NCBI GenBank assembly: GCA_943788055.1
Contig: CALSOU010000008.1
Location: forward strand, 124,001 to 188,000
DNA from: an uncultured Saprospiraceae bacterium
Lineage (GTDB): Bacteria > Bacteroidota > Bacteroidia > Chitinophagales > Saprospiraceae
Length of the DNA stretch: 64,000 nt
Reading direction: 5' to 3'
In this document: positions 1 through 64,000 of the stretch, one piece after another
Numbering within the stretch: the stretch's first letter is position 1
Layout: the number at the start of each line of letters is the position of its first letter
Program-made: the position numbers and the translations under genes
The notes under the pieces: model-generated
Seen by the model: only the letters and a program-made list of their open reading frames with translations
Database searches by the model: none
Told to the model about the DNA's origin: nothing

Positions 1-20
1 CATTATTCAGAGTTTTGAGT

Positions 21-713
21 TTAATTAACAGATTTTACATCAACAGCAATACCTGGACTCATTGTTGAAGCCATAGTTAGAGACTTTACATACGTTCCTT
101 TTGCTGTTGAAGGTTTCATTTTCACAATTGTTGAGATAAGTTCATTTGCATTTTCACTAATCTTCTCAGCAGAAAAAGAGACTCTACCTATAGTTGAGTG
201 AATAATTCCGAACTTGTCAACACGGAAAGAAATCTTACCTCCCTTTACATCTTTAACGGCACTTGAGACATCCATTGTTACAGTACCAGACTTTGGATTA
301 GGCATTAAGTTTCGAGGTCCTAAAATACGACCAACTCTACCGACTTTTGCCATAACTGTAGGCATGGCAATAACCACATCTACATCTGTCCAACCTTTAT
401 TGATCTTATCTACATACTCATCTAGGCCAGCATAGTCAGCACCTGCCTCTAGAGCTTCAGCTTCTTTATCTGGTGTACATAGAACTAATACAGACTTGGA
501 TTTTCCCGTACCATGAGGCAGAACTACAGTCCCTCTGATTGCTTGGTCAGCTTTTCTTGGATCAACACCTAATCTGATATGAACATCCACAGATGCATCA
601 AATTTTGTGGTGTTAACTTCCTTGACCAAAGCCGATGCTTCACTGATTGAGTAAAGCTTATCAACCTCAACCTTAGCGTTAGCTGCCTTACGCTTTTTTG
701 AAATTTTAGCCAT
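21..713 (-). CDS. rplA: 50S ribosomal protein L1
   Basis: Large-subunit protein of the L1 stalk, which helps release deacylated tRNA from the E site; in many bacteria it also represses its own operon by binding the leader mRNA. The 230-residue length is normal for the family. The signature region around [18 protein letters not shown] is intact, and the protein begins with the usual basic N-terminus (MAKISKKRK). It lies 68 bases downstream of rplK in the conserved secE-nusG-rplK-rplA order. Minus-strand transcription leaves the window just after this gene: bases 3-1 read ATG on the minus strand, 17 bases past the stop, and are probably the start codon of rplJ (L10). Confidence 0.98.
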
Positions 714-781
714 TTTAATAAATTTAAAGGTACAAACGCGGAAAATGGTCCGCTCCCTAGTTCAATAATTCGTTAAATCAA

Positions 782-1225
782 TTATGCCTCCCAAGGTGGA
801 GTACCCGATACCGTGATCCCCATACTTCTAGCTGTACCCGCAACCATCTTCATTGCAGATTCAATTTTAAAAGCATTTAAATCAGGCATTTTGTCCTCAG
901 CTATCTCCTTAACTTGGTCCCATGACACACTTGCCACCTTATCACGATTAGGTACTTTTGAACCACTCTTTATGCTTGCTTTCTCCAATAATTGGATAGA
1001 AGCAGGAGAAGTTTTAACAACAAAGTCAAAAGACTTGTCTTTATACACTGTAATAACTACAGGTAAAACCTTCCCAGCTTTGTCTTGCGTATCTGCATTG
1101 AAACGCTTACAAAACTCCATAATGTTCACACCTTTCGCACCAAGAGCAGGACCTACTGGAGGAGATGGGTTTGCTGCGCCACCTTTTACTTGCAATTTGA
1201 TTAAAACGTCGATTTCCTTTGCCAT
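782..1225 (-). CDS. rplK: 50S ribosomal protein L11
   Basis: Ribosomal protein of the GTPase-associated centre, binding 23S rRNA together with L10. The 147 residues include the proline-rich N-terminal segment [19 protein letters not shown], which takes part in factor binding and is the site of thiopeptide action, and a C-terminal RNA-binding half ending in [10 protein letters not shown]. It lies 31 bases downstream of nusG and is clearly part of the same transcription unit. Nothing in it is unusual. Confidence 0.98.
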
Positions 1226-1256
1226 TCTATTTCAGAATTTTAGCTGTATAAATTAA

Positions 1257-1805
1257 TTATGCTTGTTTCTCTACTTGTATAAAGTTTAATTCCACTTCCG
1301 TACCACGTCCGAAGATTTTCACAATAACTTTCAATTTTTTCTTTTCTTCATTTACTTCTTTGATATCCCCTACGAAATCTTTGAATGGACCATCAATGAT
1401 CTTGACGGTTTCACCAACTATGTATGGTTCAATCATCGCCTCACCCATATCTTGAGAGGCATCCACTTTACCTAACATCCTATTAGCTTCAGACTGCTGC
1501 ATAGGGATCGGATTATTTTTACCTAGAAAGTGAATTACATTTGGTGAATTAACAATCGTTAAGATCATTTCACCAGAAAAACGACTTGGTATAGCCTCGA
1601 CGAGAATATAACCAGGAAGTATGTTTCTCTCCATTATAACCTTCTTCCCATTTCTAATTTTATAGACTTTTTCAGAAGGTACAATTATCTGCGTAATTAC
1701 TTCGGACCACTTGTTCCGTTGTATTTCTAACTCTAGTCTTTCTTTGATCTTCTTTTCCTTCCCACTAATCACACGCAGTGAGTACCATTTGGTTTCATCG
1801 CTCAT
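1257..1805 (-). CDS. nusG: Transcription termination/antitermination factor NusG
   Basis: General elongation factor that binds RNA polymerase and couples it to Rho or to the ribosome. The 182 residues show an N-terminal NGN domain (about 1-115, starting KWYSLRVISGKEKKI) and a C-terminal KOW domain (about 128-180, with the motif VKIIDGPFKDFVGDI). The gene sits 7 bases after secE, the standard arrangement. A non-specialised NusG is favoured over a RfaH or UpxY-type paralogue because of this conserved chromosomal context. Confidence 0.97.
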   Translation of the reverse strand: MSDETKWYSLRVISGKEKKIKERLELEIQRNKWSEVITQIIVPSEKVYKIRNGKKVIMERNILPGYILVEAIPSRFSGEMILTIVNSPNVIHFLGKNNPIPMQQSEANRMLGKVDASQDMGEAMIEPYIVGETVKIIDGPFKDFVGDIKEVNEEKKKLKVIVKIFGRGTEVELNFIQVEKQA

Positions 1806-1812
1806 ATGATTA

Positions 1813-2016
1813 CTAGTTTGCGTTTATCTGATATAGGAAACCATCCAACACTACATAACTTAGTACGGTATCCATCAAAAGGATAATCAAAGCAAGTATT
1901 ACTGTAGATACTAATACGACTCTTGCAGAAGAAAGCAATTCGGACATAGTAGGCCATGTTACGTTGTGTAATAACTCGTTATAACTCTCCTTTACGTATG
2001 CTACAATACTATTCAT
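1813..2016 (-). CDS. secE: Preprotein translocase subunit SecE
   Basis: Small subunit of the SecYEG channel in the inner membrane. Starting at the internal ATG at 2016 gives 67 residues: an amphipathic N-terminal helix with the typical motif LHNVTWPTMSEL, then one transmembrane segment at about residues 31-55. An upstream in-frame ATG at 2049 would add eleven residues, but that stretch runs almost to the tRNA-Trp gene and resembles nothing in SecE, so the shorter start is preferred. The gene follows tRNA-Trp and precedes nusG by 7 bases. Confidence 0.93.
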   Translation of the reverse strand: MNSIVAYVKESYNELLHNVTWPTMSELLSSARVVLVSTVILALIILLMDTVLSYVVLDGFLYQINAN

Positions 2017-2052
2017 GTCTTGACATTTAGATGGGAAAGAATCCCGCATTAG

Positions 2053-2125
2053 CAGGGGAGACAGGAATCGAACCTGCAGCCCTCGGTTTTGGAGACCGAT
2101 GCTCTGCCAATTGAGCTACTCCCCT
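2053..2125 (-). tRNA. tRNA-Trp (CCA)
   Basis: Cloverleaf read on the minus strand: acceptor AGGGGAG/CTCCCCT, D-arm with AGCTCAATTGGCAGAGC, anticodon loop CTCCAAA giving anticodon CCA, and T-arm with GGTTCGATTCC. G is the discriminator base and no CCA is encoded. It lies between tuf and secE, as usual in this phylum. Confidence 0.97.
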
Positions 2126-2128
2126 AAA

Positions 2129-2150
2129 AAAGTAAACCCAGATTTACTTT
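2129..2150 (-). terminator. Hairpin with T-run just before tRNA-Trp
   Basis: On the minus strand AAAGTAAA and TTTACTTT form a perfect 8-bp stem around a 6-base loop, followed by more T. It resembles an intrinsic terminator, yet the tRNA-Trp acceptor begins only three bases after it. It could instead be a processing signal in a long tuf-to-rplA transcript. Confidence 0.45.
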
Positions 2151-2166
2151 AATATTTTTTAAAATA

Positions 2167-2204
2167 AGAAAATTAAGCACCCCAGAAGAAGTACTTAATT
2201 TTCT
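2167..2204 (-). terminator. Hairpin downstream of tuf
   Basis: AGAAAATTAAG at one end pairs with CTTAATTTTCT at the other (11 bp). On the minus strand the stem is followed by TATTTT. It lies 36 bases after the tuf stop codon and is the best candidate for the tuf terminator. Confidence 0.6.
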
Positions 2205-2239
2205 ATTTATCTAATCTCTCCACGAGAGAAATGATATGT

Positions 2240-3432
2240 TTAATCTAAGATTTCAGTAACCTGACCTGCTCCTACAGTTCTACCACCTTCACGGATCGCA
2301 AAACGCAGACCCACTTCCATTGCAATTTTGTTGATCAAAGCAACTTCCAAAGTAAGGTTATCACCTGGCATTACCATCTCAACTCCTGCAGGTAGAGTAC
2401 AATCACCTGTTACATCCGTTGTTCTGAAATAAAACTGAGGTCGGTAACCATTGTAGAATGGAGTATGACGTCCACCTTCATCTTTGCTTAGTACATAAAC
2501 CTCACACTTGAATTTCTTGTGTGGAGTTACAGAACCAGGCTTACAAATAACCATTCCTCTTTTGATCGCCTCTTTCTCGATACCTCTCAAAAGAATACCA
2601 GCGTTATCGCCAGCCTCTCCTCTGGTCAAGTATCTTCCGGAACATCTCAACACCAGTTACAGTTGAATTTAAAGCTTTCTCCTCATCTTTCATCATTCCG
2701 ATGATCTCAACAGGATCTCCTGTATTGATAACACCTCTTTCGATTCTACCTGTTGCAACTGTACCTCTACCAGTGATAGAAAATACATCTTCAACAGGCA
2801 TCAAGAAAGGCTTGTCAACTCACGTCTGGTTCATTGGGATATCAGCTATCAACAGCAGCCATCAATCCATGAATCTTATCTTCCTGCAGGCTCATCTTCA
2901 GTCCTCCTAGAGCAGAACCCTGAATAACAGGAGCATTGTCTCCATCATAATCATAGACAAGAAGTTCTCTAACTTCCATTTCAACTAATCTCAAGCATCT
3001 CTTCATCGTCAACAAGGTCAACCTTGTTCATGAAAACAACGATTTGAGGTACACCTACCTGACGTGCAAGAAGGATGTGCTCTCTAGTTTGTGGCATTGG
3101 ACCGTCTGTAGCAGCAACAACGAGAATAGCACCGTCCATTTGGGCAGCACCCGTTACCATGTTCTTTACATAGTCAGCGTGACCTGGACAATCTACGTGT
3201 GCATAGTGACGATTCTGAGTTTGATACTCAACGTGTGCAGTGTTAATGGTGATACCTCTTTCTTTTTCTTCTGGAGCGTTATCGATTGCATCATAATCTG
3301 CTTTGCAGCAAACCCATCCTTCGCAAGAACGTAGTGATAGCAGCAGTCAATGTAGTCTTACCGTGGTCAACGTGACCGATCGTTCCTATGTTCAAGTGTG
3401 GTTTGGAACGATCAAAATTTTCCTTTAGCCAT
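2240..3432 (-). pseudogene. tuf: Elongation factor Tu, reading frame broken by multiple indels
   Basis: EF-Tu delivers aminoacyl-tRNA to the ribosome. Essentially the whole protein can be read (about 397 residues once corrected): the P-loop [38 protein letters not shown], the domain 2 start [19 protein letters not shown], and the C-terminus [15 protein letters not shown]. It is not one open frame. Shifts are visible near 3422 (+1), 3330 (-1), 3300 (-1), 2988 (+1), several between about 2845 and 2820, and 2633 (+1, CC for C). The residues between shifts remain well conserved and the context is the normal tuf locus. This fits consensus error or a collapsed duplicate better than an old pseudogene. 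If the sequence is correct, a second tuf copy must exist elsewhere. Confidence 0.9.
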
Positions 3433-3486
3433 CGTCTTATTTAACTATTTAGTTAATGTATTAATTACTATTTCAAAATAATCTCG

Positions 3487-3558
3487 AGCCAATGAGGGGA
3501 ATTGAACCCCCGACCTCTTCCTTACCAAGGAAGCGCTCTACCCCTGAGCTACATCGGC
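3487..3558 (-). tRNA. tRNA-Thr (GGT)
   Basis: Minus strand: acceptor GCCGATG/CATTGGC with one G-T pair, anticodon stem CTTCC/GGAAG around loop TTGGTAA (anticodon GGT), T-loop GGTTCAATTCC. It is the last tRNA before tuf. Confidence 0.96.
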
Positions 3559-3612
3559 TTCATATGCAACGTCCAGTAGAGCGCAACAGTGCTAATAAAA
3601 ACATTAAATATG

Positions 3613-3685
3613 AGCGGGAGACGAGACTCGAACCCGCGACCCTCAGCTTGGAAGGCTGATGCTCTACCAACTGAGCTACTCCCGC
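3613..3685 (-). tRNA. tRNA-Gly (TCC)
   Basis: Minus strand: acceptor GCGGGAG/CTCCCGC, anticodon stem TCAGC/GCTGA around loop CTTCCAA (anticodon TCC), T-arm GCGGGTTCGAGTC. It is the third gene of the Thr-Tyr-Gly-Thr cluster upstream of tuf. Confidence 0.96.
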
Positions 3686-3711
3686 TTATACGTTAAATTT
3701 TGGTAATCTTG

Positions 3712-3793
3712 TGGGGGTGGTAGGATTCGAACCTACTCAGCCGAAGCACTGGATTTACAGTCCAGCCCACCTCTCCCACTGTGGCGCACCCCC
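3712..3793 (-). tRNA. tRNA-Tyr (GTA)
   Basis: Minus strand: acceptor GGGGGTG/CACCCCC, anticodon stem CTGGA/TCCAG around loop CTGTAAA (anticodon GTA), and a long variable arm as expected for a class II tRNA; 82 bases in all. Confidence 0.96.
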
Positions 3794-3807
3794 CTAAAAA
3801 AAATGAG

Positions 3808-3881
3808 AGCCGATGGAGGGATTCGAACCCCCGACCCGCTGATTACAAATCAGCTGCTCTGGCCAACTGAGCTACATCGGC
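3808..3881 (-). tRNA. tRNA-Thr (TGT)
   Basis: Minus strand: acceptor GCCGATG/CATCGGC, anticodon stem GCTGA/TCAGC around loop TTTGTAA (anticodon TGT), T-arm GGGGGTTCGAATCCC. It is the promoter-proximal gene of the tRNA cluster. Confidence 0.96.
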
Positions 3882-3927
3882 GACTAAATTTTTTATTAAA
3901 AAACCTTGGTCTTCACCAAAAGCGACG

Positions 3928-3935
3928 CAAAAATA
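3928..3935 (-). promoter_or_regulatory. Probable -7 box of the tRNA-tuf transcription unit
   Basis: TATTTTTG on the minus strand matches the Bacteroidota consensus TAnnTTTG. It would start transcription about 40 bases before tRNA-Thr(TGT). No well-spaced -33 TTG was identified, so the call rests on the box and its position. Confidence 0.45.
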
Positions 3936-4059
3936 GAAGATTATTTCAATACGCGAAAATTATTTTGATAAAAAATCAAGTTTTTTTTCGAGTATATGTT
4001 GGCTTGTCAAATTAATTGACAAAACACAAATGATATCCTTCTAAATGGCTGAATTGCCA

Positions 4060-4078
4060 CTTTTTTGTCACAAAAAAG
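4060..4078 (-). terminator. Possible terminator downstream of hpf
   Basis: CTTTTTTG-TCA-CAAAAAAG is a perfect 8-bp inverted repeat 35 bases past the hpf stop codon. The T-tract lies inside the stem rather than after it, so it is a weaker candidate than a classic GC stem. Confidence 0.4.
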
Positions 4079-4112
4079 CTGCTATTGGAACATAAGATAA
4101 TGGAACGGTAAA

Positions 4113-4433
4113 TTACATATTTCTAGCTGACTTTGCAGAATCTCTCATTTTACCCTTAACTTTCTTGATTTGACGAGCAATTGCATCAATTGATTCGTCA
4201 ACAGATTGTTCAAATGATTTGCTACTTGAAGAAGCCACTAGTTTATTTCCCGGAATATGAACAATAAACTCGGCAATCTTATCTTTTACTTGTCCAGTAT
4301 TCTCAAGTTTAAGAATAACAGAAGTATCTACAATCTGATCGTTAAGTTTCTGAAGTTTATCAAGTCGAAGTTGAATAAAATCAATTAGTTTCTGATCGGC
4401 TGTAAAATGAACACTTTGAATATCTGCTTTCAT
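4113..4433 (-). CDS. hpf: Ribosome hibernation promoting factor / RaiA family
   Basis: Stationary-phase factor that binds the small subunit in the decoding region and stabilises idle ribosomes. The 106 residues correspond to a short-type HPF with the family's beta-alpha-beta-beta-beta-alpha pattern: MKADIQSVHFTADQKLIDFIQ, then a basic second helix (DESIDAIARQIKKVKGKM). The C-terminal dimerisation domain of long HPF is absent. It lies 48 bases after the recombinase gene on the same strand and next to the tRNA-tuf cluster, a common neighbourhood in Bacteroidota. Confidence 0.9.
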   Translation of the reverse strand: MKADIQSVHFTADQKLIDFIQLRLDKLQKLNDQIVDTSVILKLENTGQVKDKIAEFIVHIPGNKLVASSSSKSFEQSVDESIDAIARQIKKVKGKMRDSAKSARNM

Positions 4434-4481
4434 ATATATGTTTTTGATTACACGAATTTCTTTCGCTGTTAAGAAGACCTT

Positions 4482-5387
4482 CTAACCTTTCGGATGTGTC
4501 TTTTGATAAATGTTTTTCAGTTGCTCAATAGAATTATGAGTATAAACTTGAGTCGCTGCTAGTGAAGCATGACCCAAAAGGTCTTTGACTGCATTTAATT
4601 CTGCACCCCTATTTGTAAGGTGGGTCGCAAAACTATGTCTAAGTACATGAGGACTTTTCTTCTTAGAAGTTGTCACTAAAGATAAATATCTCCTCACTAT
4701 GTTATAAACTGCTTTAGGATAAATATCGTTCAGTCTATCCGATAAGAAAAAGGAATCAGTCGCAACTTTATTGATACTCTCTCTAAAGCTAATATATGAA
4801 TTTATCGTTGAAAGTATCGATGAATTTAGTGGAATTATACGCTCCTTTTTGCCCTTCCCAAATACTTTAATATAATTTCCTTTTGCAGAAAAATCCCCTA
4901 ATCGCAAATTGATCAATTCTGAACGACGAATACCAGTATTGTAGAGCAATTCGATAATGGTAAAATCTCGCCAAGAGAAGTAATCTTCTTCTCCATCAAA
5001 AATGACATTCCGAAGTTCACTTAATTCTTCTTCCTTAATCATTGCCGGAAGTCGCTTAGGAATTTTTAGAGCATTAATGCGATCGGTTGGGTTCACTAAC
5101 TCTTGATTTTTCTTTCGGAGAAATTTATAAAATGATCTAAGACTAGAAATTTTTCGATTAATTGTTCGATTGCTTATGTTATCTTCAGCAAGAGAAACGA
5201 TCCATGACCGGACTTGATTAAATTTCACATCAGCAACATGGATTTCATCTTTTATTAAACTTAAATAGGCAAAAAACTGATGCAGATCTTTCATATATGC
5301 TATAATGGTATGACTCGAATATCTTCGTTCATACTCTAGATAATCTTGAAAAGTTTTGATTGCAGTGTTTAAGTTGTTATCTGACAT
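4482..5387 (-). CDS. xerC: Tyrosine site-specific recombinase, XerC/XerD type
   Basis: Integrase-family recombinase that probably resolves chromosome dimers at dif. The 301 residues comprise an N-terminal SAM-like core-binding domain (about 5-95) and a catalytic domain with the expected residues: Arg154 in TGIRRSEL, Lys178 in FGKGKKER, His247 and Arg250 in SPHVLRHSF, His273 in LLGHASL and the nucleophile Tyr282 in TQVYTH. Length and domain order match housekeeping Xer proteins rather than phage or transposon integrases, and no attachment repeats were found nearby. Whether it is the functional XerC or XerD partner cannot be decided from sequence alone. Confidence 0.88.
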   Translation of the reverse strand: MSDNNLNTAIKTFQDYLEYERRYSSHTIIAYMKDLHQFFAYLSLIKDEIHVADVKFNQVRSWIVSLAEDNISNRTINRKISSLRSFYKFLRKKNQELVNPTDRINALKIPKRLPAMIKEEELSELRNVIFDGEEDYFSWRDFTIIELLYNTGIRRSELINLRLGDFSAKGNYIKVFGKGKKERIIPLNSSILSTINSYISFRESINKVATDSFFLSDRLNDIYPKAVYNIVRRYLSLVTTSKKKSPHVLRHSFATHLTNRGAELNAVKDLLGHASLAATQVYTHNSIEQLKNIYQKTHPKG

Positions 5388-5514
5388 ATATAAATTTCGA
5401 TACTCAAGAATGCTAAGGCCTTACTTAACTAACGACAAAGACCATGCCACCTAATATGTGCTGAGTACACTTTCTAATGAAACTTTCAAGGTCAAAAACT
5501 TACCTTGCTAAAAT

Positions 5515-6213
5515 TCACCTTCTACGTCGTTTTTTCTTTTTTCTCGTTTTGAAAATGCTTGGTTTTGAGAAGAGATATGATGCTGAATATCCAAAGAAGT
5601 ATGGTCTCAATACAGATACGAAATTTTCTTCATTCAAAACCATGTTATTAATTGAAAAATACACTGAAGCCTGTGCGGTAATTTTTGGCGTCAAATACCA
5701 TTCAAATTTAATATCAGGACCATAAGTAGTGCTACTAATATTTTGTCTATCAAACTCAAATGGTATATTGCCAACATTATGTATTTGTGTATCAAAAGTA
5801 AAAGCTCGTGCAATTCTCAAGCCAGCCGTCACACCAAATGTTCTATAACCGCTTGGAGTAGGCCTGAACTTTTGCGTAATTCCTATGAATGAAGACGCCG
5901 CTTGCATATTAATTGAAAGGAGCGTATAATCAGCAGGCGTAATAACGTTCGGCCTTGTTTCATTCGCGTAATTTGAACCAATATTCATGTATCCCAAATC
6001 GAAACGTAGTTCACTTGTGTTGGAGATTGAATAGTGAACTTGTAGTCCACCGGTCAGGCCGTACTTGTTAAAACCAAAAAGCTTGTCACCATCAAACTGA
6101 GAATTTAGAATACCAAAGTCCACACCTATATTAAATCTATTCTGCGCCGACAGATTACTGCCCGCGAAATGCAGGAAAAATATTAGAAGGGTTGAGAGAA
6201 TTGGGTGCTTCAT
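5515..6213 (-). CDS. Outer-membrane beta-barrel protein with basic C-terminal tail
   Basis: The 232-residue product has a signal peptide ending at about LSAQ (residues 1-23), followed by alternating strands typical of an 8- to 10-stranded outer-membrane barrel (for example YGLTGGLQVHYSIS and ELRFDLGYMNIG). The barrel appears to close with YSASYLF, but about 16 residues follow and end in KTRKKKKRRRR. An aromatic residue is normally the last one in such proteins, so this basic tail is unusual. No specific family was recognised; a PorT/OmpW-like small barrel is possible. It lies 45 bases downstream of the sugar dehydrogenase gene on the same strand and may be co-transcribed with it. Confidence 0.7.
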   Translation of the reverse strand: MKHPILSTLLIFFLHFAGSNLSAQNRFNIGVDFGILNSQFDGDKLFGFNKYGLTGGLQVHYSISNTSELRFDLGYMNIGSNYANETRPNVITPADYTLLSINMQAASSFIGITQKFRPTPSGYRTFGVTAGLRIARAFTFDTQIHNVGNIPFEFDRQNISSTTYGPDIKFEWYLTPKITAQASVYFSINNMVLNEENFVSVLRPYFFGYSASYLFSKPSIFKTRKKKKRRRR

Positions 6214-6258
6214 TTATTATACGTTGGAAAACAAGTATTTCCTTTTTAGGATGTAAGA

Positions 6259-7680
6259 CTAATTCACTTTGATGAGTTTATCAACCTGAATGTAATCCTT
6301 AGTCTTTAATGTTATAAAATAAATGCCCGTTGACATGCCTTTCATATTTACTGTAATATCCGTCTTTAACTTTCCGAAAGTGATTACCTTACCATATGAA
6401 TCCCGTATAATATATTCTACTTCTTCACCTGCGTCCCTTTCTATGTTCAATTTGTCATTGAATGGATTTGGATAAACCCTGTATTTACTATTGTATACTT
6501 GATCTATACTAGCAACAATAGTTGTCATTAGCCTCCAGAGTCTACCATCATCAAGAGTTGCGAAGAATAACTCGCCATCATTTCCTTCTCCAAAAGTTGT
6601 CACCTTGTCAGGGATGTCGGCACCTGTCATATCAATTTTCTCAGTTTCAAATGTTTCATTTTCAATGCCGGAAATAATCCACCAAGACTTATTGTCCACA
6701 AAATCGGTAAAGACGTATTTTCCAAACAGGTCAGGGTGCCTAGAACCACGATATGTAAAACCACCAGTGACAGATTTTGGTCCTAAAGCATGGGAGTAAC
6801 TATAGATGGGTTCAGCATGCTCGATTGGACTAACACATGCTAGAGGATCAAAAATAATGGGACCCTCATAGCAATTCCAACCATAATTAAAAGCTCCAGT
6901 AGATCCAGATTTTTCATAATTAATCTCCTCATATTGATCCTGACCCACATCAGAAACCCATAGATCTCCATTGAGTCTATCAAACGAAATTCGCCAAGGA
7001 TTCCTTAATCCTACTGCCCATATTTCATCAAGAACCACGTCATTTCCGTCATATGGATTACCTGTAGGAATATTATAAGGCAAAGATTTAACATCGATAC
7101 GAAGTATTTTCCCAAGAAATGTTTGAGGGTTTTGACCATTGAAGAATTCATCATTGGCCCCACCACCATCTCCAAAAGCAACATAAAGCATATTGTCAGG
7201 ACCAAAAACAAGGTCTCCACCATTATGATTCTGCTCATTCTGCGCTACTGTTAATACGCTAACCTCGGTCGAAGGGTCTGCCTTTGAAGGATCATCATCC
7301 GATACATTGAACCTAGCAATACGCGAAGAAAATTGACCTCCATTATTAAAAGTGTAATGCACAAAAAAGTACCCCTTCGTTTCATACTCAGGCGAAAATG
7401 CTAGACCTAGCAATCCACCTTCACTCGCACTATTTACTTTTGCCGATATGTCCAAAAAAGGTTCTTCGAGCTTAGTCGGATTTTCAGATGAAATATCTTC
7501 AACGATGTATATTTTCCCTTTCTTTTCTAAGACAAATAACCGGTCATCACCTAAAATTCCCGAGGAACTAATTTCAACCGGTTGTTCAAATTGGATTCCT
7601 GAAATCGGTTCCAGTATAAGTTCTTGTGCAACAGAAACGTGAGAAATGAACAATAATGTCGTCAGTAGTATGTTTTTCAT
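6259..7680 (-). CDS. Secreted PQQ-dependent sugar dehydrogenase (GSDH type) with T9SS sorting domain
   Basis: Six-bladed propeller of the soluble glucose/sorbosone dehydrogenase family, predicted to oxidise aldose sugars with PQQ outside the cell. The 473 residues contain a signal peptide (1-18), the catalytic motif NHNGGDLVFGPDNMLYVAFG with His152 as the likely general base, GDGGG after it, and GLRNPWRISFD at 224-234. The last 75 or so residues (YRVYPNPFNDKLNIE to the end) form a type A T9SS C-terminal sorting domain, so the protein should cross the outer membrane by the type IX system. Related proteins of unknown substrate exist, so the reaction is inferred from the family. Confidence 0.88.
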   Translation of the reverse strand: MKNILLTTLLFISHVSVAQELILEPISGIQFEQPVEISSSGILGDDRLFVLEKKGKIYIVEDISSENPTKLEEPFLDISAKVNSASEGGLLGLAFSPEYETKGYFFVHYTFNNGGQFSSRIARFNVSDDDPSKADPSTEVSVLTVAQNEQNHNGGDLVFGPDNMLYVAFGDGGGANDEFFNGQNPQTFLGKILRIDVKSLPYNIPTGNPYDGNDVVLDEIWAVGLRNPWRISFDRLNGDLWVSDVGQDQYEEINYEKSGSTGAFNYGWNCYEGPIIFDPLACVSPIEHAEPIYSYSHALGPKSVTGGFTYRGSRHPDLFGKYVFTDFVDNKSWWIISGIENETFETEKIDMTGADIPDKVTTFGEGNDGELFFATLDDGRLWRLMTTIVASIDQVYNSKYRVYPNPFNDKLNIERDAGEEVEYIIRDSYGKVITFGKLKTDITVNMKGMSTGIYFITLKTKDYIQVDKLIKVN

Positions 7681-7740
7681 GGATTTATTATGAACCTTAT
7701 GAAGTAATCGATATGATAACGTTTAACTTTAGCAACAAAT

Positions 7741-7755
7741 CGAAATGAAATTTCG
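7741..7755. repeat. Short inverted repeat between divergent genes
   Basis: CGAAAT-GAA-ATTTCG forms a perfect 6-bp inverted repeat in the 107-bp gap between the divergent sugar dehydrogenase and lipoprotein genes. It might be an operator, but a repeat this short in AT-rich DNA could be chance. Confidence 0.25.
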
Positions 7756-7787
7756 TTTTAGTTTTCACACTAAATAGCAAAATAAAT

Positions 7788-8396
7788 ATGAGACTACACG
7801 CGCTAATGATAATAATTCTTTGTTTTATGCTTACAGCTTGTACAAAGACGACGACCACATTAAGCTTAAGTGCAACAACTTTTGGATCGAATATTCCTGT
7901 TGAAAATGCAAGAATCGATTTCTATGCGATAGATAATGTTCGTTTTGGAATTGATGGTAAGATTGCTGACATAAGAGACCTAGAATCTAGGTCTCTTGAC
8001 GCTAATGGTAGTATCTTTTTTGAAACTGACAAAAATTTAGAAGAGTTGGGTTTCAATGTAACAAAAGAAGGGTTCATAGATTTTTACAGCGAGGATAACT
8101 TTTCAATTCAAGCAGGAGATGAAGCTAATTTAAACATTGAAATGTATGAGAAGAGTTATATCAATTTAGTTATGAACGATGTACCGAATATTAATACTAA
8201 CAAGCTAGAGGTGTACGTAAAATTGCATGAAGAGAATATCATCAACGAATTTAATTCAGGTGATCATCAGCTAGTGAAGGATGCTCTAGGTGACACGGAG
8301 AATGAAATCTTTATATCATTTGATGGTGGTCCATTTTTTCCTACAAAAGTCTTCGTTCCATTGCGAGACACAATCGATGTAGAAATTGACTACTAA
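7788..8396 (+). CDS. Putative lipoprotein of unknown function
   Basis: The 202-residue product is not recognised. Its N-terminus is a lipoprotein signal (MRLHALMIIILCFMLTAC, with Cys18 as the probable lipidation site). The mature part looks all-beta: an early segment, IPVENARIDFYAID, resembles the first strands of a carboxypeptidase-regulatory or Cna-B-like fold, and aspartate and asparagine are frequent. The stop codon overlaps the start of the next lipoprotein gene by one base, so the two are almost certainly translated from one message. They may be partners at the periplasmic or cell-surface face. Confidence 0.75.
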   Translation: MRLHALMIIILCFMLTACTKTTTTLSLSATTFGSNIPVENARIDFYAIDNVRFGIDGKIADIRDLESRSLDANGSIFFETDKNLEELGFNVTKEGFIDFYSEDNFSIQAGDEANLNIEMYEKSYINLVMNDVPNINTNKLEVYVKLHEENIINEFNSGDHQLVKDALGDTENEIFISFDGGPFFPTKVFVPLRDTIDVEIDY

Positions 8397-9181
8397 TGGC
8401 CTATAGAATCATCATAGTTTTCATATATCTAGCTATTCTCTCATGCAGTGAACCCTTTGGTATCATTGACAAGAATCACAACGCAACTATTGATGAAGAA
8501 TGCATCGCATACAAAATAGATAGCAGCCTCATCGTTCAAGATGGTAATATACAATATCTAATTGCTGGCCCAACAAACCATGAGAAATTTAATATTTCAG
8601 ACTCTGATATTGATTTATGCAAGCTTAACCAAGGTTTAGGCAGAGAATACTTTCCTGCACTTTATGAACCTCAATATGATCCCATTGAAAAGTTTTCCTA
8701 CGATGACGGCATGGAATGTATAGTAGTCAACGATGGTAAAATTAAGAAGATTTTTCCCTACAGTGTTTTATCTCAACATGAAACAATAAATGAAACTGTC
8801 AATGGCGAAGCGGTGATGGTTGTATATTGCGAATTAGCAAAGTTAGCAGCCGTTTATAAAAGGACTTATTGTGATAAAACACTTACGTTCGCACCTAGTG
8901 GCTACACCTATTTTGACAATGACTACTGGAACGGTGTACAAGGAATACTCATGTGGGATCGCGAGTCAGAGAGCTTATGGTGGCCCCTCAACGATAAATG
9001 CTTATCGGGTTCTATGCAAGGTACAACTATTGCGAAGGCATCTTTCCAGGTGTGGGAATACATGACTTGGGGTGAAATTAAGAAACAGTATCCACATTCT
9101 ATATCCGTCTCACATGAGCAAGAAATCGAAATACCTACCAATCTACCTTCCTACTCTTTGGAAGATATTAGTTGTCCGTAA
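8396..9181 (+). CDS. Putative lipoprotein of unknown function
   Basis: The 261-residue product is unrecognised. The lipobox is AILSC, with Cys17 as the likely lipidation site. The mature chain has at least seven further cysteines (for example DEECIAYK, DLCKL, MECIV, YCELAK, TYCDKTL, DKCLSG and DISCP), suggesting disulfides in the periplasm or at the cell surface. It overlaps the preceding lipoprotein gene by one base. No enzymatic motif was found. Confidence 0.72.
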   Translation: MAYRIIIVFIYLAILSCSEPFGIIDKNHNATIDEECIAYKIDSSLIVQDGNIQYLIAGPTNHEKFNISDSDIDLCKLNQGLGREYFPALYEPQYDPIEKFSYDDGMECIVVNDGKIKKIFPYSVLSQHETINETVNGEAVMVVYCELAKLAAVYKRTYCDKTLTFAPSGYTYFDNDYWNGVQGILMWDRESESLWWPLNDKCLSGSMQGTTIAKASFQVWEYMTWGEIKKQYPHSISVSHEQEIEIPTNLPSYSLEDISCP

Positions 9182-9708
9182 ATTTCGACTTATTTTTTGT
9201 TTACTACTAGAAATGAAAAAACTCTGGTAAGCATAAACTTCATCTACCTCTCTGACAAAAGCAGTCTACGACTTCTAGGACTAGATACATCACTTACTAT
9301 TCTTACAATTATTTAATATTACGACAATAGGATTTTTTCCAAAGTTTCGAATCACAGCTATTAGGCTAGTAGCTCTCTAAGAAAAAAAATCAAACTTCGA
9401 TTCAATGATTATATTGTCGACTATATCAAAGCTACAAAATAAGCTTAAAAACATTAGACAAGGGCTATTCAAAATCAGAAAGTACGCTAAGACCAAGAAG
9501 TTTATTTGCTCATTAAGAATGCCATTAATTTATACATCGATGTACGATATAAAAGTTTTTCATGGCTATCCTTCCAACTCTAAAGAACTTGAATAAGAAT
9601 TTAAAAGCAAATAATATTTGACCTTAAACCGAAGCGAAAACAGTGTTACGATTGTATAAGTCAATTCGAATTCAATTGTTTTAGTAAAACAAAATGTATA
9701 CTAAAGAA
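9182..9708. other. Gene-free stretch
   Basis: AT-rich spacer between the lipoprotein pair and the end of susD. A 63-codon frame at 9405-9596 begins MIILSTISKLQNKLK and is basic, but it has no recognisable feature and is not called as a gene. No promoter, repeat or RNA was identified. Confidence 0.4.
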
Positions 9709-9733
9709 GGGCTGTCTCAAATCGAGACAGCCC
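9709..9733 (-). terminator. Strong intrinsic terminator of the susCD operon
   Basis: GGGCTGTCTC and GAGACAGCCC form a perfect 10-bp, GC-rich stem around a 5-base loop, 35 bases beyond the corrected susD stop codon. On the minus strand it is followed by TTCTTTAG; on the plus strand by TTT, so some bidirectional use is possible. Confidence 0.85.
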
Positions 9734-9767
9734 TTTCAAATATTATCTATAAACTTAATGATTGAAA

Positions 9768-11217
9768 CTAGTTAACGTCCCAAATAAGTTTAGTTTGCAT
9801 ATCATTTGGATCATCTGTAACAGCACCCAAATTATCTCCATTTCTATCTTGTTCAGAAACTGGATATGGAAGTCTCACAGGTATAACAGGTATATTTGCT
9901 GCAGCAGGAACTGCTAACTGGGGGAAAGTCTAATCTTCTCCACTCAGCCCATGCTTGAACACCGTTTGAGTAGAAAGCAATCCACTTCTGCATTCCAAGA
10001 GATTGTTTCCAATTAGCCGCATCATATGGATTTGCTGCTATGTAGCCACTGATTGCACCAGCAGTATCGTCAAATCCCCAGAAATTCATTGATGCTGTCA
10101 CACCATTCGCATAATGCTCAGCCGCATCCCCAGAAGTATAACCTCTTTCTACTGCCTCAGCTAGTAAGAAAGAAACTTCAGCATAATCAATAAATACATG
10201 CGGAGAAGTAGCATCTCTTACAGTTGCAGGTCTAGAAGTATTATCCTTCAGTGCAAATGCTTCAGGATCCGTAAGTCCATATGGCATACCTATAATTTCA
10301 CCACTATTTGTTTCAGCAGCATATACAGACAATCTTGGATCGCCCATAGCAGTTAACGTAGTAACCAATGGTTCTGAAACTGCGAAGTCATCACGATTAT
10401 TAATTACATTATCGATATAAAGTGGATTAGCAGTAGATGGATCAGAGCTAAAATTAAATACTGCATTATCAGCACTTGATTCTAATACGCCATGTCCAAT
10501 AGCCTTTCCAACGTAGGTAGAAGCTGCTGCATCATCAACGTCAGAAACTCTCATTGCCATTCTAAGTAACAAAGATGCTCCCAACTTTTTCCATGCTGTC
10601 ATGTCACCATTGTAAACGATATCTCCAGATACAAAAGAACCACCACTAACATCAATGCTAGCAACAGAGGCGTCTAGACTAGCTAAAAGATCACTCCAAA
10701 TATCAGCCTGAGTGTCGTAACTAGGCTTAGGGAACTCCGTATTTAGTGCTTCAGTATAAGGCACATCTCCCCACAACTCAGTTAAAGTCTGAAAAGAAAC
10801 TGTTTTCATAATATCAATGATAGCCAATTGATTCACTCTAGCTGCTCCTACTACAGTTTCATCACCTTCAATGATTGATCTTGCAACTGACAATTCATTC
10901 AAACTTGATGCATAAAAGTTTTGCCAAGTACCATCGAAAGAGTTGCCATCAACAACATATCTAGATTCTTCACAATATTCATTTTGAGCCCAGTGCTGCA
11001 CCATTAACATTCCCCACTCACCATTAAGCACTCTACTATGCATTCTATCAAAGAAATTATATTGAGCTTGAGTAACAAGATTGGAAGCTGGAACAGTAGT
11101 AGGACTATTTGGATCTACATTGAGATCTAAAAGGTTATCACTACAAGAAGCTAGTCCGAATACTATGACTCCCAATACGAGAGTTCTTATAGATTTAAAT
11201 TTATTTCTAAATTTCAT
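9768..11217 (-). CDS. SusD/RagB-family outer-membrane lipoprotein (one apparent frameshift)
   Basis: Surface lipoprotein that acts as the lid of a SusC-type TonB-dependent channel. It has a lipoprotein signal (GVIVFGLASC), LDLNVDPNSPT just after it, and TPR-like SusD helices. The open frame as written stops at 9853, but a five-G run at 9920-9924 appears to hold one extra base. With four, the chain continues as FPQLAVPAAANIPVIP and RLPYPVSEQDRNGDN to a stop at 9768, giving 482 residues and the typical SusD C-terminus. The gap to susC is 13 bases. The substrate cannot be read from sequence, and no glycoside hydrolases or peptidases lie beside it to hint at one. Confidence 0.88.
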
Positions 11218-11230
11218 ATTATTTACTTTT

Positions 11231-14200
11231 TTACAATTTGATAGATAGATTTACACCAAATGATCTGGTAGAAGGAACCTGAGCATTCTCAAGACCTTGA
11301 TCGTTTCCTGCACCATTAACACCTTGTGGATCTAAGAAAGGAAGATCAGATGAAAGGATTGCTAAATTTCTTCCAAAGACTCCTACACTGGCACCTCTAA
11401 GGAAAGAAATTGAATTAGTAGGGATTCTAAAATCCATTCTTAATTCTCTAAGCTTGACGAAACTAGCTGAGTAAATATTAGGAGCTGCTGATCTCCAGAT
11501 ACTTTGATAATAAGTCTGAGGATCAGTTACTCTAATATCATTTGGACTTCCATCTTCTTTGACTCCCTCATAGACAAACCCGTTAGCTCTGATATCCTCT
11601 TCTCCCATGTATTCTACAGTTTCTGGATGCATACCACTATACTTAGACCACTGTAGTGAAGTTGAATGTATAACACCACCTCTCTGGAAATCAACAAGAC
11701 CTCCAATTGATAAAGGACCAAAGTTCAATGTTGTGTTAACACCACCTACCCAGTCAGCAATAGCAGATCCAAGAAATACTCTATCTGGAGTAAATGTTGG
11801 GTAACCATTTTCATCAACTACGATAGCTCCTTCATTAGAAATAATCTTTCCATCATCATCAAGTTCGTATGACTCTCTGATGTAATCTTGTCCATAGACA
11901 CCCATATAAGGGTCACCTTCAGCTATTCTCAAACTTGCTGCCCATGTATTACCTCTTGCGATTGCATCAATTCCTTCCTCAAGACTTACAACTTCATTAT
12001 ATTGACGGTAAGCATTGATTCCTATATCCCAACTGAATTTGTTAGTTTTTATAGGAGTACCAGTAACTTGGAATTCATATCCCCAGTTTCTCATTTCACC
12101 AGCATTTGTAATTCTAGATGTATATCCAGTAGAAGCGGATGCAGGAACAGAGAAAATCTGATCCTTGGTAGATCTATCGAAATAAGCAAAATCAAATGCT
12201 AGTCTACCTTTAAATAATCTTAAATCCATACCAACCTCAAACTCACTAGTTCTCTCAGGTCTTAGATTTGGATTATTCTGAGAGTTAGGGACACCATATC
12301 TCGGCAAACCATTCAGGTTTGGCGTGATTGGATTGTACACATCAACTAATCTGTAAGGGGCTGCATCGTTTCCAACTTGTGCGTAAGAAGCTCTTACTTT
12401 CAAGAAATCAATTGCAGAAATATTCTCAAATGCTGCCAACTCAGACACTATAAAACTTGCAGCTGCGGATGGATAGAAATAAGAATTCTCTCCTTCTGGC
12501 AATGTTGACGACCAATCATTTCTAGCTGTCAAGTCTAGGTAAATCATATCTAAGAAACCTAAATTAACTTGTCCAAAAACAGAGTTAATACCTCTAAGAG
12601 CTTCGTTTGTGCCAATAACTGGTGCAGCAGCAGAATTTGAAATATTATAGAAGCCTTCCAAACTAAGTCCACCATTTGAGTTCAAGTCCGTTCTCCTTGA
12701 AAGCTGACGCATGCTGTTACCACCTACCATTGCTGACAATGAGAAATTATCAGAAAATGTTTTTGTGTAATTCAAACGTCCTTCCAAGTTCGTTTCTTGA
12801 AATCTAATTTCAGATTCGTTGTAAAGAGCTGTTTCAACTGAAGCAATCGGAATACCATTTCTTGTAGAAAATTGGTAATAATCAGTACCCATTCTACCAG
12901 TAGCAGAAAGTCCTTCAGCTAAATCAATCGTTGCATTTGCATTACCAAAGAATCTATTTCTCGTATCTTCTTGTAGATAATTGTCTGCAACCCAATAAGG
13001 ATTATCAAAGAAATTCGGAGATGCATCATAGAACAAAAGGTTTCCATCACCATCTCTCTGCGGACCAACTGCATTCCATGTATTCTGTGTACCGTCAACC
13101 CAAGTGCTGTTTTGGAGTCTTTCATCATCCAACTGCGTTTGCCACCATTGGTTGAAAGCTTGCATTGGATTACCATTATTGTAACCCGTTATATTTCTGT
13201 TGTTAGCAGCATTATTTACGTAATTTCCACTAACTCCAACTTTTAGCCATTCAGCAAGTTTATAATTACTATTTAAGTTAAATGAGTTTCTCTTAAGTCT
13301 AGAGTTTGGCAAAACACCTTGTTGATCAAGATTTGTATAACCAAATCGTACAGATCCATTCTCATTACCGCCTGTCAACGTAACATTGTTATTCAATGTC
13401 GCACCTGTTCTGAAGAAATCTGTGTAAGAATTAGCCGGAGCTTCCCAAGGTCTAGTTTCTCCAAAATTAGCAGCATTTGGATCCCAAGAATCCCAATGTC
13501 TTACATCCTGTCCCTCAAATTTTGGTCCCCAAGAACCATCTTTTGAGTAAGCAGGATAAAGGTTTGTCTGACCGTCAATTATTACTTCGTTGAAACCATG
13601 CTCTGTGTCAGGATTCGTTGCACCACCACCATATTGATTTTGGTGCGGAATGAAAGCAAAAGCTTGGTCAAAAGTTGCAGTTGAATTAAATTCAACTCCA
13701 ATACCTTTGGTTTTAGAACCATCCTTCGTTGTAATCAAAATCACACCATTTGCACCACGCTGACCGTAAAGGGCTGCAGCTGCCGCACCTTTAAGTATAG
13801 ATACATTTTCAACTATTGAAGGATCAATATCTTGAGCCATGTTTCCGTAATCATATGCAGACGCACCACCGAAACCTAGTTGTTGACTATTACTAGCAAA
13901 GTTAGAATTATCAATAGGCACACCATCAATCACGAAAAGAGGTTGATTCTCTCCAAGGAAAGAACTAGAACCACGAATCGTAACTCGAGAGGAACCACCT
14001 AGAGCAGATTGCGTTCCTTGTATTTGCATACCAGCGACTCGACCTTGCATCGAGTTTACAATGTTTGTCTCTTTCGCGCTTTCAATCAAACCACCATCTA
14101 CGGATTGAGTTGAGTAGCCCAAGGTTCTTTCGTCTCTAGAAATCCCGAGACCAGTTACTACTACTTCGTTTAGTAGTTCACCCGCGTTCATAATAAAGTT

Positions 14201-14467
14201 AATAATACTGCCTCCGTCAAGATTAGCTTCCTGACTATTAAGTCCAGTATAGCTAACTACCAACATTTGAGCGTCGTCAGGTACATTTAAACTGAAATTA
14301 CCATCAAAATCAGTAATGGTACCAACTGTTGTTCCTTTCACAACTACATTAGCACCAATAACAGGCACACCGGCGTCATCGACGACATTACCCGTTACAA
14401 CTCTCTGCGCATTGGTCATACCAACACCTAGAAAGAAGATTAGCAATAGAAAATAGAGTTTCTTCAT
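11231..14467 (-). CDS. SusC/RagA-family TonB-linked outer-membrane transporter
   Basis: The 1078-residue TonB-dependent channel pairs with the SusD homologue downstream to import oligomeric nutrients. Domains: signal peptide (1-20, ending TNAQ), carboxypeptidase-regulatory-like domain (about 22-105, GNVVDDAGVPVIGANV), plug with SusC signature segments NSMQGRVAGMQIQG, PLFVIDGVPIDN and LKGAAAAALYGQRGANGVI (about 135-245), and a 22-stranded barrel to the end (FGVNLSIKL). Energy should come from a TonB/ExbBD system such as the one at 45.1-47.6 kb. No anti-sigma/sigma pair or hybrid regulator is adjacent, so regulation is not visible here. Confidence 0.95.
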   Translation of the reverse strand: MKKLYFLLLIFFLGVGMTNAQRVVTGNVVDDAGVPVIGANVVVKGTTVGTITDFDGNFSLNVPDDAQMLVVSYTGLNSQEANLDGGSIINFIMNAGELLNEVVVTGLGISRDERTLGYSTQSVDGGLIESAKETNIVNSMQGRVAGMQIQGTQSALGGSSRVTIRGSSSFLGENQPLFVIDGVPIDNSNFASNSQQLGFGGASAYDYGNMAQDIDPSIVENVSILKGAAAAALYGQRGANGVILITTKDGSKTKGIGVEFNSTATFDQAFAFIPHQNQYGGGATNPDTEHGFNEVIIDGQTNLYPAYSKDGSWGPKFEGQDVRHWDSWDPNAANFGETRPWEAPANSYTDFFRTGATLNNNVTLTGGNENGSVRFGYTNLDQQGVLPNSRLKRNSFNLNSNYKLAEWLKVGVSGNYVNNAANNRNITGYNNGNPMQAFNQWWQTQLDDERLQNSTWVDGTQNTWNAVGPQRDGDGNLLFYDASPNFFDNPYWVADNYLQEDTRNRFFGNANATIDLAEGLSATGRMGTDYYQFSTRNGIPIASVETALYNESEIRFQETNLEGRLNYTKTFSDNFSLSAMVGGNSMRQLSRRTDLNSNGGLSLEGFYNISNSAAAPVIGTNEALRGINSVFGQVNLGFLDMIYLDLTARNDWSSTLPEGENSYFYPSAAASFIVSELAAFENISAIDFLKVRASYAQVGNDAAPYRLVDVYNPITPNLNGLPRYGVPNSQNNPNLRPERTSEFEVGMDLRLFKGRLAFDFAYFDRSTKDQIFSVPASASTGYTSRITNAGEMRNWGYEFQVTGTPIKTNKFSWDIGINAYRQYNEVVSLEEGIDAIARGNTWAASLRIAEGDPYMGVYGQDYIRESYELDDDGKIISNEGAIVVDENGYPTFTPDRVFLGSAIADWVGGVNTTLNFGPLSIGGLVDFQRGGVIHSTSLQWSKYSGMHPETVEYMGEEDIRANGFVYEGVKEDGSPNDIRVTDPQTYYQSIWRSAAPNIYSASFVKLRELRMDFRIPTNSISFLRGASVGVFGRNLAILSSDLPFLDPQGVNGAGNDQGLENAQVPSTRSFGVNLSIKL

Positions 14468-14677
14468 ATTAAATACAATTTTTAAGTTTCGAATACGATA
14501 AAATAAGTGAATTCTTGTTGCAATTTATAATAAATGTTAAGATTAAGTGAAATAATTATCATTTTTTTACAACATTTCTCCATATAAACTCTAAAAAGTC
14601 CATAAACGCTCCCTCATATCAAAAGAAAATGTTAATAAAATGAGAAAAGCATTGCATTTATTGTAACAATTATGTCT

Positions 14678-15409
14678 TTAGGCAATTATAAGTTGCCGCT
14701 TATACATCTGAATAGCATTCTGTAAACCATAGTATAATGCATCTACAGTCAATGCATGTCCTATTGACACTTCGAGTAAATTAGGTAGAGATTCTGCATA
14801 TATTCTTAGATTTTCTAAGTTCAAATCATGGCCAGCATTAACACCGATCTTCGCAGACTGGGCCAATTTTGCAACTAATGCGTGTTTTGATATTTCCGAT
14901 TGAAATTTCTCTTCGTTAACTGATTGATAATAAGCGTAAGGCCCAGTGTATAATTCAATCCTATCAGTTCCGATATCTACAGCAGCCTCGAGCATTTTTG
15001 GATCTGGGTCCAAAAATAGTGCTGTTCTGATTCCTGCGTCTTGCAATGTTGAGACAACATCCTTTAAAAACGTACGATGTCTTATCGTATTCCAGCCATG
15101 ATCCGACGTTAACTGAGTCGGGTCATCAGGGACTAAAGTGCATTGGTCAGGTTTATTTTTAAGTACCAACTTCAAAAACTTATCATTTGGAAATCCTTCG
15201 ATATTAAATTCATTTTTTGTCTGTCCTTTAAGTATCGAAATATCGTCATACCTAATATGTCTTTCATCTGGTCTAGGGTGCACTGTAATACCCTCAGCTC
15301 CAAATCCCTCACAGTCTCTTGCGTATTTATACAAGTCCGGATAGCTTCCTTTTCTAGAATTTCTAAGTAATGCTATTTTATTGATATTCACACTAAGTTT
15401 AGCCTGCAT
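14678..15409 (-). CDS. pdxJ: Pyridoxine 5'-phosphate synthase
   Basis: Condenses 1-deoxyxylulose 5-phosphate with 3-amino-2-oxopropyl phosphate in de novo vitamin B6 synthesis, in the cytoplasm. The 243-residue TIM barrel has the family landmarks: N-terminal LSVNINKIALLRNSR, the GAEGITVHPRPDERHIR segment carrying catalytic residues, TLVPDDPTQLTSDHGW, and GVNAGHDLNLEN near the end. It is transcribed alone, divergently from the CPBP-cdsA-lpxB run, with about 100 bases between the two start codons. Confidence 0.96.
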   Translation of the reverse strand: MQAKLSVNINKIALLRNSRKGSYPDLYKYARDCEGFGAEGITVHPRPDERHIRYDDISILKGQTKNEFNIEGFPNDKFLKLVLKNKPDQCTLVPDDPTQLTSDHGWNTIRHRTFLKDVVSTLQDAGIRTALFLDPDPKMLEAAVDIGTDRIELYTGPYAYYQSVNEEKFQSEISKHALVAKLAQSAKIGVNAGHDLNLENLRIYAESLPNLLEVSIGHALTVDALYYGLQNAIQMYKRQLIIA

Positions 15410-15484
15410 TTGGGTATGTTTTCAAATGAATAAAGTATATAAAGATAATCTAGTGAAATAACCTAAAGGTAGCATTCATTCCAC

Positions 15485-15492
15485 TATTTTTG
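15485..15492 (+). promoter_or_regulatory. Probable -7 box for the CPBP-cdsA-psd-surE-lpxB run
   Basis: TATTTTTG matches TAnnTTTG and lies 18 bases before a GTG start at 15511. A longer reading of the gene would start at TTG 15490, inside this box, which argues for the GTG. Confidence 0.5.
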
Positions 15493-15510
15493 TGGAAACA
15501 AATATCATAC

Positions 15511-16398
15511 GTGGATAAGAGTAAAGCAAGTACTAGATTATTTGTCTTCAGCATATTGGTGATTGGAGGTTTGACCTTGGGGTCATTAGCAAGTGTCATT
15601 CCGGCGTTTATCCAAGGTCTTTCCATGGAAAGTATTCAAGAAGATCCTGGCTCTCTGCTAGAGAAGTTAAACGCTGGAAGTCTGAGACTGAGTCTTTTTA
15701 TAAATCACCTATTTCTTTTCCTGTTACCATCTGTTATTTATGGTCTTTACATTTTTCAGAAAGACTTTTTTCAAGGGCTAGACCTCAATAAGAAACCTGC
15801 GATGTTATCGATTTCATTTGGATTGCTACTGATTCTATTTGCTTACCCGCTGGTAACGCTTGCACATTATATTAATTCGATACTTCCTTTAGCTGATTGG
15901 ATGATACGAGCGGAACAGGATGTTAGTGCAACATTGAAAAAGATATTAGAAGGTAATAATAGTTTCATGATACTAATCAATATTCTTCTCATTGCACTAA
16001 CGCCGGCAATAGGTGAAGAGCTTGTGTTTAGAGCAATTCTACAAAAGAATATTGCTAAAATATTTAAAAATGGTCATGTAGGTGTTTGGATCGCAGCGAT
16101 CCTATTTAGTCTAATCCATTTTCAATTTGAAGGTTTTTTAGCGCGGATTATGCTAGGGGCGATAATGGGTTACGGATATTACTTTACAAGAAATCTTTGG
16201 GTTCCAATTACGATGCACTTTGTGAATAACTTCATTCCAGTAATTGCCTTTATGGTTGCTGGAGAGGATTTGACGGACACAAGCCAATTGGAAAATGGAA
16301 TAGAATGGTGGACTATATTAGTTTCTATTTTGGGCGTCCCAGCCCTCATTTACATTTACAAAAAATATAATGGAGGGAAAGAAACAATCAGGACTTAG
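15511..16398 (+). CDS. CPBP-family intramembrane metalloprotease
   Basis: Polytopic membrane protein of the CAAX protease/bacteriocin-processing (Abi/CPBP) family. The usual motifs are present in order: GEELVFRAIL (the EExxxR glutamates and arginine), FSLIHFQFEGF and MHFVNNFIP, whose His residues complete the metal site. About eight membrane segments are visible. The start at GTG 15511 is chosen because a TTG seven codons upstream sits inside a likely promoter box. The 3' end overlaps cdsA by 29 bases. Substrates of these proteases in Bacteroidota are mostly unknown; the neighbourhood suggests envelope biogenesis. Confidence 0.85.
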   Translation: MDKSKASTRLFVFSILVIGGLTLGSLASVIPAFIQGLSMESIQEDPGSLLEKLNAGSLRLSLFINHLFLFLLPSVIYGLYIFQKDFFQGLDLNKKPAMLSISFGLLLILFAYPLVTLAHYINSILPLADWMIRAEQDVSATLKKILEGNNSFMILINILLIALTPAIGEELVFRAILQKNIAKIFKNGHVGVWIAAILFSLIHFQFEGFLARIMLGAIMGYGYYFTRNLWVPITMHFVNNFIPVIAFMVAGEDLTDTSQLENGIEWWTILVSILGVPALIYIYKKYNGGKETIRT

Positions 16399-17203
16399 GA
16401 CTAGAGTAATAACAGGAGTAATCTTTGCTACAGTAGTTTTAGGTCTTCTCACTTACGACCGTATAACAGCTTCACTACTACTAGTATTAATAACAGCCTT
16501 TTGCACGTTTGAGTATACCAATATTGCGCGTAAAGGAATAAAAGATCCGACATTTAATCTCACAATGCTTTGTGGTCTAGGTCCTATTCTATTTAGCTTC
16601 GTAAAACCTGAACTAGCTGAGGGCTATGAGTTTTTCATTCTCATGATCAGCTTTTGCATTATGCTTAGCTTCTCCATTTTTTCCTTGATCCTAAATGTAC
16701 GAACTAACCACAACCTGCTGTCGCCGATTATTGTATTGTTTTATTTGGGCTTACCAATGGCAGCAATAGACCGATTGTTGGTTCAAAGTGACCAGTATGA
16801 ACAAACTATCCTATTGGGTATTCTATTTTCTCTTTGGGTCAGTGACTCAGGTGCCTATTTTGTTGGACGATGGCTAGGAAAAACACCACTTCACCGAAGG
16901 GTCTCTCCCAAGAAGACAATTGAAGGTTGGCTTGGAGGTGGACTTTTTGCAGCTATATTTGCCTATCTGCTATCCCTATACTTTACTGACTTAACATTGT
17001 TGCAATGGATGATTATCATGTTAGTTGGTTGGCTCGCTGGTTCGTGGGGAGACTTGTACGAATCTAGTATAAAGAGACAATTTGACGTTAAGGATTCGGG
17101 AATATTACTTCCAGGACATGGTGGTTTTCTTGATAGGTTTGATTCGTTTATTTTTGCTGCACCAGCTGTATTGTTGGCGTTGTACACTTTTTTTAATTTG
17201 TAA
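16370..17203 (+). CDS. cdsA: Phosphatidate cytidylyltransferase (CDP-diglyceride synthase)
   Basis: Makes CDP-diacylglycerol from phosphatidate and CTP, the branch point of phospholipid synthesis in the inner membrane. The 277-residue product has about eight membrane helices and the C-terminal CDS signature: SSIKRQFDVKDSGILLPGHGG followed by FLDRFDS. The start overlaps the upstream protease gene by 29 bases and the psd-like gene follows 15 bases later. Confidence 0.94.
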   Translation: MEGKKQSGLRTRVITGVIFATVVLGLLTYDRITASLLLVLITAFCTFEYTNIARKGIKDPTFNLTMLCGLGPILFSFVKPELAEGYEFFILMISFCIMLSFSIFSLILNVRTNHNLLSPIIVLFYLGLPMAAIDRLLVQSDQYEQTILLGILFSLWVSDSGAYFVGRWLGKTPLHRRVSPKKTIEGWLGGGLFAAIFAYLLSLYFTDLTLLQWMIIMLVGWLAGSWGDLYESSIKRQFDVKDSGILLPGHGGFLDRFDSFIFAAPAVLLALYTFFNL

Positions 17204-17218
17204 TCCTAAAATCGACAG

Positions 17219-17875
17219 ATGTATATACATAAAGAAGGCCATACAATAATTATCATTGCTCTTATTATATTAGTTGGTTTGTGCTATCTCTCAGGTACTT
17301 TTGCCCCGCAGTTAATTGCTATTCTAACGTATGTTTTTACTGCGGTAATAGCTTATCTGATTATTCAATTCTTCAGAAATCCAAAGAGACCTGTTGCAGG
17401 AATTCCCCCTTCAACTGTTATCTGTCCTGCGGATGGTAAGGTTGTAGTGATCGAAGAAGTCGAAGAACCTGAATATTTTAAAGACAAAAGAATCCAGATA
17501 TCCGTATTTATGTCACCTTTAAACGTACATAGTAACAAAGCGGCTATACCAGGTGAAGTTAGCTATACCAAGTACCACGAGGGTAAATATCTAGTAGCTT
17601 GGCATCCGAAATCGAGCACCGAAAACGAACGCAGCACCATTGTGATAAAGCAAGAAAAAAATGAAGTTCTACTGCGTCAAATTGCTGGAGCAGTAGCACG
17701 CAGAATCAAAAATTATGCAAAGGTTGGACAAGAGCTTAATCATGGAGAGGAATTTGGCTTCATAAAATTTGGTTCACGTGTAGACATTTTCTTACCACTG
17801 GGCAGTGAGGTTCTTGTAAAGCATGATCAAATTGTCAGAGCAAATATTACTCAAATAGCAAACCTACCTTCATGA
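17219..17875 (+). CDS. psd: Phosphatidylserine decarboxylase (short, PSD-II-like type)
   Basis: Converts phosphatidylserine to phosphatidylethanolamine. The 218-residue proenzyme has N-terminal membrane helices (about 8-50), VICPADGKVVVIEEV, the conserved SPLNVHSNKAAIPGEV region, and the self-cleavage site FIKFGSRVDIFLP, where the Ser of FGS would become the pyruvoyl group. It overlaps surE by four bases (ATGA). Together with cdsA this supplies the PE branch; a phosphatidylserine synthase gene was not seen in the window. Confidence 0.93.
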   Translation: MYIHKEGHTIIIIALIILVGLCYLSGTFAPQLIAILTYVFTAVIAYLIIQFFRNPKRPVAGIPPSTVICPADGKVVVIEEVEEPEYFKDKRIQISVFMSPLNVHSNKAAIPGEVSYTKYHEGKYLVAWHPKSSTENERSTIVIKQEKNEVLLRQIAGAVARRIKNYAKVGQELNHGEEFGFIKFGSRVDIFLPLGSEVLVKHDQIVRANITQIANLPS

Positions 17876-18645
17876 GAGATCGACCTTTAATTTTAGTTAC
17901 AAACGACGATGGTATTACTGCACCAGGTATTGCTAATCTAATACGCTTGATGAAGACGATAGGGAATGTGGTAGTTGTAGCCCCCAATAGCCCACAATCA
18001 GGCAAAGGACATGCTATTACTCTTGAAGACCCATTGCGCGTACATTCCGTTGATATATTCTCCGATGTTGAAGCATATGAGTGCTCGGGTACTCCTGTTG
18101 ACTGTGTCAAACTGGCAAAGAATGTAATTTTCAAAGATAGAACAATTGATCTTTGCGTTTCTGGCATCAATCATGGGAGTAATGCTGGTGTAAATATTCT
18201 TTATTCAGGTACTATGTCAGCAGCGATGGAAGCAAGTCTTGAAGGAATTGATTCGATCGGATTTTCGCTACTTGACTATTCCTTTGATGCAGTTTTTGAG
18301 CATGCTGATAGTTTCATTCTTTCTATTGTCAAGGCAGTGCTTGATAAAAAGCTTTCGGGAAGCCAACTGTTAAATGTAAACATCCCGAAAAACTCTGATC
18401 GCGGAATTCAAGGTGTGAAGATTTGTAAACAAGGGGATGGCATGTGGGAAGAAGAGTTCATTAAATCAGAGGATCCTAGAGGAAATGATTACTATTGGAT
18501 GTCTGGTAAGTTTGTTACCAAGAAGCACGGTGAAGCTACTGACTTATGGGCTCTCGAAAATGGTTATATTAGCATTGTGCCTTCTACCAGTGACTTAACT
18601 GATTACTCCCAAATAGAACCACTAAAATACTTGCTAAAATCATGA
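17872..18645 (+). CDS. surE: 5'/3'-nucleotidase SurE
   Basis: Metal-dependent nucleotidase of the SurE survival-protein family, dephosphorylating nucleoside monophosphates. The 257 residues begin with the metal-binding motif LVTNDDGITAPGI, followed by APNSPQSGKGHAIT and CVSGINHGSNAGVNILYSGT. It overlaps the psd gene upstream and the small membrane protein gene downstream by four bases each (ATGA), so translation of all three is probably coupled. Confidence 0.95.
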   Translation: MRDRPLILVTNDDGITAPGIANLIRLMKTIGNVVVVAPNSPQSGKGHAITLEDPLRVHSVDIFSDVEAYECSGTPVDCVKLAKNVIFKDRTIDLCVSGINHGSNAGVNILYSGTMSAAMEASLEGIDSIGFSLLDYSFDAVFEHADSFILSIVKAVLDKKLSGSQLLNVNIPKNSDRGIQGVKICKQGDGMWEEEFIKSEDPRGNDYYWMSGKFVTKKHGEATDLWALENGYISIVPSTSDLTDYSQIEPLKYLLKS

Positions 18646-18968
18646 TGCAATTCGTAGAGAAATACAATTCAGTTATTTTAGGATTGGCACTAGGAATAGT
18701 TACAGTAACTATAGGATATGGTGTTGTCAGTATCATTTTTGAAGGCCTAGTCTCAGCTGGGATCATGGACGAAGCCTATGGTGCCGGGTTCGAAAAGCGC
18801 AATCGGACAATATGGTTGATGTCCATATGCTGTAATGCAATTGGCATACAATTATTCAATAAGAGAAAACTGTTTCCAACTCAAAGAGGAATTGCAATTT
18901 TCACAGTGTTGGCCGCTGCAGTATGGGTCTTTTATTATAAAGACTCATTATTCTTCATAGAAGGTTAA
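18642..18968 (+). CDS. Small membrane protein of unknown function
   Basis: The 108-residue protein has three probable membrane segments (about 10-32, 55-72 and 82-100), separated by [12 protein letters not shown] and [12 protein letters not shown], both positively charged. It is not a family that could be named. It overlaps surE by four bases and ends one base before lpxB, so it sits inside the phospholipid/lipid A operon and probably acts in envelope assembly; that role is inference from position only. Confidence 0.75.
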
Positions 18969-18969
18969 A

Positions 18970-20037
18970 ATGAAAATTTATCTAATTGCCGGTGAAACTT
19001 CCGGTGACATTCATGGTGCAGCTCTGATAAAGGCACTTTTAGCAGAGAATTCTAATCTTGAAATTAGAGCAGTTGGAGGTCCGCAAATGGAAAAAGCAGG
19101 AGCAAGCATTGCTTTTGATTATAGATCTTCCGCGATCATGGGATTTATGGAAGTACTCAAAAATCTCCGAAAAATAAAACGACACTTTAGACGAGTTGAA
19201 CAAGACATAAGAGATTTCAACCCAGAAAAAGTCATTTGCATTGATTACCCGGGTTTCAATCTCCGACTTGCTAAGCGAATTTACAGGGATTTCCAAATGC
19301 ACTACTACATAGCTCCTAAAGCCTGGGCTTGGAATACAAAGCGCTCAGTTAAACTAGCAGAATATTTCGATACAGTCAATTGTATATTGCCATTTGAGAT
19401 TGAATTTTTCAAGAACTACGATGTTCCAGCGGTTTATGTAGGCAATCCTAGTACAAATCAAGTAGACAGGTATTTGGAAGATCATCGTGCGACCCCTCAA
19501 AATTACGTAGCTATTTTCCCTGGTTCTCGCGTCCAAGAAATTCAGAGGATTCTTCCCTTTATGTTGGAAGCAATTAGAAAAACAGGATTGGACTATAAAA
19601 TTTCTAAAGCGCCTGATATGGAGCTGGAAGTTTACAAACCATTCATCGATAGTAAGGAACAATTGATCTCGGATAATTATCAATTGCTATTAAACGCACA
19701 AGCTGCTTTGGTAACTTCTGGAACTGCAACTTTAGAAACAGCACTATTCGGAGTCCCACAAGTTGTTTTATATAGAGCAAGTGCTATTTCATACGCAATT
19801 GGGAAACGGGTTGTTCGTGTGCCTTACATTTCACTCGTAAATTTAATTGCAAACAAACCAATAGTCGAAGAACTTATACAAGAGGACTGCAACCACAAAA
19901 ACATTACTAGTTCATTGAACTCAATACTTACTAAAGAAGCAAGAGCCGCAATGATTTCCGAATATGGAAACTTACGTGAGCTTCTTACTGATAATAATGC
20001 TGCTCAAATCACCGCACGTAGGATTCTAATGAATTAG
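18970..20037 (+). CDS. lpxB: Lipid-A-disaccharide synthase
   Basis: GT-B glycosyltransferase (family GT19) that joins UDP-diacylglucosamine and lipid X during lipid A synthesis at the inner-membrane face. The 355 residues begin [17 protein letters not shown], continue with [11 protein letters not shown] and [12 protein letters not shown], and include the nucleotide-site segments FPGSRVQEI and [20 protein letters not shown]. It is the last gene of the plus-strand run; topA is convergent, 18 bases away. Confidence 0.96.
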
Positions 20038-20055
20038 ACAACTAAAAAAGGTAGA

Positions 20056-22617
20056 TTACTTCTTCTTCCTTGTTGTTTTCGTTGCTTTTTTAGCTTTCTT
20101 TTTAGGAAATGCATTTGGAATCTCAGCCTCAATCAATTTCTTTATCTCTTCAAGTTTCAGTTCCTTAGCTTGCTCACTCGTCATCCTTTGATCACCCACT
20201 TTAGGTAGTTTGATCGACTTCTTCTTGAATCTAATAAACGGTCCCCATCGACCATTCTCAATAGCAATTTTTTCTTCAGGCCAACGATGAATATATCTGT
20301 TTGCCTCTTTCTCAATTTTCGCTGCTACAAGTGTATTTATATCGTCCAAAGAAAGGTTATCGAAGTCATATTTCTTGTTCACATTTATAAACATGCCATT
20401 CCACTTCAAAAATGGACCAAATCGACCCTTACCCTTTGTTACAGGAAGACCTTGATAAGTTGCAATTGGGGCATTTTCAGAAATTTTCTCCTTAATAAGA
20501 GTTTTCGCTTCGTCCATCTCTAACTCTAGAGGATCTAGCGATCTAGGAATACCGACAAACATATCTCCATATTTTACATATGGTCCATAACGACCAGCAC
20601 CAACACTTACTTCTTGACCATTGTAATCTCCCAGAGTCTTTGGAAGCTTAAATAACTCCATGACTTCTTCTAAACTAATAGTCTCAATGGATTGTCCAGG
20701 TTTCAGATTAGCAAATCTCGGTTTTCCCTCTTCGCCAACTTCTTCAGTAGTACCTATTTGAGCAACAGGCCCATAACGCGATATCTGAACAAGAACAGTA
20801 TGCCCAGATTCTGGGTCGATACCGAGATCTCGTCTACCCTTTGCTCTTTCTGCAGTCTCAATTGTTCTTTCAACTGTTTCGTGAAATGGAAAATAAAATT
20901 TCTTTAATGTGTCTTTCCAATCTGCCTTACCATTTGCAATGACATCAAATTTCTCTTCGATATCTGCAGTGAAGTGATAGTTTATGACGTCATCAAAGTG
21001 CTCAGTCAAGAAATCGGTAACGACCATTCCTATGTCCGATGGATATAATCTATTTGATGTAGAACCTGTAATTTCAGTCTCGATCGTTTTGACAATGTGA
21101 TCATCCTTCAACACAGCTTTAGTGTATTTTCGTTCAACACCTTCCCTACTCTCTTTTGTAACATAGCCCCTTTCTTTCTCCATTATTTTAGAGATTGTAG
21201 GTGCATAAGTAGAAGGACGACCAATTCCCAGTTCTTCAAGCTTCTTTACTAAACTTGCTTCCGTATATCTTGCAGGTGGTCTAGTAAACCTCTGGAGCCC
21301 TTCCATATATTTTAAATCAAGAATTTGGCCCAACTTTAGAGGTGGAAGCATTTTTTTGCTATCACTATCTTCTGCCTCATCGTCATCCGTAGATTCTAGG
21401 TATACTTTCAAAAATCCATCGAAAGTTATCACCTCACCCGAAGCTTGTAGTACAATAGAAGGATCACTTTCTGGTGAAACCTGAACTGTAGTTTTTTCAA
21501 TCTTAGCATTAGTCATTTGGCTTGCAATAGTTCGCTTCCAAATTAACTCATACAATCTTTTCTCATCACTATCAGAACCACCGTGATGTTTGTCAATATA
21601 TGTTGGACGAATAGCTTCGTGCGCTTCTTGTGCGTTGGCAGATTTTGATTTAAATTGGCGAACAGTGGAATATTCTTCACCATAATTTGTTGTAACCTCT
21701 TTTTGTATCGTATTTATCGCAAGGCCACTTAGTGAAGTTGAATCTGTTCTCATGTAGGTTATAAGACCTTGCTCGTAAAGTTTTTGAGCGACACTCATGG
21801 TTCTTTTCACACCAAAACCAAGCTTTCTACTTGCATCTTGCTGAAGTGTAGAAGTTGTAAATGGAGCTGATGGCTTTCTTGATAGCGGCTTTTTCTCAAT
21901 ATTTGAAATTGAAAAACTCGTGTTTTTACAAGCCTCTAGAATCTTGATAGCTTCCTTTTCGGAAGTTATTTTTGATTGATACTCTGCTCGTAGAGTTACA
22001 AGAGAACCGGATGCTCCAGTGACAGCAAAGTAAGCATAAACCTTATAAAAAGGATTGGCTTCGAATGATAAGATTTCCCGTTCTTTTTCAACAATGAGCT
22101 TTACAGCAACTGATTGCACTCTACCAGCTGAGAGTTTGCCCTTCACTTTTCTCCATAGGATATTTGATAAATCAAAACCAACTAACCTATCTAGTATTCT
22201 TCTCGCTTGTTGAGCATCAACGACGTTGAGATCAACTGTCCGTGGCTTGGTGATTGCTTGCTCTATTGCAGACTTTGTAATTTCTCGAAATACAATACGC
22301 TTAGTTGTTCTGGGGTCAAGCCCTAAAACTTCACAAAGGTGCCAAGAAATTGCTTCTCCTTCTCGATCCTCATCCGTCGCCAGCCATACTTGATCAACTT
22401 TCTTAACCCAGTCTTTCAATTCACGAACGACCTTCGTCTTATCAGCAGAGACGACATACGATGGTTCGAAATCATTATCTATCGTTACTCCATTCTTTCC
22501 CTTATCAAGATCTCTTATATGACCATAAGAAGATTTCACCTTAAAGTCTTTTCCTAAATATTTTTCAATCGTTTTCGCCTTAGCTGGTGACTCAACGATT
22601 AATAGATTCTTTGCCAT
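20056..22617 (-). CDS. topA: DNA topoisomerase I (type IA)
   Basis: Relaxes negative supercoils through a 5'-phosphotyrosine intermediate. The 853 residues comprise a TOPRIM domain (LLIVESPAKAKTIEKYLG, TDEDREGEAISWHL), the type IA core with the active-site tyrosine in LITYMRTDSTSL, and a C-terminal region without zinc-finger cysteines but with at least three topo-C repeats: GRYGPYVKYGD, GRFGPFLKWNG and GRWGPFIRFKK. It ends in a lysine-rich tail (KKKAKKATKTTRKKK), common in Bacteroidota enzymes and probably a DNA-contact tail. Transcribed alone. Confidence 0.97.
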   Translation of the reverse strand: MAKNLLIVESPAKAKTIEKYLGKDFKVKSSYGHIRDLDKGKNGVTIDNDFEPSYVVSADKTKVVRELKDWVKKVDQVWLATDEDREGEAISWHLCEVLGLDPRTTKRIVFREITKSAIEQAITKPRTVDLNVVDAQQARRILDRLVGFDLSNILWRKVKGKLSAGRVQSVAVKLIVEKEREILSFEANPFYKVYAYFAVTGASGSLVTLRAEYQSKITSEKEAIKILEACKNTSFSISNIEKKPLSRKPSAPFTTSTLQQDASRKLGFGVKRTMSVAQKLYEQGLITYMRTDSTSLSGLAINTIQKEVTTNYGEEYSTVRQFKSKSANAQEAHEAIRPTYIDKHHGGSDSDEKRLYELIWKRTIASQMTNAKIEKTTVQVSPESDPSIVLQASGEVITFDGFLKVYLESTDDDEAEDSDSKKMLPPLKLGQILDLKYMEGLQRFTRPPARYTEASLVKKLEELGIGRPSTYAPTISKIMEKERGYVTKESREGVERKYTKAVLKDDHIVKTIETEITGSTSNRLYPSDIGMVVTDFLTEHFDDVINYHFTADIEEKFDVIANGKADWKDTLKKFYFPFHETVERTIETAERAKGRRDLGIDPESGHTVLVQISRYGPVAQIGTTEEVGEEGKPRFANLKPGQSIETISLEEVMELFKLPKTLGDYNGQEVSVGAGRYGPYVKYGDMFVGIPRSLDPLELEMDEAKTLIKEKISENAPIATYQGLPVTKGKGRFGPFLKWNGMFINVNKKYDFDNLSLDDINTLVAAKIEKEANRYIHRWPEEKIAIENGRWGPFIRFKKKSIKLPKVGDQRMTSEQAKELKLEEIKKLIEAEIPNAFPKKKAKKATKTTRKKK

Positions 22618-22848
22618 ATGTTCGTTAGATTAACAAAATGATTTAACTCAAAGATGCTTCGATAGATTAAAATGGATAAAATGTGCCAAGAAATTAACAC
22701 TTTTATCAGCTTACGATCTTCAATTTGGAAACCAGTTCCAGCTACTAAATAGTCTCAAACCAGCTACATGATATATATAATTACGTATCACTATCGATGA
22801 GCAAAACTAGGAATATTTTTATATAAACAAAAAGCTCATATACTCATA

Positions 22849-23376
22849 CTAGTTACCAAGTTTACGTTTCTCTAACTCTTTTGCACGTTCAGCCAAAATC
22901 TTTGCAGCTACTGCTACGACGTCTAGATCTTTAGAATTCAAATGATTATGGTAAGTGGTTAATAAGAATCTTACCTGATCATCTGGATGAGTTACACCAT
23001 ATGTTTTCAAGTGATGTCCAATTCTTGATCCATCGTAGAGATTCCAATTTACTGTGATCCATCTTCCTATACCGTAATGGAGCCTCCTTACTACAAAATC
23101 GGTATCTGCATACTTAAATTTGTCTAAGGACTCCTTGGAAGATAATGCTGTGAGTTCGTTAAAAGCATCTTTCAAGTCTACTGGTATGTACACGCCATTA
23201 ATCCTTGATTTCTTAATACTTCGCTCATACTTTTCCATAAATCTTTTCTCACTTAGGGAAATCGGAATCGTATCCTTCGGAGAAATCTGACGTTTCGGCT
23301 GCTCTTGAGCGTAAATAACAGTACCAAGAGTAAATAAAATAAAAAGAATAAGTATTGACTTCAAATGTGATTTCAT
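22849..23376 (-). CDS. Exported protein with a DUF6794-like domain
   Basis: The 175-residue protein has a signal peptide (1-23, ending VIYAQ). The mature part includes LKDAFNELTALSS, FVVRRLHYGIGRWITVNWNL and LLTTYHNHLN. This pattern, a helix, then GIGRWI(T/R)NNW, then a tryptophan-rich turn and a short histidine-containing helix, matches from memory the uncharacterised DUF6794 domain. It stands alone with its own candidate promoter (TAAATTTG at 23444-23451). Function unknown. Confidence 0.7.
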   Translation of the reverse strand: MKSHLKSILILFILFTLGTVIYAQEQPKRQISPKDTIPISLSEKRFMEKYERSIKKSRINGVYIPVDLKDAFNELTALSSKESLDKFKYADTDFVVRRLHYGIGRWITVNWNLYDGSRIGHHLKTYGVTHPDDQVRFLLTTYHNHLNSKDLDVVAVAAKILAERAKELEKRKLGN

Positions 23377-23443
23377 GAAATATAGCCTTGATTAAGAAGA
23401 TGTATTCATCAGGAGCAAGCCGGTTGATACGAATAATATAACA

Positions 23444-23451
23444 CAAATTTA
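23444..23451 (-). promoter_or_regulatory. Candidate -7 box for the DUF6794-like gene
   Basis: TAAATTTG on the minus strand fits TAnnTTTG, about 68 bases upstream of the start codon. Confidence 0.4.
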
Positions 23452-23568
23452 TTCAAACAAGTTACCTCAACTCGTACTTTGTCTTGAAAATATAAATAAG
23501 AAATGGTGTGAATTCCCGCGGAAAATTAAAAATAAACTAATATTACTTCGAAACAAGTAGTTTAGGCC

Positions 23569-23823
23569 ATGAATAGAATTGGAATTATGCTCATCTCAGG
23601 ACTGATATATTTCATCATTCTGAGCCTACTATATCTTTACGACCAGTTTGCAGGTTATTTGATGAATATAATTTTAGGAGGAATGATCTTTAGTGTTCTG
23701 ATGATATCATACATTGCAGATAGAATACAAAAATCAAAAGTACCAAAAAGCTATTTTTGGTCTCTTTGGGGCTGCCTAATTGGTAGTACCCTTTGTTTTA
23801 TACTTCTTAAATACTCGTTCTAA
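23569..23823 (+). CDS. Small membrane protein of unknown function
   Basis: The 84-residue product has three hydrophobic segments (about 5-24, 30-50 and 62-81), split by DRIQKSKVPKS, consistent with a small integral inner-membrane protein. It is flanked by genes on the opposite strand and ends four bases before the convergent PUR-domain gene. No family recognised; the frame is supported mainly by its clear membrane pattern and lack of overlap. Confidence 0.55.
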   Translation: MNRIGIMLISGLIYFIILSLLYLYDQFAGYLMNIILGGMIFSVLMISYIADRIQKSKVPKSYFWSLWGCLIGSTLCFILLKYSF

Positions 23824-23826
23824 AGA

Positions 23827-24222
23827 CTACCAAGTCATATCGTCATCGGAGGTATCATCAGACGATGCTTCGGTTGGCGTTGTAGATGCAGGATTTTCCT
23901 TATTTCTAGCTTCTTCTTCCATTTTGGCTTCCCACTCTTTTTGCCTATTTTCAAACTCTTCGTAGTCATAATCAGGCATTAGTTCACTCTTGACGTGATT
24001 GACAGCGTCATTCATGCTATCGACAAAACGATTGAAGTCCTCTTTATACAAGAAAATCTTATGACGATCATATCCGTCACCGTTAAATCTCTTAGTACTT
24101 TCAGTAATTGTTATGTAAAAATCCTCTCCTTTGGTTTTACGTACATCGAAGAAATACGTTCTGCGTTTTCCTGCTCGCACCTTCGTTGAGTATACACTTT
24201 CGAACCTATTATTGTCGCTCAT
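23827..24222 (-). CDS. PUR-domain (DUF3276) nucleic-acid-binding protein
   Basis: Single PUR repeat protein of the Bacteroidota/spirochaete type, related to eukaryotic PUR-alpha, presumed to bind single-stranded DNA or RNA. Residues 9-90 carry the fold: SVYSTKVRAGKRRTYFFDVR, DFYITITESTKRF, HKIFLYKEDFNRFV. The C-terminal third is acidic and helical (EEFENRQKEWEAKMEEE), ending in a Thr/Asp-rich tail. 131 residues is within the family range. Cellular role not established. Confidence 0.88.
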   Translation of the reverse strand: MSDNNRFESVYSTKVRAGKRRTYFFDVRKTKGEDFYITITESTKRFNGDGYDRHKIFLYKEDFNRFVDSMNDAVNHVKSELMPDYDYEEFENRQKEWEAKMEEEARNKENPASTTPTEASSDDTSDDDMTW

Positions 24223-24410
24223 TCCTCTAGCTCTTGTTTTGATAATTCAATTTTGTTGATGCGAATTTGCAAATATTATTTCAAAAAAACAGTACAAAAA
24301 CAGAATTAAATCCCCTCTTCTAATACAAGAGTGGGAACCTGTATCATAATTTTGATGCCCCACGTAGAATGAATAAATTAGATTTTTTTGACTCTGAACT
24401 GAGCATATCT

Positions 24411-26204
24411 TTAATTCAAATGATCAACTTCGTCAAGTGATTGCTGCTGGAACATATCGAAATATAAGGACTTGTTTTTGATAAGTTCATTGTGCGTTCC
24501 AAACTCAGCAATCTTTCCTTTTTCGATTACTAGTATCTTATCATAGTCCATCTGGCTATGCACTCGATGAGTTATAACCAACGTGGTTTTATTAGCTAAA
24601 CCTGTATTAAAATGTTTAACGATATTGTTCTCCGTGGTCGCGTCAACTGCTGAGAGACAATCGTCAAGTACGATACAAGATGGATTCTTAATCAATGCTC
24701 TTGCAAGCGAAATCCTTTGCTTTTGTCCTCCTGATAGGGTCACGCCTCTTTCTCCCACGAAAGTCTCAAACTGTTTTGGCAAATCCATGATATCCTCATG
24801 GATTGAAGCAAATGAGGCATATTTCTTAACCGTATCTAAAGGCTCTTCTTGAGTCAATCCAAAATTAATATTATCGGCGATTGTATCTGAAAATAAAAAC
24901 ACGTCTTGTGGAACGTATGCCAGTTTCTTCCGCAGAGTTTCTAACGAAATATCCTTAATGTTTATTCCCCCAATTCTAATCGTTCCAGAATCAATGTCGT
25001 ACATTCTTACCAATAACTCAGCAATAGTGGACTTTCCACTAGCAGTACGACCCATAATCGCCATTTTCGCACCGTCGTTTAGCTTGAAAGAAACGTTATC
25101 CAGTGCCAATGTTTTAGTCTCTGGGTATGTAAAACTCACGTTTTCAAACTCAATATCCCAAGAAAGTGGAATTTTTGGCTCTTCTGAGTCTAAAATAGAG
25201 GATTCAACCAACATAAATTCATTGATGCGTTCTTGTGAAGCTGATGCTTGCTGAACAAGGGACGCGATCCAACCTAAGGCAGTTATCGGCCAAGTAAGCA
25301 TTCCTATGTAAATGATGAATTCTGCAATATTCCCCGGGCTTATAATGGAATTTGCTACCTGGATCCCCCCAACATATAGCACTATCAGCGTACTTATTGA
25401 AATTAGTAAAATCATCAATGGAAAGAAAAGCGCATTTACCCTTGCAAGTTTTAGGCTTTTAGCCTTAAAGTCATTGCTTTCATTTGTGAAATATTGGACA
25501 AACTGATTTTCCTTTACATATGACTTTATCACCCGAATTCCTGAGTAAACTTCTTGTGCTGTCGAATTAATAACTGACAATTGCTTTTGAATAATTGCAC
25601 TCTTTTTATTTATGATATTGCTTACTATATAAATCGAAATTGAAAGGACAGGCAGTGGTAGTAAGCTGTACAATGTTAACTCCACATTCACAGAAAGCAT
25701 AGAGTAGATAACAATAACGAATAAAGAAACGAGATTTATAAAATATAAGAGTGCTGGTCCCAAATACATCCTGACTTTAGAAACATCTTCAGAAATTCTT
25801 GCCATTAAATCTCCTGTCTTATTCTCCTTAAAAAATTTCAAATCCATTTTGGCATAATGAGCAAAAATCTCATTTCGCATATCATATTCGATCAGTCGTG
25901 ACATTACGATAATCGTTTGTCTCATAAAATACATGAACAAACCCATGAGCAAGGCAAAACCCAAAACTAAGGCACCGAAGAGAAGTAAATTCTTGCCAAC
26001 TCCCGAAAGTATGGACGCTTGAAAATCAGATTGATCAATCAGCTTGTATTCTTGAATACTGAGAAATACATAATCTAAAGCCTCCCTTATTGCTTGAGGC
26101 ATTAGTACCCTGAAGTAATTGGACAGAGCAACGAATACGATTCCAAAAATCAAATGGAACTTATATTTTAAAAAGTATTTATTTAGAACATATAGTTGGC
26201 GCAC
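24411..26204 (-). CDS. ABC exporter, fused membrane and ATPase domains
   Basis: The 597-residue half-transporter has six membrane helices (about 15-310) and a nucleotide-binding domain: Walker A GRTASGKST, Q-loop in YVPQDVFLF, signature LSGGQKQR, Walker B CIVLDD, D-loop SAVDATTE and switch THRVHSQ. The catalytic glutamate after Walker B is replaced by aspartate (LDDCLSAVD), as in the YheI/BmrC/MdlA subgroup. These usually form heterodimers with a partner carrying the intact glutamate, but no second half-transporter is adjacent. Probable multidrug or lipid export; substrate unknown. Confidence 0.9.
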   Translation of the reverse strand: MRQLYVLNKYFLKYKFHLIFGIVFVALSNYFRVLMPQAIREALDYVFLSIQEYKLIDQSDFQASILSGVGKNLLLFGALVLGFALLMGLFMYFMRQTIIVMSRLIEYDMRNEIFAHYAKMDLKFFKENKTGDLMARISEDVSKVRMYLGPALLYFINLVSLFVIVIYSMLSVNVELTLYSLLPLPVLSISIYIVSNIINKKSAIIQKQLSVINSTAQEVYSGIRVIKSYVKENQFVQYFTNESNDFKAKSLKLARVNALFFPLMILLISISTLIVLYVGGIQVANSIISPGNIAEFIIYIGMLTWPITALGWIASLVQQASASQERINEFMLVESSILDSEEPKIPLSWDIEFENVSFTYPETKTLALDNVSFKLNDGAKMAIMGRTASGKSTIAELLVRMYDIDSGTIRIGGINIKDISLETLRKKLAYVPQDVFLFSDTIADNINFGLTQEEPLDTVKKYASFASIHEDIMDLPKQFETFVGERGVTLSGGQKQRISLARALIKNPSCIVLDDCLSAVDATTENNIVKHFNTGLANKTTLVITHRVHSQMDYDKILVIEKGKIAEFGTHNELIKNKSLYFDMFQQQSLDEVDHLN

Positions 26205-26364
26205 AGGAAAAGGGCTTAGAATTCAAAATTACGCAATGAAAACGCATTGGTCTACTTTAAGTTTCTTTTTTCTACTAAAAAGGCCGTTTCAGAATTAGAT
26301 TTCTAATATGCAATAATTGACTTTTTGCTTTTGGAACTGTACAAATAAATAGAAAGTTAATCAG

Positions 26365-26372
26365 TAACTTTG
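26365..26372 (+). promoter_or_regulatory. Probable -7 box of fbp
   Basis: TAACTTTG matches TAnnTTTG and lies 25 bases before the fbp ATG, giving a short leader. Confidence 0.5.
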
Positions 26373-26397
26373 CTGTACCTAATTAAAGTACATCATA

Positions 26398-27405
26398 ATG
26401 AACAGAATCGTCACCCTAGATGAGTTTATCATCAAGAGACAGAAAGATTTCCCATATGCTTCGGGAGAATTAACCGGACTATTGAGAGATATTGGCGTTG
26501 CCGCCAAAATCATAAATCGAGAAGTAAATCGTGCAGGTCTTGTAAATATTCTCGGTGTTGAAGGTAGTGAAAATCAATCTGGAGATATCGTGCAGAAGCT
26601 AGATATTTTCTCCAATGAAGTAATGATTGAATGTCTAGCAAATAGCGGCGAATGTTGCGGAATAGCTTCAGAAGAAGATGAGTCTATCATTCCTGTAAAT
26701 TCGATAGCTGGTAAGGATGCAAAGTATATTGTAGTAATGGATCCATTGGATGGCTCCTCAAATATCGATGTCAACGTGTCTGTTGGTACTATCTTCGGTA
26801 TATACAGACGAAAAAGTGATAAAAAGCAGCTTGTAGAAACTAGTGATTTTTATCAAAAAGGTGATGAATTAGTTGCTTCTGGATATGTACTCTATGGAAC
26901 TTCAACCATGTTAGTCTATACTACTGGTAAAGGAGTGAATGGTTTTACTTTAGACCCTTCTATCGGTGAGTTTTGTCTTTCACACAGAGATATTCAAATT
27001 CCCGCAAAAGGTAATTATTACTCTGTAAATCAAGGTTACTACAGTAAATTCGATCTCGAAATGCGGAGGTATATTGATCATTGTGCTGACATGAATTACC
27101 GACTAAGATACATTGGTTCAATGGTATCCGATATTCATAGAATTCTATTCCAAGGAGGTATCTTCTTATACCCTAATACACGTAAATACCCACTTGGGAA
27201 ATTGAGATTGCTTTATGAATGTAATCCAATGTCTTTTATTGTTGAGCAGTCAGGTGGAAAGGCATTTAATACGAAACTTAAGCGCATATTAGATGAAGAT
27301 GTGCACGATATTCATCAGAAGTGCACCATTGCTATTGGGTCTCCACTGATGCTTGACGAAATGAAACAATTTGTTGAGAAATATCAAGCTACAACAGCGC
27401 AATAA
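26398..27405 (+). CDS. fbp: Fructose-1,6-bisphosphatase, class I
   Basis: Gluconeogenic enzyme that hydrolyses fructose 1,6-bisphosphate. The 335 residues show the class I motifs: GDIVQKLDIFSNEVM, ASEEDES, VVMDPLDGSSNIDVNVSVGTIFGIY (the metal-binding DPLDGSSN) and the substrate-site GGIFLYPNTRKYPLGKLRLLYE. Length and motifs are standard. It is a single-gene unit with a candidate promoter upstream and a terminator 9 bases after the stop. Confidence 0.97.
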   Translation: MNRIVTLDEFIIKRQKDFPYASGELTGLLRDIGVAAKIINREVNRAGLVNILGVEGSENQSGDIVQKLDIFSNEVMIECLANSGECCGIASEEDESIIPVNSIAGKDAKYIVVMDPLDGSSNIDVNVSVGTIFGIYRRKSDKKQLVETSDFYQKGDELVASGYVLYGTSTMLVYTTGKGVNGFTLDPSIGEFCLSHRDIQIPAKGNYYSVNQGYYSKFDLEMRRYIDHCADMNYRLRYIGSMVSDIHRILFQGGIFLYPNTRKYPLGKLRLLYECNPMSFIVEQSGGKAFNTKLKRILDEDVHDIHQKCTIAIGSPLMLDEMKQFVEKYQATTAQ

Positions 27406-27413
27406 CAATATTA

Positions 27414-27450
27414 ACAAAAGATTCCTCACTAAAAATGAAGAATCTTTTGT
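27414..27450. terminator. Bidirectional terminator between fbp and the comEA-like gene
   Basis: ACAAAAGATTC and GAATCTTTTGT form an 11-bp stem, extended inward by TCA/TGA. T-rich sequence lies on the descending arm on both strands, serving fbp and the convergent gene ending at 27479. Confidence 0.7.
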
Positions 27451-27478
27451 GTGTAATTCAATATGTAGAAATCATCGA

Positions 27479-28408
27479 TTATTTTTCCGTCAACTCTACC
27501 AAATCAGAATTTTCGATAGAAGGATAAAAATCTAGATAAGGTTCCAAACGCTTTATTTGATCTTGATTTATCCCTTTTATTTTAGCAATATCGCCAAGCC
27601 CTGAAAAATCTCCGTGATGCTTGCGATAACGTATTATTCGTTTTGCCTCTTTCCAGTACAAGTAAGGATGTCTTCCTAATTCATCTTGACTTGCCACGTT
27701 CACCTTAATTTTCTTATATGGTTTCGCTTCAATCAAAAGATGTTCGAATGTTTGGTAAAGCGAATCCGTGATACCGTATACCTCCTTTAACTGTTCCCTA
27801 CTGTGGAAACCACCAAGCCAAGTTTGATACTTGATAATTCTTTCTGCATATGTTGGACCTATTCCCCTTAGAGTTTTCCACTCAGCAGCTTCTTTAGAAT
27901 TAATTGAAATCGGCTCACTTGCCTGTCTTTTATACTGGTACTTTTGTGCTTGATCCTTTTTGGCTGTGCTTTCTTTATTCCAGATTCTTCTGATGTCTTT
28001 CTTCTTGTTTTTTCGAAGAGATGAAGCTGAAATTTCATTAGAGCCATCGTGTTTGGTTTTTGAATTCTTGAGACTCAAATCCTCTTTCTGATTCACTTTA
28101 AGCTGACTCTTAACATTATTATTTTGACTAACTACTTTCGATGAGGACCCGCTTGGTAAACTTGCCGTATTTATTTGGGAAAAAGCCTTTCCCTTATTAC
28201 TAGGATTCTTGTCTCGATAATCTGATTTTTGATGTGAATGATAGTCTTCGCCTTGCATTCCACTTTCCATCGCGATATTCAAGTTTGCCTTTGAAGGTAG
28301 CATTCTCTTCTGTATAAAAATAAATGTGCAAAAGAGTACAAGTAAAAAGCATAATAGGAACAAGCCATTTCTTTCTTCGTAGTTAAAATAGTTCATTTGT
28401 TTTTTCAT
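27479..28408 (-). CDS. Membrane-anchored helix-hairpin-helix protein, ComEA-like
   Basis: The 309-residue product has a single N-terminal membrane anchor (about 15-32, LFLLCFLLVLFCTFIFI), a long Ser/Lys/Asn-rich linker (about 40-165), and tandem helix-hairpin-helix motifs near the C-terminus: LRGIGPTYAERIIKYQ, FHSREQLKEVYGI and ASQDELGRHPYLYWKEAKRII...FSGLGDIAKIKGI. This layout resembles ComEA, the DNA receptor of natural transformation. It is 63 bases downstream of the ComEC gene on the same strand, which supports a DNA-uptake role, although many Bacteroidota carry this pair without demonstrated competence. Confidence 0.82.
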   Translation of the reverse strand: MKKQMNYFNYEERNGLFLLCFLLVLFCTFIFIQKRMLPSKANLNIAMESGMQGEDYHSHQKSDYRDKNPSNKGKAFSQINTASLPSGSSSKVVSQNNNVKSQLKVNQKEDLSLKNSKTKHDGSNEISASSLRKNKKKDIRRIWNKESTAKKDQAQKYQYKRQASEPISINSKEAAEWKTLRGIGPTYAERIIKYQTWLGGFHSREQLKEVYGITDSLYQTFEHLLIEAKPYKKIKVNVASQDELGRHPYLYWKEAKRIIRYRKHHGDFSGLGDIAKIKGINQDQIKRLEPYLDFYPSIENSDLVELTEK

Positions 28409-28471
28409 GATAATTTTTTTTGATGTGATATTTTAGGTTTGTTAATTATTCTGTATTTGATTTATCATTGC

Positions 28472-30418
28472 TTAAATTGCGATAACAAGAGCTTCTTTTC
28501 GTCGAAGTGGATAATCATTGTCCAAATGCTGATTGAATCCGTAATCAATTATTTGCCTAGCGTCTGGAATTTTATCTTCCACTTGAATTTTTCTATTGAT
28601 TAGTAATAGATCAAGTGTATCTGATTGAAAGGAAGGTTTTGACGTATTCCAGATACCCAATTGGAACTTTCCAATTTGAATTTCTAGATCGTGTCTGGAG
28701 TCGACTTCGTAGTCTTGAGCATTGTCGACGCCTAGTTTGTTACGCATAGAGCTTCTAACAAAGGGCAACTTTTTGGCTTTCGTACCTTTTTCCACAAGTC
28801 CCATCAAAACTCCAGATTGAACTATATCTATCATGACGTCTTTGCTATCTGCGTAACAAATAATGTGATTTTGATTGTGTATAGAGTTGTAATGGAATTG
28901 TGAACCTAGCAATACTAAATAAGCTATTACAAAAGCAGTCAAATAGCTCTTTTTTCTAGTTAGGTAAAAAGTAGAAATACTAATTAAGGCAATATAGTAA
29001 AGTACTATTTCAGGCTGTGATGGGAAAAGATTAGCTAGCATCATTCCTTCTCGATTGGCTAGCAGCTGAAGAAATTCTAGAAAGGAAAGACTAAACCAAT
29101 CAAGCAATTCAAGCACAAAATTGATTCCAAATAGAGACTCCAAAAAAAGGCCTAGTAAGCTGATAGTTATCATCAAAAAGGTAGCAGGAATTGCAATGAC
29201 TGACGCTGGAATAAACAGCAGTGGAAATTCATGGAAATAATAGAGGCTTAGTGGCATCAAGGTCAACTGGGCTGATATGCTCAAGACAACCATCTGCCAA
29301 ATTCTATCTGACAATCCGCGTAAGACTAACGCACTATAAATCAATTCGTAAAAGAACAGAATTCCTATTATGGCAAGAAATGAAAATTGAAATCCTATAT
29401 CATAAATCCATGATGGATTCCATAGCAACATAAAAAAGCCCGACATAAAACAAAAGTTATAAGACATGCCTTTAATGTTGAAAGCTCGACCAAGCATGAA
29501 GCTGCTCACCATAATACTTGCTCTTAAGGTTGACGCAGCCATTCCTGATACTAGACAAAACAACCACACACCCAAAATAATTAAGAAACACTTCAGCCAA
29601 GACAGTCTGCTAGGAATCCAAAAAAGTAAAAAGTGAAGCAAGGTTGCTATAATTCCAACATGTAAACCTGATATAGCCAATACATGAGATGTACCCGTTG
29701 AGCGGAAAACATCACTCATTGATTTCAACTTCGATTTATCACCAAGTAACATTGCCTGGCTTAGCACTTTGGCATCCTCTGAAATTTGAAGTGAATTAAT
29801 ATATCTAAGGCTCTCCGCTCTGATTCTTTGTAAGAAACTCTGATGCGATGCAGAAACAGTAATTTCATTTACAAAAGCCTGAAAGTATATTCCCTTCCTA
29901 GCGAGAAACGAACTATAGTCGAAAGCATAGGGGTTCTTGATGGTTTCAATCGAATCTATAGAAGCTAAAAAGTGTAGGTGATCTCCTTCTTTGACATCTT
30001 GTATTGGTGTAATGACTTTCAGCAAACCGTCAGCACTTACTTTGGTGTGTTCTAGTTCGACTGAACTAACATTTACAGTAATCTGAGCATACGAGTTACT
30101 ACCTGCAATTTCAACTGCTTCACCTTCGAAATAAAGCGCTTGATCATCTATATAATTGGAAAAGTGGCCGCGATCGAAATCTAGAGTATGCAATTCGGCA
30201 GAGATCATGCCCAATACAAAGCAAAATAGGATGCTCGAATAGCCAAACATCGGAATTGCTAATAACCACTTTTGAATACAGATCTTACTGCTTACTATAC
30301 CGAGAAGTGCTATAATGATAACTACCACTTTGGCATATGTGAATCCCGGACAATAAGCATTTACGAGAATCCCTAGAATTAGCGATACGAACAATCGTAA
30401 AAAAGGAATTTTTCTCAT
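28472..30418 (-). CDS. ComEC/Rec2-family competence channel protein
   Basis: Inner-membrane channel for single-stranded DNA in natural transformation. The 648 residues have membrane segments at the N-terminus (9-65), a DUF4131-like periplasmic region (about 80-200), and the competence domain with ISGLHVGIIATLLHF, GMAASTLRASIMVSSFMLGR and WIYDIGFQFSFLAIIGILFFYE. The C-terminal metallo-beta-lactamase domain of longer ComEC proteins is missing, as in most Bacteroidota members; the last 130 residues are a short soluble tail. It is upstream of the ComEA-like gene. Confidence 0.9.
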   Translation of the reverse strand: MRKIPFLRLFVSLILGILVNAYCPGFTYAKVVVIIIALLGIVSSKICIQKWLLAIPMFGYSSILFCFVLGMISAELHTLDFDRGHFSNYIDDQALYFEGEAVEIAGSNSYAQITVNVSSVELEHTKVSADGLLKVITPIQDVKEGDHLHFLASIDSIETIKNPYAFDYSSFLARKGIYFQAFVNEITVSASHQSFLQRIRAESLRYINSLQISEDAKVLSQAMLLGDKSKLKSMSDVFRSTGTSHVLAISGLHVGIIATLLHFLLFWIPSRLSWLKCFLIILGVWLFCLVSGMAASTLRASIMVSSFMLGRAFNIKGMSYNFCFMSGFFMLLWNPSWIYDIGFQFSFLAIIGILFFYELIYSALVLRGLSDRIWQMVVLSISAQLTLMPLSLYYFHEFPLLFIPASVIAIPATFLMITISLLGLFLESLFGINFVLELLDWFSLSFLEFLQLLANREGMMLANLFPSQPEIVLYYIALISISTFYLTRKKSYLTAFVIAYLVLLGSQFHYNSIHNQNHIICYADSKDVMIDIVQSGVLMGLVEKGTKAKKLPFVRSSMRNKLGVDNAQDYEVDSRHDLEIQIGKFQLGIWNTSKPSFQSDTLDLLLINRKIQVEDKIPDARQIIDYGFNQHLDNDYPLRRKEALVIAI

Positions 30419-30905
30419 GACAAAAAGTGTTTTCTCTACAAAAAAATTTGAAAAGACAATTCCTACATTAGTTGTCTTTCCTATTAGTGTAATGAATTAG
30501 CTTTTTGTCCCCTCCCAGATGGAATTTTCTGATAAAAAAATTCAATAGTCAATATCTATGGGGATTCAAAAGGATAAAATAATTTGTCTAATTTGGAATA
30601 AAATTGAAGACACGTACCCAAATTGCATGGCTTCATCTACAGATTATGTGGGACTTAGGAGCAGACGAATGGGTGAAATCCAACTTCAATTGGCTAGCAT
30701 TCACGAAAACAGTGTACAAATACATACTTCGTCTTTTGGCGAAAGCCCTCATCATGAAACACTAAACTGTCGAATACAAAGAACCAGAAACTAGTTTGGA
30801 AGTCCTTCTTAACTCTAGAATCGTGGGTAAAAACCAAAATTACGAGGAGAAAATTAGCTTCTTACACAAAAAAAGACCAATTTTATAACGAACAAAGCCG
30901 AAGAT
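30419..30905. other. Gene-poor divergent region upstream of comEC and the OmpA-like gene
   Basis: Two overlapping frames occur. The frame 30558-30794 (78 codons) has a composition unlike a real protein. In another frame, 30604-30765 encodes a tryptophan-rich stretch (IAWLHLQIMWDLGADEW, then NFNWLAFTKTVYKYI) that looks more protein-like and may be a gene remnant, but it has no good start codon and no family match could be made. No clear promoter box was found. Confidence 0.35.
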
Positions 30906-31625
30906 ATGCGAGCAGTCTATTTGATCATTTGGGCAATTCTGACCGTATTGCTTTGCTATTTTTTGTACGAGCAAAACGACAATAATAATTTGCTTTCAAA
31001 TATAGAAACAACAAGCCAATCACTATCAACCCAAGCTGAGAAATCAAGTTTAGATAGTCCTATTATTGATGATGACTTCTTTGAGGCGAATGAAACTACT
31101 GAGGTTTCGATGACAGATACTATGGAAGTCTCCAGTCTATCAAACTCTGATAATCAGGGTAGCAAAAGCAATAACCTCGGAGAGGCATCAAACGGTGATG
31201 ATCAGGAGGAATTGCAAGTCAGCGAGGGCTATAGTTTAAAAGAAGATAATTATACGACTGCTGCTAGAGCAGATGACTTTCTTCAAAAAGCATATATCGA
31301 GTTTAGACAAAATAGTATGACACTTCCCACAATGGAAGATCTTGAAGAATATATGGATTCTCTTGCTCAGGTGGTTGTGTCAAATGACCTAAAAATAGTG
31401 GTGGAAGGTCATGCTGATAAATCAAAATCTAGGCATTATGATAATTTTGAAGTTGCTCAGAAAAGGGCGGACTTTATCAAGAATGCATTACTGAGCCGAG
31501 GAATCCCAGACGAAAGAATTGAATTAATATCTAGAGGAGATACAATGCCTCGTATGGTTATAGAATCATCAGATACTAAGAAAAACAATAGACGTGTCGA
31601 ATTATTTATTAAACAAAACATCTGA
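30906..31625 (+). CDS. OmpA-family peptidoglycan-associating protein, membrane-anchored
   Basis: The 239 residues consist of an uncleaved N-terminal membrane helix (about 4-21), a long acidic Ser/Asp/Asn-rich linker (25-125), and a C-terminal OmpA domain (about 130-239). The latter shows IVVEGHADKSKSRHYDNFEVAQKRADFI and KKNNRRVELFI, equivalent to the family's peptidoglycan-contact motifs. It lacks a barrel, so it is more like a MotB-type inner-membrane anchor than an OmpA porin. It ends three bases before the AT-hook/HhH gene, indicating co-transcription and probably a joint role. Confidence 0.82.
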   Translation: MRAVYLIIWAILTVLLCYFLYEQNDNNNLLSNIETTSQSLSTQAEKSSLDSPIIDDDFFEANETTEVSMTDTMEVSSLSNSDNQGSKSNNLGEASNGDDQEELQVSEGYSLKEDNYTTAARADDFLQKAYIEFRQNSMTLPTMEDLEEYMDSLAQVVVSNDLKIVVEGHADKSKSRHYDNFEVAQKRADFIKNALLSRGIPDERIELISRGDTMPRMVIESSDTKKNNRRVELFIKQNI

Positions 31626-31628
31626 TAG

Positions 31629-32744
31629 ATGGATATGATTTTTCTTGTAGAGATCACTCGAAATGGACTTTTAATAGCTGTTTTGTACGGTCTTGTGAGT
31701 TTTTTACTCGGAGCCTTATTTGGATATTCACTTAATTCAAAGTACAAACGACAAGTCGTTGAATTGGAGCGAGATCGTGTAAGGTTAAACTCCAACATCA
31801 GTAATCTTGAATCTGATTTAGAAGCGGCAAAAAAAGCAAGATCTAATGCTGATGGAGAAATTTCAATTCTTCATAACCAACTAAGAGATCGTGATAGTCG
31901 AATCCGAGAAGCGGAAGGTAAGATGTCACTATTTAAAAAGAAATTTGAAGAGGGATCAGCCAAAATTCAGGGAAAAGAAGTCAATACAACTTCTTCGAAA
32001 ACAGAGGCTGATCTTCCAGTTGGTGATCAGAAAACTGCCGAAGAGACGAAAGGGATAGGCAGTGAAATTTCCGAAGAAAATGTTTCTTTTATATCTTCCA
32101 AATCAATAAAGGCATTCAAGAAGATCACTTCCAACGAAGATCAAAAAAGAAAGAAAAAAAGCAAGAGTAAGAAATTAAAATCGAAAAAATCAGATAAATC
32201 AAAAGACGAAAACTCCACAAAGAAGAAGTCTGAAGTAAAACTCAAAAGAGGAAGGCCAAAGAAAGCTGAAGGTAAATCGAAAAAATCATCGAAAGAGCAA
32301 ATTACTGGCAAAGCGACAGAACCAAAAAAACGACGAGGCCGACCGAAAGGGTCAAAAAACAAAACAACAAAAGAATTGCCAACTAAGGCATCACCAACGG
32401 GCAAAACAAAGAGTAACCCAACTGACAAAGTCAACCCCACTCCCGAGAAAACTAGCAAGAGAGTAGCGGGAACGAGACGTCGTGGGAGAACTCCAGACGA
32501 TCTAAAGATCATAGAAGGAATAGGACCGAAAATGGAAGAAGCTTTAAGAAATGCAGGTGTGAAGACTTTTAGAAAAATGTCAACTATGACACCTGAAGCT
32601 ATAAAAGATATCCTTGTAAAGGCAAGTACCCGATATGGAATTGCTCAGACGGAAACATGGCCGGAACAAGCCAAATTAGCAAGTTCGAAAGACTTTGAAG
32701 CTCTCAAGACCCTGCAAGATTCCCTTAATAGAGGCGTAAAGTAA
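31629..32744 (+). CDS. Membrane-anchored coiled-coil protein with AT-hooks and C-terminal helix-hairpin-helix
   Basis: The 371-residue product combines unusual parts: a membrane helix (about 13-33), a coiled coil (about 38-112, LERDRVRLNSNISNLESDLE), a lysine-rich segment (170-205), two AT-hook cores (KRGRP at 206-210, RRGRPKG at 235-241) with a related RRRGR at 283-287, and a C-terminal helix-hairpin-helix domain (about 289-345, DDLKIIEGIGPKMEEALRNAG). The AT-hooks and HhH predict DNA binding by the cytoplasmic part, if the N-terminus is the anchor. It lies three bases after the OmpA-like gene and before an intrinsic terminator. Function unknown; an envelope-to-nucleoid link is a hypothesis. 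Confidence 0.8.
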   Translation: MDMIFLVEITRNGLLIAVLYGLVSFLLGALFGYSLNSKYKRQVVELERDRVRLNSNISNLESDLEAAKKARSNADGEISILHNQLRDRDSRIREAEGKMSLFKKKFEEGSAKIQGKEVNTTSSKTEADLPVGDQKTAEETKGIGSEISEENVSFISSKSIKAFKKITSNEDQKRKKKSKSKKLKSKKSDKSKDENSTKKKSEVKLKRGRPKKAEGKSKKSSKEQITGKATEPKKRRGRPKGSKNKTTKELPTKASPTGKTKSNPTDKVNPTPEKTSKRVAGTRRRGRTPDDLKIIEGIGPKMEEALRNAGVKTFRKMSTMTPEAIKDILVKASTRYGIAQTETWPEQAKLASSKDFEALKTLQDSLNRGVK

Positions 32745-32770
32745 TACTTTCTTATAGCCGTATGAAAGTG

Positions 32771-32793
32771 AAGACCTATTCTTGTAGGTCTTT
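32771..32793 (+). terminator. Terminator after the OmpA / AT-hook gene pair
   Basis: AAGACCTA and TAGGTCTT form a perfect 8-bp stem around TTCTTG, followed by TCTGTATACTTTT; 27 bases after the stop codon. Confidence 0.65.
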
Positions 32794-32798
32794 CTGTA

Positions 32799-32806
32799 TA
32801 CTTTTG
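32799..32806 (+). promoter_or_regulatory. Candidate -7 box for the 168-residue membrane protein gene
   Basis: TACTTTTG matches TAnnTTTG, six bases after the preceding terminator and 43 bases before the ATG at 32849. Confidence 0.4.
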
Positions 32807-32848
32807 CCCATTTCCAAAATCAAGTAGATATTCAGGCAAATTAATCCA

Positions 32849-33355
32849 ATGCCAACCAACAAAAACAAGCAATTCAAGGAAATACTCTTAGTTAGCAACC
32901 CCAGAAGTCCATATTCAATCTTGACAGCTCTTGTATTTCTACTTCTAATCGGTGGAAGTCTTATGCTCTTCTTGAAATATCAAGATAACATAGGTATCGC
33001 TGTAGCTTTATGTATAATTCCGTTGGTAATTGCTCTTTTTATGCTCAAATTACTTCTGTGGAATATGGGCGGAAAAGAGATTATACAAATCTCAACAGAT
33101 CAAACGAAAGTTCAAATGCAATACCCTGTGCTTTTTTCGCCTATGGTTCATCAAGAAAATAGTAGGATGAAATCGATGTTATTTAACTCCAACACTCACG
33201 CTGATCTGGTCAGACCTCAAGAGATACTCGAATTACGTTTATCAATTAGTTTATATAAGCTAAAACTTGAATTTGCAAACGGAGAAACGTATATGTCATC
33301 CATTAGTTTTGATCTCCAAGAAGCTCAGCGAATCGTTAATCTAATACGTTCCTAG
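32849..33355 (+). CDS. Two-helix membrane protein of unknown function, PH-like tail
   Basis: The 168-residue product has a basic N-terminus, two membrane helices (about 25-41 and 46-70) and a soluble C-terminal half of alternating strands (GKEIIQISTDQTKVQMQYPVLFS, LELRLSISLYKLKLEFANGETYMSSISF, ending in a helix). That order resembles bacterial PH-like (YcxB/DUF304-type) proteins; the assignment is tentative. Its last 15 bases overlap the end of the convergent 693-residue membrane protein gene. Confidence 0.6.
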   Translation: MPTNKNKQFKEILLVSNPRSPYSILTALVFLLLIGGSLMLFLKYQDNIGIAVALCIIPLVIALFMLKLLLWNMGGKEIIQISTDQTKVQMQYPVLFSPMVHQENSRMKSMLFNSNTHADLVRPQEILELRLSISLYKLKLEFANGETYMSSISFDLQEAQRIVNLIRS

Positions 33356-35422
33356 AAGCCTTCTAGCAAACCATTCGATCAACAGAAAACCTACTAATAC
33401 AAATAAAATCCACTTAATGTTGAGAGCCGATTCAGTCTTGATTGCAGAGTAGATAATTGGTTTTAATGCTGATTGTTCCTTGAGAGCTGTAACAATTGCA
33501 TCAGTTGATTCATCATAAAATACCTGTCCTCCATACTTTGTATTTATGTTTCGTAGCAAACTATGATTTGCAGTAGTATTGGCCAATTCCAATTGGACAT
33601 CTTCGATGCTAAATCCACCGCTTGACGTCAGTGGCTGACCATTGTAATTAGTTGTCCCGGTAAAAGTATAATTTCCTGCTGGCAGAATTCCTGCATCAAG
33701 TTGATAGAAGTCTGAAACTTTTGAAAATATGTATTCATACTCTTTACCATCTTGATCTTTTACTTTCAAAAACGCATCAGCTTCATTGACTTTTTCGTAT
33801 GTATCATTGTAGAGCTCTGCATCAAAACCTACCTTATCATAGGTTTTGTACACATTATTTTTACTACTTACTCTGAATTTACGCTTATCCTCCTTGATCG
33901 TTACAAATTGAATGGTTTTTGAAAATAATTCGTTTATTTCGTCGAACCTATTTTTTTGTAGATAATTATAAAGGCGCCATTGCCATATACCCTCACCTAC
34001 AATCACCGCCTCACGCAGATCAGATTGATTTCGCAGAACCCACAGAGGATATTCAGTTTCGACTTCGCCAATCTTCTGATTCAGTAGAACTCTCGTATTT
34101 GGATCCACTTTAAACGAACCAAATTTTGCTTTCAATGGAGGATAGTCCTCAACAATATTTTGAATTCCCTCGTCTATTTCAAAAACGTTAAACCCTCCAG
34201 CTAATTTTGCCTGAACATCATTTGTACTTTGAGTATTTGCCCCTATGCTCATCGCCTTTTGTGCACGATTAAATGCAGGAATGTCTATCTGAGTACCAGC
34301 GATAAACATTCGAGGTTTGTTAAGTCGATTTAGAGTACTAAGCACATTGGAAACATTATACCTTCTACTTGGTAAGTTGTGAAACATTACAAGATCAAAG
34401 CTTGTGAGATTAGCTGGTGTATCTTTTGCAAATGCTATTTCAACTTGATAATTTTTGTTGGACTCAATCATTTTTTTGATCGCAGCAATATCTGGATGCG
34501 GGCTATTGCCCAAAAGCAAAATCTTCTGCCTTGCGTCCAAAATATCAACTATAAAGGAAGTAGTATTATTTTTTGTGCTAAACTCACCACTCCTCTGATC
34601 CACAGATAAAATATACTTGACGATACCTACTTGATCAGCAGGGACCTCAAAACTCAGAGTAGTAAAAAATCTTTCTCCTTTAATTGAAAAGGCTTGTTTA
34701 TCCACTAAAATCCGTTGACCTCCTTGATCTCTATAAAGATTGATACTTGTATTGCTAGCGTTGAAATTAAAAGCTTGCACATCAGCCTGGACGACAAACT
34801 TATCTCCGAGATAGGCGATCTTATTTTGGTAAACATGTTTTATGGATATATCCTTCTTCTGAGTTGTGTCACCCTGCGCCAAAAAATACACAGGAGAAAT
34901 AATATTCGTTCGTTGATAAATCGGATTTTGCCCTTCGTTATAAATACCATCTGAACTGACTATTATAGCTCCCAGATTCTGATTAGCATATGTCTCGTCT
35001 ATAAATTCAAACACTTGTGAAAGATTACTTGCTCCGCCATCTATTGAATCAGAAAATCCTTCATGAATGGAATTGTCGTAGTGATACGTTTCAACTTGAA
35101 ATTCTTTACCTAGTTCGTCATTAATATCTTGCAGTTTAGAAATCACTTCCGTCTCGTTTGCCACTGAGCTAGATGCATCTTGAAATATTACGACAGTCGG
35201 ATTCTTAATCTCTTCATTGTTTAGTTTCAAAAGAGGTCCCAACAACATGAATGAAATTCCAAAAATGGACAAAAACCTTAGCACGGCCAAAAGCCATGGT
35301 TTCCAGTAAGAATGATCTTTAAAACGAGCATCTCTATAGTATAGAAACCCCGCATAGACCAAACCTGTAAGAACACAAAAAAAGATACACCAAACTGGAT
35401 ATTGTAACGAAAAATTATCCAA
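33341..35422 (-). CDS. Membrane protein with von Willebrand factor A-like periplasmic domain
   Basis: The 693 residues have two N-terminal membrane helices (about 8-27 and 42-62), a region that starts PTVVIFQDASSSVANETE, in which DxSxS fits a MIDAS metal site, and one C-terminal membrane helix (about 670-687, WILFVLVGFLLIEWFARR). The middle holds a segment like a class I amidotransferase-fold module (ILLLGNSPHPDIAAIKKMIE). This architecture is known in Bacteroidota as conserved BatA-like or DUF4159-related membrane proteins of unknown role, often near aerotolerance genes; none are adjacent here. Monocistronic. Confidence 0.7.
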   Translation of the reverse strand: MDNFSLQYPVWCIFFCVLTGLVYAGFLYYRDARFKDHSYWKPWLLAVLRFLSIFGISFMLLGPLLKLNNEEIKNPTVVIFQDASSSVANETEVISKLQDINDELGKEFQVETYHYDNSIHEGFSDSIDGGASNLSQVFEFIDETYANQNLGAIIVSSDGIYNEGQNPIYQRTNIISPVYFLAQGDTTQKKDISIKHVYQNKIAYLGDKFVVQADVQAFNFNASNTSINLYRDQGGQRILVDKQAFSIKGERFFTTLSFEVPADQVGIVKYILSVDQRSGEFSTKNNTTSFIVDILDARQKILLLGNSPHPDIAAIKKMIESNKNYQVEIAFAKDTPANLTSFDLVMFHNLPSRRYNVSNVLSTLNRLNKPRMFIAGTQIDIPAFNRAQKAMSIGANTQSTNDVQAKLAGGFNVFEIDEGIQNIVEDYPPLKAKFGSFKVDPNTRVLLNQKIGEVETEYPLWVLRNQSDLREAVIVGEGIWQWRLYNYLQKNRFDEINELFSKTIQFVTIKEDKRKFRVSSKNNVYKTYDKVGFDAELYNDTYEKVNEADAFLKVKDQDGKEYEYIFSKVSDFYQLDAGILPAGNYTFTGTTNYNGQPLTSSGGFSIEDVQLELANTTANHSLLRNINTKYGGQVFYDESTDAIVTALKEQSALKPIIYSAIKTESALNIKWILFVLVGFLLIEWFARRLLGTY

Positions 35423-35721
35423 AGATCAAATTCATTTTAATATTTAAAAACGAGTGCAAATATGCATAATATTATAACAGATTTCTTTAAAAAGACCTAC
35501 AACTACGATTGACTAGCAATCATTACTTTAATCATAATTCCGAACGCCAACAGCCTTAAATAAGTATATCTAATTCAATTATGATGTGAATCGTTTAGAT
35601 TTAGTAGAAATTTAACAGCTCTTGAGAAACGTTCAAGCTTACAAACGAGTTAATACCAGTATATTTGTTAGCTGCATGGAAGTTCTATGAAATCAAACAA
35701 AATTGCAAAGTTTAGTAGTAT

Positions 35722-37000
35722 ATGAAGAAGTGGATATTTTTACTGGTTGTGTTTAGTGTCGTCGGCTACCAAGCGATGGGTTCTTACATTCTTTTGCCCA
35801 TGGACAGCGAAAAGCAACGCGATCATCTCAAAGCATACGGTCTGACATATTGGGTATTAACCCAAGAAGTAGAGACTTACTGGTTGTTAAATTACCGAGG
35901 TGGAAGCTTTGCATTCGCTCACAATCCTAGATTTGAATCAGAATGTAAAATCAGGGGAATAAGTTATGAAGTAATACCAAATGTAAAGTTTGGTCTTATT
36001 CGACAACAAATAGCAAATCCAGAAGTCAATCAAGAAGTTATTAAACTTGAAAAAGCACCAAAAATAGCTGTATATACACCGGATTTTAATGCCAAAGGCG
36101 AGAAAATACAACCTTGGGATGATGCAGTAACTATGGTTCTCACCTATGCAGAAATACCGTACGAAACGGTCTACGATCGTGAGGTCCTAGAAGATAAGCT
36201 CGTTCAATACGATTGGCTTCATTTACATCATGAAGATTTCACTGGTCAATATGGTAAATTCTACGCTAGTCAACATACAAAACCTTGGTATAGAGCCAAC
36301 CAGCAGAAGATGGAGAGTCTTGCGACTTCTTTAAGATTTAATAAAGTTTCCCAGTTGAAATTGGCTGTAGCCAAAAAAATTAAAGAATATGTTGAAGGTG
36401 GTGGATTCATGTTTGCGATGTGTTCTGCTACCGATTCATATGATATTGCTTTAGCAGCAGAAGGTCACGATATTTGCCATAACGTATACGATGGCGACGG
36501 AGCTGATCCCAACGCTCAGAGTAAGCTCGATTTTTCAAAAACCTTTGCTTTTCAAGACTTTGATCTTATTTCTGATCCGATGACGTACGAATTTTCGAGC
36601 ATAGACAACCGGAATCGAAAGACTCAAGCTGAAAATGATTATTTTACTCTTTTTGACTTTTCAGCCAAATGGGATCCAATACCTACAATGTTAACCCCAA
36701 AACCACACTAGAACAATAAAGGGTTTCATGGGTCAAACTACCTCATTTAAGAAGCAATACGTGAAATCGGATGTTCTGATACTGGGTGAATCCAAGTCTG
36801 ATAACGAGGTTCGTTTTATTCACAGTGAACAGGGATATGGAACTTGGACATTTTACGGTGGTCATGATCCAGAGGACTACAGGCACTATGTGAATGATCC
36901 TGAAACAGATCTTAGTTTGCATCCAAATTCGCCCGGATATCGGTTAATTCTAAACAACATTCTATTCCCAGCAGCTGAAAAAAAGAAACGTAAAACATAG
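35722..37000 (+). CDS. Conserved exported Bacteroidota protein (often labelled asparagine synthetase B), one apparent frameshift
   Basis: The open frame stops at 36711, but a run of four C at 36695-36698 appears one base too long. With three C the frame runs on through MLTQNHTRTIKGFMGQTTSF to 37000, giving 425 residues. A signal peptide (1-20) precedes SYILLPMDSEKQRDHLKAYG and WLLNYRGGSFAFA. Later come KIAVYTPDF, WLHLHHEDFTGQYGK, KIKEYVEGGGFMFAMCSATDS and YGTWTFYGGHDPED. Databases often call such proteins asparagine synthetase B, but none of the synthetase or glutaminase motifs are visible, so that name is not adopted. The central part resembles a ThuA/amidotransferase-like Rossmann fold. It is followed 8 bases later by the thioredoxin-like gene. 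Confidence 0.72.
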
Positions 37001-37008
37001 TATTTAAT

Positions 37009-37860
37009 ATGATTCATAAGCAAATATTCATTCTACTTCTAATCATCGGTTTTGAAACTAACTATTCCTTTTCCCAACAAAGTTGGTTCACTGAAATAGA
37101 TACAGGTCTTGTTGAATCTCAATACACGGGAAAGAAAATTCTTCTTGAATTCGGAGCAGTAATTAATGAATTTGCACTTTTTATTCCAGACGAAACTTGG
37201 AACGAAGACTCCGTTCAATATTATGTCAATCAGTACATTCCAATCTCTATACTACTACAAGATAGAGATCCAAGAGCACGAAAATACAATGTAGATTTCA
37301 CCCCGACTCTGCTACTACTTACACCTGATGAACATGAGCTTTTCAGAAATGAAGGACTTCTCGATGCTGAACAAATGGCTGAAATATTGAAGTTCCATTT
37401 AGAGCAGACTTCCAAACTTGAGCAACTATTTCAAGTATATAGTTCGGAACCTAGTATCTTGGGTGATTTGCAATTTGTAGAAGAATATATTTACCTTCAT
37501 AGTTTGGCACCGCAAACTTTAAGGGACTTTTATCTAAAACGCAGCAAATTATTGCTAGATGATCTAAATAGAAATAGGAGATATCTTGATTCAGCTCAAA
37601 AAGAGAGGCTGAAACTTATTGAGGATTTCAGAGAGATTCTCCATATTTCGAATAATAGAAGCATTCAAAGATTAAAGAAACAAAAGGTTGAAAATCTTGA
37701 TAAACGAAATCAAGCTATATTCTGCTACTACCTTTATCGACTTAATTCAAGTTTAGGCTCATTTGACGAAGCCGTTCAAGTTGCTAGGACACTCGAAAGC
37801 TTAGTTGGAGAGGCTCCACAAGCTGCAAATTATTTGGCGCAAGTTAGGGTAAGCAATTAA
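37009..37860 (+). CDS. Periplasmic thioredoxin-fold protein lacking the CxxC motif
   Basis: The 283 residues begin with a signal peptide (1-22, ending SFSQQ). The first half follows a thioredoxin-like plan (KKILLEFGAVINEFALF, YIPISILLQDRDPRARKYNVDFTPTLLLLTPD) with the conserved cis-proline in FTPTL, but where CxxC should be the sequence is AVINEF; there is only one cysteine, far away (IFCYYLYR). Thiol redox activity is therefore unlikely. The second half is helical. It starts 8 bases after the preceding conserved gene and is probably co-transcribed. Confidence 0.7.
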   Translation: MIHKQIFILLLIIGFETNYSFSQQSWFTEIDTGLVESQYTGKKILLEFGAVINEFALFIPDETWNEDSVQYYVNQYIPISILLQDRDPRARKYNVDFTPTLLLLTPDEHELFRNEGLLDAEQMAEILKFHLEQTSKLEQLFQVYSSEPSILGDLQFVEEYIYLHSLAPQTLRDFYLKRSKLLLDDLNRNRRYLDSAQKERLKLIEDFREILHISNNRSIQRLKKQKVENLDKRNQAIFCYYLYRLNSSLGSFDEAVQVARTLESLVGEAPQAANYLAQVRVSN

Positions 37861-38178
37861 AAAAGACAGGGCCTACGTAGTTAAAGGAACTTAGCTACAT
37901 CCTCTCTTTCTGAAGACCAAGCTTTTGGGCATAAGCCACTTCCTTTTAATCTCCTATGTTTAGTCACTGCTGAGGCAGGCGAGACAAAAAACATTAACTA
38001 AAGGAAAAGTGCAATTTCTAATAAGTATTTTCATTAATTTGTAGAGTGACAATCGTACTTCATCGATAAGGACATAAATTGCTTGAACGTTTAGCAACCA
38101 ATTCACTCAATTCATTGTATATATTATATCAAAAATATCGAAATACTGCGTCTTAGAAGTACCGAAATATAAGCTAAA
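37861..38178. other. Gene-free spacer before the coiled-coil cluster
   Basis: 318 bases with no open frame of note. The last 80 bases are strongly AT-rich, with TATATATT-like tracts, and probably contain the promoter of the following cluster, but no full TAnnTTTG box was found. Confidence 0.4.
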
Positions 38179-38893
38179 ATGTTAAAAAAAATAAAATCAC
38201 TTTTCATCATTGAAGAAGAATCGAGCGTCGAAGAAAAACTCGAACAAATCAGTGGTGACAAATCAAATAAAAGTCAATCTTCAAAGTCAAAAAAAACGGT
38301 AAAATCCTCTGCTGATATTGGCAAACAAGAAACAGTTATTGAAGAAGAAATGTATGACTCTTCAGTCAGTAAAGCAGTTAAACCACATAAAAAATTTACT
38401 GACATACTCTTACAGGCAATTGATGCTCAAGATCTTGAAGGTCCAGACTAATCTCGAATTTAAAAGAAGTTTAAAATCGCTAGAAAGTGTTATCGAAGAA
38501 GAAGAGACTAGATTTAAATCTTCTTTTGCAGTATTGCAAAGTGCAGGTATTACAAAAAACAGCTTACTATCTAGTGGGAAACACTATTTAGGTGTACTTG
38601 ACAATGAAAAAAAGAAATTTGAAAAAACCTTCAAGGAGCAGCAAAGTAAGCAAGTAAAGCAAAAAGACGCAAAGATTCATCAATTGCAAGCTGGCATAAA
38701 CAAACGAAAAGAACATTTGCAAAAACTCATTTCCGAGATTGAGTCCATGGAAAAATCAATGGAAACCTCAAGAAAGGAAATTAATAAAGCAGCAAGCAAG
38801 GTACAACTAACTAAAGATCAGTTCATGGCCTCTTTTGGACAAATTAAGGGCCAGATTCAATCAGATTTTGATAAAATAAATCGATACTTATAA
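38179..38893 (+). CDS. Coiled-coil protein, one apparent frameshift
   Basis: As written the frame closes at 38451, but removing one A from GACTAATCTC (38449-38452) joins DAQDLEGPDYLEFKRSLKSL into one 237-residue protein ending at 38893. The N-terminal 75 residues are charged and low-complexity (KSKKTVKSS, IEEEMYDSS). The remainder is almost entirely helical, with strong coiled-coil segments (KKFEKTFKEQQSKQVKQKD, LQKLISEIESMEKSMETSRK). There is no signal peptide or membrane helix. Its stop codon overlaps the next start codon by one base. No family recognised. Confidence 0.68.
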
Positions 38894-39914
38894 TGGCAGA
38901 AGGTAAAAGAAAATCATTTTGGAGAAGACCTGAAGGTGTAACGGGAGGAATTTTTCTTGCTGCACTTGCTATTGGTGGAGTTGTGGCAGTAAATGCTGCG
39001 CTAAGCGCCCTAGTGGGTTTCTTCACATCAACTGTAGGAATCGTAGTCGGACTCCTTGTTCTAGGTGTAGCAGTTTTTACTGCGATTGACCCGAAGGCAA
39101 GAGCTCTAGTCGGATACATGTTCAAAAAGTACAATGAGGTGGGTAACTGGACTTTTTATTAAAATTGATCCAATAGGCATTCTTAAATCTTACGTAGACG
39201 ACCTCAAGACTAATCTTCGTAAAATGAATCGTCAGATAAGTCAATTAAGAGCGCAAATGCACAAGCTCAAAGAATTGATTATCAATAATAAAAAACAAAT
39301 CAACACCAATCTTGCAGAAGCAGGTGCCGCAAAAGATGACAATCGTAGAAATGTTGTAATTCTTAAAACGCGAAAAGCTGGTCGCCTCAAGGATAGTAAT
39401 ATCAAGCTTGAGAAATTGTACCAGAAAATGGAAGTGATGTATCGAGTGCTTAGTAAGATGTACGAGAACTCGGAAATTATGCTTGAGGACATTTCAGATC
39501 AAGTTGAGGTAAAGGAACAAGAACGTAAGGCGATCATGGCTAGCCATAATGCAATGGGGTCTGCTATGAAAATATTAAAAGGAGACAAAGACAAGCGTGA
39601 GATGTTTCGATCGTGCACTAGAGGATGTAGCGGACGATGTTAGCCAAAAAGTGGGAGAAATGGAACGCTTCATGCAAGTTTCCGATAGTTTCATGAGTTC
39701 TCTAGACTTACAGAATGGAGTGTTTGAAGAAGAAGGACTAAAAATGCTTGAAAAGTGGGAACAAGAAGGAACATCACTGCTATTGGGTGGTGAAAAGTCT
39801 CACTTACTCGAACAAGCCGCTAACGATGATGATGTACTTGATTTGGATGCAGCTCCTCCTCAGCGAGAGAAGGTTAGTAATAGAACAAACCAATACGATA
39901 CATTCTTTGAGTAA
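38893..39914 (+). CDS. Membrane protein with PspA-like coiled coil, two apparent frameshifts
   Basis: Three pieces join into a 339-residue protein if one G is removed from GTGGGTAAC near 39141-39143 and one T from the run at 39605-39607. The N-terminus begins MAEGKRKSFWRRPEGVTGGIF and holds two membrane helices (about 16-40 and 46-68) around TAIDPKARALVGYM. A long helical region follows (ILKSYVDDLKTNLRKMNRQI, QLRAQMHKLKELIINNKKQI, DQVEVKEQERKAIMASHNAM), then an acidic tail ending YDTFFE. The repeated charged-helix layout resembles membrane-bound PspA/TelA-like proteins, but that is only a similarity of form. It overlaps the previous gene by one base. Confidence 0.68.
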
Positions 39915-39965
39915 ATCAATCCATAAAAGGTCATTTACTAGACTCATTTTATCAAATAAAACATA

Positions 39966-40133
39966 ATGGCAAAAACTAGACTAACTGTATTATCTAAATT
40001 ACTGATTACATTATCAATTTTGGCTGGAGTTTTTTTTGGAGGAAGGTATTTGTTGAACAATACGGAATTTGGTCAAACCATTATGGAAAAGACAGAAGAG
40101 GTAAAAGCAGCAAATCAACCTCAAGAGGACTAG
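39966..40133 (+). CDS. Small single-pass membrane protein, possibly a truncated N-terminus
   Basis: A 55-residue frame begins MAKTRLTVLSKLLITLSIL, with one membrane helix (about 9-26), followed by GGRYLLNNTEFGQTIMEKTE and a short polar end. The anchor resembles the N-terminus of larger Bacteroidota OmpA/substrate-binding-domain proteins. The coding signal stops here and nearly 800 bases without a gene follow, so it may be what remains of a longer gene. Alternatively it is a genuine small protein of the cluster, since it lies 51 bases after the coiled-coil gene. Confidence 0.5.
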   Translation: MAKTRLTVLSKLLITLSILAGVFFGGRYLLNNTEFGQTIMEKTEEVKAANQPQED

Positions 40134-40927
40134 ACCGGTATCAATCAATAGTACGATAGATATGGTAAGGAAAATGTCCTCCATCTAGGAACCTTTGCTT
40201 GACAGGCTTCAGAGCGATTGTGTGTTTTGAAAGCACTACAAGAAATTCCCAACAAATTTTTATAATACAAACGAGACCTCAATATCTAATCGTTGATCAG
40301 GTTCTAGATGCTATTATGGGAATTAATGAAGGCAACTTGGAAGAAATTCCCGAGTAAGCGAAATCATGTTGAGTTTATTTTTTTCTCAATTTCCGCTTGC
40401 AAAAAACTTATTCAATTAATGTATTGATATTCAATATTTTATAAACAGTGTAGTATAAGAATTTTTATACTACTTTATAGGTCTTACAGGAAAGAAATAC
40501 TATTTTTTATTAGATTTTCTTAAGATTCCATCATACCACAAAAGCAGCTGCTAGATACCCTGATCAGTATTTAAAACCTGAAATCCTTCATTTAATTACT
40601 AATACCCTTTTCGTTCTGAGAGTTTTACATCCTTATCGCTATCTTTATAGCAGATTCTGTTTAACCCGCATTATTCATCAGATAATCTATTGCGACCTAG
40701 AACGTCTGCAAAATAACGCACCAGCTGGATTTTACTCACTCATCTTAGTGGTGACTATGGATCATTCGTAAAATTCCTTATTTTATTGACCTTTTAGATC
40801 TCATGACAAAGATCTAATGAATAATGCGGGTTTAAAAAATAGAACGAACTTTCAGCTTTGATAGAAGTTCAATTAATAATTCGTCTCCAACTGGACGATT
40901 TCTATCACAATTACGCAAAAACCGAAT
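40134..40927. other. Gene-free region, possible deletion or insertion scar
   Basis: 794 bases with no credible gene. A frame closing at 40357 (near its end: QVLDAIMGINEGNLEEIPE) is open back to about 40155 but lacks a convincing start and may be a remnant. A 177-bp element with inverted ends occupies 40660-40836. The rest is AT-rich without visible promoters, apart from sequence directly before the thioesterase gene. Confidence 0.4.
40660..40836. repeat. MITE-like element with about 19-bp inverted ends
   Basis: TTTAACCCGCATTATTCAT at 40660-40678 is matched in inverse orientation by ATGAATAATGCGGGTTTAAA at 40817-40836, differing by one T. The 138-bp interior has no gene and includes a smaller hairpin, TAGATCT/AGATCTA. 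Length and ends fit a miniature inverted-repeat element or a deleted insertion sequence. No target-site duplication could be confirmed. Confidence 0.6.
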
Positions 40928-41332
40928 ATGTACCAACATAAAACTACAATACGTGTCAGATATGGAGAGACTGACAAAATGGGATATCTATACTACGGTA
41001 ATTATGCTCAATACTTTGAGGTAGGTCGTGTAGAAGCTATGAGATCTCTGGGTCTTGTCTATGCTGAACTAGAAGATCGATATCATGTCATGTTACCAGT
41101 GGCGAGCTATGAAACAAAATATGTGCGACCTGCGAGATATGATGAATTACTAACTGTTACGACACATATCATCGAGATGCCTAACAAGTTTATGAAGTTC
41201 TACACGGAGATTCATAACGAAAAAAATGAACTCGTAAATGTGGGAAAAGTAATACTTGCATTTGTTAGTACAAAGGGCAAAAGAAGGGGCGCTCCTGGAT
41301 TTATGAAGAAAATCATGAAACAACATTTCTAA
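40928..41332 (+). CDS. Acyl-CoA thioesterase, YbgC/4-hydroxybenzoyl-CoA type hotdog fold
   Basis: Hydrolyses acyl-CoA or acyl-ACP thioesters; in other bacteria YbgC acts with the Tol-Pal system. The 134 residues start IRVRYGETDKMGYLYYGNYAQYFEVGR, the active-site region of this family, with the catalytic aspartate in ETD. They continue with the helix VEAMRSLGLVYAEL and a final strand GKVILAFVSTKGKR. Its length is typical. It precedes the YihY-family gene by about 100 bases, but that gene has its own promoter box. Confidence 0.88.
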   Translation: MYQHKTTIRVRYGETDKMGYLYYGNYAQYFEVGRVEAMRSLGLVYAELEDRYHVMLPVASYETKYVRPARYDELLTVTTHIIEMPNKFMKFYTEIHNEKNELVNVGKVILAFVSTKGKRRGAPGFMKKIMKQHF

Positions 41333-41403
41333 TTCTGGATGATTAAATTGAGATTGTTTCGTAGTTGAATTCCTAAAACTACTATGGTGCACAGTTGAAA
41401 TTG

Positions 41404-41411
41404 TATTTTTG
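41404..41411 (+). promoter_or_regulatory. Probable -7 box of the YihY-family gene
   Basis: TATTTTTG matches TAnnTTTG, 21 bases before the GTG at 41433. It overlaps a TTG at 41409 that a longest-frame call would use as the start. Confidence 0.5.
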
Positions 41412-41432
41412 TACCTCAAATTTAGACTATTT

Positions 41433-42395
41433 GTGGAAAAATCCTGGAAAAAATACCTTGACTCGCAGTACTGGACAAAGCATCCTTTGTTGCATAGAAT
41501 ACTACAGTGGGCCAAAAGGACAAGTTTTATTGGATTTTACGGTGTACCTGTTTATGATGTTGCTGTTTTTATTTATAAGGAATCCCTTCGAGATGATATC
41601 ACGACAAGAGCTAATTCCATGACATTTAGTTTTTTTGTAGCTCTTTTCCCAAGCATGATTTTTCTGTTTACACTCCTACCTTTGATTCCAACAACTGCTA
41701 ATTACGCTTTAGACATACGTGAATCAATAAATGGCATACTACCTCCATCAAGTGAGGAGTATCTTTTTGGTGTTGTTGATGATATAGTCCGCCGGCAAAG
41801 AAGTGGGCTACTTTCATTCGGTTTGATTTTGGCGGTATTCTTTGCCAGTAATGGAATGTTAAGTATGATGAAAGGATTTGAAAAGGCTCATACAACAACT
41901 TTTAAAACTCGTCACTGGTTAAAAAAGCGCTTTATCGCTATCGTACTTACTATCTTAATCGTCTTAATTCTCATAGTATCTTCTGTTTTGATTGTCCTTG
42001 GCCATCTTATTATCAATTTTATGGATAAGTATCTGAGTCTAGATGCTATAGCCGTTTTTGGGTTCAGCGCATTGAGATGGCTAATCGTAGTTATGCTTAT
42101 ATATACCTCTGTAGCTGTACTATACCGTTATGGACCCGCCGTCAGGAAACGTTTTGACTTCTTTTCCTTAGGAGCCACAATAACTACATTGCTGATTATT
42201 CTTAGCTCCTTAGGCTTTTCGTATTTTGTTAGTAATTTCGGTCAGTATAATGAATTATATGGCTCTATTGGAGCACTGATAGTAACCCTGCTCTGGTTCA
42301 ACTTGATCTGTTTTATCTTACTCGTTGGCTTTGAATTAAATGCAAGTATAGCTGTGAATCGAGACCTCAAAAAGTCCATCGAAAACGCAAGTTAG
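41433..42395 (+). CDS. YihY/BrkB-family inner-membrane protein
   Basis: Six-helix membrane protein of the family formerly misnamed ribonuclease BN. From GTG 41433 it has 320 residues, with membrane segments from about residue 65 onward. Conserved elements include ANSMTFSFFVALFPSMIFLF, LFASN-like AVFFASNGMLSMMKGF, YRYGPAVRKRF and YGSIGALIVTLLWFNL. A possible exporter, but its role is unknown. The GTG start is favoured because the upstream TTG lies inside a promoter box. Convergent with folC, 5 bases away. Confidence 0.87.
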   Translation: MEKSWKKYLDSQYWTKHPLLHRILQWAKRTSFIGFYGVPVYDVAVFIYKESLRDDITTRANSMTFSFFVALFPSMIFLFTLLPLIPTTANYALDIRESINGILPPSSEEYLFGVVDDIVRRQRSGLLSFGLILAVFFASNGMLSMMKGFEKAHTTTFKTRHWLKKRFIAIVLTILIVLILIVSSVLIVLGHLIINFMDKYLSLDAIAVFGFSALRWLIVVMLIYTSVAVLYRYGPAVRKRFDFFSLGATITTLLIILSSLGFSYFVSNFGQYNELYGSIGALIVTLLWFNLICFILLVGFELNASIAVNRDLKKSIENAS

Positions 42396-42400
42396 ATTGG

Positions 42401-43693
42401 TCAAACGACCTCAGCGACAACAAAAATACTACCACCTACAAAGATCAAGTCAGAAGGGCCAGCTCTTCGCTTTGCAGCACGCAAGCCATTCCTTACTGAA
42501 CTATAAGAACGACCATTTAGTCCATTTTTTATAGCTAACTCTTTCAACATATCAGCTTCCATCCCCCTTGGAATGTCGGCTTTGACGAAATAATATCGCG
42601 CCTTTTGAGGAAACTTAGGCAAGATCGTGTTCAAGTCCTTGTCATCCGAGAATCCTACTATCATATGTAACTCTTCGTAGTTTTCTTGTCCAAGTTGCTT
42701 CATCAGATATTTCAAGCCAGCTTCATTATGGGCACTTTCTACAATAATTTTGGGGCTTTCGCCCAAAAGCATCCACCTACCCAAGAAATAACTAACTGTG
42801 GGCATATTTTCTAAGTAGTTTCTAAGCTTCCCCCAATCTACATCTAGCGACTCTGTCCGAACAAAAGTTAAAAATGTAAACAAAGCCGATTGTACATTTT
42901 TCAATTGATATGGCGTGAACCACTGTGCTTCAAAAATCAAATCGATTCCATTTCCAAAAACGCTTATTTGTCGAGTTTCTTGATTATAGCTAGCCTCCAG
43001 TATTTGATCTGCATATTCCAGCTCAGCATTCATTTGCTCAGCCTTTTCCCTGAAAACCCTTTCAACCTGATCTTGCGTCTCTCCGATTACTATCGGGGTG
43101 TTCTTCTTAATAATACCAGCCTTTTCTCCCGCGATCAATGGTAATGTATCTCCCAAAAATTGCTGATGATCAAAACTGATGTTTGTAATCAGTGAAACAA
43201 TTGGATCCAAAACATTTGTACTATCTAATCTCCCACCTAATCCAACTTCTACTACAGCTAAATCTACTTTTTGATCTGCAAAATACTTAAATGCCATCGC
43301 CACTGTTATCTCAAAAAATGAGGGACGAATATCTTTGATCACAGATTCAAACTGATTTATAAAATCTACGACTTCAAGCTTAGGGATCAATTGGACTTTT
43401 TCTACCGAATTGATCTTAATTCGCTCTCGAAAATCCTTGTAATGTGGAGATGTATAAACTCCAACTCTGAAACTCTGAGACTGAAACATGGCAGATAACA
43501 TATGAGAAGCACTACCCTTCCCATTGGTACCTCCTACATGAATTGACTTAAATTGCTTGTGCGGATTACCCATAGCTTCAAGTAGCAATCGGATATTGGT
43601 AAGATCTTTTTTCATGGCAACGGCACCCTGTCGTTGAAACATGGGAAGATTACGATAGAGGTAATCCATTGCCTGCTTATAATTGTGTATCAA
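42401..43693 (-). CDS. folC: Bifunctional dihydrofolate synthase / folylpolyglutamate synthase
   Basis: Mur-ligase-type enzyme that adds glutamate to dihydropteroate and folates. The 430 residues contain the P-loop VGGTNGKGSASHMLSAM, SPHYKDFRERI, VVEVGLGGRLDSTNVLDP, NISFDHQQFLGDT and the C-terminal VESAHNEAGLKYL, all typical. It is transcribed alone on the minus strand, with a 225-base gap to crtY. Confidence 0.95.
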   Translation of the reverse strand: MIHNYKQAMDYLYRNLPMFQRQGAVAMKKDLTNIRLLLEAMGNPHKQFKSIHVGGTNGKGSASHMLSAMFQSQSFRVGVYTSPHYKDFRERIKINSVEKVQLIPKLEVVDFINQFESVIKDIRPSFFEITVAMAFKYFADQKVDLAVVEVGLGGRLDSTNVLDPIVSLITNISFDHQQFLGDTLPLIAGEKAGIIKKNTPIVIGETQDQVERVFREKAEQMNAELEYADQILEASYNQETRQISVFGNGIDLIFEAQWFTPYQLKNVQSALFTFLTFVRTESLDVDWGKLRNYLENMPTVSYFLGRWMLLGESPKIIVESAHNEAGLKYLMKQLGQENYEELHMIVGFSDDKDLNTILPKFPQKARYYFVKADIPRGMEADMLKELAIKNGLNGRSYSSVRNGLRAAKRRAGPSDLIFVGGSIFVVAEVV

Positions 43694-43918
43694 GATCCAA
43701 CTATTTTGGGCGAAAATACATAAAGTTGGGTAATTTAAACGTGGAAAAAAACAAGGATTATCTTCTTAATTAGCACCTTTAATCCATCATAATAAAATGC
43801 AACTCCCGATTTGTCAATGTCTAGTTCAACACTTAGTACTTCCGTAAATGCTAGAATAGTAAATAGGATATATATCAGACTAACTTATTAGCAAGCTTTT
43901 TTCTCTACATCAAATTTA

Positions 43919-45046
43919 TCACCAAGGTCTTGCAAATGCAGCTCTCGTAAACGGTACAATTGGAGAACTTGACATGATCCGAAGATTCTCCAGCGTTGTA
44001 TTTTCTTCATCTAGAAACTGAAAAACCTCCGCCGGACTAGACTTTCCAAAAAGTGAATCAAAAGCATCTTTGCCAGATGCATAGTTGTAGAGGATAGCTT
44101 TAAGCATAGTTCGATCCATCCATTTATGCCAAGGTGAAGATTCGACGTTGGGCTTTTTTCCATCCAACAGTTGGTTTACTAGTTCTTCTGATTTCTCCAA
44201 AATACGCTTGAACGCATATCCACTCGAAGGCTTCACCCAGCCACCAGAAGTTCCAATCCGTATAATGCGGTCAGTATTATGCTTGTGAAAAGGATAAGTC
44301 GTCATTGGAATAACTCCTGACTCCTTTTCCGCAATCTCATACTTTCCGATACTTAAGTAATCTTCTATATAGGATTCAATCATTGGGTCGTACTCTTCAG
44401 GCTGAAGAATATCATTAGAAAATATTGCAATTTCAACCAGAGCCTCCGTTTCTGATGTCGGAAGCACATAAAAGAATCTAGTTTCCCCTTCCTGGTCTAT
44501 TCTGAAATCCATTAAAGTAGCTGTAGTAGGATCGAAGGCAGGTTTCTCCGTTTTGACGAACCAACCACCAAAGTGTTGGGCGACATATAATGTCTCTGAA
44601 GGATTAATCTCTGGTCTGAATATACTATCAAGCAGCATGTGGCTAGTATAGCTTGCAAGTCTACCATTGACGCTTACGTAATCTTTTTCTTCTTTCGTTG
44701 ATACGACTTCATCCTGAATGTAATGCACATTGTCTAAAGTCTGAAGTTCCGTGTGAAGCTTTTTGTAAAAATCAGCGGATCGGACCATTTTGTAACGATA
44801 GGGGTCCATATCTTCACGAACTATACTTTTTGAAGCGTAGAAATTCAAATGCGTCCACTTATGATGCACGATATCGTCATGTACACCTGCTCCTTTTTCC
44901 CAAAACGACCAAGTGCGATCATTACTATTCTTGCTTTCCTTTTCTATGATACCAATCTTTTTGCCAGACTTTGCAAGACCAGAAGCTACAGACAATCCAG
45001 CTGCACCTCCTCCAAGAATAAGATAATCGAAATTGTGTTTAGTCAT
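43919..45046 (-). CDS. crtY: Lycopene beta-cyclase family protein
   Basis: FAD/NAD(P)-binding enzyme that forms beta-ionone rings in carotenoid synthesis. The 375 residues begin with the dinucleotide-binding motif YLILGGGAAGLSVASGLAKSG and include DRTWSFWEK, FGGWFVKTEKPAFDP, FFYVLPTSETEALVEIA and GWVKPSSGYAFKRI, all typical of CrtY. No crtB, crtI or crtZ is in the window. It is preceded on the other side by the TonB-like gene (63 bases), which is transcribed in the same direction. Confidence 0.9.
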   Translation of the reverse strand: MTKHNFDYLILGGGAAGLSVASGLAKSGKKIGIIEKESKNSNDRTWSFWEKGAGVHDDIVHHKWTHLNFYASKSIVREDMDPYRYKMVRSADFYKKLHTELQTLDNVHYIQDEVVSTKEEKDYVSVNGRLASYTSHMLLDSIFRPEINPSETLYVAQHFGGWFVKTEKPAFDPTTATLMDFRIDQEGETRFFYVLPTSETEALVEIAIFSNDILQPEEYDPMIESYIEDYLSIGKYEIAEKESGVIPMTTYPFHKHNTDRIIRIGTSGGWVKPSSGYAFKRILEKSEELVNQLLDGKKPNVESSPWHKWMDRTMLKAILYNYASGKDAFDSLFGKSSPAEVFQFLDEENTTLENLRIMSSSPIVPFTRAAFARPW

Positions 45047-45109
45047 TTTGCATTCTATATGCTAGAAAAACAGATATGCTTCAGAATAGTTGAAAGCAAA
45101 AAAAAATAG

Positions 45110-46051
45110 TTATTTCAACTTGAAATCGATAGAAATATTTCCACATTGCCGATCTTGACCAGATGGTGAAAACCTATACTTACCAGCTGCCTCTTCAGCT
45201 ACCTTGATCAAAGCAATGTCAGTCGAAGTAGATCCTCGTTGCGTATATTTTGCTTCAATAACCAAGCCTTTTGAATTGACACAAACACGCACTACAATTC
45301 GTCCAATTTTTTGAGAGTCTTCTTCGATTTCAGGCTCGTACAATACGCCTCGATCTTTCAATCCAACACCTACATCCCCTGTTCCTGTCGAAATCCCTTC
45401 TAATTTGTTTTTATCAGGATCTCCATCAGGATCACCTTGCTTTTGGGGCTCTGACCCTGTGCCTGAACCTCCAAATAAATCTGAGAACTCTTTCTTCTTA
45501 GCTTCTTCTTGCTCTCTTTTTAACTTCGTATCGGCTTCACGTTTAGCTTTCTGAGCTTCCTCTTGTTTTGCTAGTTTTTCCGCATCAATTGTTTTTCGAT
45601 CTTTTCCAGATTTGGCATTTTCAGTAGGTCTTTCTTGTTCGACGGGCTTTGTTGATGTGTCCAAAAAGCTTTCCTCATCTGAATTTTGTGTTAAATTTGA
45701 TTGGGGAGACTTTGCCATTTCTTCTTGTTTGGATGGTTCTGCTGGAATTTCTTTCTGCGGTGCCGATGAAGGGTCAGGAGAAGGGTCCGGTGCATCTCCA
45801 TCCGTAATACTTGTTTCCGCCGAGTTTTCATCACCACCGTTTTCATCACCAAATGCAAGCAAGATACCAGGCTTTTCAGGTGGCGGAAAAGTATATGACA
45901 AAAAGGGAATACCTAATACAAGAGTCCAGAATAGCAAAGCTAGCAAGACCGCAAGTCGGGATTTCTTGAGAATGTTTGCTTCTTCCTTTTCCTTCACGAT
46001 CATGGTAGGCTCAGAAACTGAATACATAAAAATGGTTTTGACCTGGTTCAC
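45110..46051 (-). CDS. TonB-like energy-transducing protein
   Basis: The 313 residues have an N-terminal cytoplasmic stretch, one membrane helix (about 33-52, AVLLALLFWTLVLGIPFL), a long Pro/Glu/Lys-rich spacer for crossing the periplasm (about 75-215, including KREADTKLKREQEEAKKK) and a C-terminal TonB/TolA-like domain (about 235-313: GRIVVRVCVNSKGLVIEAKY, then YRFSPSGQDRQCGNISIDF). Two cysteines in that domain may form a disulfide. It follows the ExbD genes and probably delivers proton-motive force to outer-membrane receptors such as the SusC here. The gene name tonB is withheld, as TolA-like use is possible. Confidence 0.85.
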   Translation of the reverse strand: MNQVKTIFMYSVSEPTMIVKEKEEANILKKSRLAVLLALLFWTLVLGIPFLSYTFPPPEKPGILLAFGDENGGDENSAETSITDGDAPDPSPDPSSAPQKEIPAEPSKQEEMAKSPQSNLTQNSDEESFLDTSTKPVEQERPTENAKSGKDRKTIDAEKLAKQEEAQKAKREADTKLKREQEEAKKKEFSDLFGGSGTGSEPQKQGDPDGDPDKNKLEGISTGTGDVGVGLKDRGVLYEPEIEEDSQKIGRIVVRVCVNSKGLVIEAKYTQRGSTSTDIALIKVAEEAAGKYRFSPSGQDRQCGNISIDFKLK

Positions 46052-46108
46052 AAAACAAGTGGTTCTCGTTTATTGTAAATGGGAGTTGGTCATCTATATC
46101 AAGACCTG

Positions 46109-46498
46109 TCAGTCATCCATGACAGCTGTGATATTGAAGCGATATGCTAAATCCATCACATAGACCACATGTTCATTTGAAGCATTTGGATTTGGTTTAA
46201 TTCTTATTGTGGCTTTTGCTCCATTCTTGTTTTTCTCAGCTCTAACTGCTTTGGCAAGATCTACTTTAGAACTAGATCGTCCATTTAGTAAAAAGGTTCC
46301 ATTAGCATTAATCGTGATTGTCGGTGGTGTAGAATTCACCTTCACAGAGCTTTTCTTACCCGGAAGCTTTAAGTTTAAGGCGTTCGGCACAACCATTGAG
46401 CTCGTCAACATGAAGAAAATCAAAAGTAGAAATATGATATCCGTCAAGGATGACATACTAAACTCTGCACTTACCTTACTTTTTTTCTTAAGTCCCAT
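46109..46498 (-). CDS. exbD: ExbD/TolR-family protein
   Basis: Proton-channel partner of ExbB. The 129 residues begin MGLKKKSKVSAEFSMSSLTD, then the membrane helix IIFLLLIFFMLTSSMVV, with the catalytic aspartate in SLTDIIF. A periplasmic domain follows (TITINANGTFLLNGRSS, KATIRIKPNPNASNEHVVYV). It differs from the next ExbD outside the first 40 residues; the two are 17 bases apart, and both lie between the ExbB gene and the TonB-like gene. Confidence 0.92.
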   Translation of the reverse strand: MGLKKKSKVSAEFSMSSLTDIIFLLLIFFMLTSSMVVPNALNLKLPGKKSSVKVNSTPPTITINANGTFLLNGRSSSKVDLAKAVRAEKNKNGAKATIRIKPNPNASNEHVVYVMDLAYRFNITAVMDD

Positions 46499-46515
46499 TT
46501 GATGCTACTTATGAT

Positions 46516-46914
46516 TTATTTTTTGCGTGATTTCGTCGCCATAATTGCCCTGATTTTTAGTCTTTTTGCTGTATTGATCAGTGGTGCAATCTTTTTCCAG
46601 CGAACTCCTTTTTCCGCAATAATGGACAAAGTAGCATTCTCTGGATTCTCCGATTTTTTGATATCTGCTGATACAAGCTTTGAAAGATCAGATTGTCTAA
46701 TTGTCTTTCCATTGTACGTTAATTCACCACCAAGTGTAATCATTGCAGCCATATCAGTTGGCGCCACCGTCTGTGAATTAGACTCAGGTAGCTCAACACT
46801 GATCTGAACCATGGAAGATGTAAGCATAAAGAAAATAAGTAACAGGAATATGATGTCCGTCAAAGAGGACATACTAAATTCCGCACTTATCTTATTTCTT
46901 TTTTTGATTCCCAT
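46516..46914 (-). CDS. exbD: ExbD/TolR-family protein, second copy
   Basis: The 132 residues share the N-terminal half with its neighbour (ISAEFSMSSLTDIIFLLLIFFML), but the periplasmic part differs (LPESNSQTVAPTDMAAMITL, LSIIAEKGVRWKKIAPLI, and a basic tail). Two non-identical ExbD proteins are common in Bacteroidota TonB systems and are thought to form mixed dimers. It starts 19 bases after exbB. Confidence 0.92.
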   Translation of the reverse strand: MGIKKRNKISAEFSMSSLTDIIFLLLIFFMLTSSMVQISVELPESNSQTVAPTDMAAMITLGGELTYNGKTIRQSDLSKLVSADIKKSENPENATLSIIAEKGVRWKKIAPLINTAKRLKIRAIMATKSRKK

Positions 46915-46933
46915 GAGGGATGAGTTTTACTTA

Positions 46934-47617
46934 TTAGTGAGCTGGTTCCTGCAATAAATCCATAAACTCCATTGTAGTAGCTTCCATTTTGAAAACAACT
47001 TTTTCGACTGATGCCACTAGGAGGTTATATCCAGCAAAAGCTAGAATACCAATAAAAAGACCAACAGCAGTTGTGATTAATGCTACATAAATACCACCTG
47101 CCAAGACATCAGGAGTTACATTCTGCTCTGTAGCCATTTTTCTAAAGGCTAGAATCATTCCCGTTACAGTTCCGAAAAATCCAATCATCGGCGCAGCACC
47201 CGCTATAGAAGCCAGCGAGGATAAATTCTTCTCGAGCTTAAATAACTCAAGATTTCCTACATTCTCAATGGCTTTATCGATATCCTTCAAAGGCTTACCA
47301 ATACGTGCCAAACCCTTTTCAATCATTCGTGCCACTGGGGTATCTGTCGTTTTACATAGTGCCTTAGCACCTTCTACATTACCTGCCGCTACAGAAGACC
47401 TAATATTATTGATAAAGTTGGTATCAATCTTACCTGCTCTTTTGATCGTAAACCATCTTTCAAAGAATATGTAAAACCCAAGAACGGATAAAACCAATAA
47501 GATGGCAACGATAATAACACCTAAGGTCCCACCCTTCAAGATGAGACTAAGGAAATTTTCATACTGTACTTCAGGCTCACCTGCCGCTTGAAATAAGAAA
47601 AACATCTTTCCGAGCAT
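46934..47617 (-). CDS. exbB: ExbB/TolQ-family proton channel protein
   Basis: The 227-residue product has three membrane helices (about 33-52, 138-160 and 172-195), with the family segments FERWFTIKRAG, LASIAGAAPMIGFFGTVTGMI and GIYVALITTAVGLFIGI. It is the first gene of the exbB-exbD-exbD-tonB-like operon, powering TonB-dependent transport. Confidence 0.94.
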   Translation of the reverse strand: MLGKMFFLFQAAGEPEVQYENFLSLILKGGTLGVIIVAILLVLSVLGFYIFFERWFTIKRAGKIDTNFINNIRSSVAAGNVEGAKALCKTTDTPVARMIEKGLARIGKPLKDIDKAIENVGNLELFKLEKNLSSLASIAGAAPMIGFFGTVTGMILAFRKMATEQNVTPDVLAGGIYVALITTAVGLFIGILAFAGYNLLVASVEKVVFKMEATTMEFMDLLQEPAH

Positions 47618-47935
47618 TGTTTTGTTTTTTAACTTCTAAAAATTTTGATTAAAACGACTTGTCCTATTTTTTTGGTATCAATGTTCAAATTATTTGTTTG
47701 AAATCTCTAGTCGAATGCTTCAAACAGTTAATAGACTCGCCAACTACAAAGATAAAAAGATTTCTCTACATATTAAGATTTTTGATAATAAGTTATATCT
47801 TCTGCATCAGAACAAATATTCAGGAATGACTATTTGACATAATAGTTGCAGCAATATTTTTCGAGTAGATATTTCGTTAGTTAACTAGCTTTATTGTCAC
47901 ATTTGTGGTTGAAAAGGGGTCATAGAAGGAGAAAT

Positions 47936-49702
47936 ATGAGAAACGTTAAATTCATAATTATTGTATTGTCGCTTGCATGCATTGCCGCGCTTTTACCTAC
48001 TATCACACTGGCAAACGAACATGATTCTCAGTTGAATCTAGACTCTTACTCGATGCTTTTTGATTTAGATTTGAATACGAAAGCACTTGTTTATGAAGAC
48101 AGTATTGTTCTCAATGGTGATCCTTGTTCGGCTGCGTTCTATCTAGAAGTACAAAACCAAGATAGTCTGTCATACCAATGGTACTACAATGGCGACCTTA
48201 TCATGGGAGAAACGCAGTACCAACTTCTATTAAATGGTCAAAGCTCTTTTATCGATGGTCTTTATCAAGTGGTAGTCACAGGGTCTACTGGGGTAAGTTT
48301 CACATTCGATTATTTCCTTGAAGTTCCTGTTATCTATAGTTCAGACACGTTTTCTATCTGCCCAGGCGATTCGATTTTCGTGGGCATTAAATTTTGGGAT
48401 GAGCCAGGTAGCTATACGATTAAATATCTAGACACAATTGATCCTTGTCAAATTCAGTTAGAATTTTTCATTGAACTACATGAGAGCTTCGAATTTGTAA
48501 CAAGTGAAGCAATCTGCGCAGGTGAAAGTTTTGATTTCCAAGGCCAAACCTATGATGAAACTGGATTCTACGAACAACCCTACTTGACACAGGATGGCTG
48601 TGATAGTAACTACATCTTACAACTATTTGTCTACCCAGATTTCAATGATTCCTTGTACATCACCATTTGCGAAGGGAATACATACGAATTCAATGGTTCG
48701 GAATACGATTCAGATGGAACATATACCTCCTATTTCACCGATATATCGGGTTGTCCAGGCAGTACTACCCTGTTTCTTAGCGTCGCTTCCATAATTATAG
48801 GCGATACACTAAATGTCACAATTGAGGAAGGTCAGAGTTATACTTTTGGGAACGAAGAATATACAATGGAAGGTATATATTCAGATACGTTGGTTTCATC
48901 ACAAGGTTGTGATAGCGTGTCGATCCTCAAACTTTTCACCCAGTTTCCTTGTGGAAGTCTTTTGCCTACTGTTGAGACGGGTTTCGGTTGCGAAAGTAAC
49001 AGTGGCTTCATACTGATTGACCTAGACCTTGATGAGGAGATCACATTCTCAATTGATGGCGGAGTCACCTCCCAAGAAAACGGCTATTTTGAAGACCTTA
49101 CAGCAGGTGACTTTCTACTCATTATCATCACTGAACAATGTGCCATAAACATGGGAACGTTTACGCTTGAAAGCCCCCCTATCCTCACCGGCAATCTAAG
49201 TTCTTCGAATATAAGCCTAGGCGATAGCTTGTCCCTTTCTCCTACTGATCTAAATTTCACCGTTGAAAGCTATTTATGGAGTGGAGGCTCCTCTATTAAT
49301 TGTGATACCTGCTCATCTATCACAGTCGCTCCTGCAGTAACAACGGAGTACAGTGTGATCTTAACCGATGAAAATGGATGTGAAATCATCTTAAATACTA
49401 CGATTTTTGTAGAAAATGAGCAAAGTATCTACGTACCAAATATTTTCTCTCCCAATAATGATGGTGTAAATGATGAATTCCGATTATTTGCTAAATCTGA
49501 TGATACGCGAACCGTTGAGAAAATGGCCATCTACGATCGATGGGGGAATGAACTTTTTCAAGCTACTGAGTTTAGTATACAAGAAAATGTCTCATGGGAT
49601 GGAAAAATTCGTGGACAAGCAGCAGGAACTGGTGTATACAGCTACATATTCCTTTTGTCTGACGAGCAGATTCTTTCCGGAACAATAACAATTATTCGTT
49701 AA
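47936..49702 (+). CDS. Large secreted protein with beta repeats and T9SS type B sorting domain
   Basis: Starting at ATG 47936, just after an AGGAG-like sequence, the protein has 588 residues. A signal peptide (1-27, ending LANE) is followed by an Ig-like region (about 60-130) and at least four short repeats of the form ICxG...F.G..Y...G.Y......GCDS...L.L.V, at about 138-183, 192-233, 243-283 and 294-335. The end (about 505-588, YVPNIFSPNNDGVNDEFRLF) is a gliding-motility-associated type B sorting domain, so the protein should be exported by T9SS and either secreted or attached to the surface. It may act as an adhesin; a specific role is unknown. Confidence 0.87.
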   Translation: MRNVKFIIIVLSLACIAALLPTITLANEHDSQLNLDSYSMLFDLDLNTKALVYEDSIVLNGDPCSAAFYLEVQNQDSLSYQWYYNGDLIMGETQYQLLLNGQSSFIDGLYQVVVTGSTGVSFTFDYFLEVPVIYSSDTFSICPGDSIFVGIKFWDEPGSYTIKYLDTIDPCQIQLEFFIELHESFEFVTSEAICAGESFDFQGQTYDETGFYEQPYLTQDGCDSNYILQLFVYPDFNDSLYITICEGNTYEFNGSEYDSDGTYTSYFTDISGCPGSTTLFLSVASIIIGDTLNVTIEEGQSYTFGNEEYTMEGIYSDTLVSSQGCDSVSILKLFTQFPCGSLLPTVETGFGCESNSGFILIDLDLDEEITFSIDGGVTSQENGYFEDLTAGDFLLIIITEQCAINMGTFTLESPPILTGNLSSSNISLGDSLSLSPTDLNFTVESYLWSGGSSINCDTCSSITVAPAVTTEYSVILTDENGCEIILNTTIFVENEQSIYVPNIFSPNNDGVNDEFRLFAKSDDTRTVEKMAIYDRWGNELFQATEFSIQENVSWDGKIRGQAAGTGVYSYIFLLSDEQILSGTITIIR

Positions 49703-49718
49703 TCAACCATTCAAAATC

Positions 49719-50099
49719 ATGAAAGTACTCGTATTTGGCGCTTCCGTTAAGGCAATAAGATATAGTAATATTGCTATGAAAATGCTTGCGGAATATGACC
49801 ACGAAATTGTTGCTATTGGAGGTCGAAAAGGAGAAGTTGAAGGTATTGATATTATGACGGGACATCCTGAACTAGAGCATGTAGATACAATTACCTTATA
49901 CGTAGGGCCTGCACGGCAGCAAGAACATTATGATTACTTGATCGGGCTTTCGCCCAAAAGAATCATCTTCAATCCAGGAACTGAAAACTTGGAATTTGAA
50001 AGAATGTGTACAGAAGCTGGGATCTATGCACAGAGTGCCTGTACTCTAGTCCTACTTAGGACAGGGCAGTTCAACATGAAAAAAAATAATACCTTGTAA
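49719..50099 (+). CDS. CoA-binding domain protein (YccU-like)
   Basis: The 126-residue Rossmann-fold protein starts MKVLVFGASVKAIRYSNIAMKML; later features are VAIGGRKGEVEGIDI, ITLYVGPARQQEHYDYLI and RIIFNPGTENLEFERMC, as in the small CoA-binding family. In other bacteria these proteins bind CoA but have no assigned reaction. It starts 16 bases after the T9SS protein gene. Confidence 0.82.
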   Translation: MKVLVFGASVKAIRYSNIAMKMLAEYDHEIVAIGGRKGEVEGIDIMTGHPELEHVDTITLYVGPARQQEHYDYLIGLSPKRIIFNPGTENLEFERMCTEAGIYAQSACTLVLLRTGQFNMKKNNTL

Positions 50100-50104
50100 A
50101 TACA

Positions 50105-50662
50105 TCATATCTTGATGATCTTCCTCATCGAAGGGATTTCATCAACTTTCACAAAGTACATTCCAGGCTGCAAGTGCATCACATCAACTTCTATTTCAGG
50201 CTCTAATGCTTCCTTGTAAAGTACGCATCTTCCCAGCTGATCAAAGATCTTTACTTGATGCTTCCATGGCTGCAGCTTATCAATAGTCAGAAAATCAGAT
50301 AAAGGATTCGTATATATGCGAAAAGTCTCTGCATAAGGATCTACCTCTTCTGTAAAAGTGACCATTTCAGGAAGTACAATCGTGGAATCACAACCAGTAA
50401 TATAGCGATACTGAGGAATATTCGGCAAATGATGAGGCAAATTGGTAGGTAATTCTAGCCGTTCTGGAGAAAACTCACATGCTTGACCTACTTGATTTGG
50501 TGCATCAATCGTATGCAGATAATAAGTGGTGGATCCATGGGAAATCAATTTGCAGCAGTTCCAGTAATTGATGAGACATGTGCTATGCATAGTCGAAGCA
50601 CAGCCTTCATTATTGTGACACTTTCTATCAAGAAAAAGTAACGAAAAAGACACTGTGATCAT
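50105..50662 (-). pseudogene. 3' fragment of a T9SS-exported surface protein gene
   Basis: The frame encodes 185 residues but has no signal peptide. It opens in the middle of a region rich in Cys and Tyr (NYWNCCKLISHGSTTYYLH), then DAPNQVGQACEFSPERLELP and LPNIPQYRY, a signature seen in the middle of long Bacteroidota surface proteins of this sort. It ends with a complete type A T9SS sorting domain (about 112-185, FRIYTNPLSDFLTIDKLQPW to MRKIIKI). The missing front part and the gene-free stretch upstream suggest a 5'-deleted gene. Confidence 0.7.
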
Positions 50663-50690
50663 TCAAGAATCGAGTTCATGGAAAAGCATC

Positions 50691-50706
50691 CTACCCACAC
50701 GGGTAG
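50691..50706. repeat. Small perfect hairpin
   Basis: CTACCC-ACAC-GGGTAG, a 6-bp GC-rich stem with a 4-base loop, upstream of the surface-protein fragment and before a small frame on the other strand. No T-run follows on either strand, so a terminator role is doubtful. Confidence 0.35.
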
Positions 50707-50740
50707 TAAACTTTGATATGAAAAATTAGACTTTTGCACA

Positions 50741-50842
50741 ATGGATATGCCTTCCCAGCAAACAAACATTGACGCTTTTTTAGAAGCACTCAAGTCCGAA
50801 TACTTATTGCAAGAATATCAACAAATCAATGATAAAATCTAA
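50741..50842 (+). CDS. Possible small protein or gene remnant
   Basis: A 33-residue frame begins MDMPSQQTNIDAFLEALKSE and continues LLQEYQQINDKI before a TAA; after it the same frame stays open for 17 more codons (AHFHKASDKDLKDKEH). The composition is helix-forming and protein-like. It may be a small broken gene. There is no supporting family or promoter evidence. Confidence 0.25.
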   Translation: MDMPSQQTNIDAFLEALKSEYLLQEYQQINDKI

Positions 50843-50914
50843 GCTCATTTTCATAAAGCATCCGATAAGGATTTAAAAGACAAAGAGCATTAATTCAATC
50901 CAAACCAGCTTGTC

Positions 50915-52804
50915 CTACTCTAGCAAAATCCGAAATGGCAAAACAGGGAGACCATAACTTCCGAATAATGACAAACGTCCAGGGTTATTAGACCATGCAT
51001 AATACAAAGCGGTACTGCCTTCTGGAATATTCACAACCAGCTGATTATTCCTTAATATTCCATTAACTGACGTAAAGGTGCCATCAATAGTTTCCGTATA
51101 CAATGCATTAATTCCCTTTGTCTTCGAACGTAAACGCAAACCATAGTTGTCAAAGTTGACAGTAAGCGTGGAATCCCTCATCTCATAGGAAGATATGCTC
51201 GGGTTTTTGTACGGTCTAGGTTTATTGTAGGCTATACTTAGTGCTACATTTGCTAATCGTTTGCCTACATCTTTCTTATTTCTAGGATGGATGTCGTCTG
51301 CTTCACCAATATCGATTGCTGTTGCCATTGCGGTAAGTGGCAAGTCAAGCACACTTGCTTGCTCATCGCGTAAAATAGCCCAGCTAGAACTTTCAGGACC
51401 GGTTACTTTTTCAAAATTGGCAAGTTGAACAAATAAGAAAGGAAATTCTTGATTCCACTGTCTTCGGTAGTCCAGTATCATAGCCCTAAATAACCCACCG
51501 TATTGCTCAGGATTACTATAAGTATTGGTTTCTCCTTGGTACCAAATCATACCTTTCATGCTAAGCTTAAATAAAGGAAGCATCATTGATTGGTAACGGA
51601 TCGAAGGGAAACTATTTAGCCCCAAATTCATTGGTCTAGGAGGGTACTTTTCAGTCCCTATTTTCATTTTCCACGCACCTGCTAAATTGACTTTCTCTTC
51701 TCCACATTCTAAGTACATTAGTTCAGGAGAACTTGAAAATCCACCTCCGCCTCCATTATCTCTGATACGCACTACTATGGTGTTATTCTCTTCTAATAGT
51801 GAACTTGAGAATCTGTAAAGTCGATTTTTATCGTAGGCATTTTGCATGCTCCCTACCTTTGTCCCATTGACATAGGTTTCGTCAGAATCATCGATTTGTC
51901 CTAGATTCAATTGGCAAGTCGAAGATGATGTAGTCGGAAATTGGAATTGACGGGCGTAATATACAACTCCATCTAGATCAGAAAATCCGTTATCTTCCCA
52001 TTGTCCTGGTAACTGAGCTCCCATCCAATCGGAAAAGTCACTTTTTTTGGACCACTGACCTTCGATTCCCATATCAGCAGCATCCATATCCTTATACCAC
52101 TGTTTGACTAGATTTCTCTCTTGCTCAAAATCAATTTCTATACTTGTAAAGCACTCTGCTGCTTCTGCTATTTCGGGAAAGTCAGTAAAGCCTTTTGGAG
52201 ACATCCAACCTTCTATGGTCGTTCCACCCCATGAGTGGTCGATGATACCTATCGGAACATCAATTTCACTGGAAATCTCTTTTGAGAAAAAATATGCTAC
52301 CCCGCTTACGCTTGCAAGGTTGCTAGAATCTACAACAATCCACTCACCTGAAGTAATATCCCACTGAGGTTTATTATGAAGTACACGCGGTGTTTTAAAA
52401 TAGTGGATTCGTGGGATATTGGAGGCTTTCTCTTCTTTAAATCCTTCAGAAGAAGCCATCTTCCATTCCATATTGGATTGACCACCGGCCAACCAAACAT
52501 CTCCCACATAAATATCTTGATACACGCGATCATTCATTCTCAGTATATAAGGGCCTCCTGACTCAGGCGCTTTAAACTTAATTGACCATTCTCCTTTTGA
52601 ATTTACTTTAGTAGACTTTGACTCCTTCTGAAAAGAAACGGTGACAATCTCATCAGAAGGTCCACTTCCCCATATTGTAATAGGTCTATCTTGCTGAATC
52701 AATGCATGATCTGTAAATAAGGGCGAGATCTGTACTTGTGACAGACAGAAAGCAGCTGTATGAATCCATAAAACCACAACTAAAGTAAATCTAGTAAACC
52801 TCAT
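50915..52804 (-). CDS. Sialate O-acetylesterase family protein
   Basis: Predicted periplasmic SGNH-type esterase that removes O-acetyl groups from sialic acids or other glycans. The 629 residues have a signal peptide (1-23, ending FCLSQ), block I with the nucleophile serine in DVWLAGGQSNMEWKM, IGIIDHSWGGTTIEGWM, GMIWYQGETNTYSN, and the Asp/His pair in GEADDIHPRNKKD. A jelly-roll insertion (GQWEDNGFSDLDGVVYYARQ) occupies the middle, as in related enzymes. No other sialic acid genes are adjacent, so the natural substrate may differ. Confidence 0.9.
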   Translation of the reverse strand: MRFTRFTLVVVLWIHTAAFCLSQVQISPLFTDHALIQQDRPITIWGSGPSDEIVTVSFQKESKSTKVNSKGEWSIKFKAPESGGPYILRMNDRVYQDIYVGDVWLAGGQSNMEWKMASSEGFKEEKASNIPRIHYFKTPRVLHNKPQWDITSGEWIVVDSSNLASVSGVAYFFSKEISSEIDVPIGIIDHSWGGTTIEGWMSPKGFTDFPEIAEAAECFTSIEIDFEQERNLVKQWYKDMDAADMGIEGQWSKKSDFSDWMGAQLPGQWEDNGFSDLDGVVYYARQFQFPTTSSSTCQLNLGQIDDSDETYVNGTKVGSMQNAYDKNRLYRFSSSLLEENNTIVVRIRDNGGGGGFSSSPELMYLECGEEKVNLAGAWKMKIGTEKYPPRPMNLGLNSFPSIRYQSMMLPLFKLSMKGMIWYQGETNTYSNPEQYGGLFRAMILDYRRQWNQEFPFLFVQLANFEKVTGPESSSWAILRDEQASVLDLPLTAMATAIDIGEADDIHPRNKKDVGKRLANVALSIAYNKPRPYKNPSISSYEMRDSTLTVNFDNYGLRLRSKTKGINALYTETIDGTFTSVNGILRNNQLVVNIPEGSTALYYAWSNNPGRLSLFGSYGLPVLPFRILLE

Positions 52805-52877
52805 AACTTTCGTTTTATCATCACATTACCCGATTTGAATAACATCGAAATAACTAATCCCTCAAAATCAAGGCATT

Positions 52878-55499
52878 CTATTTTGCTACTTCGGAACGAA
52901 TATGCTCTAAAGCTGCCTCTATTCCTGCCGGATTCTTACCACCGGCTGTCGCGTAGAATGCTTGTCCACCTCCACCACCTTGGATGTGTTTGGCTGCCGA
53001 TCTGATCATCGTACCTGCTTGATACGTTGAAGTGAGATCTTCACTTACTACTATCATCAATTGAGCTTTGCCATCTTTTTCAAATCCTAAACCAATAATC
53101 GAATTCTCTCTTTTATCCATAAGATTATAAGCCAATGTCTTAATGGCATTTGTGTCATGCAGAGCGAGTTTCCTTAGTAAGATATGCACATTCCCGACAG
53201 CCTCAAAATCGTTGGACAGAGCATCTTGTAAATTGGAAGCTTGAGCAAGCATCATTTCCTCAATCTGTTTCTTAAGGTTCTTGTTCTCTTCCTGCAAAGA
53301 GTAAACGTTTTTTGCCGTGTTTACTGGGTTCTTAAACAAACCTCGGATCTGATCCAATTCTTCTAGCTCTCGGTTTATAAAAGCTTCAGCTTCAACTGAA
53401 GTCACCGCTTCAATTCTACGCACTCCTGCCGCAACTGCAGATTCAGAAGTAATCTTGAAGAGTCCAATACTACCAGTTGCATCCACGTGACAACCTCCGC
53501 ACAATTCCACGGAATAGTCTTTATCAAAAGTAATCATGCGAACCTCATCACCATACTTCTCTCCAAAAAGCATCATCGCTCCTGACTCCTTTGCCTGTTC
53601 AATTGGTATATTTCGGTCTTCTTGCAACTTAATATTGTCCCTAATTCGTTCATTAACAATTACCCCGATCTGAGCAATCTCTTCATCGGTAACTTTAGAA
53701 AAATGTGAAAAGTCAAATCGGAGATAGTTCTCATTAACTAGTGAACCTTTTTGATTCACATGATCTCCCAAAACGCGCTTTAATGCGGCGTGAAGCAAGT
53801 GTGTAGCTGAATGATTATTCTCAGTTAAGATTCGCTTAGTTTTATAAACTTCTGCATTGATGATCGCATAAAGATCTTCAGGAAGCTTGCTGGCGAAGTG
53901 AATAATTAGATCGTTTTCCTTTTTGGTATTAACCACACGGATTTTCTCTTCACCGAAGTACAATACACCCGTGTCACCAACTTGACCTCCACCTTCAGCA
54001 TAGAATGGCGTCTTATCTAAAACTAATTGATATTGCGGCTTGTCTTTTACAGTCACAATACGATATCGTAATAGTCTTGATCCCTCTACTTTTAATTGAT
54101 CATATCCAACAAATTCCACATCATTTCCATTATGTACTGAAGTCCAATCGCCAGTAATCTTCTTACTGTCCTCACGTCCTCTAGCCCGTTGCGCTTCAAG
54201 TGCATTTTCGAAACCTAGTTCATCGATCTTCCAACCTTTTTCAGAAGCTATCAAACGCGTCAAGTCAATGGGAAATCCATAGGTATCGTAAAGCTCAAAT
54301 GCCGTTTTTCCATCCATCTCGCCATCTCCAACGTAAACGCTGTCAATTCTCTTAAGTCCTCCTGCTAAAGTTTTTAAGAACGATTTCTCCTCTTCCAACA
54401 CGACTTTCTCGACAAATTCACGCTGCGTATTGAGTTCAGGAAATACATCTTTGAACTCAGACGCGAGCAAAGGAATTAGTTTATGCATCAATGGCTCTTG
54501 CACATCTAGAAATGAATAATAGTAGCGGACTCCCCTTCTCAAAATCCGTCGAATTACATAACCAGCACCAGTATTTGAAGGTAGCTCACCATCAGCGATA
54601 GTAAATGCTACAGCTCTGCTATGATCAGCGATAACACGCATTGCGATATCACTTTTTGCATTCAGATCGTATGAACCACTATATTTTATGTCACTGAGTT
54701 GCTCTATTTTAGCTATGAATGGTGTAAAAACATCCGTATCATAATTTGATTTTTTTCCTTGCATCGCCATGCAAAGACGCTCAAATCCCATTCCTGTGTC
54801 AATATGCTTACTTGGTAGTTCTTGAAGAGATCCATTAGCCGTACGATTATACTGGATGAATACCAAATTCCAAATCTCGACCACTTCTGGATCATCTTGA
54901 TTAACTAAGGTGCGGCCAGATATCACTGCTCGATCGGCGTCAGAACGCAGATCAATGTGAATTTCAGAACAAGGACCACAAGGGCCCGTCTCCCCCATTT
55001 CCCAGAAATTATCTTTTTTGTCACAATATAGAATATGACTTTCGTCAAAATACTTAGCCCAGAAGTTCTTTGCTTCTTCATCAGCTTCTAACTTATCATC
55101 TTTATCACCTTCAAAAACGGTGATGTAGAGTCTATCCTTATCCAATTTGAAAACATCAACTAGAAGTTCATGCGCCCATTCGATGGCCTCCTCCTTAAAA
55201 TAGTCTCCAAACGACCAATTTCCGAGCATTTCAAACATCGTATGATGATATGAATCTATTCCAACTTCCTCCAGATCATTATGTTTTCCAGAGACTCGCA
55301 AGCACTTCTGAGTATCAGCGGCTCTCAAAAATTGAGGTTGCTTATTACCTAAAAAATAGTCCTTGAACTGATTCATTCCTGCATTGGTAAACATCAGAGT
55401 TGGATCGTTCTTCAATACAATTGGTGCTGAAGAAACTATTTTATGCTTTTTGGAGTCGAAAAATTCTAAAAACGTTTTTCTGATTTCGCTTGACTTCAT
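52878..55499 (-). CDS. alaS: Alanine-tRNA ligase
   Basis: The 873-residue class II synthetase has the aminoacylation core (SSAPIVLKNDPTLMFTNAGMNQF, HTMFEMLGNWSFGDYFK), the anticodon-independent recognition domain, the editing domain (NNHSATHLLHAAL and CGGCHVDATGS, which supply the zinc ligands) and the C-Ala domain (GGGGGQAFYATAGG). Length and motifs are complete. It is transcribed alone. Confidence 0.97.
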   Translation of the reverse strand: MKSSEIRKTFLEFFDSKKHKIVSSAPIVLKNDPTLMFTNAGMNQFKDYFLGNKQPQFLRAADTQKCLRVSGKHNDLEEVGIDSYHHTMFEMLGNWSFGDYFKEEAIEWAHELLVDVFKLDKDRLYITVFEGDKDDKLEADEEAKNFWAKYFDESHILYCDKKDNFWEMGETGPCGPCSEIHIDLRSDADRAVISGRTLVNQDDPEVVEIWNLVFIQYNRTANGSLQELPSKHIDTGMGFERLCMAMQGKKSNYDTDVFTPFIAKIEQLSDIKYSGSYDLNAKSDIAMRVIADHSRAVAFTIADGELPSNTGAGYVIRRILRRGVRYYYSFLDVQEPLMHKLIPLLASEFKDVFPELNTQREFVEKVVLEEEKSFLKTLAGGLKRIDSVYVGDGEMDGKTAFELYDTYGFPIDLTRLIASEKGWKIDELGFENALEAQRARGREDSKKITGDWTSVHNGNDVEFVGYDQLKVEGSRLLRYRIVTVKDKPQYQLVLDKTPFYAEGGGQVGDTGVLYFGEEKIRVVNTKKENDLIIHFASKLPEDLYAIINAEVYKTKRILTENNHSATHLLHAALKRVLGDHVNQKGSLVNENYLRFDFSHFSKVTDEEIAQIGVIVNERIRDNIKLQEDRNIPIEQAKESGAMMLFGEKYGDEVRMITFDKDYSVELCGGCHVDATGSIGLFKITSESAVAAGVRRIEAVTSVEAEAFINRELEELDQIRGLFKNPVNTAKNVYSLQEENKNLKKQIEEMMLAQASNLQDALSNDFEAVGNVHILLRKLALHDTNAIKTLAYNLMDKRENSIIGLGFEKDGKAQLMIVVSEDLTSTYQAGTMIRSAAKHIQGGGGGQAFYATAGGKNPAGIEAALEHIRSEVAK

Positions 55500-55644
55500 C
55501 GTCTTGATCGCTTGTATAAATTAATTGCTAATATATAATTATTTGAAAAGGCTAATTATCCATCATATTCAAATGCACGACTTCAATTAAAAGATTAAAT
55601 TACAATAACTTACACTTTAAGAATATAAATATTTGACTTTTTTA

Positions 55645-55652
55645 TATTTTTG
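55645..55652 (+). promoter_or_regulatory. Possible -7 box upstream of the M23 peptidase gene
   Basis: TATTTTTG fits TAnnTTTG within the 312-base, very AT-rich gap between alaS and the peptidase start. It would leave a leader of about 150 bases. Nothing else was identified in this gap. Confidence 0.3.
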
Positions 55653-55811
55653 ATGTAAAAATTTTGATTTCTCTTAAATCGCGTCTATTTTTGGTTTTCC
55701 AAATTAACAACCACCTTTTGAACAAATAGACCTCCTATTTACTGGAGAAAAGCCATTGCTTTTCAATCGTAAATGAAAAGCAAATGTACTAATTTGATCA
55801 AGATTGAATCG

Positions 55812-56795
55812 ATGAAAAAAGAAAAATACGTCTATAATCCGTTAACGCTCCGTTACGAGAAAGTAGAAGTAGCTATGAAAGCTCGTATACTTAAGGTATG
55901 CAGCTATATATGTGCAGTAGTGATGACCGGTTTTATTTTTTACTATGGTATGGATAAACTGATGGTTTCGCCTCAGGAAAAAGTACAACAAAATCTAATC
56001 AGTCAACTAAGCCTGCATATTGAAGAACAATCAAGTTACTTAGACCAACTTTCGGTAGATATTAACGAGTTGCAAGAAAAGGATGCCAATGTGCACCGTA
56101 TCATTTTTGGTATAGACCCTATAGACGAATCAGTTTGGGAAGGTGGAGTTGGAGGTCATAATACTTATGACTATTTGTCGAGTAATAAAAATGCTACAGA
56201 ACAACTAAGAGAATATCTAGCTAGGGCTGAAAAGCTTAAGCGAAAGGTTGATTTGCAGAAATCTTCTCTTGATACACTTCATAATTTAGCCTCTGAAAGA
56301 GAAAAAAGACTCGCTTCAATTCCAAGTATCAAACCAGTAAGAATTGATAAGTTAAAAAGAAAGCTCGGAGCATTATCTGGATATGGAATAAGAATTCACC
56401 CTGTACACAAAGTAAAGAAGCATCATGCAGGAATAGATTTTACAGCTCCTCGTAAAACTGTAATTATTGCAACGGGTAATGGTAAAGTCATTCGAGTAGA
56501 ACGACGAAAAAATGGTTACGGAAATAGTGTCTTAGTTGATCACGGATATGGCTATGTTACACTTTATGCACACATGTATTCTATTGATGTAAAAGTGGGT
56601 GAAGAGGTCGTAAAAGGTCAAGAAATAGGTAAGGTTGGTAGTACAGGTACATCAACGGCTCCACACCTGCACTATGAAGTTCGCTTGAATGGTAAAGCAA
56701 TCAATCCGATTGATTATTGCCTTGACGGATTGTCTCCTTCTGAATATCAAGAACTAGTTGACAAGGCTAGTATGAAAAATCAGTCTTTCGACTAA
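55812..56795 (+). CDS. Membrane-anchored M23-family murein endopeptidase
   Basis: From ATG 55812 the protein has 327 residues: a short cytoplasmic part (MKKEKYVYNPLTLRYEKVEV), one membrane helix (about 28-48), a coiled coil (about 60-180) and a LytM domain (about 195-300) with HHAGIDFTAPRKT and HLHYEVR, in which the His and Asp residues bind zinc. All four metal-ligand motifs appear intact, so it is probably an active peptidoglycan cross-link hydrolase. An upstream ATG at 55773 adds 13 residues without family support. Confidence 0.9.
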   Translation: MKKEKYVYNPLTLRYEKVEVAMKARILKVCSYICAVVMTGFIFYYGMDKLMVSPQEKVQQNLISQLSLHIEEQSSYLDQLSVDINELQEKDANVHRIIFGIDPIDESVWEGGVGGHNTYDYLSSNKNATEQLREYLARAEKLKRKVDLQKSSLDTLHNLASEREKRLASIPSIKPVRIDKLKRKLGALSGYGIRIHPVHKVKKHHAGIDFTAPRKTVIIATGNGKVIRVERRKNGYGNSVLVDHGYGYVTLYAHMYSIDVKVGEEVVKGQEIGKVGSTGTSTAPHLHYEVRLNGKAINPIDYCLDGLSPSEYQELVDKASMKNQSFD

Positions 56796-57037
56796 AAGCA
56801 TCAAATTTCATTTCAGGTTCAATATGCTTATTTACATTTCCTATCAATTTTAAGGAAATAAAGAGAGATACTTTATTATCGTTGCTTTTCCTTTTGTTCA
56901 TATTGCCAGATTAATAATCACAAGATTAGCTACACTAATAAGAGAGGAATTGTAATTCTGATATTCATTAAAGATCGAGGCAGTAAAAAGAGTAGAGTTC
57001 ATTTTGAATTTAGACAGATTTATTGTATGTTATCTGT

Positions 57038-57501
57038 ATGAAAAATGATAACGCAATAAATAAAGTTGGAATCTTAACTATGCTCCTTATGTTTTTTTTG
57101 CATCCTGTAATACTGAAGAGGTAGCAGATGTTGAGACCAATATTGACGAACTAAACACCTTGAAGGTTGAGCTGGCCAAATTGTGAAATCCTAAATTAAT
57201 TCATACCGTTTATGTTTGGCTAAAAGATGATCTAGATAAAGATGAAATGCGTGCATTTCTAGATGACGCGATGAAATTAGGAGATATTAAAAGTGTTGCG
57301 CGATTTAGATTAGGTAAAGCAGCCAAAACTGAAGAACGGGCAATTGTAGATAACACCTATACCTACGCGATGAATATCGAATTCAATTCAATAGAAGATC
57401 AGAAAGCATATCAAGATGACTCGATCCATGTAGAATTTGTCGAGAATAATAATTACAGGTGGGATAAAGTTATCGTGTATGATAACGTGTTGTACAGATA
57501 G
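57038..57501 (+). pseudogene. Dabb-domain lipoprotein gene, broken by a T-tract frameshift and an in-frame stop
   Basis: Read in a corrected frame, an N-terminal lipoprotein signal (ILTMLLMFFFASCN) is followed by EEVADVETNIDELNTLKVEL and a stress-responsive A/B-barrel (Dabb) domain: LIHTVYVWLKDDLDKDEMRA, YAMNIEFNSIEDQKAY, WDKVIVYD. The frame is lost at a run of eight T near 57091-57099, where nine are needed, and a TGA at 57184-57186 interrupts the chain just before the Dabb domain. The part from 57247 remains open to 57501. Either a decaying gene or two sequence errors. Confidence 0.7.
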
Positions 57502-57623
57502 ATCATACTTACCTTTTCTCACCACATAGTTAAGATTAGTCGATTTGACAAGCATCATCAAAATCGAAGTTGATTTTAAGAATAATATTCGCGATATTTA
57601 ATGATTAGATAATTATTTATTCA

Positions 57624-58130
57624 ATGATGATTCGATTAATAGTTATTCTCTTTGTCACCATTTTACTATCTTCTTGTTCGGGGAATGGACCTGAAGTCGA
57701 CCAGCAAGAAAAGATAAAGCCATTTGTGGGAACCTGCATTCTATCGGGAACATCTATCAATGGCCCTATGGAGGTATTTGATTCATCAAATTACCCGATG
57801 GGCATAGCCTAAAATACGATTCAGCTTGAAAATGATACAGCTGTTATAAGTCTACAAGGACAGACCGATACATTGCTGGTCGCTGGCTTAAGGAATGATT
57901 GGGAACCAACATTCCCTAATGGAAGAGTGCAAGCGCAAGGAGTTCTAAAAGACGGTTCTATCCAATTGATTTATGACAAATCGGAAGGATTCAGTATTTC
58001 AACATTGCAGGGAGACTTACAAATTGATGAAAATCTCATCGAGGCAAACTATGACTGGAGGTCAGAAAACACGTGGCCACCATCACTGCCAAAACTAGGA
58101 GAAGTTTCGGCAAGTGGCGCAAAGCTTTAG
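57624..58130 (+). pseudogene. Putative lipoprotein gene with an in-frame stop
   Basis: The first 62 codons encode a lipoprotein start (MMIRLIVILFVTILLSSCSG) and end at TAA 57810-57812. The same frame stays open beyond it (NTIQLENDTAVISLQGQTD) for about 105 more residues to 58130, ending SLPKLGEVSASGAKL. The two halves are compositionally alike and in phase, so this is one 168-residue gene with a single nonsense codon. No family recognised. It lies 122 bases after the broken Dabb gene. Confidence 0.65.
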
Positions 58131-58169
58131 AATGTATATGTCATTGATAAAATTGCCGTTAGATCTTTA

Positions 58170-60716
58170 TTACTCCTTTGTACCTGTTCGTGAGATGCTA
58201 CTTGAAAAGTAGAGCATATTATCAAATAATTTGTTTCCTCCAATCCAGTATCCACGGAAAACAGGATTATCAACCGAACATACTATACGCCCAGAACCGT
58301 AACCTTCGACAAATAGTCCAGCGGTACCTGCTATTCTATCTATATTCTCTTTTGACGCATATCCACTTGCCAATGGCGAAGAAGTATATTTCATCGGAAA
58401 TGCTAGTGAACTGATATCTGCCTTAATTGCAAGCGTACCTCTTTTGAATACCGGAAGATCTTGATCTCTATATCCATAAAACAGAGGATAGGAATTATCG
58501 ATATTGGTATGAAAGATCGCGCCACCGATTACATGTTTTGCTGATTCCTCTTTTCTGTCACCGTAGCTCTTATCGTCAAAAGCTGTGGCTGCTCTAGCAA
58601 CTGTCTCTATTGAGATTATCTTTTTCGATTGAAGAGAAGATATAGCTCGCTTAAATGCTAGAAGATTACCCCCACTTTGAACCCATCTCTTGATTTTTTC
58701 GACTGAAGCATCGCTAAGTCTACGGTAATTTCCATCAGGCATTATAATCGTATTGTACCTACTAAGGTCAATATTGGCAAACCTATCCATTTCGACTTTT
58801 GACAAAGAAAGTTCCAACCGCTGATCCATGTGATGCCACAATTCACCCGCGTCATAGGCGTTCACTCCACTTCCAATAATCATCAGAGCCTTAACCTTTT
58901 GTAATTTCTTTGAAGACGGACTACCCAATGTTACGCCTTTTTGCGTCAAGACCGTTTTTAACCCTATCACCTCAATACCAATCTCCTCGGACATTTGAAA
59001 AATCTGTGAACGTTCACCTGCTGGACCAGTAACAATTACTGTACCGCGATCAAAGGACTTTTGTCCTTTATTTGTTTCAGCCGTAAAGGGCTCATGTATA
59101 AGTGTGCAAGGAACATCTTTTTCCAGTAACATCCCTAGCAATGTGCTTGATCTCCAATCATTCCATTCGAAAGCGTAAGCCACACTTTCGCTCCAATCAT
59201 CTAAACTCGAGACATTTCTTTTTGGTGTATCTTTAACTTCTTTGAGCCCGTTCATAGTCCAAGACTCTTCTCCAGTAATCTCCAGATCGAATGCATACGG
59301 AAAAGTCCAAGTAGACACATCATAAAAAATATTCACTTTGAAATCGGTTACTTGTTCCATCATAATATGAATCAAGCGGCTCTGTGGCTGAGCAACTGGG
59401 ATCGAATAGTACCCGTTTTCTTGCTGATCAGCATAAACTCGAATATCATGTGATCGAAGAATATCAACTAGATAAGCTGATTTATTGAAATCGGGAAGTT
59501 TTGGGAATGTGTATGCTTTAATCTTTGATCGTTTTGCCTCTTTGGATGCATCCAAATAAAAATCTCTCTGAAACTCAAGGATTTCTTGACGCATTTTCAA
59601 CCCTGCTTCTTGGGTGGAAAGACTCGTCACTACTTGGTTCCTTATTGTGAATGGAAATTCCAAAACTCCATTGATACTCTCCTGTGCATGTCCTCGTGAG
59701 CTAGCCTGTTCAAACAAGATTCCAATGCTTCCCTGAATATCAGGATATGTAGAGCCTTTTCCGTAGTAAAAATCGTCGAACGATTCTTTTGTGTAGTACA
59801 TCGAGCCGATCTTATCGAGTGCTTTTGCATGAAATACTCCAATTTTTTCTGTCAGAGTTTGATTCAACTGAGGAGTATTGGGATTTGTGCGTTCAGGAAC
59901 TCCGGGCTGAAAAAAGAAAGTAGAATTCGTTCCCATTTCGTGATGATCTGTAAGAACATTGGGCTTCCAAGCTTGAAAATTTGCAATTCGGCCACGACTT
60001 TCTGGATGTGTAAGGAGAAGCCAATCACGATTCAGATCAAACCAATAATGATTGGTTCTTCCTCCTGGCCAAACCTCATTGTATTCGCGATCTGCGGGAT
60101 CTTTTACAAGAGTTGCACTCTTATTCATATTGACCCATGAAGAAAATCGCTGAAAGCCATCTGGGTTATAACATGGATCAAGTAAAATCACTGAATTGTC
60201 AAGTAAGTCTAATACTTCTTTTCCTTCGCCGGCAGCTAAATAATAGGCTACTAGCAATGCAGCATTGGCACCTGAACTTTCATTTCCGTGCACGCTGTAG
60301 CCCTGATAAAGAACCACCGGCATATTATCAATATTTAGCTTAGCACTTCTTGATGCATCGCAGAGTTGTACGTGTTCCTTTTGGATATCAGCAATTCGCT
60401 TTTGATTATCCTCAGAAGATATCTTCAAAAGTAATAATGGTCGGTGCTCGTGACTATATGCATAAGTTTCTAGCGTTATTCGATCACTTTCACTAGCTAA
60501 TAACTTCATGTATCCCACCAATTGATCATGCGAAACATGCCACTCTCCTACTTGAAACCCCAAATAGGACTCAGGAGTGGAAATCGATGCATCATATGAC
60601 ATCTCAGGAAGGTAATAATTGAGGTTAATGTTCTCAGTAACGACATTATTAAGTGATTTTTGGCTCGAGCCAAAAAGAGATAGGAAACTAAAACACAAAA
60701 GTAAGAATAAACGCAT
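58170..60716 (-). CDS. Secreted zinc carboxypeptidase, M14 family
   Basis: The 848 residues start with a signal peptide (1-18). The catalytic M14 domain (about 40-380) includes YQGYSVHGNESSGANAALLV with the HxxE zinc motif, ILLDPCYNPDGFQRFSSWVN, WFDLNRDW and LTDHHEMGTNSTFFFQPG. The C-terminal half carries an amidotransferase-like domain (KALMIIGSGVNAYDAGELWH, IIMPDGNYRRLSD). No sorting domain is present, so a periplasmic location is likely. Peptide substrates unknown. Confidence 0.88.
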   Translation of the reverse strand: MRLFLLLCFSFLSLFGSSQKSLNNVVTENINLNYYLPEMSYDASISTPESYLGFQVGEWHVSHDQLVGYMKLLASESDRITLETYAYSHEHRPLLLLKISSEDNQKRIADIQKEHVQLCDASRSAKLNIDNMPVVLYQGYSVHGNESSGANAALLVAYYLAAGEGKEVLDLLDNSVILLDPCYNPDGFQRFSSWVNMNKSATLVKDPADREYNEVWPGGRTNHYWFDLNRDWLLLTHPESRGRIANFQAWKPNVLTDHHEMGTNSTFFFQPGVPERTNPNTPQLNQTLTEKIGVFHAKALDKIGSMYYTKESFDDFYYGKGSTYPDIQGSIGILFEQASSRGHAQESINGVLEFPFTIRNQVVTSLSTQEAGLKMRQEILEFQRDFYLDASKEAKRSKIKAYTFPKLPDFNKSAYLVDILRSHDIRVYADQQENGYYSIPVAQPQSRLIHIMMEQVTDFKVNIFYDVSTWTFPYAFDLEITGEESWTMNGLKEVKDTPKRNVSSLDDWSESVAYAFEWNDWRSSTLLGMLLEKDVPCTLIHEPFTAETNKGQKSFDRGTVIVTGPAGERSQIFQMSEEIGIEVIGLKTVLTQKGVTLGSPSSKKLQKVKALMIIGSGVNAYDAGELWHHMDQRLELSLSKVEMDRFANIDLSRYNTIIMPDGNYRRLSDASVEKIKRWVQSGGNLLAFKRAISSLQSKKIISIETVARAATAFDDKSYGDRKEESAKHVIGGAIFHTNIDNSYPLFYGYRDQDLPVFKRGTLAIKADISSLAFPMKYTSSPLASGYASKENIDRIAGTAGLFVEGYGSGRIVCSVDNPVFRGYWIGGNKLFDNMLYFSSSISRTGTKE

Positions 60717-60853
60717 TAAAGTGGATTTGTTGGATAAAAAGTATAAACAAGTGGTTTAGAGAAAAGATCAATGTAACATCATAATCGTGTAAACCATCGA
60801 TCAGCTAGTTCTAAATACATCAATTTTTGTTCCAAACTATCGCCAACAACGAA

Positions 60854-60881
60854 TTGCAATCATTAAAACTCTGTATATTTA
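60854..60881 (+). promoter_or_regulatory. Probable promoter of the 100-residue protein / sugar-transferase run
   Basis: TTG at 60854-60856 and TATATTTA at 60874-60881 are 17 bases apart, close to the Bacteroidota TTG-N17-23-TAnnTTTG pattern with one mismatch. It lies 19 bases before the start codon at 60900. Confidence 0.5.
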
Positions 60882-60899
60882 CGACCCTTACTAGTAATA

Positions 60900-61202
60900 A
60901 TGGAAAATAGCTTACTCATTCTTATAATTGTGCTTTTTGGCGCCATGCTATTTCTGAATTTGTATTTCAGATTAAAGGTTATGCGATCGTATAGAAATAT
61001 GGTGCGAGCGGGCGTGCAAGCAAGAGCTAGAGATCTATTAAGTAGTGACGCTCTTGAAACAATTGTGATAGCTGCCCACAAAGAATCTGAAAAAGAGATC
61101 CGTACTTTCGTAAAACATTTGAAAAATGGCTTCCGCATGACAAGCGTTTTACTCAGTTTGGTCGTTTTATTTGGGTATATACTAATGCGATACAAAAATT
61201 GA
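60900..61202 (+). CDS. Small two-helix membrane protein of unknown function
   Basis: The 100-residue product has membrane segments at both ends (about 4-23 and 80-96) around a charged helical middle (KVMRSYRNMVRAGVQARARDLL, AAHKESEKEIRTFVKHLKNG). No family recognised. Its stop overlaps the next start by one base (TGATGG), placing it first in a run with a lipoprotein and the EPS sugar transferase. Confidence 0.65.
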   Translation: MENSLLILIIVLFGAMLFLNLYFRLKVMRSYRNMVRAGVQARARDLLSSDALETIVIAAHKESEKEIRTFVKHLKNGFRMTSVLLSLVVLFGYILMRYKN

Positions 61203-62068
61203 TGGCAAAACTGCACTTTCTTACTATTGGAATACTTAGCATGCTGCTTTTTGCTATCATTTCCTGCAATCCGCTTGCTACTCAAGGACCAGAACCTGCT
61301 TTCCTAAACATCTCTGCAATTGAATTTATTCATGATTTTGAAAAGGGTCCGAGACTTCATCAAATTGATCATGTAGAGATTTTCTTTGAAAACTTCTCGA
61401 TTGGTTATTATGAGCTTCCCGCTGAAATTGCTGTCATTCCAACAAAAGAGGTATCAAATTTGACTATCCGACCAGCTATTCGCGAAAATGGTGGAAAGAA
61501 TACAATCACAGTATATAACATGATGACGAGCTACATAGTGGATCAGACTTTCGAGGCTTTTGAAACATATGAAATAAACCCTCAAGTTGATTATGCTAGT
61601 AATGTTGTATTCGATTTGGTAGAGACATTTGAGTCTTCCAACAGTATGACCTTTGATCTTGACGGCATTGATTCTACCATGTTGGTTCGCACCACCAAAG
61701 ATGCAAATGACGGATCTTACTCTGGTCTGCTGAGTTCTGAAAATGGAAGAGACATCTTGGTAGGCAGTGACTTCTTGTTTACCGACCTAGACAATGATCG
61801 TCGCGATGTGTTTATCGAATTTGAATATAGAAATGACATTCCATTTGAAATTGGGATGTATGCATTCGGTGGAGGCAACTCTCTTGAAATACCTTATATA
61901 TTTACGTTTCCCGCACGTGCGCAATGGAATAAAGTCTACTTAAACTTTACTCCAGCAATATTTAATATTCCATCCGAAGGCTATCGCATATTTCTAAGAA
62001 CCAATTCGTCTAGCTCCTTCCTTTCTGAAGTATTTATTGACAACCTCAAATTATTACATATACAGTAA
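61202..62068 (+). CDS. Putative lipoprotein of unknown function
   Basis: From ATG 61202 the protein has 288 residues. Its lipobox is AIISC (Cys at about 22), followed by NPLATQGPEPAFLNI. The mature part looks beta-rich: IDHVEIFFENFSIGYYELP, then a second domain (NGRDILVGSDFLFTDLDNDR, VFIEFEYRNDIPFEIGMYAF, ARAQWNKVYLNFTPAIFNIP) resembling a carbohydrate-binding or jelly-roll module. It ends three bases before the sugar-transferase gene, which suggests a role at the envelope in polysaccharide assembly. That link is inference from position. Confidence 0.68.
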   Translation: MAKLHFLTIGILSMLLFAIISCNPLATQGPEPAFLNISAIEFIHDFEKGPRLHQIDHVEIFFENFSIGYYELPAEIAVIPTKEVSNLTIRPAIRENGGKNTITVYNMMTSYIVDQTFEAFETYEINPQVDYASNVVFDLVETFESSNSMTFDLDGIDSTMLVRTTKDANDGSYSGLLSSENGRDILVGSDFLFTDLDNDRRDVFIEFEYRNDIPFEIGMYAFGGGNSLEIPYIFTFPARAQWNKVYLNFTPAIFNIPSEGYRIFLRTNSSSSFLSEVFIDNLKLLHIQ

Positions 62069-62071
62069 AAT

Positions 62072-63493
62072 ATGCGAGGAAATCGTCAGAAGGAACTCTA
62101 TATCTATCGGCTCGCAGACTATCTTACTGCGGTGCTATCTTGGTTTATCTACTTTGGGTATAGAAAGTCTATTGAAACTGGAAAAGTTCATTTTACAGAT
62201 ATATTCAGTGATCAAAACTTCTATTGGGGCATTGTACTTGTTCCCATCTTCTGGATTATTACTTACCAGATTTTTGATAAGTATAAAGATATCTACCGTT
62301 ACTCTAGACTGAGTACACTTTTCAATACTTTCGTGATTAGTTTTTTGGGTAGTCTAGCGATCTTCTTTGCGATTTTGATGGACGATCAAGTCTTAAATTA
62401 CATCTCTGCCTTTCGAAGTTTCCTAGCTTTGTTCCTAATCCACTTTCTACTTACTTCTTCGATGAGAATGCTGCTTTTGACACAAGCAAGTCGACAATTA
62501 AAGGCGGGAAAAGTATTATATAACACCTTAATAATAGGTGGAGAGCATAGTGCCCAAGAATTATATGAGGAAATAGTAAGTAGGCCTTTTAGTTTAGGGC
62601 ACAATTTTGTGGGATATATTGATTCCAATGGTAAAATTGATAACGAGCTCAGTGTTCATCTCGAGCGAAAAGGAAAAATTGAGAATCTAGCTTCAATTAT
62701 AGAATCGGACCGTATTGAAGAAGTAATTATTGCAATCGAAACAAGTGAACACAATAGACTTCGTGAAATTCTGAGTATTCTTGACGATTACAGAGATAAA
62801 ATACTTGTCAAGATCATCCCTGACATGTATGATATACTTTTGGGAACAGTTAAAATGAGTCATGTCTATGGCGCAGTACTCATCGAAATCGATCAAGAAT
62901 TAATGCCTCAATGGCAGTGGTTTATTAAACGTGCCATGGATGTCACCATTTCATTGATAATGACACTGGTGCTTATGCCGCTTTATATTTTTGCTGCTAT
63001 TAAAGTAAAACTGTCCTCTAAAGGTCCAATTTTCTTTCGTCAAGAACGCATTGGTTTAAACGGTAAACCCTTCGACATCATCAAATTCAGGTCGATGTTT
63101 GTAGATGCAGAAAAAGATGGGCCTCAGCTTTCAAATGAGGATGATCCTAGGATTACAACATGGGGTAAAGTGATGAGAAAATGGAGAATTGATGAAACTC
63201 CACAGTTTTTCAATGTACTTAAGGGGGACATGTCTCTTGTGGGACCACGTCCAGAGCGTAAATATTTTATTGAAAAAATCCTAAAAGAAGCGCCATACTA
63301 TAGACACTTACTCAAAGTGAGACCAGGAATTACATCCTGGGGTCAAGTAAAATATGGATATGCATCTAATCTTCAGCAAATGTTGGCGAGGCTCAAATTC
63401 GATATTTTGTACATAGAGAATATGTCCTTATCCCTTGATATCAAGATTATGTTCTATACCTTAGTCGTCCTATTGAAAGGAAAAGGTAAGTAG
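62072..63493 (+). CDS. Exopolysaccharide polyprenyl glycosylphosphotransferase (WcaJ/CpsE type)
   Basis: Transfers the first sugar phosphate from a UDP-sugar to undecaprenyl phosphate to start an exopolysaccharide or O-unit. The 473 residues have membrane helices in the first 145 residues, a CoA-binding-like Rossmann domain (about 150-265, LYNTLIIGGEHSAQELYEEI), a further helix, and the catalytic bacterial sugar-transferase domain (about 288-470: KRAMDVTISLIMTLVLMPLY, GPIFFRQERIGLNGKPFDI, WRIDETPQFFNVLKGDMSL, VGPRPERKYF). The sugar specificity is not readable. aroE follows at once. Confidence 0.92.
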   Translation: MRGNRQKELYIYRLADYLTAVLSWFIYFGYRKSIETGKVHFTDIFSDQNFYWGIVLVPIFWIITYQIFDKYKDIYRYSRLSTLFNTFVISFLGSLAIFFAILMDDQVLNYISAFRSFLALFLIHFLLTSSMRMLLLTQASRQLKAGKVLYNTLIIGGEHSAQELYEEIVSRPFSLGHNFVGYIDSNGKIDNELSVHLERKGKIENLASIIESDRIEEVIIAIETSEHNRLREILSILDDYRDKILVKIIPDMYDILLGTVKMSHVYGAVLIEIDQELMPQWQWFIKRAMDVTISLIMTLVLMPLYIFAAIKVKLSSKGPIFFRQERIGLNGKPFDIIKFRSMFVDAEKDGPQLSNEDDPRITTWGKVMRKWRIDETPQFFNVLKGDMSLVGPRPERKYFIEKILKEAPYYRHLLKVRPGITSWGQVKYGYASNLQQMLARLKFDILYIENMSLSLDIKIMFYTLVVLLKGKGK

Positions 63494-63494
63494 A

Positions 63495-64000
63495 ATGAAG
63501 CAGTATGGACTAATCGGCAAGACGCTTAAACACAGCTTTTCAGAAAAGTACTTCGGAGAAAAATTCGAAAAAGAAGCTATAAAAAATACCAAGTACTCGC
63601 TCTACGAATTAGAGGAGATCAACGCTTTTAGAAAATTAATTTCGGAAAATACTGTCGCTGGACTGAATGTGACTATTCCGTATAAAGAATCAATCATTTC
63701 ATTCTTGGACGACATTGATGAAACTGCAAAATCAATTGGTGCAGTCAATACTATTGATTTTAAGCATGACAAACTCACCGGTTATAATACAGATGTAATA
63801 GGATTTGGAAAAGCGCTTAAACGTCTGATAGGGAGAAAAACAGTTCGCGATGCGCTAGTTTTGGGATCAGGAGGCGCATCAAAGGCAATACAATATTTTC
63901 TTCGCGAAAAAGGAATAAACTTTTCTGTTGTATCGCGTTCAAATGGAGATTTGACTTACGATCAATTAGATGCAGAAACAATGAGATCTCACCGACTCAT
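63495..64000 (+). CDS. aroE: Shikimate dehydrogenase (5' part; continues past the window)
   Basis: Reduces 3-dehydroshikimate to shikimate with NADPH. The first 168 residues are present: YGLIGKTLKHSFSEKYF, LNVTIPYKESIISFLDD with the catalytic lysine, IGAVNTIDF, GYNTDVIGFGKAL and the nucleotide-binding LVLGSGGASKAIQYFL. The gene starts one base after the sugar-transferase stop and is cut by the window end, so its C-terminus cannot be judged. Confidence 0.94.
   Translation, partial: MKQYGLIGKTLKHSFSEKYFGEKFEKEAIKNTKYSLYELEEINAFRKLISENTVAGLNVTIPYKESIISFLDDIDETAKSIGAVNTIDFKHDKLTGYNTDVIGFGKALKRLIGRKTVRDALVLGSGGASKAIQYFLREKGINFSVVSRSNGDLTYDQLDAETMRSHRL

Follow-up and report, generated by a model that had tools for sequence, protein, structure and literature searches.

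A gene for an OmpA-domain protein and a gene for a membrane-anchored protein with a coiled coil, AT-hooks and a helix-hairpin-helix (HHH) domain form a conserved pair, homologous to a general OmpA/HHH module of Saprospiraceae, in the window analysed here, a stretch of 64,000 nucleotides from an uncultured member of this family (genome label G000; 3.0 Mb in 13 contigs). Our preferred reading, to which we give slightly less than an even chance, is that the two products may act as a tether between peptidoglycan, the inner membrane and the nucleoid, derived from a general wall-to-cytoplasm module of the family. The interpretation is narrowed to a conserved pair whose DNA-binding equipment is seen only in one genus, with the HHH domain neutral as evidence.

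Organization of the gene pair and its surroundings

The two open reading frames lie on the same strand (+) and are separated by an intergenic gap of 3 bases. Both the order and the exact coordinates agree with the initial annotation. The features of the region are as follows.

30906-31625, +: OmpA-domain protein with an uncleaved N-terminal signal anchor, 239 aa (Pfam, AlphaFold, motif scan)
30912-30968, +: transmembrane anchor within the OmpA protein, roughly residues 3-21 (hydropathy; AlphaFold helix 2-30; no lipobox/AXA)
30975-31265, +: acidic linker, residues 24-120, net -18, mostly predicted disordered
31302-31589, +: OmpA peptidoglycan-binding domain, residues 133-228 (PF00691, 4.3e-15; alignment)
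31629-32744, +: membrane-anchored coiled-coil/AT-hook/HHH protein, 371 aa
31665-31724, +: transmembrane helix flanked by acidic (N-side) and basic (C-side) residues, predicted N-out, C-in (hydropathy/charge)
31737-31964, +: predicted coiled coil, residues 37-112 (heptad power; alignment)
32121-32495, +: Lys/Arg-rich segment, residues 165-289, net +36 (charge count)
32244-32258, +: AT-hook core 1, KRGRP, residues 206-210 (motif; genus alignment)
32331-32345, +: AT-hook core 2, RRGRP followed by KGSKNK, residues 235-239 (motif; genus alignment)
32496-32741, +: C-terminal HHH domain, residues 290-371 (AlphaFold, Pfam, fold comparison)
32770-32793, +: 10-bp hairpin downstream of the genes, a possible terminator whose T tail is poor
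32849-33355, +: small membrane protein, 168 aa, possible third member; homologue downstream in 4/4 genus genomes

The shared terminator that had been proposed to enclose the pair is partly borne out: the 10-bp hairpin is present 3' of the second gene (region z -2.7), but its T tail is broken and the terminator scan has no entry for it. The small membrane protein that follows has homologues in the genus at E values of 1e-13, 1e-11 and 4e-8 and no Pfam or NCBIfam family, and it is a possible third member of the gene group. The comEA and comEC genes are divergent neighbours of the pair, the former (27479-28408) matching the HHH_3 and comE models; homologues of both, and of a neighbour of 693 aa, adjoin the pair in G043 and in Saprospiraceae bacterium MAG-195 (L004). 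The Bacteroidota-type promoter pattern was not found at the pair (5 occurrences in the window, with 3.7 expected), and an Rfam scan of positions 30300-33500 returned no match. Further downstream, the window frames 35722-36711 and 36728-37000 correspond to a single 425-aa frame in L004 (9195-10472), reflecting a frameshift or an assembly error.

The OmpA-domain protein

The first product consists of a short basic N-terminus, one hydrophobic helix, a linker of 97 residues and the OmpA domain, whose match to PF00691 (56.3 bits) is well above the cut-off of 27.2. In the AlphaFold model, a helix at residues 2-30 is followed by disorder at 32-121 and then by the OmpA fold. Neither a lipobox (residues 1-45) nor an AXA motif (residues 11-45) was found in the window protein or in its genus orthologues L004 and L068, which together with the N-terminal helix of the model supports the uncleaved membrane anchor described in the initial annotation. 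Among 35 Bacteroidota OmpA partners, L004 included, lipobox-like matches occurred in 2 and AXA-like matches in 8.

Residues D171 and R187 of the window protein occupy conserved columns in an alignment of 21 rows, at positions that, based on work with OmpA and Pal, we take to bind diaminopimelate; the aspartate is lost in 2 of the 21 partners, the genus orthologue L068 and L043. The domain and these residues suggest that the protein would bind peptidoglycan. Its identification as a Pal lipoprotein was rejected, as the protein has no lipobox and scores 55.6 bits with TIGR02802 (cut-off 125.35), and so was a MotB or flagellar stator identity, with 45.7 bits for PRK08457 (cut-off 250) and other MotB-type models far below their cut-offs.

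The AT-hook protein

The second product has an acidic N-terminus and a hydrophobic helix at about residues 13-32, followed by a proline-free stretch (residues 37-112) with a heptad period that was equally strong in 2 of 20,000 shuffles. AT-hooks are a motif of the DNA minor groove, with a core made of GRP flanked by K or R. The Lys/Arg-rich segment contains two sequences of this form, KRGRPKK and RRGRPKGSKNK, which align with cores in L004 and L068; at least two GRP were obtained in 189 of 200,000 shuffles of the segment. The Pfam AT-hook model PF02178 was unlisted up to an E value of 10 in the four genus copies, with search filters that drop weak short matches.

A single HHH domain lies after the AT-hook segment. 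It is modelled by AlphaFold with a pLDDT of 89.7 and scores 21 bits with HHH_5 (PF14520), below the cut-off of 27, which is exceeded in one of the four genus copies (L068, 28.4). Each of the elements that the initial annotation had recognized in this protein, namely the membrane helix, the coiled coil, the two AT-hook cores and the HHH, is therefore seen, the last of these at the score just given. The ComEA-type HHH_3 and comE models of Pfam and NCBIfam gave no match in the AT-hook protein.

Predicted topology and charge

The charges flanking the membrane helices predict opposite topologies for the two proteins. The AT-hook protein has an N-flank of -1, a C-flank of +2 and a cytoplasmic part of net +40, and the OmpA protein an N-flank of +1, a C-flank of -3 and a periplasmic part of net -20. 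A periplasmic location of the basic segments, which had been named as an outcome that would speak against a link to the nucleoid, was thus not found, the predicted arrangement placing the basic tail in the cytoplasm and the OmpA domain in the periplasm.

A charge survey was conducted on 43 paired proteins, comprising those of the window and of L004 together with 41 from the remaining 42 adjacent loci (see below); L050 was left out because its frame is cut, and some of the frames included have over-extended starts. The C-flank of the HHH protein's helix was more positive than the N-flank in 30 of the 43, and the N-flank of the OmpA protein more positive than the C-flank in 34, with 6 ties, so that the charge rule is clear for the window pair and not uniform across pairs. 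The cytoplasmic part has a net charge of +40 in the window protein, of +61 in that of L004 and of -77 to +9 in the other 41 proteins. Strongly basic tails are thus seen only in the genus, and with 41 of 43 tails near-neutral or acidic, a basic module is not a defining feature of the pairing. AT-hooks were likewise found only in the genus among the paired HHH proteins examined.

Conservation and origin of the pair in the genus

The AT-hook protein is present in all four genus genomes examined (the window genome, G043, G144 and G199). Cores of the type [KRAP]GRP number 2 in the window protein and 6 in each of the other three; those preceded by K or R number 2 in the window, 6 in G043, 6 in G144 and 3 in G199. 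The proteins of G144 and L004 are identical over their 445 residues. The OmpA gene is found directly upstream in the three genomes whose contig reaches this far, at a gap of 3 bases in the window and in L004/G144 and of 9 bases in G043, the contig of G199 ending before the position of the gene.

Besides the AT-hook protein, G043, G144 and G199 carry an intact pair of the ordinary Saprospiraceae type, hereafter OmpA/HHH2. This pair resembles that of the window in its gene order, its OmpA anchor protein and its homologous partner with a membrane helix, a coiled coil and HHH. In contrast to the window pair, the ordinary partner typically has two HHH, no AT-hooks and a neutral or acidic tail, and the ordinary OmpA protein has an extra periplasmic segment that reads as a repeat of the OmpA-like motif. 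At the end of its contig C7, the window genome retains only a remnant of an ordinary pair (L114, about 100238-101295), with an OmpA part broken by in-frame stops and a membrane/coiled-coil part kept in a short frame. No HHH part of this remnant was detected by tblastn (E <= 10), and the rest of the window genome yielded no further HHH match. The broken state could, with lower probability, reflect an assembly error at the contig end.

In a tree of 30 HHH domains, the four AT-hook copies group together (99/97), with 14 of the 27 inner branches poorly supported. The HHH2 family profile matches the window AT-hook protein twice, at 4.8e-12 in its N-terminal part and 2.2e-25 in a later part. The window pair shares with the family a same-strand OmpA gene immediately upstream and a homologous membrane helix, coiled coil and HHH, but a single HHH stands in place of two. 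From these sequence comparisons, the AT-hook pair looks like a derived form of the family-wide OmpA/HHH pair.

A wider family of OmpA/HHH pairs

Used as the query against genome contigs, the window protein identified 64 loci, in which adjacency was defined as an OmpA gene on the same strand at a gap of -100 to 150 bases, using the OmpA domain alone as query. An OmpA gene is adjacent in 43 of these loci and, by reading, in two more, L026, whose HHH domains are separated by a stop codon, and L067, which has an over-extended frame. An OmpA-HHH fusion at L026 was considered and excluded by frame reading and by the search with the OmpA domain only. The 19 non-adjacent loci include Anaerolineae records, ATP-synthase-gamma fusions and the Saprospiraceae records L044, L051 and L052.

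The family itself was surveyed in 110 Saprospiraceae genomes with an HHH2 profile (E <= 1e-60) and an OmpA-partner profile (E <= 1e-40). The former gave 51 matches in 50 genomes and none at this threshold in the other 60, the window genome included. Upstream of 45 of the 51, on the same strand and contig, an OmpA-partner match was found. The spacing between paired profile matches is 18-123 bases in 33 cases and 327-1847 in 12; in these 12 the HHH2 match starts at model position 37 at the least, and part of the spacing is therefore the HHH protein itself. Failure of the two genes to co-occur in relatives had been put forward as a ground for giving up the initial interpretation; they do co-occur, in the three genus genomes with a reachable contig and for these 45 HHH2 matches in the family.

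There are 86 OmpA-partner matches altogether, of which 41 have no such HHH2 match on the contig, including three in G000 and G043. Inspection of 20 of the 41, from the upper part of the list, revealed a following HHH gene in 14 by script and in L167 by reading, and no HHH gene following in L151, L152, L157, L165 and L166. Across the phylum, the HHH2 profile gave no match at E 1e-40 in any of 296 genomes, a result that is uninformative, with at most about 7 candidates scored in each among the matches listed.

Pairs also occur outside the family. They are carried by the Flavobacteriaceae/Polaribacter records L031 and L034 and, with the OmpA gene upstream of the membrane-HHH gene, by the Gammaproteobacteria L022, L038 and L050, where BON domains were found in both of the proteins tested. 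The Thiotrichaceae locus L057 was rejected as a pair, its OmpA gene being 412 bases away and its HHH frame having no predicted membrane helix. In Catellatospora/Hamadaea (Micromonosporaceae; L061, L062 and L064-L067), the gene order is reversed; five of these pairs overlap by four bases, L067 likewise by reading, and the two partners tested both have BON plus OmpA domains. That the partnership exists in either gene order speaks for a functional link. Some paired membrane-HHH proteins have expanded HHH arrays, with seven HHH-like motifs in L041 (1407-4922, 1171 aa) and three each in L037 and L049.

The HHH domain and alternative functions

Tails of the same HHH domain were found on a range of proteins. 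Pfam-identified hosts include ribosomal proteins S1 (L002, in the window genome, and L131), L27 (L123 and L134) and S6 (L147 and L093), and the tail is also present on S16 (L073), where the HHH is visible in the sequence and unreported by Pfam. Other hosts are ATP synthase gamma (L047, Anaerolineae), NrfD (L141) and a protein with a glycogen-binding-like domain (L135). The sharing of this tail by ribosomal and energy-complex proteins is strange. With such hosts, the HHH is neither independent evidence nor proof of DNA binding. The initial annotation had one partner binding peptidoglycan and the other AT-rich DNA: the OmpA domain and the AT-hooks agree with it, but AT-rich DNA as a ligand rests on hooks that, as far as the paired HHH proteins examined show, occur only in the genus.

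A Foldseek comparison of the HHH model with the PDB was empty at E <= 0.001, and VIA returned folds of the RadA, Pol theta and NusA AR2 types with Z up to 8.2, a modest score that is not decisive. PDB sequence matches comprise Dinoroseobacter protein-O (E 5.4e-16), a complex I subunit and, weakly, uS13 (E 0.018). NusA AR2 is an HHH involved in protein contact, and its presence among the fold matches is in line with an adaptor working without nucleic acid, in which a wall-bound scaffold would recruit a cytoplasmic protein through the HHH and the basic tail would bind only acidic lipids or proteins. The neutral or acidic tails of the other 41 paired proteins favour this explanation, as does protein-O, which has a similar plan of membrane helix, loop and HHH inside RC-LH1 (PMC12079452, as far as the excerpt consulted goes). 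We regard it as unlikely, as it leaves unexplained the RGRP cores, with GSKNK after them, that are kept or multiplied in the genus.

The ribosomal hosts suggest another possibility, to which we give a slightly lower probability still, namely that the wall-anchored pair captures HHH-tailed ribosomes or RNA and that its basic hooks bind rRNA or mRNA. At E <= 1e-6 the only other HHH protein of the family in the window genome is ribosomal protein S1; a topoisomerase had been considered as the host of this tail and was discarded, the match being S1. An HHH match in an S1-sized frame (761-821 aa) occurs in 6 of the 7 genomes searched, and the two of these six that were tested with Pfam are S1. However, the tail on ATP synthase gamma, NrfD and the glycogen-binding-like protein argues that ribosomes are not the common partner, and AT-hooks are a motif for DNA.

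A role of the pair in competence is unlikely, and it seems very improbable that the tail is periplasmic and handles incoming DNA like ComEA, as the neighbouring comEA and comEC genes and their homologues beside the pair in L004 and G043 might suggest, given that the flanking charges predict a cytoplasmic tail, that the protein has no ComEA-type match and that, by reading, the ordinary pair of G144 has no competence-like gene among the listed surrounding ORFs.

A possible link between wall and nucleoid

As a tether between peptidoglycan, inner membrane and nucleoid, the pair could work as follows. The uncleaved anchor would hold the OmpA protein in the inner membrane, with the acidic, flexible linker crossing part of the periplasm and the OmpA domain binding peptidoglycan. 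The AT-hook protein, anchored by its helix in the opposite topology, would oligomerize through the coiled coil just beneath the membrane, and its long basic tail with the AT-hooks would bind AT-rich DNA in the minor groove, to which the HHH would contribute affinity or a protein contact. Direct contact between the two proteins would create an inner-membrane complex linking peptidoglycan to the nucleoid. The gain of AT-hooks may have turned a general OmpA/HHH module of Saprospiraceae into this DNA-linked pair.

Several observations are consistent with such a tether. The OmpA domain is well above its cut-off and has the residues at the ligand positions; hook-like cores occur in all four genus genomes, with six in three of them; and the window genome retains the AT-hook pair where the ordinary pair is a broken remnant. 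The signs of an uncleaved anchor, the flanking charges and the co-occurrence of the two genes in the genus and the wider family fit as well. Counting against it, the window copy has two cores rather than six, and three of those in G199 have no K or R before GRP. The unlisted Pfam AT-hook model, the HHH tails on non-DNA proteins, the near-neutral or acidic tails of the other 41 paired proteins, the uneven charge rule and the aspartate lost in two partners also weigh against it.

Comparison with known systems

The OmpA domain is shared with ArfA/OmpATb (Rv0899); when the OmpA alignment is compared with the PDB, Rv0899 structures come out among the best matches. BON-OmpA proteins of the Rv0899 type differ from the window protein, in which Pfam finds no BON domain. 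ComEA, whose gene is a near neighbour, resembles the AT-hook protein in having a membrane helix and HHH domains, but these are of the HHH_3 type and there are no AT-hooks; ComEA faces the periplasm. In the open-licence literature, neither an OmpA/HHH pair nor a membrane protein that has AT-hooks and a wall-binding partner was found among the matches listed. The initial annotation knew of no characterized system with exactly this pairing; the pairing is not unique to the locus, as a family-wide OmpA/HHH pair exists.

By analogy of working principle, the nearest relative found is Rv3852 of M. tuberculosis, a membrane-tethered DNA-binding protein that is reported to interact with Wag31 and to influence the synthesis of nascent peptidoglycan (PMC8233713, excerpt). 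It resembles the AT-hook protein in having a single helix as its membrane tether and in the DNA binding that is predicted for the latter; compared by description, it differs in the C-terminal position of the helix, and the excerpt mentions neither an OmpA partner gene nor an HHH or a coiled coil (PMC8233713). Dinoroseobacter protein-O (PDB 8yy9) shares N-terminal membrane helices, a long loop and a C-terminal HHH of the same family, but it has more than one membrane helix and is part of RC-LH1; the excerpt available describes neither an OmpA partner nor AT-hooks, and gives its function as unknown (PMC12079452).

How the nucleoid is positioned relative to the bacterial envelope is an open question. 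To our knowledge, few proteins could connect DNA to the cell wall. A broader reading, which is rather doubtful, is that of a two-protein inner-membrane bridge joining peptidoglycan to cytoplasmic macromolecules: its general HHH form would be common in Saprospiraceae, with counterparts in Gammaproteobacteria and Actinomycetota, and the genus form, refitted with an AT-hook array, would fasten the chromosome to the wall. As part of that same doubtful reading, the chromosome-to-wall bridge would be a loose analogue of the eukaryotic linkers between the nucleus and the outside. Were the DNA link to fail, the OmpA/HHH pair of the wider family, not met in the literature searched, would still be a conserved envelope module. 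With a conserved wall-binding half, a cytoplasmic half and one genus carrying a DNA-binding array, the link could be tested by simple genetics and microscopy.
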